Source: Fictibacillus enclensis (GTDB lineage: Bacteria; Bacillota; Bacilli; Bacillales; Fictibacillaceae). Taken from it: 64,000 bases of DNA. This document shows, in pieces, positions 1 through 64,000 of this stretch (the stretch's first letter is position 1; each line of letters begins with the position of its first letter). Location: assembly GCF_001457035.1 (NCBI RefSeq), contig NZ_KQ758617.1, forward strand, positions 62,001 through 126,000, written 5' to 3'. The notes under the pieces were generated by a model that saw only the letters and a program-made list of their open reading frames with translations, had not been told where the DNA came from and made no database searches. The translations under genes were made by a program, and so were the position numbers.

Positions 1-23
1 CCAATTTAATTTTTAAGTATAGG

Positions 24-53
24 AAGTCCGCCTCTGGCGGGCTTTTTATTTTT
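24..53 (+). terminator. Intrinsic terminator of a gene upstream of the window
   Basis: AAG-T-CCGCC pairs with GGCGG-G-CTT around a three-base loop and is followed by a T-rich run. The gene it ends lies outside the window. Confidence 0.7.
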
Positions 54-72
54 GTGAATTGTTAGAAAATAT

Positions 73-115
73 ACACTATTTTATATTGACACTTTAATTG
101 AAATAGTGTTACTAT
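73..115 (+). promoter_or_regulatory. Promoter and candidate operator for the bmr leader
   Basis: A sigma-A type promoter is visible: TTGACA at 86-91 and TACTAT at 110-115 with an 18-bp spacer. A perfect 9-bp inverted repeat, ACACTATTT at 73-81 and AAATAGTGT at 101-109, brackets the -35 box and reaches into the spacer, as expected for a repressor operator. The regulator is unknown. In B. subtilis the bmr promoter is under AbrB, whose sites are not of this simple palindromic type. Confidence 0.6.
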
Positions 116-162
116 TACTGAGGTCAAATGGAATTACAATTTATTGAAAGGATGGTTGTGTC

Positions 163-252
163 ATGAAAAAGACTATGAATGATTTACAGCATTTAACCAA
201 CGGCTCTTTTTCAATTTCATATGGTGACCGGCCATTCCGTAATAACGCATAA
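163..252 (+). CDS. Leader peptide of the bmrCD operon, 29 aa (BmrB-like in position)
   Basis: A 29-codon ORF (MKKTMNDLQHLTNGSFSISY... ending RNNA) starts at an ATG behind GAAAGGATG and lies between the promoter and a strong intrinsic terminator. In B. subtilis the bmrCD exporter genes are preceded by bmrB, a translated leader whose ribosome stalling by translation inhibitors relieves transcription termination. Position and architecture match that role. I did not establish sequence similarity to BmrB, so the assignment rests on context. Confidence 0.6.
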   Translation: MKKTMNDLQHLTNGSFSISYGDRPFRNNA

Positions 253-309
253 TCTATAGACACACGGCCGCGCTTTTTCCTTTGTGACGTGACGTGTCTC
301 TAATTTTTA

Positions 310-342
310 GCATATCGCCTCCCTGAGGCGGTATGCTTTTTT
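310..342 (+). terminator. Attenuator terminator in the bmr leader
   Basis: A 12-bp stem with one G-U pair (310-321 with 325-336) has a three-base loop and six Ts directly after it. It sits between the 29-codon leader ORF and bmrC, where it would stop transcription unless an alternative fold wins. The segment 257-300 (AGACAC ... GTGTCT) could form a competing hairpin. Confidence 0.75.
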
Positions 343-388
343 GCATTTGGGGTTCTATTCACCGTTCATATAAAGGAGAGATGCAAAG

Positions 389-445
389 ATGAGATTAGTA
401 ACAGTAGTGAGATTAAAGTGGCAGCTTCATTTGGGCTCAGGGTAG
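389..445 (+). CDS. Second short leader ORF before bmrC, 18 aa
   Basis: An 18-codon ORF (MRLVTVVRLKWQLHLGSG) has an excellent ribosome site, AAAGGAGA at 372-379, nine bases before its ATG. It lies after the attenuator and ends 39 bases before bmrC, so it is translated only on read-through mRNA. It could couple or gate translation of bmrC. No homologue is recognised and it could be fortuitous. Confidence 0.45.
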   Translation: MRLVTVVRLKWQLHLGSG

Positions 446-484
446 CTTTCGTATCAGAGGATTCAGGATGAGAGGAGTGAAACG

Positions 485-2239
485 ATGTTTTCTGTTTTAA
501 GCAAATTAGGATGGTTTTTTAAAGAGCACTGGAAACGCTATTCGATAGCGGTTGTTTTATTAATCGTGGTTGGCATTCTAGAGGTTATCCCTCCAAAGAT
601 CGTCGGAAATGCGATTGATGCCATTAACCTGGGCAACTTGACAAAAGAAACACTGATCCAAACGATTTTAGTGTATACCGGTTTATTGACCATTACCTAT
701 ATTTTAACGTATTTCATGATGTATCAGTTGTTTGGCGGGGCATTTGTTGTGGAACGGATCCTCCGCTCCAAATTTATGAGACATCTTTTAAAAATGACTC
801 CATCGTTTTATGAAAAAAATAAGACAGGAGATCTCATGGCTCGGGCAACCAACGATTTGAAGGCCATTTCAGTTACCGCAGGGTTCGGAATTCTCACCCT
901 TGTGGACTCGAGTGCATTTATGCTGGTCATTTTGCTTACCATGGGGTTATTTATCAGCTGGAAACTGACACTCGCGGCTGTTATTCCCCTGCCTCTGATG
1001 GCCATTGCCATGAATCGGTACGGAAAGAAGGTTCATGAACGGTTTCTGCTGGCACAGGATGCGTTTGGAGACATGAATGATCAGGTGTTGGAGAGTATTT
1101 CGGGAGTGAGGGTAATCCGTGCTTACGTAAAAGAGCAGGAAGATATGGCCCGCTTCCAAACTCTCACGGATGATGTCTATGGAAAAAATATCGCTGTTGC
1201 CAAGGTGGATGCGTTGTTTGAGCCAACCATTAAAGTGCTGGTTGGGATCAGCTATTTGATTGGATTAGGATATGGCGCATACCTTGTTTTTCACAACACC
1301 ATCACTCTTGGACAGCTTGTCTCCTTTAACGTTTACCTTGGAATGCTGATATGGCCGATGTTTGCTGTTGGCGAATTGATCAATGTCATGCAACGTGGAA
1401 ATGCCTCTTTGGACCGGGTGAACGAAACACTTGCCTATGAACCGGATGTAAATAGCCATCCCCACCCGATAAAGCTCGATCAGCCGGGAACCATTCAATT
1501 CCACAATGTATCGTTTCGATATCCGTCATCAGAAAGAGATAATTTAAAAGAAATTCATGTAAGTGTTAAAACAGGCCAGACGCTTGGCATTGTCGGACGA
1601 ACAGGAAGTGGAAAAACAACGCTGTTCAAGCAGCTTCTTCGTGAGTATCCGCTAGGAGAGGGAACCATTAGTATCTCGGAAATCGATCTGGCCCAGCTTG
1701 CCATAGAGGATATTCAGGGATGGATCGGCTACGTTCCGCAGGAAGCTACCCTTTTTTCAAAAACAATACGAGAGAATGTGCTGTTTGGGAATAGCCAGGG
1801 GACGGAGAAGGAGCTTCAGCATGCTCTTAAAATGGCAGCTTTTGATCAGGATGTGAAGTATTTGCCGCAAGGACTCAATACCCTGGTGGGGGAAAAGGGC
1901 GTCGCTTTGTCAGGTGGCCAAAAACAACGGGTTTCCATTGCCAGGGCCCTTCTCATCGACCCCGAGATCCTGCTGCTGGATGATGCCCTTTCAGCAGTCG
2001 ATGCAAAAACGGAAGCAGCCATCATCACAAACATAAGAAGAGAGAGAGCAGGGAAAACAACGTTGATTACAACCCATCGGTTATCAGCGGTGGAACACGC
2101 AGACTGGATCATCGTGATGAATGATGGGAAGATAGCCGAAGAAGGAACACATACCGAGCTTCTGGAGCAAGGCGGCTGGTACAGTGAACAGTATGAACGG
2201 CAAAAGGTCGAAGAACGTCTCGATGAAAGGGCGGTGTAA
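485..2239 (+). CDS. bmrC: ABC multidrug exporter half-transporter BmrC (YheI)
   Basis: This 584-residue protein is one half of a heterodimeric type IV ABC exporter. An N-terminal six-helix transmembrane domain (about residues 15-310) is followed by a nucleotide-binding domain with Walker A GRTGSGKTT, signature ALSGGQKQR and Walker B ILLLDDALSAVD. The D in place of the catalytic E after Walker B marks a degenerate site, typical of heterodimers. The start follows GAGGAGTG. The partner gene bmrD begins 4 bases after the stop. In B. subtilis BmrCD exports several drugs and is induced by ribosome-targeting antibiotics through a leader, consistent with the elements upstream here. Confidence 0.93.
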   Translation: MFSVLSKLGWFFKEHWKRYSIAVVLLIVVGILEVIPPKIVGNAIDAINLGNLTKETLIQTILVYTGLLTITYILTYFMMYQLFGGAFVVERILRSKFMRHLLKMTPSFYEKNKTGDLMARATNDLKAISVTAGFGILTLVDSSAFMLVILLTMGLFISWKLTLAAVIPLPLMAIAMNRYGKKVHERFLLAQDAFGDMNDQVLESISGVRVIRAYVKEQEDMARFQTLTDDVYGKNIAVAKVDALFEPTIKVLVGISYLIGLGYGAYLVFHNTITLGQLVSFNVYLGMLIWPMFAVGELINVMQRGNASLDRVNETLAYEPDVNSHPHPIKLDQPGTIQFHNVSFRYPSSERDNLKEIHVSVKTGQTLGIVGRTGSGKTTLFKQLLREYPLGEGTISISEIDLAQLAIEDIQGWIGYVPQEATLFSKTIRENVLFGNSQGTEKELQHALKMAAFDQDVKYLPQGLNTLVGEKGVALSGGQKQRVSIARALLIDPEILLLDDALSAVDAKTEAAIITNIRRERAGKTTLITTHRLSAVEHADWIIVMNDGKIAEEGTHTELLEQGGWYSEQYERQKVEERLDERAV

Positions 2240-2243
2240 AAAC

Positions 2244-4265
2244 GTGAAGCCTGGAAAACGATTATTTCAATACGCCTTAATTTATAAAAAAAGCTTTATA
2301 ATTGGGCTTCTTCTGCTGGCTCTCGCGGTTTCCGCAGAGCTTACCGGTCCTTTTATAGCAAAACGGATGATAGATGTACACATTTTGGGCATAGAAAAGC
2401 CATGGTTTGAAACCAGGTCGGGTTCAAAAAACACGGTAGCTTTTCTGGGCAAGCAATATAAAAGGGAAGACCGGCTGCTGCCGGGTGAACGCAAGGGAAG
2501 GCAAGTCAGGATCACCCAGATCGGAAGAAGTTATTATTTCATTCCACAGCCTGCCAATATTAAAGGGGAGAAGAAATACAACAACCATAAAATTACCGTT
2601 TCAAATAAAGGTGTTACAAAAGAATACCCGGCAGTACTCATAAAAAACAAGGATCTTTTCAACTTCTACAAACCTGAGATTGGAGGACTCGTCAAACTGA
2701 CCGGTTTTTATTTTATTCTGCTATTGTTTGCGAGTATCTTTCAATATGGTCAGCATTATATGCTGCAAAGCTCGTCCAACCTTGTGATCAAAAAACTGCG
2801 TCAGGATGTTTTCTCGCAAATACAGCGGGTGCCGATTACGTACTTTGACAATCAGCCTGCTGGGAAAACAGTGTCACGGGTAACGAATGATACGGAAGCG
2901 ATTAAAGAATTATTTGTAAATGTACTGTCGAACTTTTTTACTGGAACCATCTATATGGCGGGGATCTTCACAGCTCTCTTTATCCTGGATGCCCGTCTCG
3001 CCCTGATCACCATGGTTTTGGTTCCTATTCTCCTTGTATGGATCAAGCTGTACAGAAAAGTCGCTTCTAAGTATAACCATATTATCCGTTCCACCCTGAG
3101 TGATATAAACGGTATGGTCAATGAGTCCATTCAAGGGATGACGATCATCCAGGCGTTCAAGCGGCAAAAAGAGACGGTTAAGGAATTTGAAGACATGAAC
3201 AAAACGTATTATTCCTACCAGAACAAGCTGCTAAGCTTAAACGGCCTGACGTCCCATAATCTTGTAAGTGTTCTTAGGAACCTGGCGTTCGTAGCTCTGA
3301 TCTGGTATTTCGGGGGGGCTTCTTTAAAGGCGGATGCCTTGATTTCCGTTGGTGTTCTGTATGCTTTTGTCGATTATTTAAACCGCTTGTTCCAGCCCAT
3401 TACCGGGATGGTGAATCAGTTGGCACAGCTTGAACAGGCACTCGTGTCGGCAGAGCGCGTGTTTGTACTGCTCGACGAGCCAGGAATGGATGTGGAAGTG
3501 AAAAAGGCGCCGCGCTATGATGGGAATGTTTCCTTCAATGATGTAAGCTTCGCGTACATTGAGGGAGAAAATGTGCTCAACCATATTTCCTTTGAAGCAA
3601 AGCAAGGAGAAACCGTGGCGCTTGTCGGCCATACCGGATCTGGAAAAAGTTCCATCATGAACCTGCTGTTCCGTTTTTATGATATTAAGCAGGGAAAGAT
3701 AATGATTGATAACAAAGATATCATGACGATGCCCAAGCAGGTTGTGCGTGAGCATATGGGCATTGTTCTGCAGGACCCGTTCTTGTTCAGCGGTACGATT
3801 GCTTCCAACATTAGTCTTGATGATCCTTCCATCACCAGGGAAAAGGTAGAAAAAGCGCTCACGGATGTAGGAGCCATGCCGTTTGTACAAAACCTTCCCG
3901 GCGGTCTGGATGAACCGGTTATCGAAAAGGGGAGCACCCTTTCTGCCGGGCAGCGCCAGCTTCTGTCTTTTGCCAGAGCACTCGCCTTTAATCCGGCCAT
4001 TTTAATTTTGGATGAAGCCACAGCCAGCATTGATACTGAAACAGAAGCCATTATCCAAAGTGCGCTTGAAGTGCTCAAGCAAGGTAGAACGACCTTTATT
4101 ATTGCCCATCGCTTGTCCACAATCAAAAATGCAGATCAGATTTTGGTCCTCGACCGCGGCAGAATTATGGAGCGGGGAACGCATCAGTCTCTGATGGAAG
4201 CGGGCGGACGTTATTATCAGATGTACCAAATACAGCAGGGGCAGCAGACAAGTAAAGCAGTATAA
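2244..4265 (+). CDS. bmrD: ABC multidrug exporter half-transporter BmrD (YheH)
   Basis: This is the partner of BmrC, 673 residues from the GTG at 2244, the same length as B. subtilis BmrD. That start (VKPGKRLFQYAL) aligns with the family N-terminus and has GGGCGGTG just upstream; earlier in-frame ATGs overlap bmrC. An extra extracytoplasmic segment of about 120 residues between TM1 and TM2 is typical of BmrD. The NBD has Walker A GHTGSGKSS, signature LSAGQRQ and Walker B ILILDEATASID with the catalytic E, so BmrD supplies the active Walker B. A hairpin with a T run follows the stop. Confidence 0.93.
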   Translation: MKPGKRLFQYALIYKKSFIIGLLLLALAVSAELTGPFIAKRMIDVHILGIEKPWFETRSGSKNTVAFLGKQYKREDRLLPGERKGRQVRITQIGRSYYFIPQPANIKGEKKYNNHKITVSNKGVTKEYPAVLIKNKDLFNFYKPEIGGLVKLTGFYFILLLFASIFQYGQHYMLQSSSNLVIKKLRQDVFSQIQRVPITYFDNQPAGKTVSRVTNDTEAIKELFVNVLSNFFTGTIYMAGIFTALFILDARLALITMVLVPILLVWIKLYRKVASKYNHIIRSTLSDINGMVNESIQGMTIIQAFKRQKETVKEFEDMNKTYYSYQNKLLSLNGLTSHNLVSVLRNLAFVALIWYFGGASLKADALISVGVLYAFVDYLNRLFQPITGMVNQLAQLEQALVSAERVFVLLDEPGMDVEVKKAPRYDGNVSFNDVSFAYIEGENVLNHISFEAKQGETVALVGHTGSGKSSIMNLLFRFYDIKQGKIMIDNKDIMTMPKQVVREHMGIVLQDPFLFSGTIASNISLDDPSITREKVEKALTDVGAMPFVQNLPGGLDEPVIEKGSTLSAGQRQLLSFARALAFNPAILILDEATASIDTETEAIIQSALEVLKQGRTTFIIAHRLSTIKNADQILVLDRGRIMERGTHQSLMEAGGRYYQMYQIQQGQQTSKAV

Positions 4266-4267
4266 TA

Positions 4268-4302
4268 CAAAAGGGAGCCATTGAGGGCCCCCTTTTATTA
4301 TA
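4268..4302. terminator. Terminator between bmrD and the convergent small gene
   Basis: AAAAGGG and CCCCTTTT arms flank a short inner stem. The element lies between the ends of two convergent genes and probably serves bmrD, perhaps both. Confidence 0.55.
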
Positions 4303-4303
4303 T

Positions 4304-4465
4304 CTATTGTGCTGTTTTTTGTTCAGATGCTGCTTTTTCTGCTCCCATGATCTGTACTTCATGTTTCTGGACGGAAGTTTCATCATGTGCATTTGAAACG
4401 GATGAACCTCCCAAGGCTGTGGACATACCGCCGATCACGATTTTCTTTTTCCAATCAGGATGCAT
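4304..4465 (-). CDS. Hypothetical 53-aa protein
   Basis: A 53-codon gene reads MHPDWKKKIVIGGMSTALGG and ends in an E/K/A/Q-rich tail. The ATG is preceded by AGGAGGG at good spacing, which is the main reason to accept it. The N-terminal half is glycine-rich and mildly hydrophobic; the C-terminal half is polar (HDETSVQKHEVQIMGAEKAA). No signal peptide or full membrane segment is obvious. I do not recognise the family. Confidence 0.6.
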   Translation of the reverse strand: MHPDWKKKIVIGGMSTALGGSSVSNAHDETSVQKHEVQIMGAEKAASEQKTAQ

Positions 4466-4565
4466 GCATACCCTCCTATTTAATGTGAAGAAAATCCGTT
4501 TTGAAAGCAATACCTGTTGTTAGAATATTTTAAACTATTTTACAACTTATATGACGAAAAAGCAA

Positions 4566-4591
4566 AAAAAGAACCCTCTGCGGGTTCTTTT
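4566..4591 (-). terminator. Terminator of the 111-aa hypothetical gene
   Basis: On the minus strand AAAGAACCC pairs with GGGTTCTTT around a five-base loop, followed by a T run. It overlaps the stop codon of the gene at 4590. Confidence 0.75.
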
Positions 4592-4925
4592 ACGATTTCA
4601 TGATGGCATACTGCCCTCTGCTTGTTTTAAAGGTTATGATGCTTTGATCTGTATTGATTTCCTCAATGCCATCCAGCGGCACTTCGTACAGAACAGAAGG
4701 AAGCTCTGTTTTTTCGCCATCCTCGGTACTGTAGGCCGTGCCATGAAGGAACATGACATTGTCTGCAATGTAGTCATCAACAGAATCCCGCTGTTCAAAG
4801 GTGGCTTTTTCCAGTTGAATGTTGATTTGATCCAAATCTTCATTTTCTTCTTTTCGAATGGTAATCTGATTTCCTGCCCAGTCGTTTATTGTATTTTTAA
4901 TATCAATGATTTTCATTTCACTCAT
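4590..4925 (-). CDS. Hypothetical protein, 111 aa
   Basis: The protein starts MSEMKIIDIKNTINDW. The ATG at 4925 lies six bases after GAGGTG; an in-frame GTG three codons earlier overlaps that site and is less likely. The protein is acidic and soluble, with alternating strand-like stretches (QITIRK, IQLEKATF, VMFLHGTAY, SVLYEVPLDGIEEI, SIITFKT) suggesting a small beta-rich domain. No catalytic motif is visible and the family is not recognised. It has its own terminator and is probably monocistronic. Confidence 0.7.
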   Translation of the reverse strand: MSEMKIIDIKNTINDWAGNQITIRKEENEDLDQINIQLEKATFEQRDSVDDYIADNVMFLHGTAYSTEDGEKTELPSVLYEVPLDGIEEINTDQSIITFKTSRGQYAIMKS

Positions 4926-5017
4926 TTGGGTCACCTCTCTAACAATGTACCCCTATTGCACAAGAATAAACCATTCGGATAGGAGAATGACTGGAAATGA
5001 TGCGGACTGTAGCGGTC

Positions 5018-5521
5018 TTACTTTTCAGTCTGGATTTTCTGAATGACACCTTTGCCCCATGGCGCGACTTTTACTGCTACGGAGTATTCCTGTCCCGGTT
5101 CTTCAAACTTCTTTCCTGTATTTTCTTCGACATAAAAACGTTCCAGACCATATTCCAAATGAAGCATCCCAACCATTGAGGGGGTAGCCTTTGCTTTTAA
5201 GTAGACCTGGCTGCCTGAAACATCAGGAGAATGATTTGTTAACTTTTCAATGTGGTACTTCCCTTTTTCCAGAGCAAGAACCACATATACTGGTGTTGGC
5301 TCTTGAATAGGCTTTCCTTTCCAAAGGGAATCGGGAGCGTCACTGATTTCGTAATTCAAGGAAACATAGTCCCCGGAAAATACATCCGATGGGTCTACAG
5401 GCTTTGTTTTCAGATGGATCTCCTTGCCAAAATAATCAACTCCATAATAACTTCCGGCTATTCCGAGCAGAACGAGGACCTGAAGAATGATTAAACCAAT
5501 CCACCATTTATTTTTTTTCAT
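5018..5521 (-). CDS. GDYXXLXY-domain membrane-anchored protein
   Basis: The 167 residues carry one N-terminal transmembrane helix (about 8-27) and then an extracytoplasmic domain with the diagnostic motif GDYVSLNY near residue 50. That motif names the GDYXXLXY family (unknown function, usually encoded with DUF2157/DUF4401 membrane proteins). The ATG lies inside the 3' end of the upstream DUF2157 gene (14-bp overlap), so the two are translationally coupled and probably form a complex. Function unknown. Confidence 0.85.
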   Translation of the reverse strand: MKKNKWWIGLIILQVLVLLGIAGSYYGVDYFGKEIHLKTKPVDPSDVFSGDYVSLNYEISDAPDSLWKGKPIQEPTPVYVVLALEKGKYHIEKLTNHSPDVSGSQVYLKAKATPSMVGMLHLEYGLERFYVEENTGKKFEEPGQEYSVAVKVAPWGKGVIQKIQTEK

Positions 5522-6749
5522 GTGGGGTCCCCCTTTCCTCTAACACATCTTTTTTCTTTTTCTGCAAAAAGAAGTACAGAGCAAACAGAAGGATTCCGCC
5601 AATCAGGAAGAATAGGGATTTCGGCATAAACGACCACGCCAAATTAATGTAAGCAATAAAGGTGACGAGCAAAAACAAAATGATGCCCCAATTGATCTGA
5701 TATCGCTGTTCTGTCCGGTACCCTTCGGACAGCAGCAATCCGGGAAAAACGAAAGCAACGATTAAATACAGGATTCCCACCGCCAGATTTCCGGTGAAGG
5801 TGGACAGATAAAACCAGGGAATAAATAAAATGCCGCTTTTTAGTAATGCTCGCAAGGTACCTTTTTTCATTCTCGAATAAATAAGGAAAGCAGCTAAGAG
5901 AATAAAAATAAGTAAAAACCAAAGCGGCTCGGGATAATCAAAGGTATCCGATGGTGTATTCGTTAATGTAAAGTACAGCACCAGATTTATCCCAAATGCC
6001 GCTGCAGAAGCAAAAAACTTAAGGGAAGATCCAAGGCCTTGATCGAGCCATTCTGACAGGCTGTAAACACCGAGAAGAATAACGATCAGCCATAGCCAGT
6101 TTTCATCAAGGGTTCCTGCCAGGAAAACAAGATGCAAAATAAACCCGGCGGCAAAAAAGCGGGTATACAGACGGTTCTTTTCGTTCAGGGCCAACCAGCC
6201 CAATCCAAGTCCGAACAAAATCAGGAGCACATAGCTGTAGCTGGAGAACTCAGTCTGGGCGTAAATTTGCCCGCCGGTTAAAATGGCAAAGGTAAGAAAA
6301 AATAACAGCCTTCCATTAAGGAAGTACAGATAGATCAAGGCAGGCACGGACCAGATAATAAAGGTGCGTGCGTCATATGAAACAAAGTGGTACGTTTGGC
6401 CCAGCAGGATCAGAGATGCTCCAAAAGAGGCTATTCCAAGGCCAATACACGAATGTCCCAGAGCTTCCTTACCTTTTTGAAGAAATATATGGCCCAGCCC
6501 ATAACTGGTACATAAAACGGCGATCAGCAATATCAGCCTGAAAGGAGGAGTAATGCCGCTCCAATTGGCTGCAATAAAGGACAAGATTCCGAGGGCGATC
6601 AGAATACTTGCGAAGATCGGTATAAGACCGATGCCCCGCTGTGAATGATTATCCTTATATTTTGCCACTATAAGACGGTATTGCTCTTCGCTGATAATAT
6701 TTTCCGCTACCCATTTTTTTCCTTCTTTTTCTAACCATTGATCATTCAA
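5508..6749 (-). CDS. DUF2157 domain polytopic membrane protein
   Basis: This 413-residue protein has a short soluble N-terminus (WLEKEGKKWVAENIISEEQY, typical of DUF2157) followed by about twelve hydrophobic helices and a K-rich C-terminal tail. The start is a TTG at 6749 with GGGGTGAAACA just upstream. It overlaps the GDYXXLXY gene, the usual genomic partner of this family. Transport or envelope roles have been proposed for such pairs but none is established. Confidence 0.85.
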   Translation of the reverse strand: MNDQWLEKEGKKWVAENIISEEQYRLIVAKYKDNHSQRGIGLIPIFASILIALGILSFIAANWSGITPPFRLILLIAVLCTSYGLGHIFLQKGKEALGHSCIGLGIASFGASLILLGQTYHFVSYDARTFIIWSVPALIYLYFLNGRLLFFLTFAILTGGQIYAQTEFSSYSYVLLILFGLGLGWLALNEKNRLYTRFFAAGFILHLVFLAGTLDENWLWLIVILLGVYSLSEWLDQGLGSSLKFFASAAAFGINLVLYFTLTNTPSDTFDYPEPLWFLLIFILLAAFLIYSRMKKGTLRALLKSGILFIPWFYLSTFTGNLAVGILYLIVAFVFPGLLLSEGYRTEQRYQINWGIILFLLVTFIAYINLAWSFMPKSLFFLIGGILLFALYFFLQKKKKDVLEERGTPHEKK

Positions 6750-6992
6750 TGTTTCACCCCGCCTCTTTTTTATGGGAAAATTATAATTGCTGATTTATGT
6801 AAGGCTGATTTTTCCTCTCCACTTTAACAGAGTAGGAGGGAAATTTCAGTACCTCACAAGAAGATATGCCAATTGATTTTAGAGAATGCAGCAAGGAAAG
6901 GAAAACCAAAGAAAACTCCACATAATTTGGAAAATGGGGCAGCGTATATCCTTATTTTATTGAAGCACAATAGATTTAAGGAGGTGATATCA

Positions 6993-7196
6993 ATGGCAAA
7001 CAACAACAGCTCAAACCAACTATTAGTTGCTGGTGCTCAACAAGCTCTTGATCAAATGAAGTACGAAATCGCTTCTGAATTTGGTGTTCAACTAGGTGCT
7101 GATACAACTGCTCGCGCTAACGGATCTGTAGGTGGAGAAATCACTAAACGTCTTGTAGCAATGGCTCAACAACAAATCAGCGGTTCAGCTCGATAA
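6993..7196 (+). CDS. sspB: Alpha/beta-type small acid-soluble spore protein
   Basis: The 67-residue protein coats forespore DNA and protects it from UV and heat. It shows the family hallmarks: Gln/Asn-rich N-terminus, [14 protein letters not shown] containing the germination-protease (GPR) cleavage site, and [18 protein letters not shown] near the end. The ATG at 6993 follows AAGGAGGTGAT, an optimal ribosome site; upstream in-frame starts are ignored. The position near bmrCD matches B. subtilis sspB, but paralogues are very similar, so the exact symbol is provisional. Expression is expected in the forespore; I could not place a clear sigma-G promoter. Confidence 0.93.
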
Positions 7197-7212
7197 CTCT
7201 ATAATCATGGCT

Positions 7213-7241
7213 GTAAGGGGTGGAGCGATCCGCCCCTTTTT
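7213..7241 (+). terminator. Terminator of the SASP gene
   Basis: AAGGGG-T-GG pairs with CC-G-CCCCTT around a short loop, followed by a T run. Confidence 0.75.
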
Positions 7242-7271
7242 AATTAACTGCATTTGGAAAGAGGAATGTTT

Positions 7272-7520
7272 ATGAGCATGTGTCCGGTCTGCAATCAATT
7301 ACATACGGTCGTTTTCCATTGCCCGGACTGCGGCAATGCGGGCGAGGACCAGGGAAAGCTGAGCGATTATTTTGATGACTACAGTCCATATGTGGATTCC
7401 GATGGTCTGAAGCTCGAAAATGGATATCCGGCAGATTTTAAGGAGTCCCAGTGCCCACATGTTTATTATTGCAAAATATGCCGGCAGGAAATGGTTGTTT
7501 TTATATCTGAGTGGACATAA
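7272..7520 (+). CDS. Small CxxC zinc-ribbon-like protein, 82 aa
   Basis: The protein starts MSMCPVCNQLHTVVF and carries three CxxC motifs (CPVC, CPDC, CKIC), the pattern of small metal-binding zinc ribbons. The ATG at 7272 sits about six bases after GAAAGAGGA; the ATG at 7266 abuts that site and a TTG at 7254 precedes it. The middle is acidic (DYFDDYSPYVDSD). It follows the SASP gene after a terminator and precedes a bidirectional one. Family and role are not recognised; DNA, RNA or protein binding are all open. Confidence 0.65.
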   Translation: MSMCPVCNQLHTVVFHCPDCGNAGEDQGKLSDYFDDYSPYVDSDGLKLENGYPADFKESQCPHVYYCKICRQEMVVFISEWT

Positions 7521-7555
7521 AAAAATCACCAGCCCGTTTTGAGCTGGTGATTTAT
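7521..7555. terminator. Bidirectional terminator between convergent genes
   Basis: AAATCACCAGC pairs with GCTGGTGATTT across a short loop, with an A run on one side and a T-rich run on the other. It serves the zinc-ribbon gene and the amino-acid permease gene. Confidence 0.8.
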
Positions 7556-8205
7556 TTAATAATACGAAGTCGCCGTTCGAGACGTTCACGGCTCCATTCA
7601 AGCAGGGTGGATAATCCCCAATATATAAGTGCGGCTTCCAAAAGAATCGGCAGAACAATCAAGCTGGATGCACTGCGCTGATCGGCAATAGAAGTAAGTT
7701 CAGGTACAGTAATGACAGATGCTAGTGATGAAGACTTGGCAACGTCAATCAGTGAGTTCCAGATGGACGGGATGGCAATGCGCCATGCCTGAGGCAGGAT
7801 AACCTCACGGAACGTCTGATAGTAGTTCATGCCAAGTGAATAGGATGCCTCCCACTGGCCGTTAGGTATGGATTGAATCGCTCCGCGGTAGGACTCCGCA
7901 ATATAAGCACTGAAATGAAGGATTAATCCGACAAGTGCTGCCTGCCATCCTTCAGGAGTGATCGCAAACGTAAATCCGTTATACCAAATCAATAATTGAA
8001 TAAGAAGGGGAGTTCCCCTGAAAAAGGAAATATAGATTCTTGCAATGCGGGAAAGGACGCTGTTGCTCGACATTCTGCATAATGCGATGACCAGCCCAAA
8101 AATTAATGAGCCGATAATGGACCCTAGACTAAGGAGAACGGTGATTTTGGCTCCCTCCAGTAAAAACGGGAGGGAGTCCACCATGTACTGGAGAGAACTA
8201 CTCAC
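7552..8205 (-). CDS. Amino-acid ABC transporter permease (HisM/ArtQ type)
   Basis: The 217-residue inner-membrane subunit belongs to the polar amino-acid uptake class. About five helices are visible, with the family EAA-like loop near ASYSLGMNYYQTFREVILPQA that docks the ATPase. The GTG start overlaps the stop of the upstream binding-protein gene by 8 bases, so the two are coupled. No ATP-binding gene follows; the transcript ends at the hairpin. A GlnQ-like ATPase at 55.6 kb is a possible partner. Substrate cannot be told from sequence. Confidence 0.9.
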   Translation of the reverse strand: MSSSLQYMVDSLPFLLEGAKITVLLSLGSIIGSLIFGLVIALCRMSSNSVLSRIARIYISFFRGTPLLIQLLIWYNGFTFAITPEGWQAALVGLILHFSAYIAESYRGAIQSIPNGQWEASYSLGMNYYQTFREVILPQAWRIAIPSIWNSLIDVAKSSSLASVITVPELTSIADQRSASSLIVLPILLEAALIYWGLSTLLEWSRERLERRLRIIK

Positions 8206-8965
8206 TTACGTCTGCTCCGAAGTACTTTTTGGAAAGCTTGGAAAGCGTGCCGTCCTTCTTCATGTCAGCAAGAGCCTTATCCACTTTTTTCGCTAAGTCT
8301 TTATTATCTTTCTTGAAGGCAAAGGCCATTTTATTCTCATTGAATGGTTTGCCCACTGCTTTTACATTATATTTTGTGTTTTTCAGTTCTGTTAAAATGA
8401 ACAGTTCATCATTCAAAGCCGCATCCACACGGTTAACGTCAAGATCGGACAGTACTTGTGCAATGCCTTTGTAATATTTAACCTTTGCGCCGGCCTTTTC
8501 AGCTTCCATGGCATAGTTGCTTCCTTGAGTGGTTCCGACCACCTTGCCTTTAAGATCTTTTATGCTTTTAATGTCTTTGTTACTTTTATTTACAATAACT
8601 TTCCCGCCAGAAACGGTGTAAGGAGTGGAGAAGGCATATTGTTTCTCACGTTCAGGTGTAATCGTTACCTGGTTGGCTACCATATCAAAACGGCTCCCAA
8701 GTGAAGTGAACATGTTCTTCCATTCTGTCGGTACGATTTTCGGCTTCATATCAAGGCGCTTCGCAACTTCTTTTGCTACCTCCACATCATAGCCGGTTAC
8801 TTCGTTTGTTTTCTTGTCACGATAGGAGAAGGGAGGGTATGTAGCTTCCGTTCCGATCGTCAGTTCTTTTTTCTTTGATCCGTTGTCGCCGTCATTATTG
8901 CCGCAAGCGGACAAAATTCCTGCAAGCATGACGGAAACCATGAGGATCGCCCATAGTTTTTTCAT
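8198..8965 (-). CDS. Amino-acid ABC transporter substrate-binding lipoprotein
   Basis: This 255-residue protein starts at the ATG at 8965 (GGAGGT eight bases upstream). A lipoprotein signal peptide ends in the lipobox LSAC near residue 21, so it is anchored to the outer face of the membrane. The mature part is a periplasmic-binding-protein type 2 fold of the extracellular solute-binding family 3 (TIGTEATYPPFSY, GYDVEVAKEVAKRL, GTTQGSNYAMEAEKAG). It is the first gene of a two-gene operon with the permease. Cystine, arginine or glutamine type substrates are all possible. Confidence 0.92.
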   Translation of the reverse strand: MKKLWAILMVSVMLAGILSACGNNDGDNGSKKKELTIGTEATYPPFSYRDKKTNEVTGYDVEVAKEVAKRLDMKPKIVPTEWKNMFTSLGSRFDMVANQVTITPEREKQYAFSTPYTVSGGKVIVNKSNKDIKSIKDLKGKVVGTTQGSNYAMEAEKAGAKVKYYKGIAQVLSDLDVNRVDAALNDELFILTELKNTKYNVKAVGKPFNENKMAFAFKKDNKDLAKKVDKALADMKKDGTLSKLSKKYFGADVSE

Positions 8966-9035
8966 GTGTGTGTACCTCCATAATATATCCATAAATGGAT
9001 GATTTTTTAAGTTTAAATCCGATAAAACTCATCAG

Positions 9036-9071
9036 AATTCCTTAGTCATTTAATCAGTAAATGAAGGAATT
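9036..9071. promoter_or_regulatory. Imperfect inverted repeat upstream of the amino-acid transporter
   Basis: AATTCCT and TCATTT are matched by AAATGA and AGGAATT across the intergenic region, about 70 bases before the binding-protein start. It could be an operator or the foot of a leader hairpin. No T-box or riboswitch core motif is seen. Confidence 0.3.
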
Positions 9072-9138
9072 GTCAATGATAAAACATTATTCCCTAATCA
9101 ACCTTGTTTTTCACATGATTTGACAAAAAAAAATAAAA

Positions 9139-9182
9139 AATCTCCATCAAGGAGAAGGCAAGCCTTCTTCCTGATGGAGATT
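9139..9182 (-). terminator. Terminator of msmX
   Basis: A long stem built on AATCTCCATCA/TGATGGAGATT with an inner GAAGGC/GCCTTC stem ends in a long T run on the minus strand. Confidence 0.85.
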
Positions 9183-9206
9183 CCGATGTCCTTGCTGTTT
9201 TTTAAC

Positions 9207-10307
9207 TTAGTGGATGCGTTGTTCTGAGTCGTTGTCAAAGAAATGAGCTTTGTTCATATCAAGAGCAAGGTCAATATTCTGGCCGTTTCGTACATCCGTA
9301 CGGGAGTCCACACGGGCGATGAAGTCCTGGCCGGCAATTGTGGAGTATAGGAAAGTTTCCGCTCCCATAAGCTCCGCTACGTCGATGCGGGCGTTAATTT
9401 TGGTGTTGGCAGAAGACTCAATGAATACTGGCTCATCATGAAGATCTTCCGGACGAATGCCAAGTGTTACTTCCTTATTAAGGTAGCCATGGTCACGAAG
9501 GGTTTTCATTTTTCCTCCTGGAATCGCCACGCGGATATCATTGTTGATTACAAAATATCCGTCTTCTACTTTTCCGCTGATAAAGTTCATGGCCGGGCTT
9601 CCGATAAATCCGCCGACAAACATGTTTTCAGGTGTATCGTATACTTCCTTAGGTGAACCAACCTGTTGGATGTGTCCGTCCTTCATAACAACGATTCTTG
9701 TAGCCATCGTCATGGCCTCAGTCTGGTCATGCGTTACATAGATGGTTGTTGTTTGCAGGCGCTGGTGAAGCTTGGTGATCTCAGCGCGCATCTGTACACG
9801 AAGTTTGGCATCAAGGTTGGATAAAGGTTCATCCATCAAGAAAACCTGTGCATCACGAACAATTGCACGTCCAAGCGCCACCCTTTGGCGCTGACCGCCG
9901 GAAAGTGCTTTAGGTTTACGATCAAGGTATTGTTCAAGGCCGAGGATTCGGGCCGCTTCTTTTACGCGTTTTTCAATTTCTTCTTTGCTGAATTTACGGA
10001 GCTTTAGGCCGAACGCCATGTTGTCATATACATTCATATGCGGGTAAAGGGCATAGTTTTGGAAAACCATGGCAATGTCACGGTCTTTTGGTGCGACATC
10101 GTTTACCACGCGGTCTCCAATGACAAGTTCTCCTTCTGAAATATCTTCAAGGCCGGCAATCATACGAAGGGTTGTGGATTTACCACAGCCGGATGGGCCA
10201 ACAAATACAATAAATTCTTTGTCCTTAATATCAAGGTTAAAGTCATGTACTGCGGTTACTTTATTGTCGTAGCGTTTTACGATTTTTTGTAGTTTAATTC
10301 CTGCCAT
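9207..10307 (-). CDS. msmX: Multi-sugar ABC transporter ATPase MsmX
   Basis: This 366-residue ATPase starts at the ATG at 10307 behind AGGAGGAAATACA. It has Walker [11 protein letters not shown], signature LSGGQRQR, Walker [14 protein letters not shown] and a MalK-like C-terminal OB domain. B. subtilis MsmX (365 aa) is a shared ATPase that energises several sugar importers lacking their own. The sugar importer at 57.6-61.3 kb in this window has no ATPase gene, so MsmX is its likely motor. It is monocistronic, between a strong terminator and a PucR-type regulator gene in the same direction. Confidence 0.93.
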
Positions 10308-10442
10308 TGTATTTCCTCCTTGGTTTTGCAAAAGAACGACCTTTGCTGATTGCCTTAATTGTAGCGAATGTAAGGGCTTTCGTATATTGGAGGCATGTCC
10401 GAAATTTTCAGTCAATTTTTTGTGCATTGTGCACAAAACGAT

Positions 10443-11327
10443 CTAACTTATCGTTGTTTCACGGCTGATCAGCGCATGGTAAACAGCGACCGCCTGTTTA
10501 AACTGTTTCACATCTATTCCTGTTTTTTCGATGAACTTGTCTACACGGTATTGCAGGCTGTTTCGGTGAATATACAATTTTTTTGCTGCCATGGACAGGT
10601 TCATATTGCATTCGAGGAAAATTTTAATACTGTGAATCAGATCACGGTCTTTAAATAATTCATCCGGTATGAGATTGGAAATGAATTGACTGGCAGACTT
10701 GTCCAGATGAAGAAGAAGCAGGTAGGGAATCAAGTCCTCCCGGCAATATACTTCCTGGGGAGGGAGAAAAGGCCGGATGGAGGAAAACATTTCCCGTTCA
10801 ATTCTGAACTGTTCTGCTCCCTCTGCATAGCTATCCATCCACCTGCCGATAAACAAATCGAGATCGGTATAAAAGTCAGCTGTGAGGACCGACTTAACCT
10901 GATCATACGGCAGCTCTTCCGTTTCATTGGTTTTGGGCTCGATCAGCACTCCGTGATGACCGGACATAAAAAGCACAGTCACTTCATCGGGAAAAATGCC
11001 GGAGACAGCTTCGAGAAAGGCATCTTGGTCACTGAGATCGTTTTTTAAGAAAAAATGAATGAACCGGAAACGGACCTGCGGGTGTTCGCCCTGAAGGTCG
11101 CCAGAAATAACGTTCTTCCAAAAAATCTGCTGCTCCGAAAGACGAGTATCCGTTTCTGCCTCTGTAAACAGCGAATGCAGCAAATCCAATTCACTGGAAG
11201 TAATTGCCGTTTTGGCTATGCCGAACGTAACACCTGCCTGATCTGCAAACCAGTAATACTGTTCCGGATGGTCGGCGGTATGTAAGGAAAAATGGTTGCC
11301 GTAATGTTGTTGAAGTTTAGATAGCAT
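10443..11327 (-). CDS. PucR/CdaR-type transcriptional regulator
   Basis: The 294-residue protein ends in a PucR C-terminal helix-turn-helix (DLIHSIKIFLECNMNLSMAA...HRNSLQYRVDKFIEKTGID, about residues 230-280). The N-terminal and middle parts are divergent, as in sensors of this group. The ATG follows AAAAGGAG. It lies immediately upstream of msmX on the same strand, so it might regulate msmX or be cotranscribed with it. The effector is unknown. Confidence 0.8.
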   Translation of the reverse strand: MLSKLQQHYGNHFSLHTADHPEQYYWFADQAGVTFGIAKTAITSSELDLLHSLFTEAETDTRLSEQQIFWKNVISGDLQGEHPQVRFRFIHFFLKNDLSDQDAFLEAVSGIFPDEVTVLFMSGHHGVLIEPKTNETEELPYDQVKSVLTADFYTDLDLFIGRWMDSYAEGAEQFRIEREMFSSIRPFLPPQEVYCREDLIPYLLLLHLDKSASQFISNLIPDELFKDRDLIHSIKIFLECNMNLSMAAKKLYIHRNSLQYRVDKFIEKTGIDVKQFKQAVAVYHALISRETTIS

Positions 11328-11409
11328 GCCAAAAACTCCTTTTCATGTTCTCACCCTAGTATACCAGTGCAAACAGTGTTCTAACAAAAAGAAGGGAGAA
11401 GGACAGGTT

Positions 11410-12765
11410 TTATTGGGCATGAATCAACGGTTTGGAAAGAAACGCTTGTTCAGCAAGGTGAATTCCATACTCTAGAGAAAGTCTCCGCGTTAAATAGTCT
11501 TCTTTTCGGAACAAGGAATGAGAAAGAAGACTTCTGCCCGGCCTTGAATTTGCTTCGATTAGCCATATACGCCCCTGCTTGTCGATTCCCATGTCAAATC
11601 CGATTTCTCCTATGAGTCCGTCTGTTTTGGCATCAATTTGTTTGCTGATTTTAAGAGCTGCCTGCTTCAGTTTTATGAGCAATTGAGATGGCATTCCTGC
11701 CAGCTCCAGTGCATTTTCTGGACGTCGTGCTTCGCCTCCATAGGACAGGTGGGTGGTTAGCGCCTGGGATCCGGCGACCTTTGCGGCAATTGCACTGATC
11801 ACCCACTGGCCATGACGGTTTTTATTGGAATGTATTCTGAAATCGACAGGCGAATGTCCGATGGTGATCAAGTCAATTCCTTGCTGTACAAGGACCTTTT
11901 CTTTTTGAGAAACAAGCTTTCGCGAATGAAGAAGATCGGATAAACGACCAAAATTCATGGATTGAAGTCGGGGACCATCCTGAAATCTGCAGATGTAATT
12001 TCCGTTTTTCAACTTGCTGACTGTGGAAATGCCACGGCCAAAACTGCCGCCTGCGGGCTTGAAGAAAATAACAGGATAAGTGTTCAACATTCGCTCGATT
12101 TCATAGACATCTGCATCGATGAAAGTTTCGGGCAGATAGTGCCCAGTTTCACTGTCCCCGGACATCATCTGGGAAATTTCCTGTTTGTTGAAAAAGGAAG
12201 GATTGAACACGGGAATTTTCCACTCGTTTTGAAAAAGGTGAAGCGCTTTTTGAATTGAGGGACTGTTTTCGGTTTTGCGCGTTGGAATCTGGTTGTAGAT
12301 TACAGAAGGAAGCGGAACGCTGTGCGTGGTCCAACGTGTTCCATCGTGAAAGTAACCATAGACAATACTGTTTTTTAAATCAATCTGCTTTGGGCCAAAC
12401 AGAAAATAGTAGGAACCGACAGGCCTGGCAGCAGAAAGCAGCTTAGCAAAAAAGGAGGAACGCTCCCCGGCAGGGCGTGAAGATGAGAAACCGACATGGG
12501 ATGTGAAAATACCAGCCAAAGGACCGATTTCGAGCGAAGAGCCGTGAATATGTATATGAACCCTTGAAGCAAATGGAATCTGCAGGGCAGTCCAAAGGGG
12601 TGAAGAAAGACGAAGCTCATCCCTGGCATGTGCGATTGCGGTGCATGTCACAGTGCTTGAACCGAAGGACAGAGTAACCGGCTTACCTGTATCCAAAAGC
12701 AGCCATTCGGGGATGAAAAGTACAGCCTTTTCCGTCTTGTAGGGATAAAGAGGAAGAATCGTCAT
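11410..12765 (-). CDS. yheD: Endospore coat-associated protein YheD (ATP-grasp-like)
   Basis: This 451-residue protein of the YheC/YheD family is close to the B. subtilis YheD length. The C-terminal half is an ATP-grasp-like domain: FFKPAGGSFGRGI (nucleotide-binding loop), VLVQQGIDL, DFRIHSNKNRHGQW and GEIGFDMGIDKQGRIWLIEANSRPG with acidic metal ligands. The start follows AAGGAGCG. In B. subtilis YheD is made in the mother cell and forms rings around the forespore. The paralogue yheC is absent next to it here. It diverges from yheB. Confidence 0.88.
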   Translation of the reverse strand: MTILPLYPYKTEKAVLFIPEWLLLDTGKPVTLSFGSSTVTCTAIAHARDELRLSSPLWTALQIPFASRVHIHIHGSSLEIGPLAGIFTSHVGFSSSRPAGERSSFFAKLLSAARPVGSYYFLFGPKQIDLKNSIVYGYFHDGTRWTTHSVPLPSVIYNQIPTRKTENSPSIQKALHLFQNEWKIPVFNPSFFNKQEISQMMSGDSETGHYLPETFIDADVYEIERMLNTYPVIFFKPAGGSFGRGISTVSKLKNGNYICRFQDGPRLQSMNFGRLSDLLHSRKLVSQKEKVLVQQGIDLITIGHSPVDFRIHSNKNRHGQWVISAIAAKVAGSQALTTHLSYGGEARRPENALELAGMPSQLLIKLKQAALKISKQIDAKTDGLIGEIGFDMGIDKQGRIWLIEANSRPGRSLLSHSLFRKEDYLTRRLSLEYGIHLAEQAFLSKPLIHAQ

Positions 12766-12807
12766 TTCTTTCGCTCCTTGTTTATCATTTTAAAAGGGCA
12801 TTCCCGT

Positions 12808-12837
12808 TTGATTAGGCCGATGCCCATATCGTATACT
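12808..12837 (+). promoter_or_regulatory. Sigma-A-type promoter for yheB
   Basis: TTGATT at 12808-12813 and TATACT at 12832-12837 are separated by 18 bp, about 44 bases before the yheB start. Confidence 0.5.
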
Positions 12838-12880
12838 ATGAAAGCAGCACGAAAATAGTGTTTAAACTAGGAGATTAACA

Positions 12881-14017
12881 ATGGATACATGGATAAAAAT
12901 AGTGTTTTTGGTTGTGATGGGGGCGTTAATTGGCGGATTAACCAATCTGATCGCCATCCGGATGCTGTTCCGTCCTTATAAACCTTGGAAAATTGGAAAG
13001 TATCAAGTGCCCTTTACCCCGGGGCTGATTCCCAAGCGGAGGCATGAGTTGGCCATAAAGATGGGGGAAACCGTCAAGAACCATCTGTTAACTGCTGAAG
13101 GGATTCAGAGTAAAGTCACGGATCCAGCTTTTATAGATGAAATTACTTCCCTTGTAAAAACCGAAGCAAGGGGGGTTCTTGAGAGTGATATTACGCTTCA
13201 GCGATTTTTGGCGGAACAGTTGAATGTTTCAAATGCGGAGGCTGTCATTTCTGAAAAAGCAAAATCCTTTGTTCAGGACAAGCTGAATGCCATCCTGGAT
13301 GAGGTAAAGGAGCAGACAATAAGCGAACTCCTTCCTTCAAGTATGACGGCTGCGGTCGACGGAAAAATCGGGGGAGCTGCCCAATTTATCGTCGATAAAG
13401 GTATCGCCTTTCTTCAAAGCAAAGATGGTAAAGAAACCCTATCCAAGGGCATTGATGCTTTCTTGGCAGAAAGAGGCATGCTGTTGAACATGCTTTCGAT
13501 GTTTTTTGGTAATGTAAAAATGGTAGATAAGCTTCAGCCAGAAATGATCAAGCTGTTAAAACAGCCACAAACGAAGGAAACCATTGAAAAGTTAATCCGG
13601 CAGGAGTGGGAGGCAGCTCAGCAGCAGAAGGCAGGAAAGCTTCAGGACATAATGAATGCCGAAACATGGATCGAACCAGGAGCTTCCCAAATTGTTTCGC
13701 AGCTTCCGATTACCAACCTTTTGCATCAACCGCTCGATGGCATCCCGGATCAGTACAAGGAAGCCATTCTGGAACGTTTCATTCCAAGAATTGTGGACCT
13801 ATTCATGAAATCGTTAAACGACCGTTTAGCCATGATTTTGGATAAACTGCAGATTGCAAAAATTGTGGAGGAACAGGTAGAAACGTTTTCGCTTGAACGG
13901 CTGGAGCAAATCATTATTGATGTAGCCAAAAAAGAACTCACCATGATCACCTGGCTCGGTGCATTGCTCGGAGGAATCATCGCCGTGTTCCAGGCTTTGA
14001 TTTTGATGTTCCTCTAA
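12881..14017 (+). CDS. yheB: YheB, DUF445 family membrane protein
   Basis: The 378-residue DUF445 protein has a hydrophobic N-terminus (about 5-25, with GGLTNLIAIRMLFRPYKP), a long amphipathic helical middle and a C-terminal transmembrane helix (LGALLGGIIAVFQALILMFL). FTPGLIPKRR is a conserved family motif. The start follows AGGAGATTAACA. yheA follows after 50 bases, as in B. subtilis, and the two probably share an mRNA. Function is unknown. Confidence 0.9.
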   Translation: MDTWIKIVFLVVMGALIGGLTNLIAIRMLFRPYKPWKIGKYQVPFTPGLIPKRRHELAIKMGETVKNHLLTAEGIQSKVTDPAFIDEITSLVKTEARGVLESDITLQRFLAEQLNVSNAEAVISEKAKSFVQDKLNAILDEVKEQTISELLPSSMTAAVDGKIGGAAQFIVDKGIAFLQSKDGKETLSKGIDAFLAERGMLLNMLSMFFGNVKMVDKLQPEMIKLLKQPQTKETIEKLIRQEWEAAQQQKAGKLQDIMNAETWIEPGASQIVSQLPITNLLHQPLDGIPDQYKEAILERFIPRIVDLFMKSLNDRLAMILDKLQIAKIVEEQVETFSLERLEQIIIDVAKKELTMITWLGALLGGIIAVFQALILMFL

Positions 14018-14067
14018 GGTTTGTTATAGTGGTAGAGACATTTAGAGTCTGAGGAGGAAAACAAACT

Positions 14068-14430
14068 ATGTCTAATCTTTATGATTTAGCGTACGATCTT
14101 GAAAACGCCTTGCGCAACAGCGAGGATTTTCAAACCTTGAAGGATAGCTATGCGAAGGTAAATGCGGATCCGGAAGCCAAAAAAATGTTTGACGAGTTCC
14201 GCACGATTCAAATGGGCCTTCAGCAAAAGCAAATGTCCGGCGAGCAGATCACACAGGAGGAAGTGGAAAAGGCACAGGCTTTATTCCAGTCAGTGCAGCA
14301 AAACGAGGTAATCAGCACATTGATGAACACTGAGCAGCGCATGAGCGTAACCATCTCTGATCTGAACAAAATCATTACAAAGCCGCTTGAAGAGCTTTAT
14401 GGACCGATGGCGGACGAAAAGCAGCAATAA
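14068..14430 (+). CDS. yheA: YheA, YlbF/YmcA-family protein
   Basis: The 120-residue all-helical protein (UPF0342; YlbF/YmcA family) starts MSNLYDLAYDLENALRNSEDF, with the family signature around FDEFRTIQMGLQQKQM. The start follows GAGGAGGAAAA. It is the last gene of the yheB-yheA unit, which ends at the terminator at 14442. Paralogues YlbF and YmcA act with YaaT on RNA maturation; no such role is proven for YheA. Confidence 0.9.
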   Translation: MSNLYDLAYDLENALRNSEDFQTLKDSYAKVNADPEAKKMFDEFRTIQMGLQQKQMSGEQITQEEVEKAQALFQSVQQNEVISTLMNTEQRMSVTISDLNKIITKPLEELYGPMADEKQQ

Positions 14431-14441
14431 GTGTCCATGAG

Positions 14442-14482
14442 AAAAAACGTCTTTCTGCATCCTGCTGAAAGGCGTTTTTTGG
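14442..14482 (+). terminator. Terminator of yheB-yheA
   Basis: AAAACG-T-CTTTC pairs with GAAAG-G-CGTTTT around an eleven-base loop and runs into Ts. Confidence 0.8.
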
Positions 14483-14556
14483 TATGAACAGTGAGAATTG
14501 CACGTTTTCAAGAACAATTGCACGAAATCAAATTAATTGCGAACGCGATAAATCAC

Positions 14557-14573
14557 CATGGAGGGGCTCCATG
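14557..14573. promoter_or_regulatory. Perfect 7-bp palindrome upstream of yhaX
   Basis: CATGGAG and CTCCATG flank GGG, about 72 bases before the gene start. It could be an operator or a leader hairpin. The direct repeat AATTGCACG occurs twice just upstream. Confidence 0.3.
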
Positions 14574-14644
14574 TTCTATCTCGGCTTCATTCGGAATATA
14601 GTTTGACAGAGAGAGTCTATCTTTCAGTCAGAGGGGGGATTGCC

Positions 14645-15490
14645 TTGATTTACCGAATGCTGGTTCTGGACATCGATGGGACCCTGTTGAGAAGCAACTT
14701 TCGCATGGATAAGGAAACAAGGGAAGCGATCGATTATGTAAGAAAAAAAGGGGTTTATGTTACGCTTGCTTCCGGCCGCAACTTTCCTTCAACCAAAAAA
14801 GTCGCCAAGGCTCTCAAGCTGGATGGTTATCTGATCAGCCAAAATGGCGGTTTTATTGCAGCCAATCAGGATGAACCTTTTTTTGAATCACATATTTCCA
14901 GAGAAGATACAAACAAGATGGTTTCCATACTTGAAAATTACAATTGCCATATTCGGCTGGTTCATGAGCGCTTCTCTGTGGGGAACCAGGTCCATCAGAA
15001 AAATCAGCTCGTTGCCAGACTGACCCTCGGAGCAGGGGATCCGTTGTTTTATCCTGTAACCTTTACAGAAAACTTAAGTCATCATGTTCTTGAAAAGGAA
15101 ATTACACCTTCCAAGATTGATGTGCAATTTTTTGAAGAAAGAGAACGCCGATCCGCAGAACAACATTTGAAAAACCACTTTGCCAATTTTGAATACACCT
15201 CCTCCACTAAATGCAATTTCGAGATTACATCTCCAAATGTGACCAAAGCCAATGCCTTAAGGATGCTTGGATTAAAGCTTGATATAGCTCCTGAAGAAAT
15301 GGTGGCGGTGGGTGATTCGCATAATGACCGTGAAATGATTGAGATGGCTGGTCTTGGGGTAGCCATGGGGAATGCGCCGGATGATGTCAAACACGCCGCC
15401 AGCTGGATTACACGCACCAATGACCAGCTGGGAGTTCCTTATATGATTAAAGAAGTATTCAGAAAGCAGTTGAGAGTAGGGTTATACTAA
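14645..15490 (+). CDS. yhaX: HAD-superfamily (Cof-type) phosphatase YhaX
   Basis: From the TTG at 14645 (six bases after GAGGGGGG) this is a 281-residue Cof-type HAD phosphatase. Motif I is VLDIDGTLL, followed by a C2B cap and the C-terminal motif VAVGDSHNDREMIEMAG. The reading frame is open back to an ATG at 14558, but that extension lacks HAD character and a ribosome site. Related enzymes hydrolyse sugar phosphates or nucleotide-derived phosphates. B. subtilis YhaX (288 aa) is expressed during sporulation. Confidence 0.87.
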   Translation: MIYRMLVLDIDGTLLRSNFRMDKETREAIDYVRKKGVYVTLASGRNFPSTKKVAKALKLDGYLISQNGGFIAANQDEPFFESHISREDTNKMVSILENYNCHIRLVHERFSVGNQVHQKNQLVARLTLGAGDPLFYPVTFTENLSHHVLEKEITPSKIDVQFFEERERRSAEQHLKNHFANFEYTSSTKCNFEITSPNVTKANALRMLGLKLDIAPEEMVAVGDSHNDREMIEMAGLGVAMGNAPDDVKHAASWITRTNDQLGVPYMIKEVFRKQLRVGLY

Positions 15491-15520
15491 CCAGAAAGCT
15501 CCATTCAGGGGCTTTTTTTA
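15491..15520 (+). terminator. Terminator of yhaX
   Basis: AAGCTCC pairs with GGGGCTT across a five-base loop, followed by seven Ts. Confidence 0.7.
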
Positions 15521-15579
15521 TATGAATATAAATCCCAGAATATTTCAATTATGTTACAAAACAAGAAAACGACATTTTT

Positions 15580-15593
15580 TGAAAGGGTTTTCA
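15580..15593. promoter_or_regulatory. Candidate catabolite-responsive element (cre) for dhaS
   Basis: TGAAAGGGTTTTCA matches the CcpA site consensus TGWAANCGNTNWCA at all but one position (the central C is G). It lies 55 bases before the dhaS start. CcpA control of an aldehyde dehydrogenase is plausible but untested. Confidence 0.35.
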
Positions 15594-15647
15594 ATAACTT
15601 TGTCGAACGGATATAAGGTAAGAAACAAGGATATGAGGAGGATTAAA

Positions 15648-17132
15648 ATGGAAAAAACTGTTAACCTGAATCTGAAGCCGAAGGTGGCCGAATTCTTAAA
15701 CGGAACAAAAAAGTTTTTCATCAATGGAGAATGGGTAGAAGCGAAATCAGGAAAAACGTTTGAAACTCTGAATCCTTCAACAGGAGAGGTTTTGGCGCTT
15801 GTTGCAGAAGGTGGAAAAGAAGATATCGATCTTGCGGTGCAAGCGGCACGCAAAGCCTTTGATACTGGATACTGGTCACAAATGAGCGCCGCAAAGCGCA
15901 GCTATTTAATTTATAAACTTGCGGATTTAATGGAAGAAAATAAAGAAGAGCTCGCACAGCTCGATACGCTGGACAACGGAAAACCAATCCGTGAAACCAT
16001 GAACGGTGATGTGCCTTTGGCGATTGAACATTTCCGTTATTATGCAGGATGGGCGACTAAAATTGTCGGACAAACTATCCCTGTGGCAGGAAGCTTCTTC
16101 AACTATACACGCCACGAGCCGGTTGGTGTTGTCGGCCAGATTATCCCTTGGAACTTCCCGCTCTTGATGGCAGCATGGAAACTGGGCGCAGCCCTGGCCA
16201 CTGGTTGTACGGTTGTATTGAAACCTGCAGAGCAGACGCCGCTATCCGCTCTTTATCTTGCGAAGCTTGCTCAGGAAGCCGGATTCCCAGAAGGTGTGCT
16301 TAACGTTGTAACGGGTGCCGGAGAAACAGGAGCAGCGCTTGTCGACCATCCGGAAGTTAACAAAATCGCATTTACCGGTTCTACTGAAGTCGGTAAAATG
16401 ATCATGAGAAATGCAGCGGACTCCCTCAAACGTGTAACGCTTGAGCTCGGAGGAAAATCACCGAACATTATCCTTCCGGATGCGGATATGACGCGTGCCA
16501 TTCCTGGTGCTTTGAGCGGTATCATGTTCAACCAGGGACAAGTTTGCTGTGCGGGTTCCCGTTTGTTTGTTCAGAAAAAAGCGTTCGACAATGTTATGGC
16601 GGACATGGTCTCCCATGCGAAAAGCATCAAGCAGGGACCAGGTCTTGATCCGGATACTACAATGGGGCCGCTCGTTTCCGAGGAGCAGCATAACCGCGTA
16701 ATGAGCTATATCTCCAAAGGTAAGGATGAGGGAGCTGAGCTTCTGACTGGAGGATCCAGACCGTTTGAGCAAGGTTATTTTGTGGAGCCGACTATTTTTG
16801 CGGACGTTGATGACAAGATGACCATTGCCAAAGAGGAAATCTTCGGTCCGGTTGTAGCGGCAATGCCGTTTGAGGATATTGATGAAGTAATCGAGCGTGC
16901 GAACCGTTCTGAATATGGACTTGCTGCAGGTCTTTGGACAGAAAATCTCAAAACGGCTCACTATGTGTCCAACAACCTGAAGGCAGGTACAGTTTGGATT
17001 AACTGCTATAATGCCTTTGATGCGGCTTCTCCATTCGGAGGATACAAGCAATCCGGTATGGGCCGTGAAATGGGATCTTATGCGTTGAATAACTATACAG
17101 AAGTAAAAAGCGTGTGGGTAAACCTGAAGTAA
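15648..17132 (+). CDS. dhaS: Aldehyde dehydrogenase DhaS (NAD-dependent)
   Basis: This 494-residue aldehyde dehydrogenase starts at the ATG behind GAGGAGGATTAAA; upstream in-frame codons are leader. Visible motifs: IIPWNFPLLMAAWK, the NAD-binding FTGSTEVGK, LELGGKSPN with the general-base Glu, NQGQVCCAGSR with the catalytic Cys near residue 300, and KEEIFGPVV. Length and sequence agree with B. subtilis DhaS (495 aa). It oxidises aldehydes to carboxylates in the cytoplasm. It is monocistronic between two terminators. Confidence 0.92.
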   Translation: MEKTVNLNLKPKVAEFLNGTKKFFINGEWVEAKSGKTFETLNPSTGEVLALVAEGGKEDIDLAVQAARKAFDTGYWSQMSAAKRSYLIYKLADLMEENKEELAQLDTLDNGKPIRETMNGDVPLAIEHFRYYAGWATKIVGQTIPVAGSFFNYTRHEPVGVVGQIIPWNFPLLMAAWKLGAALATGCTVVLKPAEQTPLSALYLAKLAQEAGFPEGVLNVVTGAGETGAALVDHPEVNKIAFTGSTEVGKMIMRNAADSLKRVTLELGGKSPNIILPDADMTRAIPGALSGIMFNQGQVCCAGSRLFVQKKAFDNVMADMVSHAKSIKQGPGLDPDTTMGPLVSEEQHNRVMSYISKGKDEGAELLTGGSRPFEQGYFVEPTIFADVDDKMTIAKEEIFGPVVAAMPFEDIDEVIERANRSEYGLAAGLWTENLKTAHYVSNNLKAGTVWINCYNAFDAASPFGGYKQSGMGREMGSYALNNYTEVKSVWVNLK

Positions 17133-17212
17133 GATTAAGACCAAAATGATTCGGAGAAACAATCGGGGAAAAACAAAAAGATAGGCATGAAAAAGGGGTC
17201 AACAACTGCGCG

Positions 17213-17256
17213 GAAACAAAAACCCGGCTGTCCAATCCAGACAGCCGGGTTTTTGG
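17213..17256 (+). terminator. Terminator of dhaS
   Basis: A long perfect stem, AAAACCCGGCTGTC with GACAGCCGGGTTTT around a seven-base loop, ends in Ts. Confidence 0.9.
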
Positions 17257-17270
17257 TTTTGCAATCAGCA

Positions 17271-17568
17271 GTTCCAACGCTTGTCGGATTTAAACGGGTG
17301 CTGGAGTATTCGAGGAAGACGCGTCCAGCTCCAGCACCCAAATCCTCTAGGTCGTTTCACTCCTTCTCGACAACACAAAGAACGTGTTGCAGATCAGGAG
17401 TTCCAACGCTTGTCGGATTTAAACAGGGTGCTGGAGTATTCGAGGAAGACGCGTCCAGCTCCAGCACCCAAATCCTCTAGGTCGTTTCACTCCTTCTCAA
17501 CAACACAAAGAACGTGTTGCAGATCAGGAGTTCCAACGCTTGTCGGATTTAAACAGGGTGCTGGAGCT
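17271..17568. repeat. 129/130-bp tandem repeat array, 2.3 copies
   Basis: The unit starting GTTCCAACGCTTGTCGGA begins at 17271, 17400 and 17530, giving periods of 129 and 130 bp (one inserted A). The first two copies are nearly identical; the third stops after its GGGTGCTGGAG arm. Each full unit holds an 11-bp inverted repeat (17296-17306 with 17329-17339 in copy 1) and a second hairpin, CAACAC with GTGTTG (17371-17376 and 17384-17389). It lies between two convergent genes. Long open frames across it are by-products of the repetition. Confidence 0.9.
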
Positions 17569-17573
17569 TTGGT

Positions 17574-18008
17574 TTATAACATCACCTTGATGAAGCGGAG
17601 GCCGGTATCATCATAATCCAGGTTTCTGTAAAATTCGTGGGTTTCTTTGCGCTGTTTTCCACTATGCAGAACAATGGCAGTGCAGCCCTGTTCCTCTGCC
17701 CAGTTTTCCGCATGCCCGACAAGGGCCTTTCCAAAGCCATTCCCCTGATATTCTTCGGTTACGACAAGGGCAATGATCCGCAGGCATGTCCCGTTTTTTT
17801 CGAAGTAGTATTCTTTGACGACGCCAATCATTCCAATCACCAGATCGTCACAGCAAGCGACAAAGCAGGTATAGGCGGGGTCTTGCAGAATATACGTTAA
17901 CCTGTCTCTCATTTCCTCTTCGGTGGTGGGATAGCCGAGATCACCCATTAGATAAGAGAGAGACAGACTATCCTCAATGGTTCCCCGCCTGATGAAGAAT
18001 TCACTCAT
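17574..18008 (-). CDS. GNAT-family N-acetyltransferase
   Basis: The 144-residue protein covers one GNAT fold. Motif A with the acetyl-CoA pyrophosphate loop is IALVVTEEYQGNGFGKALVG (Q-G-N-G-F-G), and the C-terminal strand-helix is TAIVLHSGKQRKETHEFYRNL. The ATG follows GAGGTG. The acceptor (small amine, antibiotic or protein) cannot be inferred. The repeat array stops 6 bases from its stop codon. Confidence 0.88.
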   Translation of the reverse strand: MSEFFIRRGTIEDSLSLSYLMGDLGYPTTEEEMRDRLTYILQDPAYTCFVACCDDLVIGMIGVVKEYYFEKNGTCLRIIALVVTEEYQGNGFGKALVGHAENWAEEQGCTAIVLHSGKQRKETHEFYRNLDYDDTGLRFIKVML

Positions 18009-18085
18009 CCTCGCACCTCTTTCACAAATAATGAAAATCTGATAAAAAGCACCGTGACCAGGTTGGCATCAGGGCAGGCTGCTCG

Positions 18086-18271
18086 TTAACGGTGAAACAG
18101 CAGAAGAGCTCCTGATGGCGATGTGAGGCGGTGTGTACGGTCATTGAATTGTTCTTCTGTTAAGCGTTTTTCTCCCAGTTTCTTTGCCTGCCTGTCATCG
18201 GCAGCCTGGATGGTTTCATCGAGCAGTTTTTCCCCGCTTTTGTCATAGACAGTAAGAAAGTATTTTTTCAT
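18086..18271 (-). CDS. yhzD: YhzD-like small protein, 61 aa
   Basis: MKKYFLTVYDKSGEKLLDET... is a 61-residue protein matching B. subtilis YhzD in length and position beside yhaO. It looks like a small alpha/beta domain of no known function. The start has AAAGGAG twelve bases upstream, a slightly long spacing. It diverges from yhaO. Confidence 0.75.
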   Translation of the reverse strand: MKKYFLTVYDKSGEKLLDETIQAADDRQAKKLGEKRLTEEQFNDRTHRLTSPSGALLLFHR

Positions 18272-18467
18272 AAGGTGTGAAGCTCCTTTCAGGATTTCCT
18301 CTCTTGTATTTCTGTTTTTTCGTCAATTTTCCTGCTTTTTTTGTACGGTTAATTGGCCTTTCAACATTTCTGCCGAAAATATGTGTATTTTCCCAAATAC
18401 GAGAACGTGTTTTCGTATATATGGTAAAATAAAGGTTAGAATGATTAGGGAAAAGGAGGCGATGGTG

Positions 18468-19682
18468 TTGAAGTTTTTGCATTGTGCCGATTTGCATCTG
18501 GACAGCCCTTTTAAAGGGTTATCTCATTTACCGAGGGAAATCTTTGAACGCATCCGGCACAGCACCTTCAGAGCCTTCAGTGAAATTGTCAGTGTGGCCA
18601 TAAAAGAACAGGTGGATTTTATCGTGATTGCGGGTGATATTTATGATGGTGATTCCCGCAGCCTTAGAGCGCAAAGCTATTTCCGCAAGGAACTTGGCCG
18701 GTTGGACGCCCAGGGAATCGCTGTATACATGATTCATGGAAACCACGACCATCTGGAAGGAACATGGATTGATCTGGAGTGGCCAAAGAACGTGCATCTG
18801 TTTGACGGGGGACATCCGCAAAGTGTGCCTTTTTATAAGAATGGAAGATTGAAAGCAATGCTGCACGGATTCAGCTATGAAAAGCGGTCGGTTGCTGAAA
18901 ACCGTGTCCCTTTCTATCCTGCAAAGTCCGGAGATGATGTGTATCATATTGGTATTCTGCATGGGAATGCAGAAGGGCAGAATGGCCACGAAGCCTATGC
19001 GCCGTTCCGGGTTGCGGAACTTTTTGAAAAGGGATATGACTATTGGGCCCTTGGTCATATTCATAAAAGAATGGAACTACACCACGATCCGCCAGTTATT
19101 TATCCTGGTAACATCCAAGGCAGGAATCAAAAAGAAACAGGACCAAAAGGTTGTCTTATTATTGATCTGCAAAATAAAAGGCGGACGTTTCATGAAACAA
19201 ACGATATTTATTGGCTGGAAAAGAACATAGACCTCACTGATTTATCCTCTGTATCAAAAATGATTGATCACTGCCTGGACATAAAGGAGAATGCGAGAAT
19301 ACAAGGAAAAGGAATTCTACTGAAATTGGTCCTGAACGGGCATTCTGCTTTATTTAACGAAATGGAACAAGAGGGATTGCTTGAGGAACTGTTGGAGACA
19401 CTGCAGGCCGGGGAAGGGGATCAAACATCCTTTGTCTATACCTTTGCCATTATCAATCAGACCAGACGAAACTGGAACCGCGAAGAGCTCCAGAACGACG
19501 GCGGGTTTATCGGTGCCCTATTAACCAACGGCACGGAATATATACAGACTCAAAAGACCACAAAGGAGCTCTACCTGCACAGGAAGGCGAGGAAATACAT
19601 AGATCCTCTTACTCCAAATGAGGAAAAAGAGATAGTCGATGAGGCGGAAACACTGCTCTTGCAATTTTTACTGAAAGATTAG
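18468..19682 (+). CDS. yhaO: SbcD-type metallophosphoesterase / DNA repair exonuclease YhaO
   Basis: About 404 residues of the calcineurin-like SbcD/Mre11 class. The phosphoesterase motifs appear in order: CADLHLDSP, GDIYDGD, GNHDH, GILHGNAEG and LGHIHKR. The best start is the TTG at 18468, eight bases after AAAAGGAGG; an ATG at 18462 and a GTG at 18465 are nearby alternatives. yhaN follows 12 bases after the stop, reproducing the nuclease plus SMC-like ATPase pairing of SbcCD. A role in DNA end processing is inferred from the family. Confidence 0.88.
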   Translation: MKFLHCADLHLDSPFKGLSHLPREIFERIRHSTFRAFSEIVSVAIKEQVDFIVIAGDIYDGDSRSLRAQSYFRKELGRLDAQGIAVYMIHGNHDHLEGTWIDLEWPKNVHLFDGGHPQSVPFYKNGRLKAMLHGFSYEKRSVAENRVPFYPAKSGDDVYHIGILHGNAEGQNGHEAYAPFRVAELFEKGYDYWALGHIHKRMELHHDPPVIYPGNIQGRNQKETGPKGCLIIDLQNKRRTFHETNDIYWLEKNIDLTDLSSVSKMIDHCLDIKENARIQGKGILLKLVLNGHSALFNEMEQEGLLEELLETLQAGEGDQTSFVYTFAIINQTRRNWNREELQNDGGFIGALLTNGTEYIQTQKTTKELYLHRKARKYIDPLTPNEEKEIVDEAETLLLQFLLKD

Positions 19683-19694
19683 GAGGAACGGGAT

Positions 19695-22600
19695 ATGTGG
19701 ATTAAAAAGCTGCACATCTATCATTTTGGCAAGTTTCACAACCTCAAAATCGATCAATTATCCCGGGGTCCTCTTTTCATTTCAGGAGAAAATGAAGCAG
19801 GAAAAACGACGCTCATGAATTTTATTACCTGTATGCTTTTTGGCTTTCCTTCCAAGGTGACGAACGAGAGGCGGTATGAGCCGAAAGATGGAAACCGGAT
19901 TGGCGGTTCCATCAGCATTCATACCGATGCATATGGGGATTTAACTATTGAACGGGTTGCCGGCAAAGCAGCCGGGAATGTGACGGTTTACGGTGAAAAT
20001 GGACTTCAGGGAGGAGAAGAGCTTCTTCGTATGGTGCTGAAAGGAATGGACCGTCCCCTGTTTCAGGGCATTTACTGTTTTGGTCTTGAAGGGCTTCAGG
20101 AAATTGAAAAATTAAGCTCTGAACAACTGGGGAATTACCTTTTGGGTGCGGGAATGACCGGCAGCAGGGAACTGCAACAGCTTGAAGGTCTACTGGAGAA
20201 AAAGCAGACCACGCTGTTTAAACCGGGAGGAAGAAAACCGGTAATTAATGAATTGCTTCAGCAACTGGAAAGCACGGAAGAGGAACTCAGGAAATGGAAA
20301 AGAAAAAATGAGGAGTTTCAGCCTTCCCTTCAAGAACTTAAAAAAACAGAGGAAGCGATCAGGGAGGCAGAAGAAGAGAAGAAGCAACTTCAGGATCATT
20401 GGTACAACACAAAGAAGTGGAAAAATGTACTTCCTGCTCTTCGAAAGTGGAAAGAGCATCAGCTTGCACTTCGAGCACTGCCAGAGAACAGCTTCCCGGA
20501 AAACGGACTTCACCTATTGGAACAGCTTCAGGAGAAACGGCTGGATGTGGAGGGAGATTTGACTGTTTTTCAAAACAAGGTGCACGAAATCGAAAAACAG
20601 CTTAATGCCCTTCGAATCAATGAAGATGTGCTGCTATCCGAAAGCCTCGTCGTTTCCGCCGGTCAGAAGAGCCACGATCTTGAACAATTGCTGGAGGAAA
20701 AACGCGGCTGGGTCCAAAAAGTAGAATTCGTTCAAATGGAAGCCCGGCGCTTAAAAGATGAAACCGGCTTTTTGGGAACAACAGAGGAGTTGGAACGGCT
20801 CGATACGGGGCTGGCTTCCAAAAATGAACTTCTCGTATTAATTAAGAAGGCGGATTTGCTGAATCAAAAGAAAGGCTGGCTGGATCAGGAGCTTGAGAAC
20901 GCACGTGAGCGGCTTGAATCCGCTGAAGAAGGGCTGCGCCAGCATGAAGGAAGAGTACTGGAAGAACAGGAGTTTCATAAATTAAAAGAACGATCGGAGA
21001 GGGATTCAACCAACAGGCGACTGTTGGTTGAAAAGGAGCAGCTTCAGGCACTGATGGCGCAAACCAATGGGAAACGTCAGCACACTCCTTCTGCTTCTAT
21101 ACATTTGCTGCCCTTTCTGGTGTTCGGCTTTTTGGCGGCAGGCTGCCTGATGTACCTTGCCGTCAAAGGGGAGCTCTTTGGGACGGCACTTTTTGCCGTG
21201 GCATTGGGAGCAGGTGCCTATTTATGGATCAAGAGTTCAAACCGGAAAAATGAGTCTTACTCAGCTGGCACAAATGATGTAGAGCTTTTAGCCAAAATCC
21301 GGACACTTGAAGGTGAACTCTCAGGTGTTTCCAGCTTATCAGAACTGGACATGATTAATGAAAGATATGCGGATGAAAGAGCGAAGCGAACGGAGCTTGA
21401 AAGAATGAGAGAAGAAGCCAAACGGCTGGAACACTCTTACCAGCAGCAGGCTGCTAACTATGACAAGCTGGAGCTTGATCAATATGATAACGAAGCCGCG
21501 GTTCAGCAATGGTGCGAGAAAAACCATTACACCGGACCCTGGAGCTATCTTCTTATCCCGGGATACTTCGAAAAGATCGAAAAGCTGAAAGAAATTGTTT
21601 TGGAAAGAAAACAGCTGCTTTTAAACATTGCACAAGCAGACAAACGGATTTCCGTCATTCTTGAAGAGGCTGACACACTGACGCACCGGCTCCGCCTGCC
21701 GGAGGAATCCTCCTATCTGGAGAAGGTTACGGAGGCACGGCTGCTGCTGCAGCAAGAAAAAGAGAAAGTCCAGGCGCAAGAAACGCTGCAGGATAAATTA
21801 ACGACCGCCAATGAACATCTAAATGAAGTGATCACAAAACAACAGAGTTACGGTTTGGAAATTAACAAACTCCTATCGCAGGCAAAAGCCCAGAACGAGG
21901 AAGCTTTCAGGCTCAAAGGAAAGCAGGCAGAGACACGAAAAAGAACAATCGAACTGCTGGAACAGGCTTCTTTTCAGTTGCAATCGTTTGGCTATACAGG
22001 GGAAGAAGTACAAGAGCTGGCGGACATTTTGCTGGATAAGGACTTTAATGTGGACAAGGAAAATGCTTCGGCAGAAGCGGAGCTGAAAGAAAAAGAACAG
22101 CAGCTGGAGCAGCTGCAGCGAAAAAGTGCAGAGCTTTCCCTTGTTCTGCAGACACTTCAAAACGAGGAAAGTTATTCGGAATGCCTGCAGCGATATGAAA
22201 ATCTCCGCAATGCATTGGGAGAACAGGCTAAAATGTGGAGTGTGTACAAAATTGCAGCCGATCTTCTAAAGAAAACCAAAGAACAATTTCATGCCGAGCG
22301 TCTGCCCGCCATCATCAAACAGGCCTCGCTTTATTTTTCAAAAATGACAAACGCAAGGTATGTCCAGTTGTATTTGTCGGGAGGCGGCCAGAACAGTCTG
22401 GAGCTCGAGCGGCATGACGGCGTACGATTTCATCCGGGAGAACTGAGCAGAGGCACGGCGGAACAATTGTATTTGTGTGTACGGCTTTCTCTAGCGTCCC
22501 TCTATCAAAAGGAGAGCATGCCATTGATCATGGATGACATTACGGTTAACTTTGATGCGGTACGGACTAAGCATACGCTGGATCTTCTGACTTCGATGGG

Positions 22601-22724
22601 TCCGGGCCAGCAAATGATATTTTTCACATGCCATGAGCATCTGTTTCAAGACCGGCCATCCGTTCCGGTCATCTCGTTAAAGAAGCAAGAGGGTGCCTAC
22701 CGCCAGGAAGGTGCTTTTTCATAA
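19695..22724 (+). CDS. yhaN: SbcC/SMC-like AAA ATPase YhaN
   Basis: The 1009-residue ATPase has Walker A GENEAGKTTLMN near residue 35, two long coiled-coil stretches (about 170-460 and 525-870), and a C-terminal signature LSRGTAEQLYL with Walker B LIMDDITVNF. Unusually for SbcC relatives, a hydrophobic pair of helices (about residues 468-513, LLPFLVFGFLAAGCLMY) splits the coiled coil and suggests membrane attachment, as in B. subtilis YhaN (963 aa). It forms an operon with yhaO. The start follows TAGGAGGAACGG. Confidence 0.88.
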   Translation: MWIKKLHIYHFGKFHNLKIDQLSRGPLFISGENEAGKTTLMNFITCMLFGFPSKVTNERRYEPKDGNRIGGSISIHTDAYGDLTIERVAGKAAGNVTVYGENGLQGGEELLRMVLKGMDRPLFQGIYCFGLEGLQEIEKLSSEQLGNYLLGAGMTGSRELQQLEGLLEKKQTTLFKPGGRKPVINELLQQLESTEEELRKWKRKNEEFQPSLQELKKTEEAIREAEEEKKQLQDHWYNTKKWKNVLPALRKWKEHQLALRALPENSFPENGLHLLEQLQEKRLDVEGDLTVFQNKVHEIEKQLNALRINEDVLLSESLVVSAGQKSHDLEQLLEEKRGWVQKVEFVQMEARRLKDETGFLGTTEELERLDTGLASKNELLVLIKKADLLNQKKGWLDQELENARERLESAEEGLRQHEGRVLEEQEFHKLKERSERDSTNRRLLVEKEQLQALMAQTNGKRQHTPSASIHLLPFLVFGFLAAGCLMYLAVKGELFGTALFAVALGAGAYLWIKSSNRKNESYSAGTNDVELLAKIRTLEGELSGVSSLSELDMINERYADERAKRTELERMREEAKRLEHSYQQQAANYDKLELDQYDNEAAVQQWCEKNHYTGPWSYLLIPGYFEKIEKLKEIVLERKQLLLNIAQADKRISVILEEADTLTHRLRLPEESSYLEKVTEARLLLQQEKEKVQAQETLQDKLTTANEHLNEVITKQQSYGLEINKLLSQAKAQNEEAFRLKGKQAETRKRTIELLEQASFQLQSFGYTGEEVQELADILLDKDFNVDKENASAEAELKEKEQQLEQLQRKSAELSLVLQTLQNEESYSECLQRYENLRNALGEQAKMWSVYKIAADLLKKTKEQFHAERLPAIIKQASLYFSKMTNARYVQLYLSGGGQNSLELERHDGVRFHPGELSRGTAEQLYLCVRLSLASLYQKESMPLIMDDITVNFDAVRTKHTLDLLTSMGPGQQMIFFTCHEHLFQDRPSVPVISLKKQEGAYRQEGAFS

Positions 22725-22781
22725 GCGGATGCGTTATGATATAAAGAAATGAAAGAAGCGCAAAACAGGAGGGGACAATCA

Positions 22782-23453
22782 ATGTCTGACTACCAAATTT
22801 ACCTTGTGGAAGATGAAGAAAATCTTGCGCAAGTGTTAAAAGCCTATATGGAACAAGAAGGTTGGAACGTGACCGCCTTCAATAATGGGGAAGAGGCAGC
22901 CCGGAATGTAACGGATGCCCCTCACCTATGGATTCTGGATATTATGCTGCCCGGTATTGACGGGTATGAAGTACTGCGGAAAATCAAACAGCATGCTGAC
23001 ACCCCGGTCATTTTTATTTCTGCAAGAGACCAGGATCTTGACCGCATCGTAGGACTTGAGCTGGGAAGCGATGATTATTTGGCGAAGCCTTTTATGCCGC
23101 GTGAACTTGTCATTCGCGCCAAAAAACTGTTAACCCGGATTTACGAAACCGGAGCAATGGCGCCGAAGAAGATTGAAATTACCGGTTATGTGATCGATCC
23201 TGTCGCCAGAAAAATCACGTTTGATGACGAACTAATCAACCTGACATCAAAGGAAATGGATGTGCTTTTGTACTTGATCGAAAATTTGGGAACATCCAAG
23301 GCAAGGGAAGAGATTCTGTCCCATGTGTGGGGGACCGATTATTTCGGTTCAGAACGTGCTGTGGATGACGTGATCCGGCGGGTCAGAAAGAAAATGCCCC
23401 GCTTAAACCTTGAAACGGTCTATGGCAACGGGTACAGGATTGTAACTTCATGA
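22782..23453 (+). CDS. cssR: Response regulator CssR (secretion stress)
   Basis: This 223-residue OmpR-type regulator starts at the ATG behind AGGAGGGGACAATCA. It has a receiver domain (acidic pocket VEDEEN, phospho-Asp in WILDIMLPG near residue 52, Lys in LAKPFMP) and a winged-helix DNA-binding domain (LTSKEMDVLLYLIEN, GSERAVDDVIRRVRKKM). Its nearest known relative is B. subtilis CssR, which with CssS senses misfolded secreted proteins and turns on htrA/htrB. The cssS ATG overlaps its stop (ATGA). It lies between yhaN and yhaM, unlike B. subtilis. Confidence 0.8.
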   Translation: MSDYQIYLVEDEENLAQVLKAYMEQEGWNVTAFNNGEEAARNVTDAPHLWILDIMLPGIDGYEVLRKIKQHADTPVIFISARDQDLDRIVGLELGSDDYLAKPFMPRELVIRAKKLLTRIYETGAMAPKKIEITGYVIDPVARKITFDDELINLTSKEMDVLLYLIENLGTSKAREEILSHVWGTDYFGSERAVDDVIRRVRKKMPRLNLETVYGNGYRIVTS

Positions 23454-24802
23454 TTCGGCTGAATCTGACGCAAAGAATCTGGATCTCGTTTGCCCTGCTC
23501 ATTTTGCTGATCGGGCTTGTACTCGCCATTATTTTTCCTCTTTCCATAAAAAAAACGATGACAGATGAAACCTACAAAATTATCTCACTGGAGCAGGATA
23601 AACTGATGGACCAGGACAAGGAAGTTCCTGATCCCGACTCTTCCATTGATTTTATAGAACGAAGAAAACTGGGCCGCTCTGTCGGCCATGTAGTGATCAA
23701 GAACGATTACCTGGGAACAAAAGGAGATTATATTCCGGAGCGGGTGCTAGGTGAAATGAGCTCCCATGCCTATAAACAAAAAAAGTCGCAGCAAAAATAT
23801 GAACTTACGTATGGGGATGCCACCCTTTTTTACATTGTGAAAAGACTTGAAACTCACTCGCAGGGCAATTTTTACCTGATTTCCTACATGTGGGATACGT
23901 ATCGCGACCAGATGGTCGACCGGTTGTGGACGCGCCTCTTGTGGATTCTGTTTTTCACCGGAATGATTGCCGTGATCCCCGCGCTCTGGATGGCACGGTA
24001 TTTGCGGGCACCGCTTACCATTCTTGGGAAACGTTTTGAACAGATCGCCAAACGAAACTGGAAAGAGCCGTTTATCTGGCATGAAGATGATGAATTTCAG
24101 CGGCTGTCTCAGCAGTTTGAAACGATGCGGCAAAATTTGATCCGCTATGATACTGCCCAGAAAACCTTTATTCAGCATGCTTCCCACGAACTGAAGACAC
24201 CGGTGATGACCATAAAAAGCTACGCACAGTCGGTGAAAGACGGAATCATGCCGAAAAACAATGTAGAGGATATGATGGATGTCATTTTGAGTGAAGCGAA
24301 CCGTATGGAAAACCGGGTGAAAAACATGCTGTATTTCACAAAGCTTGATACACTTAAGCAGCAGACTCTTCAATGGGAACTGATCTATTTTGGAGTGCTC
24401 GCCGAAGAGATTATCAGCCGCTTCCGGTTTCAGAGGGATGACATTGAATTCACGATTACAGGTGATGAAGTGCTGTTCTGGGGAGATCGTGAGCAAATCA
24501 CCATTGTTTTTGAGAACTTCATTCAGAATGCCATGAGATATGCCAATTCCCGGATTGTTTTATCGGCAAAAGAAGAAGGCAGCAACATTGCCCTTGGCGT
24601 TTGGAATGATGGGGAGCAACTATCCGATCGTGACCGCGAAACGCTTTTCCTGCCGTTCCGCAAAGGCAATAAAGGACAATTCGGCCTTGGCCTGGCGATT
24701 GTGAACCGGATTGCGGAGCTGCACGGAGGGAAACCAAAGGTAACCAATGTTGATGACGGCATCTTATTTGAAGTCATTCTGCCCAAAGACAGGCTGTCAT
24801 AG
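23450..24802 (+). CDS. cssS: Sensor histidine kinase CssS
   Basis: The 450-residue membrane kinase has two TM helices (about 10-30 and 160-182) enclosing an extracytoplasmic sensor loop of about 130 residues. A HAMP-like segment follows, then HisKA with H-box QHASHELKTPVMTIKSYAQS (phospho-His near residue 246) and HATPase_c (N box VFENFIQNAMRYAN, G boxes LGVWNDGE and GQFGLGLAI). The gene overlaps cssR by 4 bases. Assignment to CssS follows the sensor layout and the CssR-like partner. Confidence 0.8.
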   Translation: MIRLNLTQRIWISFALLILLIGLVLAIIFPLSIKKTMTDETYKIISLEQDKLMDQDKEVPDPDSSIDFIERRKLGRSVGHVVIKNDYLGTKGDYIPERVLGEMSSHAYKQKKSQQKYELTYGDATLFYIVKRLETHSQGNFYLISYMWDTYRDQMVDRLWTRLLWILFFTGMIAVIPALWMARYLRAPLTILGKRFEQIAKRNWKEPFIWHEDDEFQRLSQQFETMRQNLIRYDTAQKTFIQHASHELKTPVMTIKSYAQSVKDGIMPKNNVEDMMDVILSEANRMENRVKNMLYFTKLDTLKQQTLQWELIYFGVLAEEIISRFRFQRDDIEFTITGDEVLFWGDREQITIVFENFIQNAMRYANSRIVLSAKEEGSNIALGVWNDGEQLSDRDRETLFLPFRKGNKGQFGLGLAIVNRIAELHGGKPKVTNVDDGILFEVILPKDRLS

Positions 24803-24835
24803 ACTACTATACTTATTAAAAGATGAGGTGCGCAT

Positions 24836-25795
24836 ATGAAAAAAGGTTTGGCCCATTATAAAGTGGGAGAGATGATAGATTCCTATCTGATGATTAAATC
24901 TTCCTCGAAATCAACTGCCAGTAACGGAAAGCCATTTTTAAACTTAACGCTTCAGGACCAGACGGGAGATATTGAAGCAAAATTATGGGACTGCTCTCCC
25001 GAAGACGAGCAGCAGTATGTTCCTCAGGCACTGATCAAGATCATAGGGGAGATGAGCAGCTACAGAGGCAAGCTTCAGCTGAAACTAAAGCACATCCGTC
25101 CCGCTAATGATATGGACGGCATAAAAATCGGAGACTTTGTGGAAACGGCTCCGCTTTCAGAAGATGTGATGATGGAAAAAATCACGCAATACATCTTTGA
25201 TATGCAAAATCCCAATATCCAAAGGATTACGAGGCATCTTCTGAAAAAGTATCAGGAAGACTTTCTAAAGTATCCTGCAGCCGTGAAAAATCATCATGAG
25301 TTTGTTTCGGGCCTCGCCTATCATGTCGTCTCCATGCTTGATTTGGCAAGAGGGATTGCAAGCCTCTATCCATCATTGAACACCGATTTGCTGTACTCTG
25401 GCATTATTCTGCATGACCTTGGAAAAGTCATCGAGCTTTCCGGGCCTGTGGCGGCAAATTATACACTCGAAGGCAAGCTTCTTGGACATATCTCCATTAT
25501 GGTCAACGAAATTGGGATTGTCGCCAAAGAGCTCGATATTGAAGGAGAAGAAGTGACGGTCCTTCAGCACCTGGTGCTTAGCCATCACAGCAAGCCGGAG
25601 TGGGGCAGCCCCAAGGCCCCAATGATCCGGGAAGCAGAAATCCTTCATATGATCGATAACTTTGATGCTAAAATCAACATGATGGACCGTGCACTGGGCA
25701 AAGTGGAACCAGGGGAATTCACGGAAAAGATTTTTCCTCTGGAGAACAGAAGCCTCTACAAACCGCTTTTTGAACAGGAATTGGTAAAAAAGTAA
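24836..25795 (+). CDS. yhaM: 3'-5' exoribonuclease YhaM
   Basis: The 319-residue RNase has an N-terminal OB-fold nucleic-acid domain ([18 protein letters not shown], about 25-110) and an HD hydrolase domain with AYHVVSM, the HD pair in [13 protein letters not shown] near residue 195, and LVLSHHS. YhaM trims short RNAs and single-stranded 3' ends in Firmicutes. The ATG follows GAGGTGCGC. In B. subtilis yhaM directly follows yhaN; here cssRS lies between them. Confidence 0.92.
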
Positions 25796-25825
25796 TTGTC
25801 TTAAAGCGGGGGAGTATGGTAAATT
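25796..25825 (+). promoter_or_regulatory. Promoter of the MFS leader transcript
   Basis: TTGTCT at 25796-25801 and TAAATT at 25820-25825 have an 18-bp spacer, and TGG directly before the -10 gives an extended -10. Transcription would begin near 25832. Confidence 0.5.
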
Positions 25826-25859
25826 GTAAGAGAGATTAATGAGATGGAGGCTATGACAG

Positions 25860-25898
25860 ATGAAACCCATTGTTCAAGTAAAGGTGTCTGCTAAATAA
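25860..25898 (+). CDS. Candidate leader peptide of the MFS exporter, 12 aa
   Basis: MKPIVQVKVSAK starts at an ATG nine bases after GGAGG (25844-25848). The stop codon lies inside the 5' arm of a long hairpin (25895-25911), so ribosome position on this ORF would decide whether the hairpin forms. This is the layout of ribosome-stalling leaders in antibiotic-resistance genes. The peptide itself matches no leader I know. Confidence 0.55.
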   Translation: MKPIVQVKVSAK

Positions 25899-25986
25899 CT
25901 GAGTAAATCAACCATGTACCATGATGGCCAAAAAGAACATCTGTTTCTTTGCGTTTTTCATGTACAGTATTGATTTATTCAGTTAT
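25895..25986 (+). promoter_or_regulatory. Long leader hairpin upstream of the MFS gene
   Basis: Arms 25895-25911 and 25970-25986 pair over 17 positions with a single G-U, and TGTAC (25915-25919) with GTACA (25962-25966) extends the stem inward. The 5' arm contains the leader ORF's stop codon. Confidence 0.65.
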
Positions 25987-26046
25987 GACCCTTTCTCTTG
26001 AGTGTTGGTTTATCTGTCAGCTCACGGGCCTTCTAAAACGTACGGT

Positions 26047-26090
26047 GAAGCCTGTAGTTGACGTGGAATTGCGCAGCTGCAGGCTTTTTT
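26047..26090 (+). terminator. Attenuator terminator before the MFS gene
   Basis: A 13-bp stem (26048-26060 with 26074-26086, two G-U pairs) ends in a run of Ts, 71 bases before the MFS start. GGCCTTC at 26027-26033 can pair with the 5' arm (bulged C) as an antiterminator. Confidence 0.75.
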
Positions 26091-26160
26091 ATGCTTTCCT
26101 GCCCTTCCCTCAAGAGACCGGGAGAATTTGTAATGGATTTTAAACGATGAAAAGAGTGTG

Positions 26161-27477
26161 ATGGGAATGAAATGGAAAGATTGGGACAGAAACATTAAGG
26201 TCCGCCTGCTTGGCGAGTTTGTTATTAATTTATTATTTTGGATGTTTTTCCCGTACATGGCGATTTATTTTTCGGATCAACTTGGAAAAGAACAGGCAGG
26301 GATGCTTTTGGTGGCTTCCCAGCTTGTCGGCGTTGTTACCAATCTGGTTGGCGGCTATTGTGCGGATACGTTTGGCAGAAAAAGAATGATGGTAATTGCC
26401 GGTGCGGGCCAAGCGGTGTCCTTTGCCGTTTTTGCACTTGCCAATTCTCCATGGCTGGATTCACCGGTATTAACCTTTTTGGCGTTTACCGCTTTAGGAT
26501 TATTCGGTTCATTGTACTGGCCTGCCAGCCATGCGATGATTGCAGATGTTGTACCTGAAAAGAACCGCAGTGAAGTATTTGCTGTTTTTTATACAAGTAT
26601 CAACATATCAGTGGTTTTTGGCCCTGCGCTGGGCAGTATTTTCTTCTTTGATTACCGGTTTGAGCTGCTGCTGGCCTGTACGATTGTCGGTATTATTCTG
26701 ACATTTGTACTGCAAAAGTATATCAGGGAAACGGTGCCGGAGAAAAAGCCGATTGCAGAGGACCAGGCAGGAAGCCCGAAAAAGTGGAACCAGGTTGTCC
26801 TCAATCAGCTTAAGGACTACCGTGTCATTGCAAAGGATAAGCTGTTTCTGCTGTTTATTCTTGCAGGTATCCTAGTGGCACAGACGTTTATGCAGCTCGA
26901 TTTATTGATTGCTGTTTATACGACCGAAAAGGTGCCTGTCCAAACGCTTCTGCATCTTGGGAATTGGTCATTTTCCCTTACCGGTGAAAAGGCATTTGGG
27001 TACATTGTTTCGACAAACGGGCTGTTGGTCGCTTTGTTCACCGTATTTATGTCAAAGTGGATGAACAAATATAAAGAGGGGAATGTGTTTGTAATTTCTT
27101 CTCTTTTATATGGAGTGGCGATGCTTTTATACGGGAATACAACGATTCTGTGGTTTCTGTTATTGGCTATTGCGATCTTTACCGCTGCGGAGCTCATGGT
27201 GGTTGGGATTCAGGAAAGCTTTATCTCCAAGCTTGCTCCGGAGCATATGCGCGGTCAATACTTCGCCGCAGCAGGACTTCGTTATTCAATCGGCCGCAGC
27301 CTTGCGCCATTGGCGATTCCGCTTACGCTGTGGATTGGTTTCCGATGGACGTTCTTTCTTCTGTTTGTGTTAACGGTAATCAGCGCCTTTATGTACCACG
27401 TGATGTTTCGTCTCCATGATCAAAAACGGGCGGCGGAAAACAAACAGGAGGCAGTGGCTCCGCAATCGGCCGGTTAA
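26161..27477 (+). CDS. MFS family exporter, probably multidrug
   Basis: This 438-residue transporter has about twelve TM helices, the MFS loop motif GGYCADTFGRKRMM between TM2 and TM3, and a charged central loop (EKKPIAEDQAGSPKK) between the two six-helix halves. The start region offers GTG 26158, ATG 26161 and ATG 26167; I chose 26161. Its leader with peptide, hairpin and terminator points to induction by an inhibitor of translation, hence drug efflux. The substrate is unknown. Confidence 0.83.
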   Translation: MGMKWKDWDRNIKVRLLGEFVINLLFWMFFPYMAIYFSDQLGKEQAGMLLVASQLVGVVTNLVGGYCADTFGRKRMMVIAGAGQAVSFAVFALANSPWLDSPVLTFLAFTALGLFGSLYWPASHAMIADVVPEKNRSEVFAVFYTSINISVVFGPALGSIFFFDYRFELLLACTIVGIILTFVLQKYIRETVPEKKPIAEDQAGSPKKWNQVVLNQLKDYRVIAKDKLFLLFILAGILVAQTFMQLDLLIAVYTTEKVPVQTLLHLGNWSFSLTGEKAFGYIVSTNGLLVALFTVFMSKWMNKYKEGNVFVISSLLYGVAMLLYGNTTILWFLLLAIAIFTAAELMVVGIQESFISKLAPEHMRGQYFAAAGLRYSIGRSLAPLAIPLTLWIGFRWTFFLLFVLTVISAFMYHVMFRLHDQKRAAENKQEAVAPQSAG

Positions 27478-27559
27478 TAAAAAGACCATCAGGGTGACAT
27501 ATATTCCTTTCTCCTTTCATAAGATGGAAATACGAAGCTTGTCTATGGGAGGAAGGGAA

Positions 27560-27832
27560 ATGAAAGGATATGTAGCCCTGGGTCTTGGCGTTTTGCTGGT
27601 TGTTCTGTTTGTTTTAAAGCAATTTTTTGCTCCTATTCAGTATTTCTTTGATCTTACGCCATTTTGGGTTTATTTTGTGGTGGCAGGCATTATATTCAGC
27701 GCCTACCGCAGTTACAACTTGGGATCTGAACAAAAGAAACTGGACTTGAAGGTGATCGAACAAGAAGGGGAAGTTTTCATGAAGCGGATCGCTGAAGAGC
27801 GGGAGCGGAGAAACAAATCAGTAAATGAATAA
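27560..27832 (+). CDS. yhaL: Sporulation protein YhaL
   Basis: This 90-residue protein has two N-terminal TM helices (LGLGVLLVVLFVLKQFF and FWVYFVVAGIIFSAYRSY) and a charged C-terminal helix ending ERERRNKSVNE. It starts at the ATG behind GGAGGAAGGGAA, separated from the MFS frame. B. subtilis YhaL (70 aa) is a sporulation-linked membrane protein encoded beside prsA, as here. Confidence 0.85.
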   Translation: MKGYVALGLGVLLVVLFVLKQFFAPIQYFFDLTPFWVYFVVAGIIFSAYRSYNLGSEQKKLDLKVIEQEGEVFMKRIAEERERRNKSVNE

Positions 27833-27862
27833 AAAACCGGCCAATTGGCCGGTTTTTTTATT
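27833..27862. terminator. Terminator of yhaL
   Basis: AAAACCGGCC pairs with GGCCGGTTTT around a tight AATT centre, with A and T runs on both sides. Confidence 0.85.
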
Positions 27863-27892
27863 TTGATCTATAGTGAGCAGGAGTGGTTGAAA

Positions 27893-27930
27893 CAAAAAGA
27901 GGAGACTCTTAAATGAGCCATCCTCAAACG
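27893..27930 (-). terminator. Probable terminator of prsA
   Basis: On the minus strand GAGGA pairs with TCCTC, with an inner GAG/CTC, followed by TTTTTG. Confidence 0.5.
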
Positions 27931-27944
27931 GGTAGATACCCGGA

Positions 27945-28823
27945 TTACTGTGTTTGCTGCGGTAATTGTGTATCTTGCTTCTTAAGGGCATCCTTAAGAT
28001 CTTTGTCATTGATCTTGATGTCTGCATCCTTCTGAAGCTTGGAAATGACTTCGTCAGTTGATTTTGCTTTTTGCTGCTGCAATTCTTCCTTGATTTGTTT
28101 CTTTTTATCTTCAAACTTATTGCTCTTTTTGTCTTCGACTTTAATAATGTGGTAGCCGAACTGGGTCTTGATCGGATCGCTGACTTGTCCAGGCTTAAGT
28201 TTGAATGCAACCTTGTCAAACTCAGGAACCATCTGGCCCTTGCCAAAGTAGCCAAGTTCTCCACCTTTGGTTTTAGAACCTGGGTCTTTGGAATATTGCT
28301 CAGCAAGTTTTTTGAAATCTCCGCCTTTATCAAGCTTCGCCTTTACTTCATCTGCTGTCTTTTTATCATCCACCAAAATGTGGCTCGCTTTTACTTCTTC
28401 TTTGTACTTGTCATTGAAGAGCTTCTGCATTTCTTTATCGGTTACTTTTACGCCATCCGTTGCCGCTTTTTTATTTAACAGCTGGGTTTTAACAAGCTTT
28501 TTCAAGTCTTTTTCACTCTTGATGCCGTTTTGCTTCAACGCTTGTTTAAACTGGTCGTCGCCGCCCAGCTCTTTTTTGATTTTATCGATTTCGGTGTTAA
28601 TTTCTTTATCTGTAACCTTGTACTTTTTTTCGAGAAGCTTGTTATCTACCATTTGCTTAAGAACCTGATCGCCGTACTGGGCCTTAAGCTCATTGTAGAA
28701 TTGATCCTTGGTGATGTCTCCAGCTTTGGATTCCACAACTTTCTCTGATCCTGCACCTGAGTTGCACGCAGACAGCGACAGAACTCCGGCAGCAAGTCCA
28801 AGGGACACTAACCATTTTTTCAT
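27945..28823 (-). CDS. prsA: Foldase lipoprotein PrsA (peptidyl-prolyl isomerase)
   Basis: The 292-residue protein has the same length as B. subtilis PrsA. Starting at MKKWLVSLG, it has a lipoprotein signal with lipobox LSAC, a SurA-like chaperone region, and a parvulin domain (KASHILVDDKKTADEVKAKL, GGELGYFGKGQMVPEF, FGYHIIKVED, about 133-230), then a polar Gln/Thr-rich tail. It folds secreted proteins at the outer face of the membrane and is essential in many bacilli. In this window it lies near the secretion-stress sensor cssRS, a likely functional partner. Confidence 0.96.
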   Translation of the reverse strand: MKKWLVSLGLAAGVLSLSACNSGAGSEKVVESKAGDITKDQFYNELKAQYGDQVLKQMVDNKLLEKKYKVTDKEINTEIDKIKKELGGDDQFKQALKQNGIKSEKDLKKLVKTQLLNKKAATDGVKVTDKEMQKLFNDKYKEEVKASHILVDDKKTADEVKAKLDKGGDFKKLAEQYSKDPGSKTKGGELGYFGKGQMVPEFDKVAFKLKPGQVSDPIKTQFGYHIIKVEDKKSNKFEDKKKQIKEELQQQKAKSTDEVISKLQKDADIKINDKDLKDALKKQDTQLPQQTQ

Positions 28824-29036
28824 CTGACACACTCCCACTGTTCGAGTAATATTTTCACTGTTTCTACTATAGCATAAACATTCAAAAAAGTACTATGCAT
28901 CATGACAATTATGAGAAAAATTACACATATTTACTTTGCAAGCGAAGAAGAAATTTTAGGAAACCGTGACATTCGTCTAATCAAACCGTGACATATCACT
29001 ATATGATGTGGAGAAGAACAAAGGAGGAGATTTAGA

Positions 29037-29132
29037 ATGGGGTGCGGTACAGGATTGGGCCATAGCTTTTTACTCCTGATTATTCTATTCATTTTGCTGA
29101 TTATCATTGGTTGTACCTGCTTTGCATGCTAA
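29037..29132 (+). CDS. Tiny YjcZ-type membrane protein 1, 31 aa
   Basis: MGCGTGLGHSFLLLIILFIL... is a single TM helix ending GCTCFAC, preceded by AAGGAGGAGATTTAG. It has the core of the tiny Bacillus transmembrane proteins (YjcZ family, which includes SscA/YhzE encoded near prsA in B. subtilis). Members act in spore assembly where tested. First of three in a row. Confidence 0.8.
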   Translation: MGCGTGLGHSFLLLIILFILLIIIGCTCFAC

Positions 29133-29249
29133 GGAACCAAAAGGACGAGTAGGCATGAGTTTAAAAAATCTTCACGAATTCAGGCATTCGCCTAGGCCCC
29201 ACGGGAATAGGCTGCATAGGATACCGTAAGAAATAAAGGAGGTGGCATC

Positions 29250-29345
29250 ATGGGTTTCGCACATGGAAGAGGCTTCGCGTTAATCGTTGTGTTGTTTATT
29301 CTGTTGATCATCGTCGGATGTGTATGTTGGGGAGGCTGGTGCTAA
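29250..29345 (+). CDS. Tiny YjcZ-type membrane protein 2, 31 aa
   Basis: [20 protein letters not shown]... has the classic family core [15 protein letters not shown] and a Cys/Trp tail (CVCWGGWC). The ribosome site AAAGGAGGTGG is optimal. A 117-base spacer separates it from copy 1, and no terminator is evident between them. Confidence 0.83.
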
Positions 29346-29401
29346 GCACCTGCCGTGCACTACAGTAGTAAACCGGTGATTTTCGCCGGAGGAGGTAAAC
29401 A

Positions 29402-29485
29402 ATGAGCGGTATAGCTGGTGGCTTTGAGCTGATTGTTGTATTGATTATTCTACTCATTATTATTGGCTGTATTTGTTTTTGCTAA
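29402..29485 (+). CDS. Tiny YjcZ-type membrane protein 3, 27 aa
   Basis: MSGIAGGFELIVVLIILLII... ends GCICFC. It is the shortest of the three and starts behind GGAGGAGGTAAACA. The C-terminal cysteines recur in all three copies, suggesting disulfide cross-linking or lipidation. A terminator follows. Confidence 0.8.
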   Translation: MSGIAGGFELIVVLIILLIIIGCICFC

Positions 29486-29492
29486 TGAAGCA

Positions 29493-29521
29493 CGGAGGGG
29501 AGGCGCATGCCATCCCCTTTG
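29493..29521 (+). terminator. Terminator of the tiny-protein cluster
   Basis: GAGGGGA pairs with TCCCCTT around an eleven-base loop; it separates the cluster from a convergent gene. Confidence 0.5.
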
Positions 29522-29707
29522 TTAGTATGTAAAAATGTTTTCTACATAGGCACTGACTAAAAGCAATGTGATTAAAACATTGATTGTACGGAATACATTG
29601 GGCTGACTTTCAGCCGGAATGGATTTTTTTGCACAGAGTTCATTCGTCAGGGCATTAAAGATGAACAAAAATATAGGTGCAAGAATTACAAATATTAATC
29701 CTGGCAT
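29522..29707 (-). CDS. Hypothetical small membrane protein, 61 aa
   Basis: The protein begins MPGLIFVILAPIFLFIFNAL and has two hydrophobic helices (about 1-20 and 40-56) around a polar loop (NELCAKKSIPAESQPN). The ATG has GGAGGT seven bases upstream. It diverges from the ypmS-like gene. No family recognised. Confidence 0.65.
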   Translation of the reverse strand: MPGLIFVILAPIFLFIFNALTNELCAKKSIPAESQPNVFRTINVLITLLLVSAYVENIFTY

Positions 29708-29796
29708 GTTACAATACCTCCATAAAAAGCTACCATTCTTACTTTAACAAAAGTTGGAGAATAAGAATAGAAAAAAAGCACGGATGGAGGATATAA

Positions 29797-30363
29797 ATGA
29801 TAAATAAATGGAAGTGGGCCTTTTTGACCTTGGCTGCTCTAGTGGTCATCGGGCTCATCATCGTTGTTTCTTTGCTGTTTTCCGGAGGAGAGAAGAATTT
29901 TGATCAAAATGCCAATGATTCATTGCCGGCAGGGAAAAAGTTGTTCACCATACATACAGGCAAGGAGCAGGCTGCTTTTTTAATGAATAAAGAGCTCGAA
30001 GACCAAAAAGGTGTGAACATGAAAGCTGAGCTCACCGATCAGGTAAAACTGCTCGGTAAGGCAGACTTGTTTGGACGGGAAATCATGTACCAGATGGACC
30101 TCGATCCTGAAGTAATGAAAAACGGAGATTTGGTTCTTCATGAAAAGAATGTCCGGGTAGGAAGGCTGAACCTGCCGGGAGAACAGGTTCTCACTCTGGT
30201 ATCCAATACGGTGGATCTGCCGAAGTGGGTTAAGGTTTATCCGCAGGAGGAACTGATCCAGGTCCAGCTGACAAAGATGAAGGTGAAGAAACACATTGAA
30301 GTAAAGGCAAAAAAGGTGGATTTAAAAAACGATGAAATTATCATCGATGTATTGAGCAAGTAA
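29797..30363 (+). CDS. YpmS-family (DUF2140) membrane-anchored protein
   Basis: The 188-residue protein has one N-terminal TM helix (about 8-30) and an extracytoplasmic beta-rich domain resembling the DUF2140/YpmS family (LNLPGEQVLTLVSNTVDLPKWVKVYPQEELIQVQLTKM... is the conserved block, here about residues 123-165). The start follows GGAGG. B. subtilis ypmS is elsewhere in its genome, so this is either a paralogue or a moved gene. Function unknown. Confidence 0.75.
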   Translation: MINKWKWAFLTLAALVVIGLIIVVSLLFSGGEKNFDQNANDSLPAGKKLFTIHTGKEQAAFLMNKELEDQKGVNMKAELTDQVKLLGKADLFGREIMYQMDLDPEVMKNGDLVLHEKNVRVGRLNLPGEQVLTLVSNTVDLPKWVKVYPQEELIQVQLTKMKVKKHIEVKAKKVDLKNDEIIIDVLSK

Positions 30364-30404
30364 TTGCAGACAAGCAGGCAGTATATGGAGAAATTTTGAA
30401 GAAA

Positions 30405-30441
30405 ACAAGAAAGCCGCCTTACAAAAAAGGCGGCTTTGCTA
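30405..30441 (+). terminator. Terminator of the ypmS-like gene
   Basis: AAAGCCGCCTT pairs with AAGGCGGCTTT around a short A-rich loop. Confidence 0.8.
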
Positions 30442-30479
30442 TACAATAGAAAGTATAGATCGACGATAAAGAAAGCAGG

Positions 30480-30827
30480 ATGAAGATGGAAACGATTGAA
30501 GAACGTGTTGAACGGCTGGAGTATTATAACTGGCTGACTGTACAATCGATTAATTTAAGGACATATCCCTTCTACACACTGGTGATGGAAAAACACCTCA
30601 CCGAGGCAGAAGTGGAAGATGTCCTTTCATTGTGTAATGAACTTCACCGGCGTTTCACCGCTCAGACGGAGAACGGCTATGTCCAATACCTTCCTCTTCT
30701 TCTCCATTTCGCCGGAATGCTCAATTCAAAGTTGAAGCCGGGAGAAACCATCGAAGTTTTGCGTCTCCAGGGAATTCATCCAGAACTCATGGATAAACTC
30801 TATGAACTGGCACGGCGTTATGAATGA
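30480..30827 (+). CDS. yhaI: YhaI, DUF1878 family protein
   Basis: The 115-residue helical protein begins [17 protein letters not shown] after two extra codons and carries [19 protein letters not shown]. It matches B. subtilis YhaI (113 aa) in length and location next to hpr. Its last codons overlap the convergent hpr gene by 10 bases. The ATG at 30486 is an alternative start. Function unknown. Confidence 0.82.
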
Positions 30828-31402
30828 ACGCTGGCCAGCTCTGGGGTCATCGGAATGACATTGCTCGGTGTTTTCTCCTCAAGGCTTTCCTCTATTTTTT
30901 CTTCCAGTTTGTTAAAAATGGTCATAAAATCCTCACCATAAATATTTCGAAGCATGCTCATAATCTCAGGGAATTCGGGAAACTTCCCAAAAAGGTCCTT
31001 GATCGGCAGTGCTGATGTATAAACACCAAATTTGGCTGGATCATACGTTTCCATTGTTTTTAAGAGCAATTCTTCACCCTTATCTGTCAATTGAATGTAT
31101 GTATTCCGCTTGTCGTTTTCTCTTTTGGAAAAAGACAGATATCCTTGTTCTTCCAGCTTTTTCGAAAAATTGAATGCAGTGGAAACATGCATGACACCAA
31201 ACTTTGCGATATCGGAAATGCTTGCCCCTTCCAGATGGTGAGCAATCCATAAAATATGGTGTTCATTTATGTTTAACCCAAAATCCTTGATCCAATTTTG
31301 CCAGTCTTTTTCCACGCTTTTCCATAGCGCCTTACTGATTTGAGCGAATGTCTGACTGAAAATCATCGCTTCTTTTAAACTCGTTAAATTATTCTTATCC
31401 AT
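30818..31402 (-). CDS. hpr: Transition-state regulator Hpr (ScoC), MarR family
   Basis: The 194-residue MarR-type regulator has a winged helix ([35 protein letters not shown], then the wing [15 protein letters not shown]) and the long C-terminal extension typical of Hpr/ScoC. In B. subtilis it represses extracellular protease, peptide transport and sporulation genes. Its neighbours yhaI and yhaH match B. subtilis. It overlaps yhaI tail to tail. Confidence 0.93.
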
Positions 31403-31569
31403 ACCAAATGCCCTCCATTACAACATATAAGAACATCAATCTATTCCTCATTATGCCAGTGTTTCCTATAATAAGAAAGTAAAATTTTTGAAAAACGCAA
31501 GAAAAATTGGTAATAAAGGCGCGAAACTTAAGTATGATAAGATAGCAACGATGATTTCGTCCGTAACAA

Positions 31570-31596
31570 AAGAAATCTCCTTTTTAGGAGATCCCT
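31570..31596 (-). terminator. Terminator of yhaH
   Basis: ATCTCCT and AGGAGAT flank a TTTT loop just past the yhaH stop; on the minus strand it leads into a T-containing tract. Confidence 0.55.
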
Positions 31597-31604
31597 GGTG
31601 AATT

Positions 31605-31961
31605 TTATTTTGCCACAGTGCTTTTTGTCTCTTCAATGGTTCCCTGGATTTCCTTTACACCCTCCTGAATATGTTCCATGTTGGGCTGGACACCTTCCTT
31701 CCAGTGGCTGATGTCCTTTTTCAGATCAGCTGATGCCTGCTTGAAGGCATCTTTACCTTCCTTTGATATAAACATCACTTTTTCCTTCAATGTGATGCTG
31801 TTTTGTTTCATTTTGGAAACCGATCCTTTCAGCTTGGCCGCCCCGTTTTTAATATCCTGTCTGACGTCCTTGCCCGATTTGGGAGCGGAGAGAAGCGCAG
31901 TAGCACCTGTAATAATTGTTCCGATCGCGAAACCGTAAAGTAGAGATTTTGTTTTAGCCAT
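31605..31961 (-). CDS. yhaH: YhaH, YtxH-like general stress/spore membrane protein
   Basis: This 118-residue protein has an N-terminal hydrophobic, Gly-rich segment (LLYGFAIGTIITGATALLSAPKSGKDVR, the YtxH signature) and a long Lys/Glu-rich amphipathic helix. It probably sits with the N-terminus in the membrane and the coil in the cytoplasm. The ATG follows AGGAGGAATTA. Position next to hpr matches B. subtilis yhaH. Confidence 0.85.
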   Translation of the reverse strand: MAKTKSLLYGFAIGTIITGATALLSAPKSGKDVRQDIKNGAAKLKGSVSKMKQNSITLKEKVMFISKEGKDAFKQASADLKKDISHWKEGVQPNMEHIQEGVKEIQGTIEETKSTVAK

Positions 31962-32113
31962 GATTAATTCCTCCTCTTTTATATTTACTAATTACTTTCT
32001 TGCTGTTAAAGAAAAATTCCTATTAAAAAATTTCCCGAAATGAGAAATATTTAACGATGTTTTTCGGCATGTTTGGACAGGCGCCTGAATATCTTAATAG
32101 GGGGTGAGGACAG

Positions 32114-32308
32114 ATGAGCTGGATATCTTGGTTTTTTCTGGCTGCAGGACTGTTTCTGATTATACGTATGCTGTACTCATTAAACACTACCCGCCATTAC
32201 TCTTTTCGTAACACACAGATTATTAGACAAAGAAAAAAAGCTTTATTTGTCGGTCTTATGGGAATTAGCGGACTTTTGCTTTTTTTGATTGTATTTGTCA
32301 TAAAATAA
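32114..32308 (+). CDS. Hypothetical small membrane protein, 64 aa
   Basis: MSWISWFFLAAGLFLIIRML has one TM helix at the start; a second (VGLMGISGLLLFLIVFVI) ends the protein, with a basic stretch (RQRKK) between. The ribosome site is GGGGTGAGGAC. Its own terminator follows. No family recognised. Confidence 0.7.
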   Translation: MSWISWFFLAAGLFLIIRMLYSLNTTRHYSFRNTQIIRQRKKALFVGLMGISGLLLFLIVFVIK

Positions 32309-32317
32309 CGAAAAAAG

Positions 32318-32350
32318 GGGAAAGCTGATTCTTTGTGAATCGGCTTTTTT
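32318..32350 (+). terminator. Terminator of the 64-aa gene
   Basis: AAAGCTGATTC pairs with GAATCGGCTTT (one G-U) around a five-base loop and ends in six Ts. Confidence 0.85.
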
Positions 32351-32413
32351 ATGTTAGAAATAAAGGAGATAAAGGTATAATAACAACAAGTCAAGAGGAA
32401 GGGGTTTAGTATT

Positions 32414-32830
32414 ATGGAGCGTCACACCATTGGCAACTATTTTAACAAAATGAAAAGCAAAGCTTCTGTCATTCTCGATGATGATAAGCAAACGGGCGAG
32501 CTGATCACGGATGCGGAGAAGAAAACTGAAACCGCACAGAACAACAGCGGCCTTCGCGAGCTGATTACCCAGGTGAGAAGCTTGATCCGGCTGGTGAAGC
32601 ATTACCGTGACGGCACGTACCGCGAAGTATCCAAAAAATCAATGATGCTTGTGGTTGCTGCCTTGCTTTACTTTGTCAGCCCGATTGATGCGGTTCCCGA
32701 CTTCCTGGTGGGAATTGGATTATTGGATGATGCGGCTGTACTCGCTTTTTTATACAAAACAATCAAGGAAGAAATCGATCACTACATGGAATGGGAAGAA
32801 AAAGAGCAAACAATAAAGCCGGCACCTTAA
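32414..32830 (+). CDS. YkvA/DUF1232 family membrane protein
   Basis: The 138-residue protein carries the DUF1232 signature: a helix-rich N-terminus, then LYFVSPIDAVPDFLVGIGLLDDAAVLAFLYKTI (about 82-114). The DxxPD segment between two short hydrophobic helices is the family's marker. The start follows AGGAAGGGG. Function unknown; in B. subtilis a member is ykvA. Confidence 0.83.
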   Translation: MERHTIGNYFNKMKSKASVILDDDKQTGELITDAEKKTETAQNNSGLRELITQVRSLIRLVKHYRDGTYREVSKKSMMLVVAALLYFVSPIDAVPDFLVGIGLLDDAAVLAFLYKTIKEEIDHYMEWEEKEQTIKPAP

Positions 32831-32853
32831 TTCCAGGTACCGGCCCTTTTTTG
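32817..32853. terminator. Terminator between the DUF1232 gene and trpP
   Basis: AGCCGG-ACCT pairs with AGGT-CCGGC with small bulges and ends in six Ts. Confidence 0.75.
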
Positions 32854-33405
32854 TTATGCTTTTTTTGCTGTATTTTGAGCTGCAACCGCTTTGCTGTTCT
32901 GCGGCGCTGTACGTTTACGCACGCTGTTTGCCACAGGATAAATCACAAACATGACCACACAGTTAATAGCAGCTGTCGGCAGAACAACTGTGAGGAACAG
33001 GGCTGAAAATGTTCCTGGAAGTCCGGCTACGAGTAGAGCCGTTCCTAGGAAAATGGACCCGCTCACCATGGTTCCGACAAGTGTGAGGATCGCAGCGGTC
33101 AAGGCATTTAGTTTAATACGGGAAATCAACAGGAATAGTGCCAGAAATACGAGTGCACTGATTGGTTTGTCTACCAGGTTGGCAATCTGCCCTCCTGGAA
33201 AAGTGGTTGTAATGGCTGTAATGACCCCTGTTGCCAGTGCAGCGACAATCACATTGGACAGCGCCGGAAACATGATAATGGTCAAAAATAGCATAGTCAG
33301 CATCATGTCAGGCCTCATGCCCAAAAATAAAGGGGGCATAACGGCATGCAGGACATACCCCAAGGCTAAAAGTACAGCAGTTATTGCTAAAGATCTTGTT
33401 TTCAT
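32854..33405 (-). CDS. trpP: Tryptophan transporter TrpP (YhaG)
   Basis: The 183-residue membrane protein has about six helices and conserved segments MPPLFLGMRPDMMLTMLFL and ITTTFPGGQIANLVDKPISA, characteristic of TrpP. It takes up tryptophan. The ATG is only 2 bases from a set of five (G/U)AG triplets that include the Shine-Dalgarno, so translation is expected to be shut off by tryptophan-loaded TRAP, as for B. subtilis trpP. The C-terminus has an extra polar tail relative to the 172-aa B. subtilis protein. Confidence 0.93.
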   Translation of the reverse strand: MKTRSLAITAVLLALGYVLHAVMPPLFLGMRPDMMLTMLFLTIIMFPALSNVIVAALATGVITAITTTFPGGQIANLVDKPISALVFLALFLLISRIKLNALTAAILTLVGTMVSGSIFLGTALLVAGLPGTFSALFLTVVLPTAAINCVVMFVIYPVANSVRKRTAPQNSKAVAAQNTAKKA

Positions 33406-33462
33406 ATCTCATCTCTCCTCAACTCAACTAGTTACTTCCTTCATAGGTGCTCTCGTGCCCTC
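33406..33462 (-). promoter_or_regulatory. TRAP-binding site on the trpP mRNA
   Basis: On the minus strand five triplets UAG, GAG, GAG, GAG, GAG lie at an exact 5-base period (complement positions 33428, 33423, 33418, 33413, 33408), each followed by two spacer bases, the last ending 2 bases before AUG. Two more GAGs lie at 33452 and 33460. Blocking these hides the Shine-Dalgarno. Confidence 0.75.
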
Positions 33463-33520
33463 TGCAAAGAAGTTCATCTTATTTTAACAAATTTCACAAG
33501 CGTTGAACAGGCAACAAGCC

Positions 33521-34606
33521 CTAATTACCTTGTTTTTCCTGAAACTCATTCATAAATTTCTTTAGTGCCTTGCAGGCTTCCATAGGAACCGCATTATACG
33601 CCGAAGCTCTGCATCCCCCAACTGAACGGTGTCCGGCAAGTCCGGAGAATCCTTGCTCCTGTGCCTCTTTTAAAAATTGCTTCGTCAGCTCTTCGTTTTG
33701 CAAGGTGAAGGTAATGTTCATCAAAGAACGGCTGTCTTTTTCGGCATGGCCGGTATAAAAGCCGCCGCTTTCATCAATAGCGTCATAAATAAGCTTTGCT
33801 TTTTCCTTGTTTCGTCTTTCCAGTTCTTCAAGACCGCCCAGGTCCTTTGCCCACTCGAGTACCAGCTTTAGCAGATAGATTGAAAAAGTAGGTGGTGTAT
33901 TATAAAGCGAACGGTTTTTGATATGTGTTTCATAAGAGAGTATAGTCGGAAGTTCTTTATTTGCTTTGTCCGCTACATCCTTTCGCATAATAACAACGGT
34001 AACACCAGCTGGCCCCAGATTCTTCTGTGCGCCTGCATAGATCATTCCAAATTTTTCAACAGGGAATCGTTTGCTGAGAATGTCACTGGACATATCAGCG
34101 ATCAAGAAAGGGTGCTCCAGGTTGTCGAACGAAGCCCATTGCGTACCGAAAATGGTGTTGTTGCTTGTCACGTGTACATACGTATAGTCATCGGAAGAAA
34201 GAGAAGGGATTTCGGGGATGGAGGAATAGTTGGAAGATTTCCCCGACACGATTTCCTCAGCTTCCCCAATTTTTTTCGCTTCCTTCAGGGCTTTCTCTGA
34301 CCATGCCCCTGTGAGGATGTAGCCCGGCTTTTCGTTTTGTTTCATGAAATTCATGGGAATCATGGCAAACTGCAGGCTTGCACCGCCCTGTAGAAATAGG
34401 ATCTCATACTCATTGGGGATGGATAAGAGCTCCTTTAACAAGCTTTTTGCCTCCTCATGCACCGCTTCATAATGCTTTCCGCGGTGACTGTGCTCCATGA
34501 TGCTGATTCCGGTATCCTCAAAGTCCAAAAGCTCTTCTTTCGCTTTTTCCAATACTTCCCGCGGCAAAGCAGCGGGACCGGCGTTGAAATTATACACTTG
34601 TTTCAT
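33521..34606 (-). CDS. serC: Phosphoserine aminotransferase SerC
   Basis: The 361-residue class V PLP enzyme converts 3-phosphohydroxypyruvate and glutamate to phosphoserine in serine synthesis. It begins YNFNAGPAALPREVLE, the family N-terminus; the PLP lysine is in YAGAQKNLGPAG near residue 196, and HRSVGGCRASAYNAV is the phosphate-binding end. The start follows GGAGGAAC. It is monocistronic, between trpP and hit. Confidence 0.96.
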   Translation of the reverse strand: MKQVYNFNAGPAALPREVLEKAKEELLDFEDTGISIMEHSHRGKHYEAVHEEAKSLLKELLSIPNEYEILFLQGGASLQFAMIPMNFMKQNEKPGYILTGAWSEKALKEAKKIGEAEEIVSGKSSNYSSIPEIPSLSSDDYTYVHVTSNNTIFGTQWASFDNLEHPFLIADMSSDILSKRFPVEKFGMIYAGAQKNLGPAGVTVVIMRKDVADKANKELPTILSYETHIKNRSLYNTPPTFSIYLLKLVLEWAKDLGGLEELERRNKEKAKLIYDAIDESGGFYTGHAEKDSRSLMNITFTLQNEELTKQFLKEAQEQGFSGLAGHRSVGGCRASAYNAVPMEACKALKKFMNEFQEKQGN

Positions 34607-34629
34607 GAATGAAGTTCCTCCTCTGGTGA

Positions 34630-34658
34630 AATAAAAAACTGCCTTTAGACAGGCAGTG
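34630..34658 (-). terminator. Terminator of hit
   Basis: CACTGCCT and AGGCAGT form a stem around a short loop with a six-T run on the minus strand. Confidence 0.85.
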
Positions 34659-34668
34659 ATCGGTTTGA

Positions 34669-35094
34669 TCAGGAAAGACGGGATGCTATATTGTTTGATA
34701 TTTCCTCAAATTGTTCTTTGGTGTAATCATGTGTTTCCCAAACAGCTCCAAAGCCATCACCTTTCCCATAGCGCGGGATAATATGTACATGATAGTGGAA
34801 TACAGATTGTCCGGCTGCTTCGCCATTATTGTTCAGCACATTTAAACCGATCGGGTCAAACGCTTCTTTAATGGCAGTAGCGATTTGGGGTACAGCAGAG
34901 AACAATTTTCCGGCTGTCTCAGACGGCAGGGCAAACACATCTTTGTGATGAGATTTCGGAATTACCAGGGTGTGTCCCTTTGTAACCTGGCTGATATCCA
35001 AAAACGCTACTACATTTTCATCCTCATAGACCTTGTAGGCAGGGATTTCACCTTGTACAATTTTACAAAAAATGCATTGATCATCATGATTCAT
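34669..35094 (-). CDS. hit: HIT-family protein Hit
   Basis: This 141-residue histidine-triad hydrolase has an N-terminal CIFCKIVQGEIP (zinc/cysteine pair seen in Gram-positive Hit proteins) and the catalytic triad motif YHVHIIPRYG near residue 100. Family members hydrolyse nucleotide-phosphate bonds such as AMP-amide. The ATG at 35094 follows GAGGTGATGG; a longer frame upstream lacks similarity. It faces ecsA divergently, as in B. subtilis. Confidence 0.93.
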   Translation of the reverse strand: MNHDDQCIFCKIVQGEIPAYKVYEDENVVAFLDISQVTKGHTLVIPKSHHKDVFALPSETAGKLFSAVPQIATAIKEAFDPIGLNVLNNNGEAAGQSVFHYHVHIIPRYGKGDGFGAVWETHDYTKEQFEEISNNIASRLS

Positions 35095-35370
35095 TCCATC
35101 ACCTCGAATGTTTTTTCTCATTTTAGCACAACTTGGGACCATATGTTATTGGAACATTTAGAAATTACATAAGAAAAAGAGCCCTGCGTAAGCAGAGCCC
35201 TTTTCCTATAGAGGTTAGAGAAGAAAGGAGAACCTGGAAACATACATTCCGATTTTTTAGCGAACACCTCATTCCATTGGATTATATGCCTGGGTAAGCC
35301 ATAATCTTTTCCAAGAGAATCATCTCCCTGAATTTGGTTGTTCAAATCGTGATATAGTACCTGAAATCTC

Positions 35371-35402
35371 CCTAGAAGAAGGGGGGATGCCTTCTTCTTT
35401 TT
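35371..35402 (+). terminator. Terminator-like hairpin upstream of ecsA
   Basis: AGAAGAAGG pairs with CCTTCTTCT around GGGGATG, followed by TTTTTT. Nothing coding ends just before it, so it may close a short untranslated RNA or a leader. Confidence 0.55.
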
Positions 35403-35448
35403 TAGGGTTGCCAGATCTGTTGAAGTTTATCCATACAAATTGCGACGG

Positions 35449-35478
35449 TTGGAAAACAAAAACGAAAAATAGTATGAT
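35449..35478 (+). promoter_or_regulatory. Candidate promoter of ecsABC
   Basis: TTGGAA at 35449-35454 and TATGAT at 35473-35478 are spaced by 18 bp, giving a leader of about 115 bases to ecsA. Confidence 0.4.
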
Positions 35479-35599
35479 GAAAAGGAATTCAGACAGGAGT
35501 GCAGGCTGTGCTTTACCAAAAGGACAGCTTTTGTTGAAATAATATTGAAACGTTTTTACCAAACTAGAAACAAAGGTCCAAAAGAAGGGATATTGAATA

Positions 35600-36343
35600 A
35601 TGAAAAAAATTCTCGAAATTACCGGTTTAACAGGGGGATATTCTCCCGACAGGCCCGTCCTGCACGATGTCTCCTTTGATGTACATGCCAATGAAATCGT
35701 TGGGTTGATCGGATTAAACGGCGCAGGAAAAAGTACAACGATTAAGCATGTATTGGGGCTGATGGAGCCGAGCATGGGAACAACTAAGATTAACGGAAAA
35801 ACGTTTCAGGAGGAACCGGAAGAATATAGAGGACAGTTGTCATACATACCGGAAACACCCATTCTTTATGAAGAGCTTACCCTGTGGGAGCATCTCGAAA
35901 TGACGGCGATGGCTTATGGGCTTGAAGAACAGACCTTTTTAACGAGAGTTCGGCCGCTGTTGGCGGAATTTAATATGGAAAACAAAATTAAATGGTTTCC
36001 GGGTCACTTTTCAAAAGGAATGCGCCAGAAGGTAATGATTTTGTGTGCCTTTCTCGTTGAGCCCGAACTTTATATCGTTGATGAGCCATTTGTCGGTCTT
36101 GATCCGCTTGGCATCCATTCTTTTTTGGAGCTTATGGTTAGCTTTAAAAACAATGGGGCGGGAATCCTGATGTCCACGCACATTCTTGCGACGGCTGAAC
36201 GGTACTGTGACCGGTTTATCATCCTGCATGAAGGCAAAATCGCGATGCAGGGAACCCTTCAGGAGCTAAAAGGCCAGATGGGCAACCCCGATGCCACCCT
36301 GGATGACATCTATATTCATGCGAGCAGAGGGAAGCGGCCATGA
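35600..36343 (+). CDS. ecsA: ABC transporter ATPase EcsA
   Basis: The 247-residue ATPase has Walker A GLNGAGKST near residue 40, signature FSKGMRQKV and Walker B LYIVDEPFVGLD. With EcsB it forms an ABC-2-type exporter; in B. subtilis loss of Ecs lowers protein secretion and affects regulated membrane proteolysis by RasP, competence and sporulation. The stop overlaps the ecsB start (ATGA). Confidence 0.95.
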   Translation: MKKILEITGLTGGYSPDRPVLHDVSFDVHANEIVGLIGLNGAGKSTTIKHVLGLMEPSMGTTKINGKTFQEEPEEYRGQLSYIPETPILYEELTLWEHLEMTAMAYGLEEQTFLTRVRPLLAEFNMENKIKWFPGHFSKGMRQKVMILCAFLVEPELYIVDEPFVGLDPLGIHSFLELMVSFKNNGAGILMSTHILATAERYCDRFIILHEGKIAMQGTLQELKGQMGNPDATLDDIYIHASRGKRP

Positions 36344-37557
36344 TGGATTTCACAAAAATTTGGCGGGTGAGGAAGGATCAATATTTCAGCCTGGCGCTTC
36401 GGTATTTCAGGCTGATTGGGAACAGCGGATTCATGTTGTCTTTGTATATTCTTTTTGTAACCGGAAGTTTCTATTACGCCCGTATTCTGAAACAGCTTCC
36501 TGAAAATTTCCCAGCACTGTGGCTGTTCATTGCTGTTTTTGCCTATTTACTTACGAAAAGCCCGGTCCGCACCTTCTTAAGGAAAGGAGACCTTGTGTTT
36601 CTTTTGCCGGTTGAATCGCGAATGAAGGAGTATTTCAGACATTCCATCCGGTATTCCATGGTAGTTCAATCGTTTATTGTGGTTCTTGTTTTTGTGGCAT
36701 TGGGACCATTGTTTTCGAAATATATTTCCGGCAGAGGGCTGGAAATGCTGATTACCATTGCTCTTTTGCTCGCTGCCAAGCTGTGGAACATCAAAACATC
36801 GTGGGAGGAGCAGCGGCTGCCCTTTCATAGGAACAGAAGGAATTACACTCTCCTCCGCCTGGTCGTTAATGCTGTATTTCTATATCTTTTGTTTCAGATG
36901 GCCTATGTGTTTTTGATCGCTGTTCTGGCTATTATGTACGTTTTATCGAACTTTGTTTTTGGCTATATAAAAAAGGTTCATGGCTACAAGTGGGAGCATC
37001 TCCTGGAAGTGGAAAACGGAATGATGATGAAGCTTTACCGTGTAGCCAACCTGTTTACCGATGTGCCGCAGCTGGCTCAAAGGGTACGGCCGCGAACATG
37101 GCTGTCTTCGCTATCGAAAGTTTCTTACAGGCACAGCCACACGTTTGACGGTTTATACCGAAAAACCTTTTTCCGATCCAACGATTATTTCGGCATTTAT
37201 ATTCGCCTGATTCTTATCGGAGGACTGTTTCTTTTCTGGATTCCACAAGGCTGGTGGCATACCGTCCTCGTTCTTCTTTTTCTGCATGCTACAGGGATAC
37301 AGCTTCTGCCTCTGTATAAGCATCATAAGGGGAATGTCTGGTTTGAACTTTATCCGGTGAAGCACCACTGGCGCTTTCAGGCATTCCAGAGATGGCTGCG
37401 CCTGCTGATGCTCATTCAGGCTTTTCTTTACGTAGCCTTCCTTCTTGCTATGGGGGGGACATGGACCAATGGAGTGGTTTCTGGCATTCTTGCTGTTATT
37501 TTTGTCTGGTTGTTTTCCGAATACTATACTAAAAAGCAGCTCTTGCGAGTAAGGTAG
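36340..37557 (+). CDS. ecsB: ABC transporter membrane subunit EcsB
   Basis: This 405-residue protein has about eight TM helices in groups, separated by basic cytoplasmic loops (WEEQRLPFHRNRRNYTLLR). The two ATGs at 36340 and 36343 are both possible starts and overlap the end of ecsA. It is the membrane half of the Ecs exporter, dedicated to EcsA. Length agrees with B. subtilis EcsB (408 aa). Confidence 0.93.
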   Translation: MMDFTKIWRVRKDQYFSLALRYFRLIGNSGFMLSLYILFVTGSFYYARILKQLPENFPALWLFIAVFAYLLTKSPVRTFLRKGDLVFLLPVESRMKEYFRHSIRYSMVVQSFIVVLVFVALGPLFSKYISGRGLEMLITIALLLAAKLWNIKTSWEEQRLPFHRNRRNYTLLRLVVNAVFLYLLFQMAYVFLIAVLAIMYVLSNFVFGYIKKVHGYKWEHLLEVENGMMMKLYRVANLFTDVPQLAQRVRPRTWLSSLSKVSYRHSHTFDGLYRKTFFRSNDYFGIYIRLILIGGLFLFWIPQGWWHTVLVLLFLHATGIQLLPLYKHHKGNVWFELYPVKHHWRFQAFQRWLRLLMLIQAFLYVAFLLAMGGTWTNGVVSGILAVIFVWLFSEYYTKKQLLRVR

Positions 37558-37595
37558 AATAAAACAACCCTGAAGTTCATGAAAGAGGCGAGTCC

Positions 37596-38348
37596 ATGGG
37601 CAGGTATGAAACCGAAATTTTGGCAGAGCTTCACAGGTGGGAGCAAGAGATGAGAAAAGAGCCTTCTCTTTGGGACCGCTCCTCAAAAAAATTGCAGAAT
37701 AGGTTCAACAGCATGCTCCCGGAAAAGGTGCATCTGATGATCACGAAAAGTATAAAGAGCATGGTGCATGGGACATTGATCGGATCGGAGTATATTTCGA
37801 AAAAACAGCCGATGCCTCCCCGCAGTCTCAGGGAAAGTGATGAAACAGCGGATGCTTTGATCGTTTCTTACCGGCGCACAGCAGCGGTGGAAGGAGCAGG
37901 TACAGGAGCGGGCGGATTCCTGCTGGGGCTTGCCGATTTCCCTATCCTTTTGGGTATTAAAATGAAATTTCTGTTCGATGCTGCCGGGGTATACGGGTTC
38001 GATGTGAAGGATTACCGGGAGCGGCTTTACATTCTTTATATTTTTCAGCTGGCTTACAGCAGTCCGTTTAAACGGGTGGAGCTACTTGAACGGATTTTGA
38101 ACTGGGAGGACACCACCGGTGATTTCCCGACGGAGCAGCAATACTTGCGGGGGATTGACTGGCAGACACTGCAACAGGATTACAGAGATCACATTGACTT
38201 GGTGAAGATGCTGCAAATGGTTCCGGGCTTTGGTGCAGTGGTTGGCGCCTTTGCCAATTATCGCTTTCTTGATGAGCTGGGAAAGACGGCTAAAAACTGT
38301 TTTCGACTTCGTACAGTCAATGAACTGAAACAAAAAGGCTGGCTTTAA
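37596..38348 (+). CDS. ecsC: EcsC family protein
   Basis: The 250-residue protein has the EcsC family core: AVEGAGTGAGGFLLGLADFPILLGIKMKFLFDAAGVYGFD (about 92-131) and a second hydrophobic stretch PGFGAVVGAFANYRFLDELGKTA. It is the third gene of ecsABC, 38 bases after ecsB, and the least understood. The start follows GAAAGAGGCGAG. Terminator follows. Confidence 0.92.
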   Translation: MGRYETEILAELHRWEQEMRKEPSLWDRSSKKLQNRFNSMLPEKVHLMITKSIKSMVHGTLIGSEYISKKQPMPPRSLRESDETADALIVSYRRTAAVEGAGTGAGGFLLGLADFPILLGIKMKFLFDAAGVYGFDVKDYRERLYILYIFQLAYSSPFKRVELLERILNWEDTTGDFPTEQQYLRGIDWQTLQQDYRDHIDLVKMLQMVPGFGAVVGAFANYRFLDELGKTAKNCFRLRTVNELKQKGWL

Positions 38349-38394
38349 AAAAAGCTGCTGCTTTCCTCAATGGGTGAAAGCAGCAGCTTTTTAT
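38347..38394 (+). terminator. Terminator of ecsABC
   Basis: AAGCTGCTGCTTTC pairs with GAAAGCAGCAGCTT and ends in a T run. Confidence 0.88.
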
Positions 38395-38409
38395 CGCATT
38401 TCCTGTTTT

Positions 38410-38841
38410 TTAAAATCGATTATCTTTTAACAAGCGATCCATTTCTTCTTTGTGTTTAGTTTCATCCGCAATCATATCCTCCAGCTGCACAACCAATTCA
38501 GTCATGTTAAGCTTGGACGCCTGTTCTTTTCGCTCTTCATAACGGCGGATGGTATCAATCTCCGCATTGCGGGCTTCTTCCAGCATTTGGCGGACATCAT
38601 TTACCTGTTTTACTTCTTTTGGAGTGGTAGTTGGGGTACCGCCGAGCGTGCTGATTTTCTCGGCAAGATACAAGGCATGTCCTTGTTCGTCACCAATTTC
38701 AGACTCGAAAAACGGTTTCAGAACCTGGCGGAAAATTCCGGATACGGTGGCTGCATTATGGTTGTACATAATGATCGCTGAATATTCGTTGGCTAGGTCT
38801 TCGTTTAGTCCTTCAATCAATACTTCTAAATCTTTTTCCAT
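38410..38841 (-). CDS. Ferritin-like di-iron protein
   Basis: The 143-residue four-helix protein carries paired carboxylate/His signatures of the ferritin-like fold: LANEYSAIIMYNHN (helix A), EIGDEQGHALYLAE (helix B), EARNAEIDTIRRYEERKEQ (helix C) and EDMIADETKHKEEMDR (helix D). It resembles bacterioferritin-type iron-storage or oxidative-stress proteins rather than Dps, but the exact class is open. It diverges from the DJ-1/PfpI gene. Confidence 0.8.
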   Translation of the reverse strand: MEKDLEVLIEGLNEDLANEYSAIIMYNHNAATVSGIFRQVLKPFFESEIGDEQGHALYLAEKISTLGGTPTTTPKEVKQVNDVRQMLEEARNAEIDTIRRYEERKEQASKLNMTELVVQLEDMIADETKHKEEMDRLLKDNRF

Positions 38842-38917
38842 TTATACATTACCTCCCAATATTCATTCAGCTATATACTTCCCTATTTAAACATGTAATA
38901 AACTCCAGAAAAAACGG

Positions 38918-38943
38918 GTTTACTTCTTTTGTCAAAAGGAAAT
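38918..38943 (+). promoter_or_regulatory. Candidate sigma-B promoter for the DJ-1/PfpI gene
   Basis: GTTTAC at 38918-38923 and GGAAAT at 38938-38943 with a 14-base spacer resemble the sigma-B consensus GTTTAA-N13-15-GGGTAT. B. subtilis yfkM, the likely orthologue, is a general stress gene. Confidence 0.4.
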
Positions 38944-38982
38944 GTTAAAGGGTGTAGATTACTGAAGAGGAGAGGATTGTAG

Positions 38983-39507
38983 ATGGCTAAAATTGCAACT
39001 GTATTAACTAACTTGTTTGAGGACGTCGAACTTACCGATCCAGCAAAAGCTTACAAGGAAGCAGGGCACCAAGTAACGGTAATCGGGTTTGAAAAAGGAC
39101 AAACACTAAAAGGGAAACAGCAGGAAGCAACCGTGACTTCAGATGCAGGAATCGGTGAGGTCAGCCCTTCTGATTTTGATGCGCTGTTTATCCCAGGAGG
39201 GTTCTCTCCGGACCAGTTGAGAGATGATGAGCGTTTTGTCAGCTTTGCCAAAGAATTTGCAGACAACGGAAAGCCCATTTTTGCAATCTGCCATGGGCCT
39301 CAGCTGCTCATTACGGCAGGCGTGCTAAAGGACCGGAAAGTAACGGGCTATAATTCCATCAAGGTGGACTTAAAGAATGCGGGCGCCAACTTTGTCGATG
39401 AAGAGGTTGTCGTTTGCGGCGGAAATCTTGTAACAAGCAGACAGCCGGATGATATTCCTGCGTTTAACCGAGAATCACTCTCTATCCTTTCAAAATTAAA
39501 TCGATAA
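38983..39507 (+). CDS. DJ-1/PfpI family general stress protein (YfkM-like)
   Basis: The 174-residue class I glutamine-amidotransferase-like protein has the nucleophile elbow AICHGPQLLITAG (Cys near residue 104) and FIPGGFSPDQLRDDERF. It resembles B. subtilis YfkM (general stress protein 18), a protease/deglycase-like protein. The start follows GAGGAGAGG. A DUF3243 gene follows after 13 bases and is probably cotranscribed. Confidence 0.87.
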   Translation: MAKIATVLTNLFEDVELTDPAKAYKEAGHQVTVIGFEKGQTLKGKQQEATVTSDAGIGEVSPSDFDALFIPGGFSPDQLRDDERFVSFAKEFADNGKPIFAICHGPQLLITAGVLKDRKVTGYNSIKVDLKNAGANFVDEEVVVCGGNLVTSRQPDDIPAFNRESLSILSKLNR

Positions 39508-39520
39508 GGAGAAAAAGGCC

Positions 39521-39859
39521 ATGGGCAATGAAGAAAAACATATTTTGCACAAAGACGATACAGTAAACCTCAACAAGGTCGATGACACCGTTGAACGCAT
39601 CAGTGATGAGCGAAAAGATGAAATTCTGCACAATTTTGAAGAATTTAAATCTTACCTCCACACAAGAGTAGCGCTTGGCGAAAAATTGGGATTGGATGAA
39701 GAAACATTGGCCAAAGCGGCACAAAAGGTCGCTGAACATCTCGCACAATCAGAAGATCCACGCAACGCGGAAGAAAATCTTCTGAAAGAGCTTTGGAAGG
39801 TTGGAGATGATCAGCAGAAGCACCAACTGGCCCATATGCTCATTAAACTTGTACAATAG
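39521..39859 (+). CDS. DUF3243 family protein
   Basis: The 112-residue helical, charged protein contains ERKDEILHNFEEFKSYLHTRVALGEKLGLDEETLAKAAQKVAEHLA, the DUF3243 core. The start follows AAGGAG nine bases upstream. It follows the DJ-1/PfpI gene, so may share stress control. Function unknown. Confidence 0.85.
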   Translation: MGNEEKHILHKDDTVNLNKVDDTVERISDERKDEILHNFEEFKSYLHTRVALGEKLGLDEETLAKAAQKVAEHLAQSEDPRNAEENLLKELWKVGDDQQKHQLAHMLIKLVQ

Positions 39860-39864
39860 AGAAA

Positions 39865-39903
39865 GAAGCTGCCATTTTGAAACCCTTGGCAGCTTTTTTT
39901 CGT
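39865..39903 (+). terminator. Terminator of the stress gene pair
   Basis: AAGCTGCCA pairs with TGGCAGCTT around a twelve-base loop and runs into seven Ts. Confidence 0.85.
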
Positions 39904-39936
39904 TTAATAAGATATTCTTTTGCAAGAGGTGCCGCA

Positions 39937-40620
39937 ATGATTAAACGTTTGATTAAAAAAGTATCTTTTCCTCTCATCCCGACGCTTTTGCTTCTGGCCG
40001 GTTTTGGACTGGCTACAGCTTGCCTTTTGATTTTTGCCGAATTATCGGAGGAGGTATTGGAAAAAGAAGCGTTTGGGTTTGATCCCGTCATTATTGATGC
40101 TGTTCGTTCGTATTCATCACCAGCCATGGACCGGGTCATGCTTGTTTTTACAGAAATCGGATCGAAATTGGCGCTGGGGATTCTGGTTGCAGCAGGAATG
40201 CTGTGGCTATGGCTTAAACACAAAAATATTTGGGGAATGCTCTTTTTTCTGATTGCCGTTGGCGGGGGAGGCTTGCTGAACCTGATCCTGAAAAATGCCT
40301 TCCAAAGAAAACGGCCCGACACAGATCCGATTGTTGAAGCTCTGGGCTTCAGCTTTCCTAGCGGACATGCGATGGGCAGTTTAGTTTATTATGGATTTCT
40401 GGGATACTTGGTTGTCAGGAGTAAAAGAAAGACCGGTATTAAATTCTTCTGGGGCTTTCTTTTCGGAATTGTGATCATTTTGATTGGAATTAGCCGAATA
40501 TATCTTGGTGTCCACTATCCATCAGATGTGGTTGCCGGTTATGCTGCTGGTCTCGTATGGCTTCTTTTATGCGTAGCTGCACTTGAAGCCGTTTATTTTT
40601 ATAAACAGCGTAACTCTTAA
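39937..40620 (+). CDS. PAP2-family lipid phosphatase
   Basis: The 227-residue integral membrane phosphatase starts MIKRLIKKVSF, seven bases after AAGAGGTG; an earlier frame start overlaps the preceding terminator. It carries the three acid-phosphatase motifs: KNAFQRKRP, FPSGHAMGS and SRIYLGVHYPSDV, between about six helices. Likely substrates are undecaprenyl pyrophosphate or phosphatidic acid / PGP. It is convergent with a diacylglycerol-kinase-family gene, a neat lipid pairing. Confidence 0.92.
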   Translation: MIKRLIKKVSFPLIPTLLLLAGFGLATACLLIFAELSEEVLEKEAFGFDPVIIDAVRSYSSPAMDRVMLVFTEIGSKLALGILVAAGMLWLWLKHKNIWGMLFFLIAVGGGGLLNLILKNAFQRKRPDTDPIVEALGFSFPSGHAMGSLVYYGFLGYLVVRSKRKTGIKFFWGFLFGIVIILIGISRIYLGVHYPSDVVAGYAAGLVWLLLCVAALEAVYFYKQRNS

Positions 40621-40631
40621 GGACAACAGAA

Positions 40632-41522
40632 TCAAACCGGGAATTGGCCGACGATAACCGACAAGTAGTTCTTCAAGTTTTCGAGTGTTGCCGGCGTTCG
40701 TGCATTACGTTCTCCGTCACAGTCAATCAATTGGTCGGGTGTGGCGGTCACGGAAAGTGAACTGGTTTTATAGTAAAGCAGGTCTTCATTGGCAGGTGTG
40801 GTGTTCAGTAATTTGGATTGAACCGCATCCCAGATTAATCGTAGCGAAGGCTCTTTGACAATCAGGATGTCAAACTTCCCGTCCTGAATATCCGTGTCAG
40901 GAAAGAACGCTCTAATGCCTCCGGTAAACGGGCCGTTTCCGACAATGAGCATGGAGGCATCTCCGCTATAGGTGAAGTCAGGGCTATCAATTTCGAGGTG
41001 AAACGATTCATAATTCTTCACCGTTTGGGCAGTTGAAAGGTAGTAGGACAAGCGCCCAAATCGGTCCTTAACCTGGCTGTCAATATTCGCAGAAACTTGA
41101 GTGATTAAGCCGATTCCCCAAAAGTTAAGGAAGTAGTTTGTGCTGCAATGGCCGACATCCAGTTTTTCGATTCTGTTCTCGAGAATTTGATCCACGGCCT
41201 TAAAAGGGTCCTGATCCATGCCAATGGCCCTTGAAAAATCGTTGCATGTGCCTCCGGGCAATATGGCGAAGGTTGGACGGTTTTCAAGAGGGCAAAGAGC
41301 GTTGACAAGTTCGTGGATCGTCCCGTCTCCACCGGCTCCGATAATCAGATCCACATCGTCAGCAATCTCTGCCAGAAATCTTCCGCCGTCTCCTTCATCC
41401 TTTGTTTTGTGGAGAATAACCTCGCCGTAGGCTTCTTCTATTTTTTTTACCACATCATCTATATTGTCAACGAGCTGTTTGTTGCCCGCATACGGATTCA
41501 GGATAATTGCTGCTTTTTTCAT
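40632..41522 (-). CDS. Diacylglycerol-kinase family lipid kinase
   Basis: The 296-residue lipid kinase starts KAAIILNPYAGNKQ with the nucleotide motif IIGAGGDGTIHELVNAL (GGDGT near residue 64) and PGGTCNDFSRAIG. The C-terminal beta domain has DGKFDILIVKEPSL and the acidic DCDGERN. It is related to DgkB and YtlR; diacylglycerol or another lipid is the likely substrate. The start follows GAGGGG. Confidence 0.88.
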   Translation of the reverse strand: MKKAAIILNPYAGNKQLVDNIDDVVKKIEEAYGEVILHKTKDEGDGGRFLAEIADDVDLIIGAGGDGTIHELVNALCPLENRPTFAILPGGTCNDFSRAIGMDQDPFKAVDQILENRIEKLDVGHCSTNYFLNFWGIGLITQVSANIDSQVKDRFGRLSYYLSTAQTVKNYESFHLEIDSPDFTYSGDASMLIVGNGPFTGGIRAFFPDTDIQDGKFDILIVKEPSLRLIWDAVQSKLLNTTPANEDLLYYKTSSLSVTATPDQLIDCDGERNARTPATLENLKNYLSVIVGQFPV

Positions 41523-41606
41523 ATGAACCCCTCCTCATCTCCTAAAAGTAATTGCACGCTCCTATAGATTTATCATATCTTCCAGAATTTATTTCTCATA
41601 AGGAAA

Positions 41607-41638
41607 AACCTGCATGCTTACGGATGCCTGCAGGCTTA
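41607..41638 (-). terminator. Terminator of hmoB
   Basis: CCTGC and GCAGG with an inner GGCAT/ATGC stem lead into TTTTTCC on the minus strand. Confidence 0.55.
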
Positions 41639-41663
41639 GATGAATGAATGTATATGATTTTTT

Positions 41664-42158
41664 TTAGGAAAGTACTCGGTATTGCTTTACATACGACGGT
41701 CCGGAAAACAAGGTTTGTGGAAGACCGCCACCTGTGCCCCTGTCCTTGTGGGCTTCCGCATAGGCGGAGGATTGCTGCCAATTGATAAAGTCTGATTGGG
41801 ACTCCCATAACGTCAATATGATATAAGGGTCATTTTTGTCTGGCCGCAATACGCGAATCGCTGCAAAGCCGGGTTCCTTTTCTACAAGGCCCGCTCTCTG
41901 GTGGAATCGTTCCTCAAAGAGGACACGTCCTTCATCGGTTACCTGGATGTGGTTCAACACGGCAAATGAACCATTTTTCAGGTTTCCGCGTGAATTCAGG
42001 ATTTCATATGAATGTCCTTCTTCAAAAGGATTGGTTTCCTCGTTTTCCGCTATTAATGCCGCATCTCCTCCGCTTTCAAGCAGTATGGCATGTTCATGAG
42101 AGGCTTCCGGCAGTTTTTCTAGAAAATGCTGTGTTCCGAAAGTGATAAATAGCTTCAT
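41664..42158 (-). CDS. hmoB: Heme-degrading monooxygenase HmoB (YhgC)
   Basis: The 164-residue protein has an ABM-type ferredoxin-like domain in its C-terminal half (FEERFHQRAGLVEKEPGF, RVLRPDKNDPYIILTLWESQSDFINWQQSSAYAEAH), closely matching B. subtilis HmoB/YhgC (166 aa). HmoB opens heme to release iron. It lies upstream of pbpF and close to hemEHY, so heme making and breaking genes are neighbours. The start follows AAAAAGGAGCGG. Confidence 0.92.
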   Translation of the reverse strand: MKLFITFGTQHFLEKLPEASHEHAILLESGGDAALIAENEETNPFEEGHSYEILNSRGNLKNGSFAVLNHIQVTDEGRVLFEERFHQRAGLVEKEPGFAAIRVLRPDKNDPYIILTLWESQSDFINWQQSSAYAEAHKDRGTGGGLPQTLFSGPSYVKQYRVLS

Positions 42159-42380
42159 ATATAACCGCTCCTTTTTGGTCAGATAGTAGTGGGAAGAAAG
42201 CTTCTAATTCATGAATTACCCGCTGAATGCAAATAATAAACGAGTGTTAAGTTAATGAATAGCGTCTGCAGTATTATGTGATTTATCCTTCTTTTCGCGT
42301 AATCTGTAATAATATAGTAAAATAAGCAATCAGAATGGCATGTTGATAGGGAAACTTTGTCATAAAGAGAGGTACATGGC

Positions 42381-44516
42381 GTGTTTAAAAATGGAATGCT
42401 AGGTATTGGTTTATTAATCGGGATTTTTATAGCGGGATTTATGGGCTATTTATTTATACTCATGGCCGGGGATTATGTGGTGGATGAGAATGACCTCGTC
42501 ATGAACTCTGCTTCAAAACTGGTGGATATGAAGGGGAATACAATTACACGGATCTATTCTGAAAACCGGGAGCTGGTATCCGGGAAAGAGATACCGGATG
42601 AGGTGAAAGATGCATTTGTGTCGGTGGAAGATACGAGATTCTATGAGCACCATGGCCTTGATTTCCGCTCCATCGCCCGTGCCGTTTACCGGGATATTGC
42701 CGCGGGGCATAAAGTAGAGGGAGGAAGCACGATTACTCAGCAGCTGGCAAAGAACGTTTTTCTTTCCCATGAAAAATCACTGCTCCGAAAAACGAAAGAG
42801 GCAGTCATCGCTATTAATCTTGAAAGAAAATACAGCAAAGATAAAATTTTGGAAATGTACCTTAACCAAATTTATTTTGGGCATGGTGCTTATGGAATTC
42901 AGGCCGCTTCCAAATTCTATTTTAATAAAGATGTGAGTGATCTGACGCTTGAAGAAGGGGCTATGCTTGCAGGAATGCCAAAAGCACCAAGCTACTATTC
43001 ACCGATTGAGCATAGAGAGGCCAGTAAAAAAAGAAGGGACCTTGTGTTGGATTTGATGGCCAAGCATCATTTCATTACGGCTGAACAGGCGGTAAGAGCG
43101 AAGGGCAAAACAATCTCTCTGAATCTTCATAAAGAAGAACGAAATCCGGCCCTGACCACCTATATTGATATGGTGCTTGATGAAGCAAAGGACAGATATC
43201 ATCTTTCACGCGAGGAAATGCGCAAAGGCGGCTATAAAGTGGTCGTGCCGCTGCAAAAAGCCACACAGGAAACCCTGTATCAAACCTTTTTAAAACCTGA
43301 CTATTTTGTCGGAACGGGGAAAGAGCCGCCTGAAGGCGCAATGGTGATGATGGACGCAGACACGGGCGGTATAATTGCTGCCCAGGGAGGAAGAGGATAT
43401 TTAAGAGACGGCCTTAACCGGGTGAATGTTAATCGCCAGCCAGGTTCTGCCTTCAAACCGCTTGCGGTTTATGCGCCAGCTCTGGAAACCAAGGCGTACA
43501 AACCGTATTCGATGCTTAAAGACGAGCAGCTTAGCTACAAAGGCTATGCGCCCAAAAACTATGACGGAAAATACCGCGGCAAAGTATCCATGGCCGAGGC
43601 CATAAGGGATTCAATCAATGCTCCAGCGGTATGGCTTCTCAATGAGCTGGGCATCGACCAGTCTAAAGCAGCACTGAAGAAGCTTGGCATGGACATCCCG
43701 GACAAAGGGCTCGGTATTGCGCTTGGCGGTCTGGACAACGGTGTATCACCCTATCAGATGATGGCCGCCTACCGGTCGTTTGCCAGGGAAGGGAAGACGG
43801 TCAAACCGTATGCGATTGCCAAAATCTATGACCGGAACGGAGAGCTTGTCGGAAAAGCCAGCCATAAGGAAAAGAAAGTATTTAAAAAACAAACCGCATG
43901 GTATATGACCCGCATGCTTCAGCAGGTGGTTGAAAAAGGGACCGGAAAATCCGGAAACGCCGGCACAGAATTGGCGGGCAAAACCGGTACGACGAATTAT
44001 GAAGGAGTTCCTCATGCAAACAAAGATGCCTGGTTTGTCGGGTACACGCCCAAAGTGGTAGGAGCCGCATGGATTGGATATGACAGAACCACAAACGAAA
44101 GCTACCTGAACACATCAAGTGAAAAAGCGACACTGCTTTTTAAAGATGTGATCTCCCAGATGCCGTCTCAACGGGGGCTGACGTTCAAGAAACCAAAAGG
44201 TGTGAAAGAACTCGATCCACCAGTGGATTTGATCAAAATCAGTGATTTGAAAGCCAACTTTGCTCTTGGGAGTTTCGGTGTGCCTGGAATTAAACTTTCC
44301 TGGACGCCATCTGACGATGAACGTCTCCAGTACAAGATTTACGCAATAAAAGACGGGGAATCCACCCATGTCGATACAGTAACCGGAAAGGGCTCTTATA
44401 CCGTTTCAGGACGATATCTGTTCACCCTGCCTAAATTCTACGTAGTACCACTGAATCCGCAAACCGATCAGGAGGGTGAACCTTCCAATTCTGTTGCGCT
44501 TGATCTGTTCCGTTAA
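42381..44516 (+). CDS. pbpF: Class A penicillin-binding protein PbpF (PBP2C)
   Basis: The 711-residue bifunctional enzyme starts at a GTG behind AGAGGT. An N-terminal TM helix (about 7-30) is followed by a GT51 glycosyltransferase (EDTRFYEHHGLDFRSIARA, GGSTITQQLAKN, KILEMYLNQIYFG) and a transpeptidase with active-site SAFK near residue 356, SIN, and KTGT near residue 533. A C-terminal fibronectin-like domain is probable. B. subtilis PbpF (714 aa) acts in spore peptidoglycan with PBP1 and PBP2d. Confidence 0.93.
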   Translation: MFKNGMLGIGLLIGIFIAGFMGYLFILMAGDYVVDENDLVMNSASKLVDMKGNTITRIYSENRELVSGKEIPDEVKDAFVSVEDTRFYEHHGLDFRSIARAVYRDIAAGHKVEGGSTITQQLAKNVFLSHEKSLLRKTKEAVIAINLERKYSKDKILEMYLNQIYFGHGAYGIQAASKFYFNKDVSDLTLEEGAMLAGMPKAPSYYSPIEHREASKKRRDLVLDLMAKHHFITAEQAVRAKGKTISLNLHKEERNPALTTYIDMVLDEAKDRYHLSREEMRKGGYKVVVPLQKATQETLYQTFLKPDYFVGTGKEPPEGAMVMMDADTGGIIAAQGGRGYLRDGLNRVNVNRQPGSAFKPLAVYAPALETKAYKPYSMLKDEQLSYKGYAPKNYDGKYRGKVSMAEAIRDSINAPAVWLLNELGIDQSKAALKKLGMDIPDKGLGIALGGLDNGVSPYQMMAAYRSFAREGKTVKPYAIAKIYDRNGELVGKASHKEKKVFKKQTAWYMTRMLQQVVEKGTGKSGNAGTELAGKTGTTNYEGVPHANKDAWFVGYTPKVVGAAWIGYDRTTNESYLNTSSEKATLLFKDVISQMPSQRGLTFKKPKGVKELDPPVDLIKISDLKANFALGSFGVPGIKLSWTPSDDERLQYKIYAIKDGESTHVDTVTGKGSYTVSGRYLFTLPKFYVVPLNPQTDQEGEPSNSVALDLFR

Positions 44517-44738
44517 ATTTTTACCGGCTGTAAATGACATTCGTCCGTGGCCGCATGTCGAATTCATGACATTTAAATCGGTACCCTATACATTTATTGT
44601 GAATTCTTTTACAATGTTTTATGGATAATGGAGCGAACGGGTTTCTTATCATCATATTAAAGGAATTCATAATAGGTCGGGACACAAAGCAGGGAAAGTG
44701 TGGATCGGGCTTTTGCTTCAAAGCAGAAAGGTGTGTTG

Positions 44739-45776
44739 ATGTTGATGATGAATGAGGAGTTTTTAAAAGCCTGTCGAAAAGAGGAAAACAGTTTTGTACC
44801 GGTATGGTATATGCGCCAGGCAGGGCGATCTCAACCGGAATACCGAAAACTGAAAGAAAAATATTCGCTTTTTGACATTACTCACCGCCCGGAGCTTTGT
44901 GCCCAGGTTACTAAATTGCCGGTTGATCAGCACGGTGTTGATGCGGCCATCCTCTATAAAGACATTATGTCTCCCGTTCCCGCTCTTGGAGTAAATGTTG
45001 AGATCAAGACCGGCATCGGACCGGTGATTGATGCACCGGTCCGGACGATGGAAGATGTTGAGAAATTGGGTACAATTGAACCGCAAAAGGATGTTCCTTA
45101 TGTTCTGGAAACGATCCAGCTTCTCCGCCAGCAGCTCGAGGTGCCGTTAATTACTTTTGCGGGGGCCCCGTTCACGATCGCAAGCTATATGATTGAAGGA
45201 GGCCCATCAAGGGATTACCATCATACAAAAGCATTCATGTATTCAGATCCGGAAGCCTGGTTTTTGCTGATGGACAAACTGGGTGACATGTCGATTGCCT
45301 ATGCAAAAGCACAGATTGCTTCAGGTGCACAGGCGTTCCAGATCTTCGATTCATGGGTAGGTGCCCTGAACGCCGAAGACTTCAGACACTACATCAAGCC
45401 GGTGATGAACCGTATCTTTTCTGAACTGCGCACCGAAGGAGTTCCGCTCATTCTTTATGGAACTGGGGCACGCCATCTTCTGCAGGATTGGAATGACTTG
45501 CCTATCGATGTGATTGGGCTGGATTGGAGAACGTCTCCAAGGGAAGCAAGAGAAATGGGAGTGACCAAAGCACTTCAGGGCAATCTGGATCCTTCCATCT
45601 TGCTGGCTCCGTGGAAGGTTATTGAGGAAAAAGCCAAGCAAATCCTCGACGAAGGAATGGAAGAGCCAGGGTTCATCTTTAATGTAGGGAAAGGGATTTT
45701 CCCTCAGGTACAGGTAGAAACATTGCAGCGGCTGACCGCATTTATACACGACTACTCTTCTGAAAAATTGGGGTGA
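44739..45776 (+). CDS. hemE: Uroporphyrinogen decarboxylase HemE
   Basis: The 345-residue enzyme removes four acetate carboxyls from uroporphyrinogen III. The N-terminal signature [19 protein letters not shown] and the second signature around [18 protein letters not shown] are intact; D residues in [10 protein letters not shown] are catalytic. The start ATG at 44739 lies after AAAGGTG. First gene of hemE-hemH-hemY, with hemH starting just past its stop. Confidence 0.96.
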
Positions 45777-45781
45777 CACAA

Positions 45782-46720
45782 ATGGGAAAACGAAAAATGG
45801 GATTGCTTGTCATGGCTTACGGCACACCACGAAGCCTTGATGAAGTAGAATCCTACTATACTCACATTCGCCGCGGAAGGAAGCCATCCGAAGAACAGCT
45901 TCAGGATCTCACACACCGTTATGAGATGATTGGGGGAATATCCCCGCTGGCCAAAATTACAGAGGAACAGGCTTTGAGGCTGGAAGAGGAGCTGAACCGC
46001 CGCTTTAGTGATGTGGAATTTAAAAGTTATTTGGGCTTGAAGCACATTGATCCCTTCATTGAGGATGCAGTAAAGCAAATGAAGGAAGACGGAATAACCG
46101 AAGCGGTATCCATCGTTCTTGCGCCGCACTATTCCACCTTCAGTGTGAAATCCTATAATGGGCGTGCCGCTGAAGAGGCAGAGAACGTTGGTATTCAACT
46201 GACCTCAATTGACCAGTGGTATGATCATCCGAAATTTATAGACTATTGGGTAACGGAGATTAATAAGGTCATGGGCGGGATTCCATCGGCCGAAAAAGAA
46301 AAAACAGTCGTTATCTTTTCAGCCCACAGCCTGCCTGAACGGATTTTGAAAATGGGAGACCCTTATCCCGATCAGCTGAAAGAAACAGCCGACTTGATCG
46401 CGGTCAAAGCTGGAATTCCTCATTATACAATCGGCTGGCAAAGTGCGGGAAATACGCCTGAACCCTGGATCGGTCCCGATGTACAGGATTTGACAAGAGA
46501 TTTATATAAAGAACATGGATATACATCCTATGTGTATTGCCCGGTCGGCTTTGTTGCTGATCACCTCGAGGTTTTGTTTGATAATGATTATGAATGCAAG
46601 GTTGTAACCGAAGAACTGGGCGTAAATTATTACCGCCCGGCAATGCCGAATGCCAAGGATGAATTTATTGGCGCACTCGCTGATGTTGTATCAGAAGCTT
46701 TAACCCAAGAAGGAAAGTGA
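45782..46720 (+). CDS. hemH: Coproporphyrin III ferrochelatase HemH (CpfC)
   Basis: The 312-residue enzyme inserts Fe(II) into coproporphyrin III in the Gram-positive pathway. The starting [16 protein letters not shown] is typical; [12 protein letters not shown] holds the catalytic His and [16 protein letters not shown] the acidic partner. The ATG at 45782 lies six bases after GGGGTG, itself spanning the hemE stop; an in-frame GTG at 45773 is less suitable. Tightly coupled with hemE and hemY. Confidence 0.96.
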
Positions 46721-46725
46721 TAATC

Positions 46726-48147
46726 ATGCCCAAACGGCAGCATGTGGTAATAATTGGCGGCGGAATAACCGGCCTGACGGCAGCCTTCTACCTGCAGCAA
46801 GAGAAGGAAAAAGGCCTTCCGGTAACCTATACTTTGATTGAAGCTTCAAGCCGGCTTGGCGGAAAGATCAAAACCATTCATCGCGAAGGGTTTGTGATCG
46901 AACGGGGGCCGGATTCCTACCTTGGGCGGAAAAAAAGCATGACACGTCTGATTGAGCAGGCAGGACTAGCTGACAAACTGGTCAACAATGAAACCGGACA
47001 AGCTTATGTGATGTCCGGGGGGGCTCTTCATCGCATTCCCGAAGGCGCGGTTATGGGTGTTCCTACGAAAGTCGGTCCCTTTATTAAAACCAAATTGTTT
47101 TCTCCGGCTGGCAAAGCCAGGGCCGCGCTTGATCTCGTTCTTCCACGGCGTGAAGAAGCAGACACCGACATTTCGGTAGGCCACTTTTTCAGGAGAAGGC
47201 TGGGTGACCAAGTGGTGGAGAATTTGATCGAACCTTTGCTTTCGGGCATTTATGCCGGCGACATCGACCGGCTGAGTCTGCAATCGACATTTCCGCATTT
47301 TCAGGATGTTGAAAAAAAATCAAGAAGCCTTATTCTTGGTATGAAACAAAACATTCCGAGGCCGTCCGACCGTCCGGGTGCGTATGGAAAGAAAAAAGGG
47401 CAGTTTCTCACGCTGTCTTCCGGGCTTGAATCGCTTGTGGAAAGAATTGAGGAACAACTGGAACCGGAAAGCATTTGGAAAAATAAAAAGGTGTCAGGCG
47501 TGGCAAGGGAAGAAACAGGCAGATACCGGATCGATTTGGAGGATGGAACCAATACACATGCGGATGCTGTGATTTTGGCTTCTCCTTATTCGGTGACTAA
47601 ACATCTGCTTCCGGAACAATTGAGAGTAGATGGATTCCATGCAACCCCATCTACCTCTGTAGCAACAGTAGCGATGGCTTTTCCTGCTTCAGCATTGAAA
47701 ACGGATATTAACGGAACAGGGTTTGTTATCTCCAGAAAAGAGCCGACAACCATTACCGCATGCACGTGGACTCATCGGAAATGGCCGCATACTACGCCTG
47801 AAGGAATGGTGCTGCTGCGTTGTTATGTGGGTCGGGCCAACAATCAGGATATTGTTTTTGAGTCTGATGAGACGATATTGAAAACCGTATTGAAGGATTT
47901 AAATATCATCATGGATATTGCCGCTGAACCGGAATTTTATTATGTGTCCCGCTGGATTCAATCCATGCCCCAATATGAAGTCAACCATAAGCAGCAATGG
48001 GAAAGGCTGCAGGCCAACCTTTCTGAGCATTTTCCCGGTGTTTATGCGGCAGGTGCTTCCTATGAAGGGGTGGGGCTTCCCGATTGTGTGGCTTCAGCTG
48101 AAAAAGCAGTAATGCATATTGTTAAAAATTTGCGGTCGGCCCATTAG
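46726..48147 (+). CDS. hemY: Coproporphyrinogen III oxidase HemY (CgoX)
   Basis: The 473-residue FAD enzyme oxidises coproporphyrinogen III to coproporphyrin III. VVIIGGGITGLTAAFYLQ is the FAD dinucleotide-binding loop, RLGGKIKT follows it, and YEGVGLPDCVASAEKAV is the C-terminal FAD contact. The ATG at 46726 has AAGGAAAG nine bases upstream and lies just after the hemH stop. Third gene of the operon; a terminator overlaps its end. Confidence 0.96.
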   Translation: MPKRQHVVIIGGGITGLTAAFYLQQEKEKGLPVTYTLIEASSRLGGKIKTIHREGFVIERGPDSYLGRKKSMTRLIEQAGLADKLVNNETGQAYVMSGGALHRIPEGAVMGVPTKVGPFIKTKLFSPAGKARAALDLVLPRREEADTDISVGHFFRRRLGDQVVENLIEPLLSGIYAGDIDRLSLQSTFPHFQDVEKKSRSLILGMKQNIPRPSDRPGAYGKKKGQFLTLSSGLESLVERIEEQLEPESIWKNKKVSGVAREETGRYRIDLEDGTNTHADAVILASPYSVTKHLLPEQLRVDGFHATPSTSVATVAMAFPASALKTDINGTGFVISRKEPTTITACTWTHRKWPHTTPEGMVLLRCYVGRANNQDIVFESDETILKTVLKDLNIIMDIAAEPEFYYVSRWIQSMPQYEVNHKQQWERLQANLSEHFPGVYAAGASYEGVGLPDCVASAEKAVMHIVKNLRSAH

Positions 48148-48165
48148 CGCCTGCCGCTTTTTTAT
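48132..48165 (+). terminator. Terminator of hemEHY
   Basis: GCGGTCGGC and GCCTGCCGC pair with one mismatch and are followed by six Ts; the 5' arm lies inside the last codons of hemY. Confidence 0.75.
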
Positions 48166-48259
48166 TTTTTTCCAGCATTGCCGGTGTATCTCGCTTTTAA
48201 ACGGTTATTTCAGTATAATTCTATAGTGGTATAGGGATTTTTGAAGGAGATTTAATAAA

Positions 48260-49513
48260 ATGAGGGACTTTTTACAGCCATTGTTTGTGAATATTGCGAT
48301 TGTGTTTTTATTGACCTATTTAGCCAACACGCTGATTCCATTTATGATCAGGCGGGAGTTTACCCTTCGCATGAAAGGCATTTATGGCATGATCGCGACT
48401 GCATGTGCTCTGCTTTGCATGGTCTATCCAATCCAGACGCTTCAGGATTCTGTCTTTGATTTACGAAACGTTCCAATTATGGTGGCCACCTTATACGGAG
48501 GACTGCTCCCTGGAGTTATTTGTACCTTGTTTGTCTGTGCGGCACGCTTGTTTATTGGCGGGAATTTTGCAATGGTTGGTGTAGGGCTGGCATTGATCGC
48601 ATTCATTATTGCGGCAGCCTACAAGGGATTTTTTACAGAGAACAAAAAGAAAGGGAAAGCAGGCATCGTGATTGCTTCCATTTATACGGTCATTTATATG
48701 ATGATCATCCATAACCGCTTAAACTTTTTGCCTGTTGATTTTTACTGGGTGTATTTTATCTCTTTTCATATTTCTTTTTTCTCTACTATTTTGTTGATTG
48801 AAAGACTGACTGCGGTGAACATGAGACTGGAAGAAACCGTTTACCTGGATAAACTGTCGGTCGTGGGGCAAATGGCTGCAGCTATTGCCCATGAAGTGAG
48901 AAATCCGATGACCACGGTGCGGGGACTGATTCAGTTTTTAGCGGAAGACACGGAGGATAAGAAACTCAAGGAATTTTCACCGCTTATTTTGGGAGAACTT
49001 GACCGTACAAATAAAATTATTACGGATTATCTTACGCTGGTCCGACCTTCCGCTCCGGAGCTGACGGTTCTTTCCTTGAATGAAGTGGTTCATGATACGC
49101 TGGCGCTCATTACTCCATATGGTGCTTTGCATAGTGCTTCTATTCACTATAAAGAAACAGAGCAGCCTTACAAGATTGTCGGAGATTCCCAGCATATCAA
49201 GCAGTGTTTGATTAATATTATAAAAAATGCCATCGAGGCCACAGAGGGGAAAGAAGGAAAGATTGATATCTATAAGCACTCTTCTTCGAAAAACTCCGTT
49301 ACGCTTGTCATTGAGGATAATGGCAAAGGAATGACGGAAGAAGAGCTTCAAAATATCGGTTTGCCCTTTTATACCACAAAAACAAAAGGTACTGGCCTCG
49401 GAACCATGATTATTAACCGGCTGATCAGGGAAATCGGAGGCAGTGTACAATTTGAAAGCAAAGCCCTAGAGGGAACGAGAGTCTTGCTTACATTGCCTGT
49501 TTCTTCTCCTTAA
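48260..49513 (+). CDS. KinB-like sensor histidine kinase (5TMR-LYT)
   Basis: The 417-residue kinase has an N-terminal 5TMR-LYT membrane sensor (about 1-190), HisKA with MAAAIAHEVRNPMTTVRGL (phospho-His near residue 211), and HATPase_c with NIIKNAIEA, EDNGKGM and GTGLGTMI. No response regulator is adjacent. The layout is that of B. subtilis KinB, which feeds the sporulation phosphorelay, so an orphan phosphorelay kinase is the best guess. The start follows GAAGGAG. Confidence 0.85.
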   Translation: MRDFLQPLFVNIAIVFLLTYLANTLIPFMIRREFTLRMKGIYGMIATACALLCMVYPIQTLQDSVFDLRNVPIMVATLYGGLLPGVICTLFVCAARLFIGGNFAMVGVGLALIAFIIAAAYKGFFTENKKKGKAGIVIASIYTVIYMMIIHNRLNFLPVDFYWVYFISFHISFFSTILLIERLTAVNMRLEETVYLDKLSVVGQMAAAIAHEVRNPMTTVRGLIQFLAEDTEDKKLKEFSPLILGELDRTNKIITDYLTLVRPSAPELTVLSLNEVVHDTLALITPYGALHSASIHYKETEQPYKIVGDSQHIKQCLINIIKNAIEATEGKEGKIDIYKHSSSKNSVTLVIEDNGKGMTEEELQNIGLPFYTTKTKGTGLGTMIINRLIREIGGSVQFESKALEGTRVLLTLPVSSP

Positions 49514-49556
49514 ATGAATCTTGTATAAAGATCGGTTACATGGTAAAGTGAGGAAT

Positions 49557-49579
49557 TGACCAGTTCTAAAAAATGGTCA
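49557..49579. promoter_or_regulatory. YhgD operator copy 1 (yhgD promoter)
   Basis: TGACCA, 11 bases, TGGTCA form a perfect dyad just downstream of a candidate yhgD promoter (TTGTAT at 49521-49526, 17 bp, extended-10 TGG-TAAAGT ending at 49549). The same architecture recurs twice before yhgE. Confidence 0.65.
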
Positions 49580-49597
49580 GTGAAAGGAAATGTGCCC

Positions 49598-50167
49598 ATG
49601 GTTGATCGTAGACAAAATATCTTAGAAGCTGCTGCAAAGTCTTTTACATTGTTTGGTTACAAGGCAACCACAATGGACCAGGTAGCGAAAATTGCCAATG
49701 TTGGAAAGGGAACGATTTATACTTTTTTTGAGAACAAAGAGGAGCTTTTTAAAGAAATTGTATCAGACCTTGTTCAGCAAATTAAACATGTAGCGGTGGA
49801 GGCGATCCGGCAAGAACGTCCATTTCATGAAAACCTTCATGCTGCCCTCTATGGCGTTCTTGACTTTCGCAAGTCTCACAAGCTTGCCATCAAAATTTCG
49901 CAGGAAGGCAGAGAGATGAATACTCCTGCTGTAAAAGAGGCAAGCAACATGCTGGAAACAGCGGTGATGTCATTCATCAGGCAAGAGCTTGAAAAGGCAA
50001 TCGAAAAAGGTGAAATTAAGAAATGTAATACAGAAATTACTTCCTATGTCATGTTAAAGATGTATGTATCACTTGTATTTGACTGGGAAATGGAGCACAA
50101 GCCGTTAAGCAAGGAAGAAATCGCCGACATCTTTGAAAATACCCTCATTACCGGTTTAAGAAAGTAA
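49598..50167 (+). CDS. yhgD: TetR-family repressor YhgD
   Basis: The 189-residue regulator has an N-terminal TetR helix-turn-helix (RQNILEAAAKSFTLFGYKATTMDQVAKIANVGKGTIYTFFENKEELF) and an all-helical ligand domain. The ATG at 49598 follows AAAGGAAA. B. subtilis YhgD (191 aa) lies next to yhgE, as here. Three copies of one dyad around the pair indicate autorepression and control of yhgE. Confidence 0.92.
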   Translation: MVDRRQNILEAAAKSFTLFGYKATTMDQVAKIANVGKGTIYTFFENKEELFKEIVSDLVQQIKHVAVEAIRQERPFHENLHAALYGVLDFRKSHKLAIKISQEGREMNTPAVKEASNMLETAVMSFIRQELEKAIEKGEIKKCNTEITSYVMLKMYVSLVFDWEMEHKPLSKEEIADIFENTLITGLRK

Positions 50168-50205
50168 CAGTTGCAAACCGGATAAACTCGTGGTATTTTT
50201 AGTAA

Positions 50206-50228
50206 TGACCAATTTTTGATTTTAGTCA
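50206..50228. promoter_or_regulatory. YhgD operator copy 2
   Basis: TGACCA-N11-TAGTCA with the same 23-bp span as copy 1, located after the yhgD stop. Confidence 0.6.
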
Positions 50229-50237
50229 GTTTTGCAG

Positions 50238-50268
50238 CGATCTTTTTAAAAAGATCTCTTTTTTTTAA
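50238..50268 (+). terminator. Terminator of yhgD
   Basis: GATCTTTTT and AAAAAGATC pair directly and are followed by eight Ts, between operator copies 2 and 3. Confidence 0.65.
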
Positions 50269-50275
50269 ACGAAAA

Positions 50276-50298
50276 TGACCATATGACTAAAATAGTCA
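50276..50298. promoter_or_regulatory. YhgD operator copy 3 (yhgE promoter)
   Basis: TGACCA-N11-TAGTCA; its right part also makes the tighter palindrome TGACTA-AAA-TAGTCA (50284-50298). It would lie between a -35-like ATGACC and a -10-like TATGTA, ideal for repression. Confidence 0.65.
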
Positions 50299-50332
50299 TT
50301 ATGTATTAACTGGAAGAAATGGGTGAGAACAC

Positions 50333-52726
50333 ATGGTTTGGAAACAATTTCAATCCGTCCTGAGCAAACCGAAATTACTGATACCAGTGGCGGCTATTTT
50401 ATTTATTCCTATTCTTTATGCTGGCATCTATCTATGGGCCTTTTGGGATCCTTATTCCCATACCGATCAGCTGCCTGTCGCTGTTGTAAACGAGGACAAA
50501 GGTGCTGTAATGGATGGAGAAAAACTCGAGATTGGGGATGACCTCGTCAAGGAATTAAAGGATAATCCCGATTTTAAATGGGAGTTTGTAGGAAAAAAAC
50601 AAGCGGAAAACGGACTTAAAGAGAATAAGTATTATGCAGTAATCGAGGTACCGGACAATTTTTCAAAAAAAGCCATGACAGCAATGGATCCCCATCCGGA
50701 CAAGCTGCAATTAACATACAAAACCAATTCGGGATATAACTATCTGGCATCCCAAATTGGTCAAAAAGGGGTACAACAGCTAGAAAGCAAGCTGTCCAAC
50801 CAAATCTCCAAAACCTATACCGGCGTTATATTTGATAAGATAGATGAAATGGGAGATGGGTTTAAGAAAGCTTCTGATGGAGCAGGAAAACTGGCACAGG
50901 GCTCTTCAAAAGCCTCCACGGGTTCGCACGATTTGGCGAAAGGCACAGAAACCCTGTCCAATAAAACAAAAGATCTTGAAAGCGGACTTGGAGAATTAGA
51001 GGGAGGTTCTTCACAGCTGTCATCAGGGTTGAAGGCTTCCAAGGACGGCACAGAAAAGCTGTATTCAGGAATGAAGCAGCAAAGCTCCGATATCGAGAAG
51101 CTGAATAACGGAGCGGAGCAGTTTACCCAGGGTACAAACCGTCTTGCTGCAGGCTTGGGTGAGTTAAACGAAAAAGGAAGTCAAATCACATCCGGTCAAA
51201 CGCAATCCGCCCAGGGGGCAAACGAGCTGAAAACTGGTGCTCAAGCGGTTTATGCAGGTTCCGCAACGCTTGATGAAAAAGGAGAAGATCTGCTGGCTGG
51301 CGCAGAACGTTTAAAGAAAGGTGCTGGTGAACTTTCAGCAGGTGCATCTTCACTTAAAGACGGTGCCGACCAAACGGCTGCAGGAGCAGCGAAAGTAAGC
51401 GATGGTCTTTCATCCTTAAAAGCCGATTTAGAAAAGAATCCGGATATGCCAAAAGCAGAAATCCTGGCAAGGGTTGCGGCTCTTGAAGCAGGCAGTAAGC
51501 AGGTGAGTCAGGGAACCCAAAAAGTTGCGGGCGGTGCGCTTCCTCTTAAAGAAGGAGCAAATGAGCTGTCAGCAGGCGCGAATCAGCTTCAACAAGGACA
51601 GTCATTGTTTCAGCAAGGTGTCCGAACCCTTCATACCGGTCAGAAAAAATTGGTGGAGGGCATTGATCAGCTCGCAGCAGGCCAGCAAAAACTGTTGGAT
51701 GGCACAAAAACCTTTATGTCCAAAATTGGTGAAGCAAAGAATGGAGCCGATCAATTAGCGGCCGGTTCTGCACAAGTAAGTGGAGGAACAGGCAGCCTGG
51801 CCAAAGGTTGGCCATCACTTGTTGAAAATGTGGGCAAACTAAATGAAGGCCAATCCAAATTAGCCCAAGGAAGCATCGATTTAACCCAAGGTATTCAAAG
51901 TGCCAAGGACGGTTCAGGGAAACTAAGTGCAGGAGCCCAGGAGTTGAATAAAGGCGCCGGAGACTTGGCTTCCGGAGTGGATTCCATCCATTCGGGCAAT
52001 AAGGAGCTTGCCGGGGAACTTCACAAGGCAGCGGACAAAGCCGGAAAAGCGAAAGCCACTGACGATGAGATTAAAATGATATCCAATCCGGTCAAAGCCC
52101 TTAATGCAAGTACTGTAAAGGATATGACCTATGGTACAGGGCTTGCCCCTTACTTCCTTTCCCTTGGTCTTTTTGTGGGTGCACTCATGCTTACCATTGT
52201 CTTTCCGCTGGTCGAACCTGCGGTTAAGCCTAAAAACGCCTTCAGCTGGTTCTTCAGCAAATATGCTTTTATGGCGGTAACAGGAATTATTCAAGCATTA
52301 ATTGCAGATTTCATCCTGCTCAGGGGACTGGATTTGGAAGTACAGAGCACAGGAAGGTTTATCGTCTTCAGTATCATCATCAGTTTAACGTTCATGGCGA
52401 TCATACAGTTTCTGGTATCATCCATGGGAAATCCGGGAAGATTTATCGTTATCCTGATGCTGATTTTCCAATTGACGTCGAGCGGAGGTACATTCCCGAC
52501 TGAAATGATTCCTTCTTCTTTACAGACGGTTCATTCCTTTATGCCGATGTCCTATTCCATCGCAGGGTTAAGAGCAGTCATCACCACCGGAGATTACAGC
52601 CTGATGTGGCAAAATGCCATTATACTGGGCTACTTTATGGTGCCGATGCTTGCAGCTTCTCTTCTATTCTTTGCCTTTAAAATGAAAAAGTTCAAAAATG
52701 ACGAGAACGCAGCGAATACTATTTAA
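50333..52726 (+). CDS. yhgE: YhgE/Pip-family membrane protein
   Basis: The 797-residue protein has one TM helix near the N-terminus (about 15-37), a long extracytoplasmic region with 11-residue-type LxxG repeats (LAxGxxxLxxGAxxL, about 185-590, methyl-accepting-like coils), and five to six TM helices of the ABC-2 permease type at the C-terminus. Relatives include Lactococcus Pip (phage receptor) and the EsaA/YueB lineage. Long coiled extracellular regions and control by YhgD suggest an envelope machine, but the substrate is unknown. Confidence 0.92.
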   Translation: MVWKQFQSVLSKPKLLIPVAAILFIPILYAGIYLWAFWDPYSHTDQLPVAVVNEDKGAVMDGEKLEIGDDLVKELKDNPDFKWEFVGKKQAENGLKENKYYAVIEVPDNFSKKAMTAMDPHPDKLQLTYKTNSGYNYLASQIGQKGVQQLESKLSNQISKTYTGVIFDKIDEMGDGFKKASDGAGKLAQGSSKASTGSHDLAKGTETLSNKTKDLESGLGELEGGSSQLSSGLKASKDGTEKLYSGMKQQSSDIEKLNNGAEQFTQGTNRLAAGLGELNEKGSQITSGQTQSAQGANELKTGAQAVYAGSATLDEKGEDLLAGAERLKKGAGELSAGASSLKDGADQTAAGAAKVSDGLSSLKADLEKNPDMPKAEILARVAALEAGSKQVSQGTQKVAGGALPLKEGANELSAGANQLQQGQSLFQQGVRTLHTGQKKLVEGIDQLAAGQQKLLDGTKTFMSKIGEAKNGADQLAAGSAQVSGGTGSLAKGWPSLVENVGKLNEGQSKLAQGSIDLTQGIQSAKDGSGKLSAGAQELNKGAGDLASGVDSIHSGNKELAGELHKAADKAGKAKATDDEIKMISNPVKALNASTVKDMTYGTGLAPYFLSLGLFVGALMLTIVFPLVEPAVKPKNAFSWFFSKYAFMAVTGIIQALIADFILLRGLDLEVQSTGRFIVFSIIISLTFMAIIQFLVSSMGNPGRFIVILMLIFQLTSSGGTFPTEMIPSSLQTVHSFMPMSYSIAGLRAVITTGDYSLMWQNAIILGYFMVPMLAASLLFFAFKMKKFKNDENAANTI

Positions 52727-52734
52727 TAGTAAAG

Positions 52735-52771
52735 CGGTCCTTTCGTAAGCGAAAGGGCTGCTTTTTTTATT
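52735..52771 (+). terminator. Terminator of yhgE
   Basis: AAAGC and CCTTTCG stems pair with CGAAAGG and GCTTT with small bulges and are followed by seven Ts. Confidence 0.8.
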
Positions 52772-52864
52772 GCTGATGGTTTGCTTGCTAACTTGGTTTC
52801 TAGCTTGATCAATTAGGGAAACATACATAGGACAAAAGATATATAAAGAAAGAAGGGGTGGAAT

Positions 52865-54016
52865 ATGATTACGTTTAAAAATGTGGAAAAAACATATCCG
52901 GATGGGTTTCAAGCTCTAAAAAACATAGAGTTCCATATTGAAAAGGGTGAACTAGTTGCTCTGATCGGGCCCAGTGGCTGCGGGAAAACCACGACGATGA
53001 AAATGATCAACCGTCTGATTGAACCAACCGGCGGAACCATCATGATCAACGGAGAAGATATATCTGAAAAGGACCCGGTTCAGCTTCGCAGGAACATAGG
53101 CTATGTTATCCAGCAAATCGGTTTGCTCCCGCATATGACCATCGGTGAAAATATATCGCTCGTACCCAGGTTGAAGGGATGGAAAAAAGAAGAGTACGAG
53201 GGGAAGGTGGATGAGCTTTTGAACCTGGTGGGGCTCGAACCCGAGACGTTCCGAGACAGATTTCCCGCAGAGTTAAGCGGCGGACAGCAACAAAGGATCG
53301 GGGTCATCAGGGCGCTTGCGGCCGAACCACCGGTCATTTTAATGGACGAACCCTTCAGTGCACTTGATCCCATCAGCAGGGAGCAGCTTCAGGATGAATT
53401 GATAAAGCTGCAGGATACCATTCAAAAGACCATTGTGTTTGTAACCCATGATATGGATGAGGCACTGAAGATTGCTGACCGGATTGCCATCATGAGAGAA
53501 GGAAGAATCATTCAGTTTGACACCCCTGAAAAAATCCTGCGTCATCCTGCCGATGATTTTGTGAAAGGATTTATTGGCGAGCAAAGACTTGAGGAAGCCT
53601 CCAATGAGCAACCCACAGCCACGGACCTGATGATCGAAAAAGTAGTAACAGCCAAACCCACGAGGGGACTGGCCGAAGCATTAAAAATGATGAAACGATA
53701 TAGAGTCGACAGCCTGCTGGTCACCAATTCAGCCAACCATTTACTCGGAATTGCGACGGTTGATGCGGTTGAGCGCCATTACAACGAAGAAGACAAAACG
53801 CTGGCAGACATTATGGAAGCAGATTTTGATTCGGTTTCTGTAGAAACACCGTATACGGATGTGGCAGAGATCTTTGCCACAAAAAAATCCCCATTTATAC
53901 CTGTGCTGGACGGAGAAATACTGGCTGGCCTGATCACTCGTTCTACGATGATGCGCGGCCTTGCGGGCTTGAAGATCACCGGAAGACAGGAAGGAGCAAC
54001 GGCCGATGAACAATAA
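52865..54016 (+). CDS. opuFA: Osmoprotectant ABC transporter ATPase (OpuFA-like)
   Basis: The 383-residue ATPase has Walker A GPSGCGKTTTMKM, signature LSGGQQQR and Walker B VILMDEPFSALD, followed by two CBS domains (about 250-370: MKRYRVDSLLVTN, ATKKSPFIPVLDGEIL). This is the OpuA/OpuC class of compatible-solute importers. Its only partner gene encodes a fused permease/binding protein, the layout described as OpuF in Bacillus relatives. Its 3' end overlaps that gene by 11 bases. Confidence 0.87.
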   Translation: MITFKNVEKTYPDGFQALKNIEFHIEKGELVALIGPSGCGKTTTMKMINRLIEPTGGTIMINGEDISEKDPVQLRRNIGYVIQQIGLLPHMTIGENISLVPRLKGWKKEEYEGKVDELLNLVGLEPETFRDRFPAELSGGQQQRIGVIRALAAEPPVILMDEPFSALDPISREQLQDELIKLQDTIQKTIVFVTHDMDEALKIADRIAIMREGRIIQFDTPEKILRHPADDFVKGFIGEQRLEEASNEQPTATDLMIEKVVTAKPTRGLAEALKMMKRYRVDSLLVTNSANHLLGIATVDAVERHYNEEDKTLADIMEADFDSVSVETPYTDVAEIFATKKSPFIPVLDGEILAGLITRSTMMRGLAGLKITGRQEGATADEQ

Positions 54017-55562
54017 AAACTTCCTTTCAACACTTGCTGATACGTTCCAGACACGCTGGCCGGATATTTGGGAAGGCCTTCAGCAGCATTTGTTTTTATC
54101 ACTGGTTTCCATTATCATCGCTGCTGTTATCGCCATTCCCCTTGGCATCTTTATTTCAAGAAGAGCAAGAGTAGCCGAACCGGTGATCGGAGTCACAGCG
54201 ATTTTTCAGACCATTCCGAGTCTCGCGCTGTTCGGTTTCTTATTGCCTTTGTTTGGCATCGGAAGCACAACCGCAATTATCGCCTTGACGGTTTATGCCC
54301 TGCTTCCTATTTTAAGAAATACATACGCCGGAATTACAGGGGTCGATCAGTCCGCCGTGGAAGCCGGACGGGGGATGGGAATGACCAAAAACCAGATCTT
54401 GAGAATGATCGAACTTCCACTGGCCATGCCGATTATTATGGCCGGCCTTCGTACAGCGACGGTATTGACTATAGGTGTGGCTACACTTGCCGCCTTTATC
54501 GGAGCTGGAGGGCTCGGTGACCTCATATACAGGGGTCTTTCCACCACAAGAAACGAATTGGTGCTTGCTGGAGCGATTCCCGCAGCGCTTCTTGCTCTTG
54601 TCATCGATTATTTGCTGAAACGAATTGAGATTGCTTCCAACCCGGTAGGACGCAAAAAGTTTTCATGGAAGAAGGCCGGGATCATCCTTATTCCGGTGGC
54701 CGCGTTGCTTTTGTTCTTTGCCCTCAGAGGTGGAACGTCTGACGATGCGATCAAAATTTCAGGGAAAAAATGGACGGAACAATATATACTTCCGTATGTC
54801 ATTGCAGAATACGTGGAAGACAAAACCGACTATAAAATGGATGTGGGAGAAGGACTCGGAGAGACAGCGATTCTGACTCAGGCGATTAAAAAGGGAGATA
54901 TCGACATGTACGTGGAATACACAGGTACAGCTTTTATGGATATTTTAAAAGAGGAATATTCCCCTGACATCTCCGCAGACCAAACGTATGAACGTGTAAA
55001 AGAAGGCTACAAAAAGAAATACAAGCTGGACTGGCTAAAGCCGCTTGGTTTCCAGAATACCTATGCCATTGCTGTAAGGCCGCAAAAGTACAAGGAACTC
55101 GGGGTAAAGACCACATCTGAGCTTGCAGATAAATCTTCTGAGGTCACATTTGGAGCCCCTACGGAATTTTTTGAGCGGCAGGATGGATACCCTGGTTTTC
55201 AAAAAGCCTACAAATTTAACTTTAAAGATAAAAAAAGCCTGGATCCAAACCTGATGTACGCGGCGGTTAAGAACGGAAAAGTGGATACGATCGCTGCATT
55301 TACAACGGACGGAAGGATTCCACGCTATAACCTGGAGCTTTTAAAGGATGACAAAAAGTTCTTTCCTCCTTATTATGCAGCGCCCATTGTCCGTGAAGAA
55401 ACGCTGAAGAAGTATCCGAAACTCAAAAGCACAGTCAATGAGCTTGCAGGAAAAATAAGCGATAAAGATATGGCCGAAATGAATGCCAAGGTGGATATCG
55501 ATAAAGAAGAGCCCAGAGATGTCGCAAGGGATTTTCTTAAAAAGAAAAAGTTAATTAAGTAA
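54006..55562 (+). CDS. opuFB: Osmoprotectant permease fused to binding protein (OpuFB-like)
   Basis: The 518-residue fusion has a permease (about residues 25-205, with the EAA-loop GVDQSAVEAGRGMGMTKNQILRMIELPLAMP), a linking TM helix (about 218-236) and an extracytoplasmic OpuAC-type binding domain (about 245-518, GKKWTEQYILPYVIAEY, YVEYTGTAFMDIL). No separate binding protein is needed. Glycine betaine, choline-O-sulfate or related solutes are expected from the family. The ATG overlaps opuFA. Confidence 0.87.
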   Translation: MNNKNFLSTLADTFQTRWPDIWEGLQQHLFLSLVSIIIAAVIAIPLGIFISRRARVAEPVIGVTAIFQTIPSLALFGFLLPLFGIGSTTAIIALTVYALLPILRNTYAGITGVDQSAVEAGRGMGMTKNQILRMIELPLAMPIIMAGLRTATVLTIGVATLAAFIGAGGLGDLIYRGLSTTRNELVLAGAIPAALLALVIDYLLKRIEIASNPVGRKKFSWKKAGIILIPVAALLLFFALRGGTSDDAIKISGKKWTEQYILPYVIAEYVEDKTDYKMDVGEGLGETAILTQAIKKGDIDMYVEYTGTAFMDILKEEYSPDISADQTYERVKEGYKKKYKLDWLKPLGFQNTYAIAVRPQKYKELGVKTTSELADKSSEVTFGAPTEFFERQDGYPGFQKAYKFNFKDKKSLDPNLMYAAVKNGKVDTIAAFTTDGRIPRYNLELLKDDKKFFPPYYAAPIVREETLKKYPKLKSTVNELAGKISDKDMAEMNAKVDIDKEEPRDVARDFLKKKKLIK

Positions 55563-55567
55563 TTGGA

Positions 55568-55603
55568 CAAAAAACAGCCCGGCATTTATGCCGGGCTGTT
55601 TTT
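55568..55603. terminator. Bidirectional terminator after the opuF operon
   Basis: AAACAGCCCGGCAT pairs with ATGCCGGGCTGTTT around TT; it sits between convergent genes. Confidence 0.88.
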
Positions 55604-55610
55604 GGTTGTC

Positions 55611-56333
55611 TTACAATACCTTGCTCAAGAACGATTTCGTGCGTTCGTGCTGAGGGTTGCCGAATAGCTCCGAAGGAACATTTTCTTCGACAATGTAGCC
55701 GCCATCCATAAAAATAACGCGGTCACCAACTTCACGGGCAAAGCCCATTTCGTGTGTGACAACGACCATGGTCATCCCTTCTTTTGCGAGCTGTTTCATG
55801 ACTTCAAGCACTTCACCAACCATCTCGGGATCCAGAGCGGATGTGGGCTCATCAAAAAGCATGATTTTCGGATCCATTGCAAGTGCGCGCGCGATTGCGA
55901 CACGCTGCTTTTGGCCGCCTGAAAGCTGGCCGGGAAAGCTGGATGCTTTATCCTTCAATCCAACCTTGGCCAGAAGCTCAAGTGCTTTTTCCTTCGCTTT
56001 GGCAGGAGCCATTCCCCGTACTTTAATCGGTCCGAGAGTTACATTTTCTATTACCGATTTATGCGGAAAAAGATTAAACTGCTGGAATACCATGCCGACA
56101 TCCTGTCTGACAAGATTGATATTTACTTTTGGATCAACCAGGTTGTAGCCATTGACGATGACTTCTCCGCCAGTGATATCTTCGAGCTTATTCAAACAAC
56201 GAAGGAACGTGCTTTTTCCCGATCCTGATGGACCGATAACACAGACCACTTCCCGTTCCTTGATTTCGGAATTAATATCTTTTAGCACTTCGAGATCGCC
56301 AAACGATTTTTTTAAATTTCGTACTTTTATCAT
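55611..56333 (-). CDS. Amino-acid ABC transporter ATPase (GlnQ-like), orphan
   Basis: The 240-residue polar-amino-acid ATPase has Walker [11 protein letters not shown], signature LSGGQKQR, Walker [13 protein letters not shown] and the H-loop [10 protein letters not shown]. It is a single-gene unit with no permease or binding protein nearby. The closest match in the window is the ATPase-less amino-acid pair at 7.5-9.0 kb, so it may serve that system. A GGGGGAA ribosome site precedes the ATG. Confidence 0.9.
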
Positions 56334-56478
56334 AAAGAGTGCGTTCCCCCTTTTTTTTCTCTTCTTGTTCTCTCTATAACCTTTGTCAGATGATAGTTTG
56401 ATTATACCTGTTAGATAGCAAGAATGCGATGAATTAACAACAGCTGCAAAAACATTATAATAATTTTCTGAAAAGTCG

Positions 56479-56528
56479 TTGACCTAATAGGCGATATCAC
56501 CTATACTTTATCTATGGAAACGGTTTCA
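56479..56528 (+). promoter_or_regulatory. lacI-family gene promoter and operator
   Basis: TTGACC at 56479-56484 and TATACT at 56502-56507 have a 17-bp spacer; TGGAAACGGTTTCA at 56515-56528 lies at the expected start of transcription and is a LacI/CcpA-type dyad. A near-palindrome ATAGG-N8-CCTAT (56487-56504) overlaps the spacer and -10. Confidence 0.65.
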
Positions 56529-56566
56529 TGATTTCGATTTCATAGTTAAATTGAAGGAGAAACGCA

Positions 56567-57553
56567 ATGGCAACTATCCAAGATGTAGCAAAGCTGGCCG
56601 GACTGTCGAGAACGACTGTCTCCAGAGTAATCAATCGTCATCCGTATGTAACGGATGAAAAAAAACGATTGGTTATGAACGCGATGGAAGAGTTAAATTA
56701 TGTCCCAAATTCTTCTGCCCGGAGGCTCAGAAAGCAGCAGACAGAAACCATTGCTGTATATGTTCCCAGAATTACAAATCCGTTCTTCAGCCAAATGGTA
56801 GAAGTGATGGGAAACTATGCTTCAGACAGAGGCTATCAGCTTATTCTCTGCCAAACAAGCTACAGCCGCAATCAGGAGATCAATTATCTGGAATTGTTAA
56901 AAACAAAGCAGGTAGACGGTCTGATCCTCACATCGATTGAAAATGAATGGAGCAGTATTGAGCCTTATATGAACTACGGTCCCATCATGTTATGCAACGA
57001 GTACAACGACCAGGCACAGGTACCAACTGTTTATCTGGACCAAATTGAGGGGGGATACATCGGGACCCGTCATCTTATTGAGCAGGGCCATACCCAGATC
57101 GCCTATTGTTCAGGAAACAACCACGCGTCACGGGTTGCATCCGACCGGTACACGGGATATAAAAAGGCACTGGAAGAGGCAGGCATTGTTACGAACGAGG
57201 ATTGGTTTCTCACAAATGCTTATAGTATTGACGATGGGAAGCGGGTCTTCAACGAAATCGCGAAAATGAATGACCGGCCGACAGCGGTTTTTACTGGAAG
57301 TGATGAAGTGGCGGCAGGAATCTGGAAGGAAGCTCTTAATCACAAATGGGATGTACCAAACGATTTGGCCATCATCGGCTTTGATGATCAGCCAGTTGCA
57401 GATTTGATTGGTTTAACTACGATCAGGCAGCCGATTAAGAACATGGCACAGCAGGCAATGAAGCAAATGATTGATATCATTCAACATAAACTGCCAAGTG
57501 AAAAAAAGGAAATTAAGCTGGAGTTTGAGCTCATTAAACGGCGGTCTACCTGA
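56567..57553 (+). CDS. LacI-family transcriptional repressor
   Basis: The 328-residue regulator has an N-terminal LacI helix-turn-helix (TIQDVAKLAGLSRTTVSRVIN), a hinge helix (NSSARRLRKQ) and a periplasmic-binding-like effector domain (about 60-325). It is encoded just upstream of a sugar importer in the same direction, so it is the likely local repressor. The start follows GAAGGAGAAACGCA. The effector sugar is unknown. Confidence 0.92.
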   Translation: MATIQDVAKLAGLSRTTVSRVINRHPYVTDEKKRLVMNAMEELNYVPNSSARRLRKQQTETIAVYVPRITNPFFSQMVEVMGNYASDRGYQLILCQTSYSRNQEINYLELLKTKQVDGLILTSIENEWSSIEPYMNYGPIMLCNEYNDQAQVPTVYLDQIEGGYIGTRHLIEQGHTQIAYCSGNNHASRVASDRYTGYKKALEEAGIVTNEDWFLTNAYSIDDGKRVFNEIAKMNDRPTAVFTGSDEVAAGIWKEALNHKWDVPNDLAIIGFDDQPVADLIGLTTIRQPIKNMAQQAMKQMIDIIQHKLPSEKKEIKLEFELIKRRST

Positions 57554-57603
57554 TCTGTAAAGAGCAGCAGCCCGCAAAACATATTAAAAGGGGGATTACC
57601 TAC

Positions 57604-58899
57604 ATGAACATCAAAAAAATCTCAAAAGTCATTACTACCTCGCTTGCTCTTTCACTCGTTTTATCCGCATGCAGTGACAATAAGGCAAGCACGGACGAGA
57701 AGAAGGATTCTGCAAACAAAGGCAAAAAGGTTGAGTTGATTTATGCACGTGGTAAAGATGATACGAATGCCACTCAAAAGATGGTAGCTGCATTTGAGAA
57801 AAAATATCCAAACATTGATGTGAAATTCCGTGAAATGCCCGCAGATACAGGGAAACAGCATAACGCTTATGTAACTGCTTTTAATGCGAAATCCGATGAG
57901 ATTGATGTTTTTGATATGGATGTGGTTTGGCCGGCAGAGTTCGCTCAGGCAGGTTATGTTATGCCGTTGGATCGTTTTATACAGAAGGATGGAATCAAAC
58001 TTGATGAATATAACGAAGGAGCATTGAGCGCTTCAAAATTTAAAGGAAAACAGTGGGCCCTGCCAAAGTTTATTGATGCCGGGATGCTGTTCTACCGTAC
58101 AGACCTCGTAAAAGATCCGCCTAAAACATGGGATGACCTTTTGAAACAGGCAAAAGCGGACAAAGGAAAAGGCGGTACCAAATTTGGATACCTGATGCAG
58201 GCCAAGCAATATGAAGGGCTTGTCTGTAATGCGGTTGAGTTCATCGCTTCCTATGGAGGAGAGATCATCAATGAGAAAGGTGAAGTTGTGGTAGATTCTC
58301 CAGAAGCCATAAAGGGATTGAAGAAACTCGTAGAAGTGGCCACTTCTGATGTAGTGCCAAAGAATATCACCACATTTGCAGAACCGGAGAGCCATACGGC
58401 ATTCATTAACGGGCAATCCGCCTTTATCCGAAACTGGCCGTATCAATTTGCGCTGGCAAATGACAAATCTCAATCCAAAATTGTCGGTAAAGTCGGCGTA
58501 GCTCCGCTTCCTGCCGGCGATAAGGGACCGGCTGCTGCACTTGGCGGCTGGCAGGCAGGAATCAACAAAAACACCGATGTACCAAAAGAAGCATGGCTGT
58601 TCCTTAAGTTTATGGCTGGAGAAGAAGGACAGAAAATGGATGCGATAAACGGCGGCCACGCGCCAACGATCAACAAGCTCTTTGATGATCCGGATGTCCA
58701 AAAAGCCAACCCTTACTTTAAAGAGGAAGGCTTCGTAAATGCGCTCAAATCAGCGGTTTCCCGCCCTGTAGCTCCAAACTATACGGAAATCTCGGATATT
58801 ATCCAAATCCAGGTGTCCAAAGCGATCGCGAAAGAAATTACGCCGGAACAAGCAGCTAAAAACATGCAAAAAGAGATTTCTTCCAAAATGGAAAAGTAA
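57604..58899 (+). CDS. Sugar ABC transporter substrate-binding lipoprotein
   Basis: This 431-residue family 1 binding protein has a lipoprotein signal with lipobox LSAC (Cys near residue 23) and the two-lobed fold (FEKKYPNIDVKFREMPADTG, DVFDMDVVWPAEFAQAG, FIRNWPYQFALAND). It resembles trehalose/maltose-type binding proteins. The start follows AAAGGGGGATTACCTAC. First gene of the importer, followed by two permeases. Confidence 0.92.
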   Translation: MNIKKISKVITTSLALSLVLSACSDNKASTDEKKDSANKGKKVELIYARGKDDTNATQKMVAAFEKKYPNIDVKFREMPADTGKQHNAYVTAFNAKSDEIDVFDMDVVWPAEFAQAGYVMPLDRFIQKDGIKLDEYNEGALSASKFKGKQWALPKFIDAGMLFYRTDLVKDPPKTWDDLLKQAKADKGKGGTKFGYLMQAKQYEGLVCNAVEFIASYGGEIINEKGEVVVDSPEAIKGLKKLVEVATSDVVPKNITTFAEPESHTAFINGQSAFIRNWPYQFALANDKSQSKIVGKVGVAPLPAGDKGPAAALGGWQAGINKNTDVPKEAWLFLKFMAGEEGQKMDAINGGHAPTINKLFDDPDVQKANPYFKEEGFVNALKSAVSRPVAPNYTEISDIIQIQVSKAIAKEITPEQAAKNMQKEISSKMEK

Positions 58900-58913
58900 A
58901 GATTTACTGTTAA

Positions 58914-58950
58914 ATGCATAAGCCTTCATATTTTATGGAGGCTTATGCAT
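58914..58950 (+). other. Intercistronic hairpin between binding protein and permease
   Basis: A 15-bp near-perfect stem (TGCATAAGCCTTCAT with ATGGAGGCTTATGCA) lacks a T run, so it more likely stabilises the upstream mRNA than terminates. It could give the binding protein a higher level than the permeases. Confidence 0.65.
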
Positions 58951-58966
58951 AACAAATAACAAATAT

Positions 58967-58989
58967 TGGTATCGATTCCAGAATGGAAT
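58967..58989. promoter_or_regulatory. Second LacI-type operator motif, overlapping palindromes
   Basis: TGGTATCGATTCCA (58967-58980) shares TGGWAWCGRTTYCA with the dyad at the regulator's promoter. ATTCCA-GAA-TGGAAT (58975-58989) overlaps it. Confidence 0.5.
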
Positions 58990-59049
58990 GGATGGACTGC
59001 TGCTTCGCCAGCCCATCGATTGCATCCGTAACACAAGGGAGTGGCAAAT

Positions 59050-60399
59050 GTGGAAGTGAAATTAAATCCAAGCCCAAGTCCTAAAAAGGATCCTGGACGG
59101 GCAAAAACATCTTCAAGTAAAAAAAGAAAAGCATCTGAAAAAAGGCTGGCTTACATGCTTGTAGCCCCTTCTCTGCTCTTGATCCTTTTGATCGCCATCT
59201 GGCCAGTTCTGCAATCCTTTTATTACAGTCTGTTTGACTTAAGATTGAACAATCCAACAAAATCGGAAGTTACATTAAGCTATCATCTGGACCTGGAAAA
59301 ATATCTGAACAGCTATCCATTTCTTATCAATGTCCTGGAAGACGAAGCGGGCAAAGCAAAAGGCTCATCCGCAGAAACGTTAAATGGATTGATCTCGGAA
59401 TTAAAAGAGGTGGATGCTGGAATTCAGGAAGATTCAGCGGTTAAAAAACAATATCAGCAGGTCGATGACAAGCTGACGAACATGGAACCGGTAAGTGAAG
59501 AATTAAGTTCAGTAAAAGTCGACAAAAGTGATGCACTGAAACTCGATAAAACCCTTCATAAGGTATCGTCCGAAGTCAAAGGATTAAAAGGCCTTAAAAA
59601 TGAAGAGGATGCCCTTGGCCTTTCTTCCTCCCTTAATGAAGCCGTGATTAAACCCAACTTTGTTGGATTTGATCATTACAAAAACAATCTGACGGATAAG
59701 CGGATGTGGATGGCCATCTGGAATACAAGCGCCTTTACGATTGTTTCCGTTTTCCTTGAGCTTGTTATTGGGCTTGCGATTGCCGTACTGATCAATAAAG
59801 CTTTTTTTGGACGGGGGCTGGTGAGGGCTACCATTTTGATTCCCTGGGCGATTCCAACAGCGGTTTCCGCAAAAATGTGGCAGTTCCTGTACGACGGACA
59901 AAATGGAGTGGTTGCCCACATTTTTGAGAAGGTAGGTCTTGTTGGCAACGCCACTGATCTTTTGACCACCAACCTTGGTGCCATGTTTTCCATTATTTTT
60001 ACCGACGTCTGGAAAACGACACCGTATATGGCGCTCCTACTGCTTGCGGGGCTGCAGACGATTTCATCTTCACTCTACGAGGCGGCCTCCATTGATGGAG
60101 CCTCGAAATGGAAGCAGTTTACAACGATCACTCTTCCATTATTGAAATCAAGTATTCTGGTCGCTTTATTGTTCAGAACCCTTGATGCCTTCCGTGTGTT
60201 TGACCTTGTGTTCGTACTCACAGGCGGAGGTCCTGCCAACTCCACAGAGACGATCTCCATCCTGGCCTACAAACGGATGTTTGAACAGACCAATTTTGGG
60301 GACGGGTCCGCTCTGTCGGTCATTGTATTTGTATGTGTGGCCGTCATTTCCATGATCTTTATTAAGGTTCTTGGCCGTGACCTGCTAACCGACAGATAA
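59050..60399 (+). CDS. Sugar ABC transporter permease 1 (MalF-type) with long insertion
   Basis: The 449-residue permease starts at GTG 59050, eight bases after AAGGGAG. After a basic N-terminus and TM1 (about 35-58) comes an unusual extracytoplasmic segment of about 130 residues, rich in K/E/S/L, before TM2 near 220. The EAA loop SLYEAASIDGASKWKQFTTITLPLLK is intact. It pairs with permease 2. A MalF-like P2 loop has similar placement, though this one looks helical and low-complexity. Confidence 0.88.
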   Translation: MEVKLNPSPSPKKDPGRAKTSSSKKRKASEKRLAYMLVAPSLLLILLIAIWPVLQSFYYSLFDLRLNNPTKSEVTLSYHLDLEKYLNSYPFLINVLEDEAGKAKGSSAETLNGLISELKEVDAGIQEDSAVKKQYQQVDDKLTNMEPVSEELSSVKVDKSDALKLDKTLHKVSSEVKGLKGLKNEEDALGLSSSLNEAVIKPNFVGFDHYKNNLTDKRMWMAIWNTSAFTIVSVFLELVIGLAIAVLINKAFFGRGLVRATILIPWAIPTAVSAKMWQFLYDGQNGVVAHIFEKVGLVGNATDLLTTNLGAMFSIIFTDVWKTTPYMALLLLAGLQTISSSLYEAASIDGASKWKQFTTITLPLLKSSILVALLFRTLDAFRVFDLVFVLTGGGPANSTETISILAYKRMFEQTNFGDGSALSVIVFVCVAVISMIFIKVLGRDLLTDR

Positions 60400-60427
60400 G
60401 AAACGTGTATAAAAGGAGTGAGAACTT

Positions 60428-61255
60428 GTGAATAAAAAAGCAGGGCCGTTGTTTTATATCTTTCTTGCCATCTTTGTTTTTCTTGTTATGTTTCCGTTTA
60501 TATGGATGCTTGTCAGTTCCATCAAACCGATAAATGAACTGTTCGGTGACAAGGCATTCTCACCGTTTACCAGTCACCCGACATTTGAAAACTATATTTC
60601 TGTTTTTACCAATTACCCGTTTCTGAAATATTTATGGAACAGTTTTGTAGTGTCTGGCATCACGACGTTATATACCGTTCTGATCGCATCGTTTACTGCC
60701 TATGCGATTGCACGTCTTCAATTTAAAGGAAAGACTGTTATTTTGGGATTGGTATTATCGGTCTCCATGTTTCCGCAGATTGCAACCATTTCACCCATCT
60801 ATATTTTATTGAAAAATATTGGTCTGACCAACAGTTATCTTGGACTGATCATCCCGTATACCACCATCACGCTGCCACTTTCGATCTGGATTCTGGTTAC
60901 GTTTTTCAGAAAGATTCCATTTGATCTTGAAGAGGCTGCCAAGATGGATGGAGCCACTTTGATGCAAACCTATTGGAAGGTTATCCTTCCGCTGGCCGTA
61001 CCTGGTATCTTCACTACGGCCATCCTGGTCTTTATTGCGGCCTGGAATGAATTTTTGTTTGCTTTGACGATAAATACGGATCAAGCATTTAAAACTGTGC
61101 CGGTAGGAATCGCCATGTTTGAAGGGCAATTTACCGTACCGTGGGGCGATATCACCGCGGCCACTGTTATTGTTACAATCCCGCTCGTCATCATGGTACT
61201 GCTTTTCCAGCGCAGAATCGTGTCAGGGCTTACCTCGGGTGCTGTAAAAGAGTAA
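60428..61255 (+). CDS. Sugar ABC transporter permease 2 (MalG-type)
   Basis: The 275-residue MalG-like subunit has about six TM helices and the EAA loop DLEEAAKMDGATLMQTYWKVILPLAVPG. The GTG start follows AAAGGAGTGAG, 28 bases after permease 1. Third gene of the importer; no ATPase gene follows, only a terminator, so MsmX is the likely ATPase. Confidence 0.92.
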   Translation: MNKKAGPLFYIFLAIFVFLVMFPFIWMLVSSIKPINELFGDKAFSPFTSHPTFENYISVFTNYPFLKYLWNSFVVSGITTLYTVLIASFTAYAIARLQFKGKTVILGLVLSVSMFPQIATISPIYILLKNIGLTNSYLGLIIPYTTITLPLSIWILVTFFRKIPFDLEEAAKMDGATLMQTYWKVILPLAVPGIFTTAILVFIAAWNEFLFALTINTDQAFKTVPVGIAMFEGQFTVPWGDITAATVIVTIPLVIMVLLFQRRIVSGLTSGAVKE

Positions 61256-61259
61256 GAGT

Positions 61260-61292
61260 AAAGACCGGCCATTCCACAAGCCGGTCTTTTTT
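61260..61292 (+). terminator. Terminator of the sugar importer operon
   Basis: AAAGACCGGC pairs with GCCGGTCTTT around a ten-base loop followed by Ts. Confidence 0.9.
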
Positions 61293-61370
61293 GCTGTTAA
61301 CAGAAGTTTTGTTTAAATCCAATTTAAGGGTACACTGTTATTACCTAGAGACGAAACAGGGAGTGGGAAG

Positions 61371-62105
61371 ATGAAACTAACCGTTATTGGCTATTGGGGC
61401 GGCTATCCGGGAAAGGGGGAAGCCACCTCGGGTTATCTGCTGCAGCACAATGGGTTCAATCTATTAATCGATTGCGGAAGCGGAGTTCTCTCCGGGCTGC
61501 AATCCTATATTCAGCCAGAAGAATTGGATGCAGTTATTCTTTCTCATTATCATCATGATCATGTGGCTGATATTGGTGTTCTCCAATACGCCAGACTTGT
61601 CCAATCTTTTCTGCAGTCAGGTGTTGAGACGCTGCCGATCTATGGTCATAATGAGGACCAGCAAGGCTTTGCGAATCTGACTTATCGTGAGGCAACGAAA
61701 GGAGTGGCCTATTTTCCAGAAGAAAGCCTGACTGTCGGGCCGTTTTCCATCACCTTTCAAAAAACGAAGCATCCGGCTGTTTGTTATGGCATGAGGATTA
61801 CAGCGGGAGATCAAACCATCGTTTATACAGCGGATTCTGCTTATCTTCTAGAGTTTATTCCGTTCAGTACCGGAGCGGACCTGCTCATTTCGGAGTGCAA
61901 CTTTTACAGTGATCAGGATGGCAGCGGCCCCGGCCATATGAATTCACATGATGCTGGGAATCTGGCCGAAGCGTCAGGTGTGCCGTTTCTTCTTCTGACT
62001 CACCTGCCTCATTTCGGTGACCGGAAACAGCTGGTATCTCAGGCGGGAGAAAAATATGCAGGACGAATTGAAGCCGCATATGCAGGCTGGACATGGGGAA
62101 ATTGA
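61371..62105 (+). CDS. yhfI: Metallo-beta-lactamase-fold hydrolase YhfI
   Basis: The 244-residue hydrolase has the zinc-binding core SHYHHDHVADIG near residue 62 and a downstream HS/Asp pattern typical of RNase Z-like MBL proteins. Length equals B. subtilis YhfI, and the lplJ gene follows as in that genome. The start follows GGGAGTGGGAAG. Substrate unknown. Confidence 0.9.
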   Translation: MKLTVIGYWGGYPGKGEATSGYLLQHNGFNLLIDCGSGVLSGLQSYIQPEELDAVILSHYHHDHVADIGVLQYARLVQSFLQSGVETLPIYGHNEDQQGFANLTYREATKGVAYFPEESLTVGPFSITFQKTKHPAVCYGMRITAGDQTIVYTADSAYLLEFIPFSTGADLLISECNFYSDQDGSGPGHMNSHDAGNLAEASGVPFLLLTHLPHFGDRKQLVSQAGEKYAGRIEAAYAGWTWGN

Positions 62106-62223
62106 AAAGCATCCATAAATTGCTACCTTTACGAAAGTCAGACAGCTTGCTATTCTTTTAAAAGAGTTGTATAACGAAAAAGGAGAATTTTTTTCTAACT
62201 GAGCAGTGAAGGAGAATAGGTCT

Positions 62224-63213
62224 ATGCTGTTTATCGATAATCGCAATATTACAGATCCAAGGGTGAATTTGGCTATTGAGGAATATGCATTAAAGCATCT
62301 CGATATTAATCAAACCTACCTTTTATTTTATATAAATGAACCCTCCATTATCATAGGGAAAAATCAGAATACAGTAGAAGAAATCAATGCCGATTATGTG
62401 AGAGAGCATAACATTCATGTGGTCCGCCGGCTGTCCGGAGGTGGCGCGGTCTATCATGATACCGGCAATCTGAATTTCAGCTTTATTACCAAGGATGACG
62501 GAAACTCCTTTCATGATTTTAAAAAATTTACAGATCCTGTCGTAAAAGCTCTGAACAAATTGGGTGTGCATGCGGAACTGACCGGAAGAAACGATATTCA
62601 AGTAGACGAAAAGAAAATTTCCGGAAATGCCATGTTTACTACGAAAGGGCGGATGTTCAGCCATGGAACGCTGATGTTTGACTCGGAAATCGAAAATGTA
62701 GTTTCTGCCCTTAATGTAAAAATGGATAAAATCCAGTCCAAAGGCATTAAGTCCATCCGCAGCCGTGTAACCAATATCCGTGATCATCTTGATCAGGACA
62801 TGACAATGGACGAATTCAAGCAAACGCTTCTCGCCTACTTATTTGAAGAGTTTGAAGAAGTGCCTCGTTATGAACTGACAGAAGTGGACTGGGAGAAAAT
62901 CTATAAGATCTCAGAACAGCGTTACGATAACTGGGATTGGAACTTCGGTAAGTCTCCCAAATCAAACGTCGAACTCTCCAACCGGTTTGCCGGGGGATCA
63001 GTAGAAGTGAAGCTGCAGATCGAAAGAGGCATCATGAGGGAATGCAAAATTTATGGAGACTTTTTCGGAGTCGGCGATGTGCACGATATTGAGGAGCGAC
63101 TGATCGACAAACGCTATGACCGGGAAGAAATCGAGAAAGCGATAAAAGACATAAACATGCGCCATTACTTCGGTAACGTTACAAAAGAAGAATTTTTGGA
63201 TTTACTTTATTAA
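62224..63213 (+). CDS. lplJ: Lipoate-protein ligase LplJ
   Basis: The 329-residue ligase activates lipoate with ATP and attaches it to GcvH and E2 subunits. RRLSGGGAVYHDTGNLNFSF is the ligand-binding signature, with the catalytic Lys in DEKKISGNAMF (near residue 134), and a small C-terminal domain follows. The ATG lies nine bases after GAAGGAGA; an earlier GTG is part of that site. Neighbour yhfI matches B. subtilis. Confidence 0.94.
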   Translation: MLFIDNRNITDPRVNLAIEEYALKHLDINQTYLLFYINEPSIIIGKNQNTVEEINADYVREHNIHVVRRLSGGGAVYHDTGNLNFSFITKDDGNSFHDFKKFTDPVVKALNKLGVHAELTGRNDIQVDEKKISGNAMFTTKGRMFSHGTLMFDSEIENVVSALNVKMDKIQSKGIKSIRSRVTNIRDHLDQDMTMDEFKQTLLAYLFEEFEEVPRYELTEVDWEKIYKISEQRYDNWDWNFGKSPKSNVELSNRFAGGSVEVKLQIERGIMRECKIYGDFFGVGDVHDIEERLIDKRYDREEIEKAIKDINMRHYFGNVTKEEFLDLLY

Positions 63214-63227
63214 TGTACATTAGGAAA

Positions 63228-63281
63228 CACAGCAGGGATGTGCAAGTTTTAGAGCACAGCAGGGATGTGCAAGTTTTAGAG
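63228..63281 (+). repeat. 27-bp tandem duplication
   Basis: A 27-bp unit starting CACAGCAGGGATGTGCAAG occurs twice in exact register (63228-63254 and 63255-63281), followed by a related CACAGCCAGGCTGTG that is the terminator arm. Each unit has CACA and TGTG ends able to form a small hairpin. Confidence 0.8.
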
Positions 63282-63308
63282 CACAGCCAGGCTGTGTTCT
63301 TTTTTGAT
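63280..63308 (+). terminator. Terminator of lplJ
   Basis: GCACAGCC pairs with GGCTGTGTT around A and ends in six Ts. The preceding 27-bp duplicates are probable decayed copies. Confidence 0.75.
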
Positions 63309-63533
63309 TGTTTTTTGAGATTGTTGCTTTGGGAACAGTTTTTTAGTCCACCTGAAACGGAAATCAACCACTTTCAAGAGCTATAAAAGTTTATAACATA
63401 TTTGACAGAATAATTGTAAAACGGTAAGCTTTAGAAAAACATATTACATATAAAATGCAATCGAAAATAAAACGTCATATTATTTCACTCGTAAATGTAA
63501 AGGCTTACAAATCCGTTCAAGAGGTGAATAGCT
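63309..63533 (+). other. Region between lplJ terminator and paaK
   Basis: It holds TTGACA at 63402-63407 with a poor -10 at 63425-63430 and a short dyad TGTAA-AGGC-TTACA at 63496-63509 just before the paaK ribosome site. No gene seen. Confidence 0.4.
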
Positions 63534-64000
63534 GTGATCTTTAATGTGGAAATGGAATGCATGGATCAGGAGGAAAAGCAGAACCTTCAACTTTCAAGGC
63601 TGAAAGAAACCGTGGAGAAGGTGTATGAAAAGGTACCGTTTTACAGAAAAGCATTTGCGGAAAAAGGAATTTCGCCTGAAGATCTTTGTTCTTTGGAAGA
63701 TATAAAAAAGCTGCCCTTTACTGTGAAAAAAGACCTCAGGGACAACTATCCGTTTGACCTGTTCGCGGTTGAAACGAAGAATCTTGTCCGCGTGCACGCT
63801 TCTTCAGGCACCAGTGGCAAACCGACGGTTGTTGGCTATACAGCCAAAGATATTGAGAACTGGAGTGAAATGGTGGCCAGGAGCATTGCCATTGGAGGGG
63901 GAGAACCCGGGCAGTTTTTGCATAATGCTTACGGGTATGGCCTGTTTACCGGGGGACTTGGCCTTCATTACGGATCCGAGCGGCTCGGCATGGTGACTGT
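63534..64000 (+). CDS. paaK: Phenylacetate-CoA ligase PaaK, 5' part
   Basis: The coding frame runs from the GTG at 63534 (six bases after AGAGGTGA) to the window edge, 155 codons. The adenylate-forming signature [15 protein letters not shown] is at about residue 90, after [11 protein letters not shown] and [15 protein letters not shown], which are typical of PaaK. The enzyme makes phenylacetyl-CoA from phenylacetate, CoA and ATP. The C-terminal two thirds lie outside the window. Confidence 0.9.

Follow-up and report, generated by a model that had tools for sequence, protein, structure and literature searches.

Short leader peptides are a recurring device of antibiotic resistance genes. In erm and cat leaders, the RNA structure switches when a drug arrests the ribosome on a short peptide, and most of these leaders control how the downstream gene is translated, not transcription termination. 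The efflux protein encoded by mefA is of the MFS type. Ribosome-mediated transcription attenuation of this streptococcal macrolide efflux gene is reported, with a leader peptide, MefAL (MTASMRLR), that carries the macrolide-arrest motif R/K-x-R/K (PMC10314930). The tlrB (yxjB) leader of Bacillus subtilis encodes MIIQFIRYR and controls an rRNA methylase; as reported, tylosin causes a stall at the C-terminal RYR, the terminator is blocked directly by the ribosome that has stalled, and NusG-dependent pausing occurs between the peptide and the gene (PMC6851288). In the vmlR leader of B. subtilis, which controls an ABC-F protein, a predicted three-codon uORF lies inside an anti-antiterminator hairpin that is followed by an antiterminator and an intrinsic terminator, and stalling on the uORF frees the antiterminator. 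The same account includes a TTNTTT NusG pause motif, a response to arrest at initiation, and a further hairpin hiding the Shine-Dalgarno sequence (SD) of the gene (PMC9226507).

Here we describe a leader upstream of an MFS exporter gene in Fictibacillus that is probably a ribosome-controlled transcription attenuator built like that of vmlR. The leader family and its peptide are new, while the attenuator layout is already known from vmlR. In a full-text literature search, judged from titles and abstract openings and with most subscription journals and preprints outside its scope, no published description of the leader or its peptide was recognised.

The exporter locus and the parts of its leader

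Sequence and profile matches in the window, that is, the whole stretch of 64,000 nucleotides of Fictibacillus enclensis DNA that was analysed, place the exporter gene between yhaM (24836-25795, NCBIfam equivalog) on one side and yhaL/prsA on the other. The gene (26167-27477, forward strand) is classed from its sequence as MFS_1 (Pfam, 4.3e-50) and LmrP-like, with drug protection as its candidate role. LmrP, a multidrug transporter, is its closest relative of solved structure (E 1.2e-23, residues 5-414). The exporter protein is 97% identical to its counterparts in F. fluitans and F. solisalsi. Three in-frame starts fall within 26158-26169 (GTG 26158, ATG 26161 and ATG 26167), and translation probably begins at ATG 26167, 76 nt past the T run of the terminator, because the exporters of relatives begin there. 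The same genome has a second MFS gene (G000:C1:480666-481880, locus L121), which is 40% identical to the exporter and has a terminator-like hairpin about 244 nt upstream of it.

All parts named in a preliminary description of this DNA are present in the window, and a further element absent from that description was identified, namely an anti-antiterminator made by the SD and coding region of the leader ORF itself. The sigma-A-like promoter (25796-25825, forward strand), as read from the sequence, consists of TTGTCT at 25796-25801, an 18-nt spacer and the extended -10 element TGGTAAATT at 25817-25825. It matches eight of the 12 consensus bases, and TGnTAnnnT recurs 40-54 nt upstream of the leader ATG in 29 of the 34 leaders introduced below, though the site in the window falls under the promoter-scan threshold. 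The leader ORF MKPIVQVKVSAK (25860-25898, forward strand) has 12 codons and a TAA stop at 25896-25898. Its SD, GGAGG at 25846-25850 (forward strand), lies 9 nt from ATG 25860 and is invariant in all 24 Fictibacillus leaders, in agreement with the good ribosome site reported earlier.

The 17-bp hairpin previously noted over the stop codon (25895-25911 with 25970-25986, forward strand; the 5′ arm spans the stop) is present, but as the inner portion of a longer hairpin, in whose outer portion the SD and ORF (25846-25888) pair with 25987-26033. The putative anti-antiterminator thus extends over 25846-26033 (forward strand), with SD, start and ORF paired with 25970-26033, as indicated by the MFE fold, by shuffles and by covariation. 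When the ORF is masked, an antiterminator of 17 pairs is predicted at 26015-26063 (forward strand), in which 26015-26022, 26024-26029 and 26031-26033 pair with 26047-26063. The antiterminator shows covariation and is larger than in the preliminary description, where the candidate had been given as only 26027-26033 with 26047-26052. The intrinsic terminator (26047-26091, forward strand), assigned from sequence and fold, pairs 26047-26064 with 26071-26087, as 26047-26060 with 26074-26087 plus three extra pairs (26062-26064 with 26071-26073), and ends in T6 at 26085-26090. A simple terminator scan did not report this terminator; since neither scanner reported its element, promoter and terminator rest on reading and conservation.

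A TTNTTT motif at 25945-25950 (forward strand) is a candidate NusG-dependent RNA polymerase pause site. Of the 34 leaders, 31 have this motif downstream of the stop codon and ahead of the terminator, where mononucleotide shuffling would give 13.6; the enrichment is suggestive only, because the family copies are related. The leader as a whole folds at -111 kcal/mol, compared with -84.7 (sd 5.8) for shuffled sequences (z -4.5; none of 100 shuffles as good).

Distribution of the leader among relatives

In the window's family, 27 of the 34 genomes searched had an exporter match at E 1e-60. Of these matches 25 were orthologous, and the leader with its ORF was present upstream of all 25 (10 and 15, from two sets); upstream of the two others (30-31% identical) the leader was not found. 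The exporter search kept the best 80 of 205 loci, 23 of which carry the leader peptide. Across the order, 144 genomes had an exporter match; another 40 upstream regions fetched from these gave six with the peptide, four of them repeating loci among the best 80. Outside the family, the leader was found at 10 loci. The non-redundant set comprised 34 leaders with 24 distinct peptides, 24 leaders belonging to the window's family and 10 lying outside it. They were selected by Val5, one of six residues at position 6 and an SD-like match, with L148 as a manual addition, and do not include L088 and L157, which were found later by structure. L045 and L052 passed the peptide filter and were dropped as chance matches prior to all counts.

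Fifteen Fictibacillus exporters of the best 80 loci adjoin yhaM. At eight of the outside loci (two each in Scopulibacillus and Pullulanibacillus, and one each in Caenibacillus, Tuberibacillus, Salirhabdus and Terrilactibacillus) no yhaM, yhaL or prsA was found in the fetched DNA, and leader and exporter therefore stay linked at different loci. On a tree of 85 exporters (the best 80 of 205, that of the window and four distant ones), the leader label changes 4 times versus 21.3 times in shuffles; the starred branches require at least three changes, which implies several gains or losses of the leader. Plasmid records gave four distant exporters, of which the one from Listeria leaves no room for the leader, as it lies only 103 nt from the upstream gene.

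With a wider SD-ATG gap allowed, a leader pattern run against 397 genomes from the order matched once in each of 16, and 13 of these matches lie directly before exporters. The remaining three (G176, G244 and G350) do not precede an exporter, and those in G244 and G350 belong to ORFs of 65 and 28 codons. A reversed control pattern gave six matches; the three are thus within chance, and no second gene under this leader was seen with a pattern that reads CAR at codon 6 and that several known leaders escape. A narrower-gap pattern run on 398 Bacilli genomes was discarded: its three matches lay at the beginning of ORFs with 300, 243 and 243 codons, and the window itself escaped the too short gap.

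Of 95 exporter relatives that lack the leader, 81 also have a terminator-like hairpin (-9 kcal/mol or better) upstream. Locus L028 (Salirhabdus sp. Marseille-P4669), sister of the leader-bearing L033, seems to retain a terminator-like stretch (AGTCTGTAGCC...), and no leader ORF with an ATG was recognised on inspection of its upstream region. At ten Sporolactobacillus-like loci (L039, L041, L042, L053, L091, L134, L137, L144, L146 and L153) the peptide is absent and strong terminator-like hairpins lie about 29-56 nt before the exporter; some of these loci have longer small ORFs, and they perhaps represent replaced attenuators. At eight loci of Pseudalkalibacillus and kin (L037, L040, L043, L047, L048, L050, L051 and L054) the exporter stands beside yhaM and the leader was not found; in seven of the eight, 25-52 nt separate a terminator-like hairpin from the exporter.

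RNA structures, ribosome position and the leader peptide

Over the 34 leaders, a median of 37 computed pairs joins the SD/ORF region to a 3′ arm that precedes the terminator, and the pair types change along the ORF. In 29 of the 34, at most 5% of 100 shuffles reach as many pairs (L025, L027, L030, L127 and L148 fail). In every leader, the best of the hairpins followed by a T run is located 167-245 nt downstream of the ATG (-14.4 to -29.2 kcal/mol), and termination is predicted there, in keeping with the terminator proposed previously for the window. Antiterminator and anti-antiterminator overlap, and are thus mutually exclusive, in 31 leaders (not in L029, L031 and L148). Only 16 of the 34 have more antiterminator pairing than 95% of their shuffles.

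Covariation was computed on alignments of the 24 family leaders (A1) and the 10 outside leaders (A2). When pairs were counted on structures voted from the individual folds, which leans towards pairing, 90.5% of the cells of the off-state structure were paired in A1 (37-49% once the partners were slid) and 78.0% in A2; the antiterminator gave 87.0% and 75.7%. Against shuffles that ignore relatedness, and for structures derived from the same sequences, both-side changes in the off-state structure numbered 97 versus 41.7 in A1 (0/500) and 30 versus 14.6 in A2 (0/500), and in the antiterminator 18 versus 10.1 (0/500) and 7 versus 3.1 (5/500). In A1, the count of pairs with a both-side change was not above shuffles (62/500 as high for the off-state, 225/500 for the antiterminator), and further pair types were no commoner than in shuffles. 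The conserved peptide frame and covarying stems that the attenuator reading of the preliminary description called for were thus found in relatives, for the ORF, the terminator, the long hairpin and the antiterminator. RNAalifold on raw MAFFT alignments was set aside, since differing loop lengths left the off-state structure only partial and the antiterminator almost empty. In A2 (columns 24-34 and 278-289), the terminator 5′ arm has CAUGG or CGUGG resembling the start-codon region of the leader, and the two would therefore compete for one CCAUG segment.

The effect of ribosome position was modelled by equilibrium folding, without kinetics. Bases from -15 to +15 of the P site, taken as covered by the ribosome, were barred from pairing, and the readout was the share of the terminator 5′ arm engaged with upstream sequence at the last point before the terminator can close. 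Mean antiterminator occupancy over the 34 leaders was 0.37 with no ribosome, and 0.77, 0.76, 0.76, 0.74, 0.73, 0.71, 0.68, 0.60, 0.63, 0.65, 0.61, 0.40 and 0.38 with the ribosome at codons 1 to 13. Occupancy exceeded 0.5 in 12 leaders without a ribosome, and in 34, 34, 34, 33, 33, 31, 29, 25, 25, 28, 27, 13 and 12 leaders at the same codons. Judged from the mean occupancies by codon, a ribosome held early or midway in the ORF would on average switch the leader on, and one near the stop would not. As a group, the 24 family leaders show this contrast strongly (0.30 with none, 0.67-0.78 at codons 1-7, 0.33 and 0.31 at codons 12-13); the 10 outside leaders (0.52, 0.69-0.74, 0.58 and 0.56) and the window's own leader (0.71, 0.83-0.92, 0.91 and 0.77) show it weakly. 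Shuffling the SD/ORF region raised the mean without ribosome to 0.74, above the real value in all 34 leaders, and in 29 of them at least 95% of 25 such shuffles exceeded the real occupancy.

The ORF has 12-14 codons in all 34 leaders, with Val5 in 33 and a polar residue 6 in 33, counts that outside the family are partly circular because the filter selected on residues 5 and 6. A search without the peptide filter, still requiring an SD-like match, covered 86 of the 105 outside regions (19 repeats or near repeats omitted). It returned 18 SD-ATG ORFs of 9-18 codons located 100-280 nt before a terminator-like hairpin. Fifteen of these, at 12 loci, have at least 22 pairs between start region and 3′ arm, and the other three 0-4. 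The 12 loci are the 10 known outside leaders, L088 and L157; in L033, L034 and L148, which have a second in-frame ATG, the start was chosen to match the 12-14-codon leaders. Residue 9 is Val or Ala in all 12, residue 6 is Q/H/N/D in 11 and Val5 occurs in nine, so that the ORF position and residue 9 recur outside the family; these leaders share descent, and the peptide counts are not independent. In L088 (Sporolactobacillus sp. THM7-4; MITSKMMRVLKKAK) and L157 (MVTSLQHRATESF), residue 5 is Lys and Leu, respectively. The leader probably persists in both with an altered peptide, because the ORFs are in the same place and the long hairpin (31 and 33 pairs) is of the same kind.

Among 16 divergent leaders, codon 9 has G at the first base in 16, T or C at the second (13 and 3) and G, A or T at the third (11, 4 and 1), whereas codon 8 has G at the third base in 15 and mixed first two bases; codons 10-12 vary freely. 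We read this as an amino-acid constraint, clearest at residue 9, over an RNA constraint. R/K-x-R/K occurs in 10 of the 34 peptides and not in that of the window, which rules out this macrolide-arrest motif as the common signal.

A leader of this kind might sense stalled or slow initiation instead of a nascent peptide, the peptide being conserved only as half of an RNA helix. For vmlR, induction by arrest during initiation is reported (PMC9226507). In our model, a P site on any of codons 1-3 gives the strongest switching and takes every leader above 0.5, the pattern at codon 8 is of the RNA type, and L088 and L157, which were found by structure alone and differ at residue 5, make initiation sensing slightly more probable. 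The steady ORF length argues against it, however, as does Val or Ala at codon 9 in all the unfiltered outside leaders, with the first two bases mostly kept and the third varying, and we consider it rather unlikely. A ligand- or protein-binding riboswitch with an untranslated small ORF could account for the extensive conserved RNA structure, but hardly for a conserved SD, ATG and frame and a kept residue 9; in Rfam 15, the window gave no match at the gathering score and 25780-26200 none even at E up to 1, and a riboswitch is very unlikely. We regard as highly improbable an amino-acid-starvation attenuator, for valine for example, of an amino-acid exporter: the architecture alone would fit and codons 5 and 9 often encode valine, but each peptide has 1-4 Val codons, inspection by eye of the 24 distinct peptides showed no run of codons for one amino acid, starvation should not induce an exporter, and the nearest solved relative is LmrP. 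An ordinary yhaM terminator with a chance ORF, already disfavoured, would agree with the hairpins upstream of leaderless relatives but has next to no likelihood, since conservation and covariation of the ORF and of the alternative stems extend to the eight loci without yhaM nearby, and a promoter-like element precedes most leader ORFs.

Proposed mechanism and comparison with known systems

The attenuator reading of the preliminary description is supported, and the inducer we infer. RNA polymerase would start just past yhaM and transcribe the SD and the 12-codon ORF. With no stalled ribosome, SD, start and ORF would pair with 25970-26033 as the anti-antiterminator, which would bar 26015-26033 from the terminator 5′ arm; the terminator would then form and transcription end near 26090. 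A ribosome stalled within the ORF (the likeliest cause is a ribosome-targeting antibiotic together with the nascent peptide) would prevent the anti-antiterminator, and the freed antiterminator (26015-26033 with 26047-26063) would capture the terminator 5′ arm and allow the exporter to be transcribed. The exporter would thus most likely be made only in the presence of a ribosome-blocking drug.

Tentatively, and with somewhat less than even confidence, we propose a new peptide of drug-dependent arrest, MxxxV(Q/H/N/D)xx(V/A), conserved in Fictibacillus, Sporolactobacillaceae kin and Salirhabdus, three lineages of Bacillales; its arrest context and drug class would match no known leader peptide, and its own coding RNA would be the anti-antiterminator. 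If the attenuator reading is right, these environmental bacteria would have a chromosomal, phylogenetically deep sensor that couples translation inhibition to an exporter. The conserved peptide would then predict a specific drug-ribosome arrest and could reveal natural antibiotics met by these bacteria, and the leader would be a further case, after vmlR, of a uORF inside its own anti-antiterminator.

Unlike most erm and cat leaders, the leader is proposed to act on transcription termination, and the peptide sequences differ. ErmAL contains IAVVE, which the VVE of the Pullulanibacillus peptide MAIIVQIVVEQH may resemble. Among the other systems, mefA offers a precedent for an efflux gene under ribosome-mediated attenuation; unlike in MefAL, the R/K-x-R/K motif is confined to a minority of the peptides here, and the peptide sequences look unrelated. 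With tlrB the leader shares a short leader peptide, a terminator and a candidate NusG pause site between peptide and gene, but it precedes an MFS exporter rather than an rRNA methylase, and the RYR stall and the terminator blocked by the ribosome itself are features of tlrB. The likeness to the portrayed vmlR leader covers the uORF within the anti-antiterminator, the antiterminator, the terminator and TTNTTT, which at this locus are predicted from sequence and modelling, whereas the longer ORF with its conserved residue 9 and frequent Val5, and its position before an MFS exporter, set the present leader apart from vmlR.
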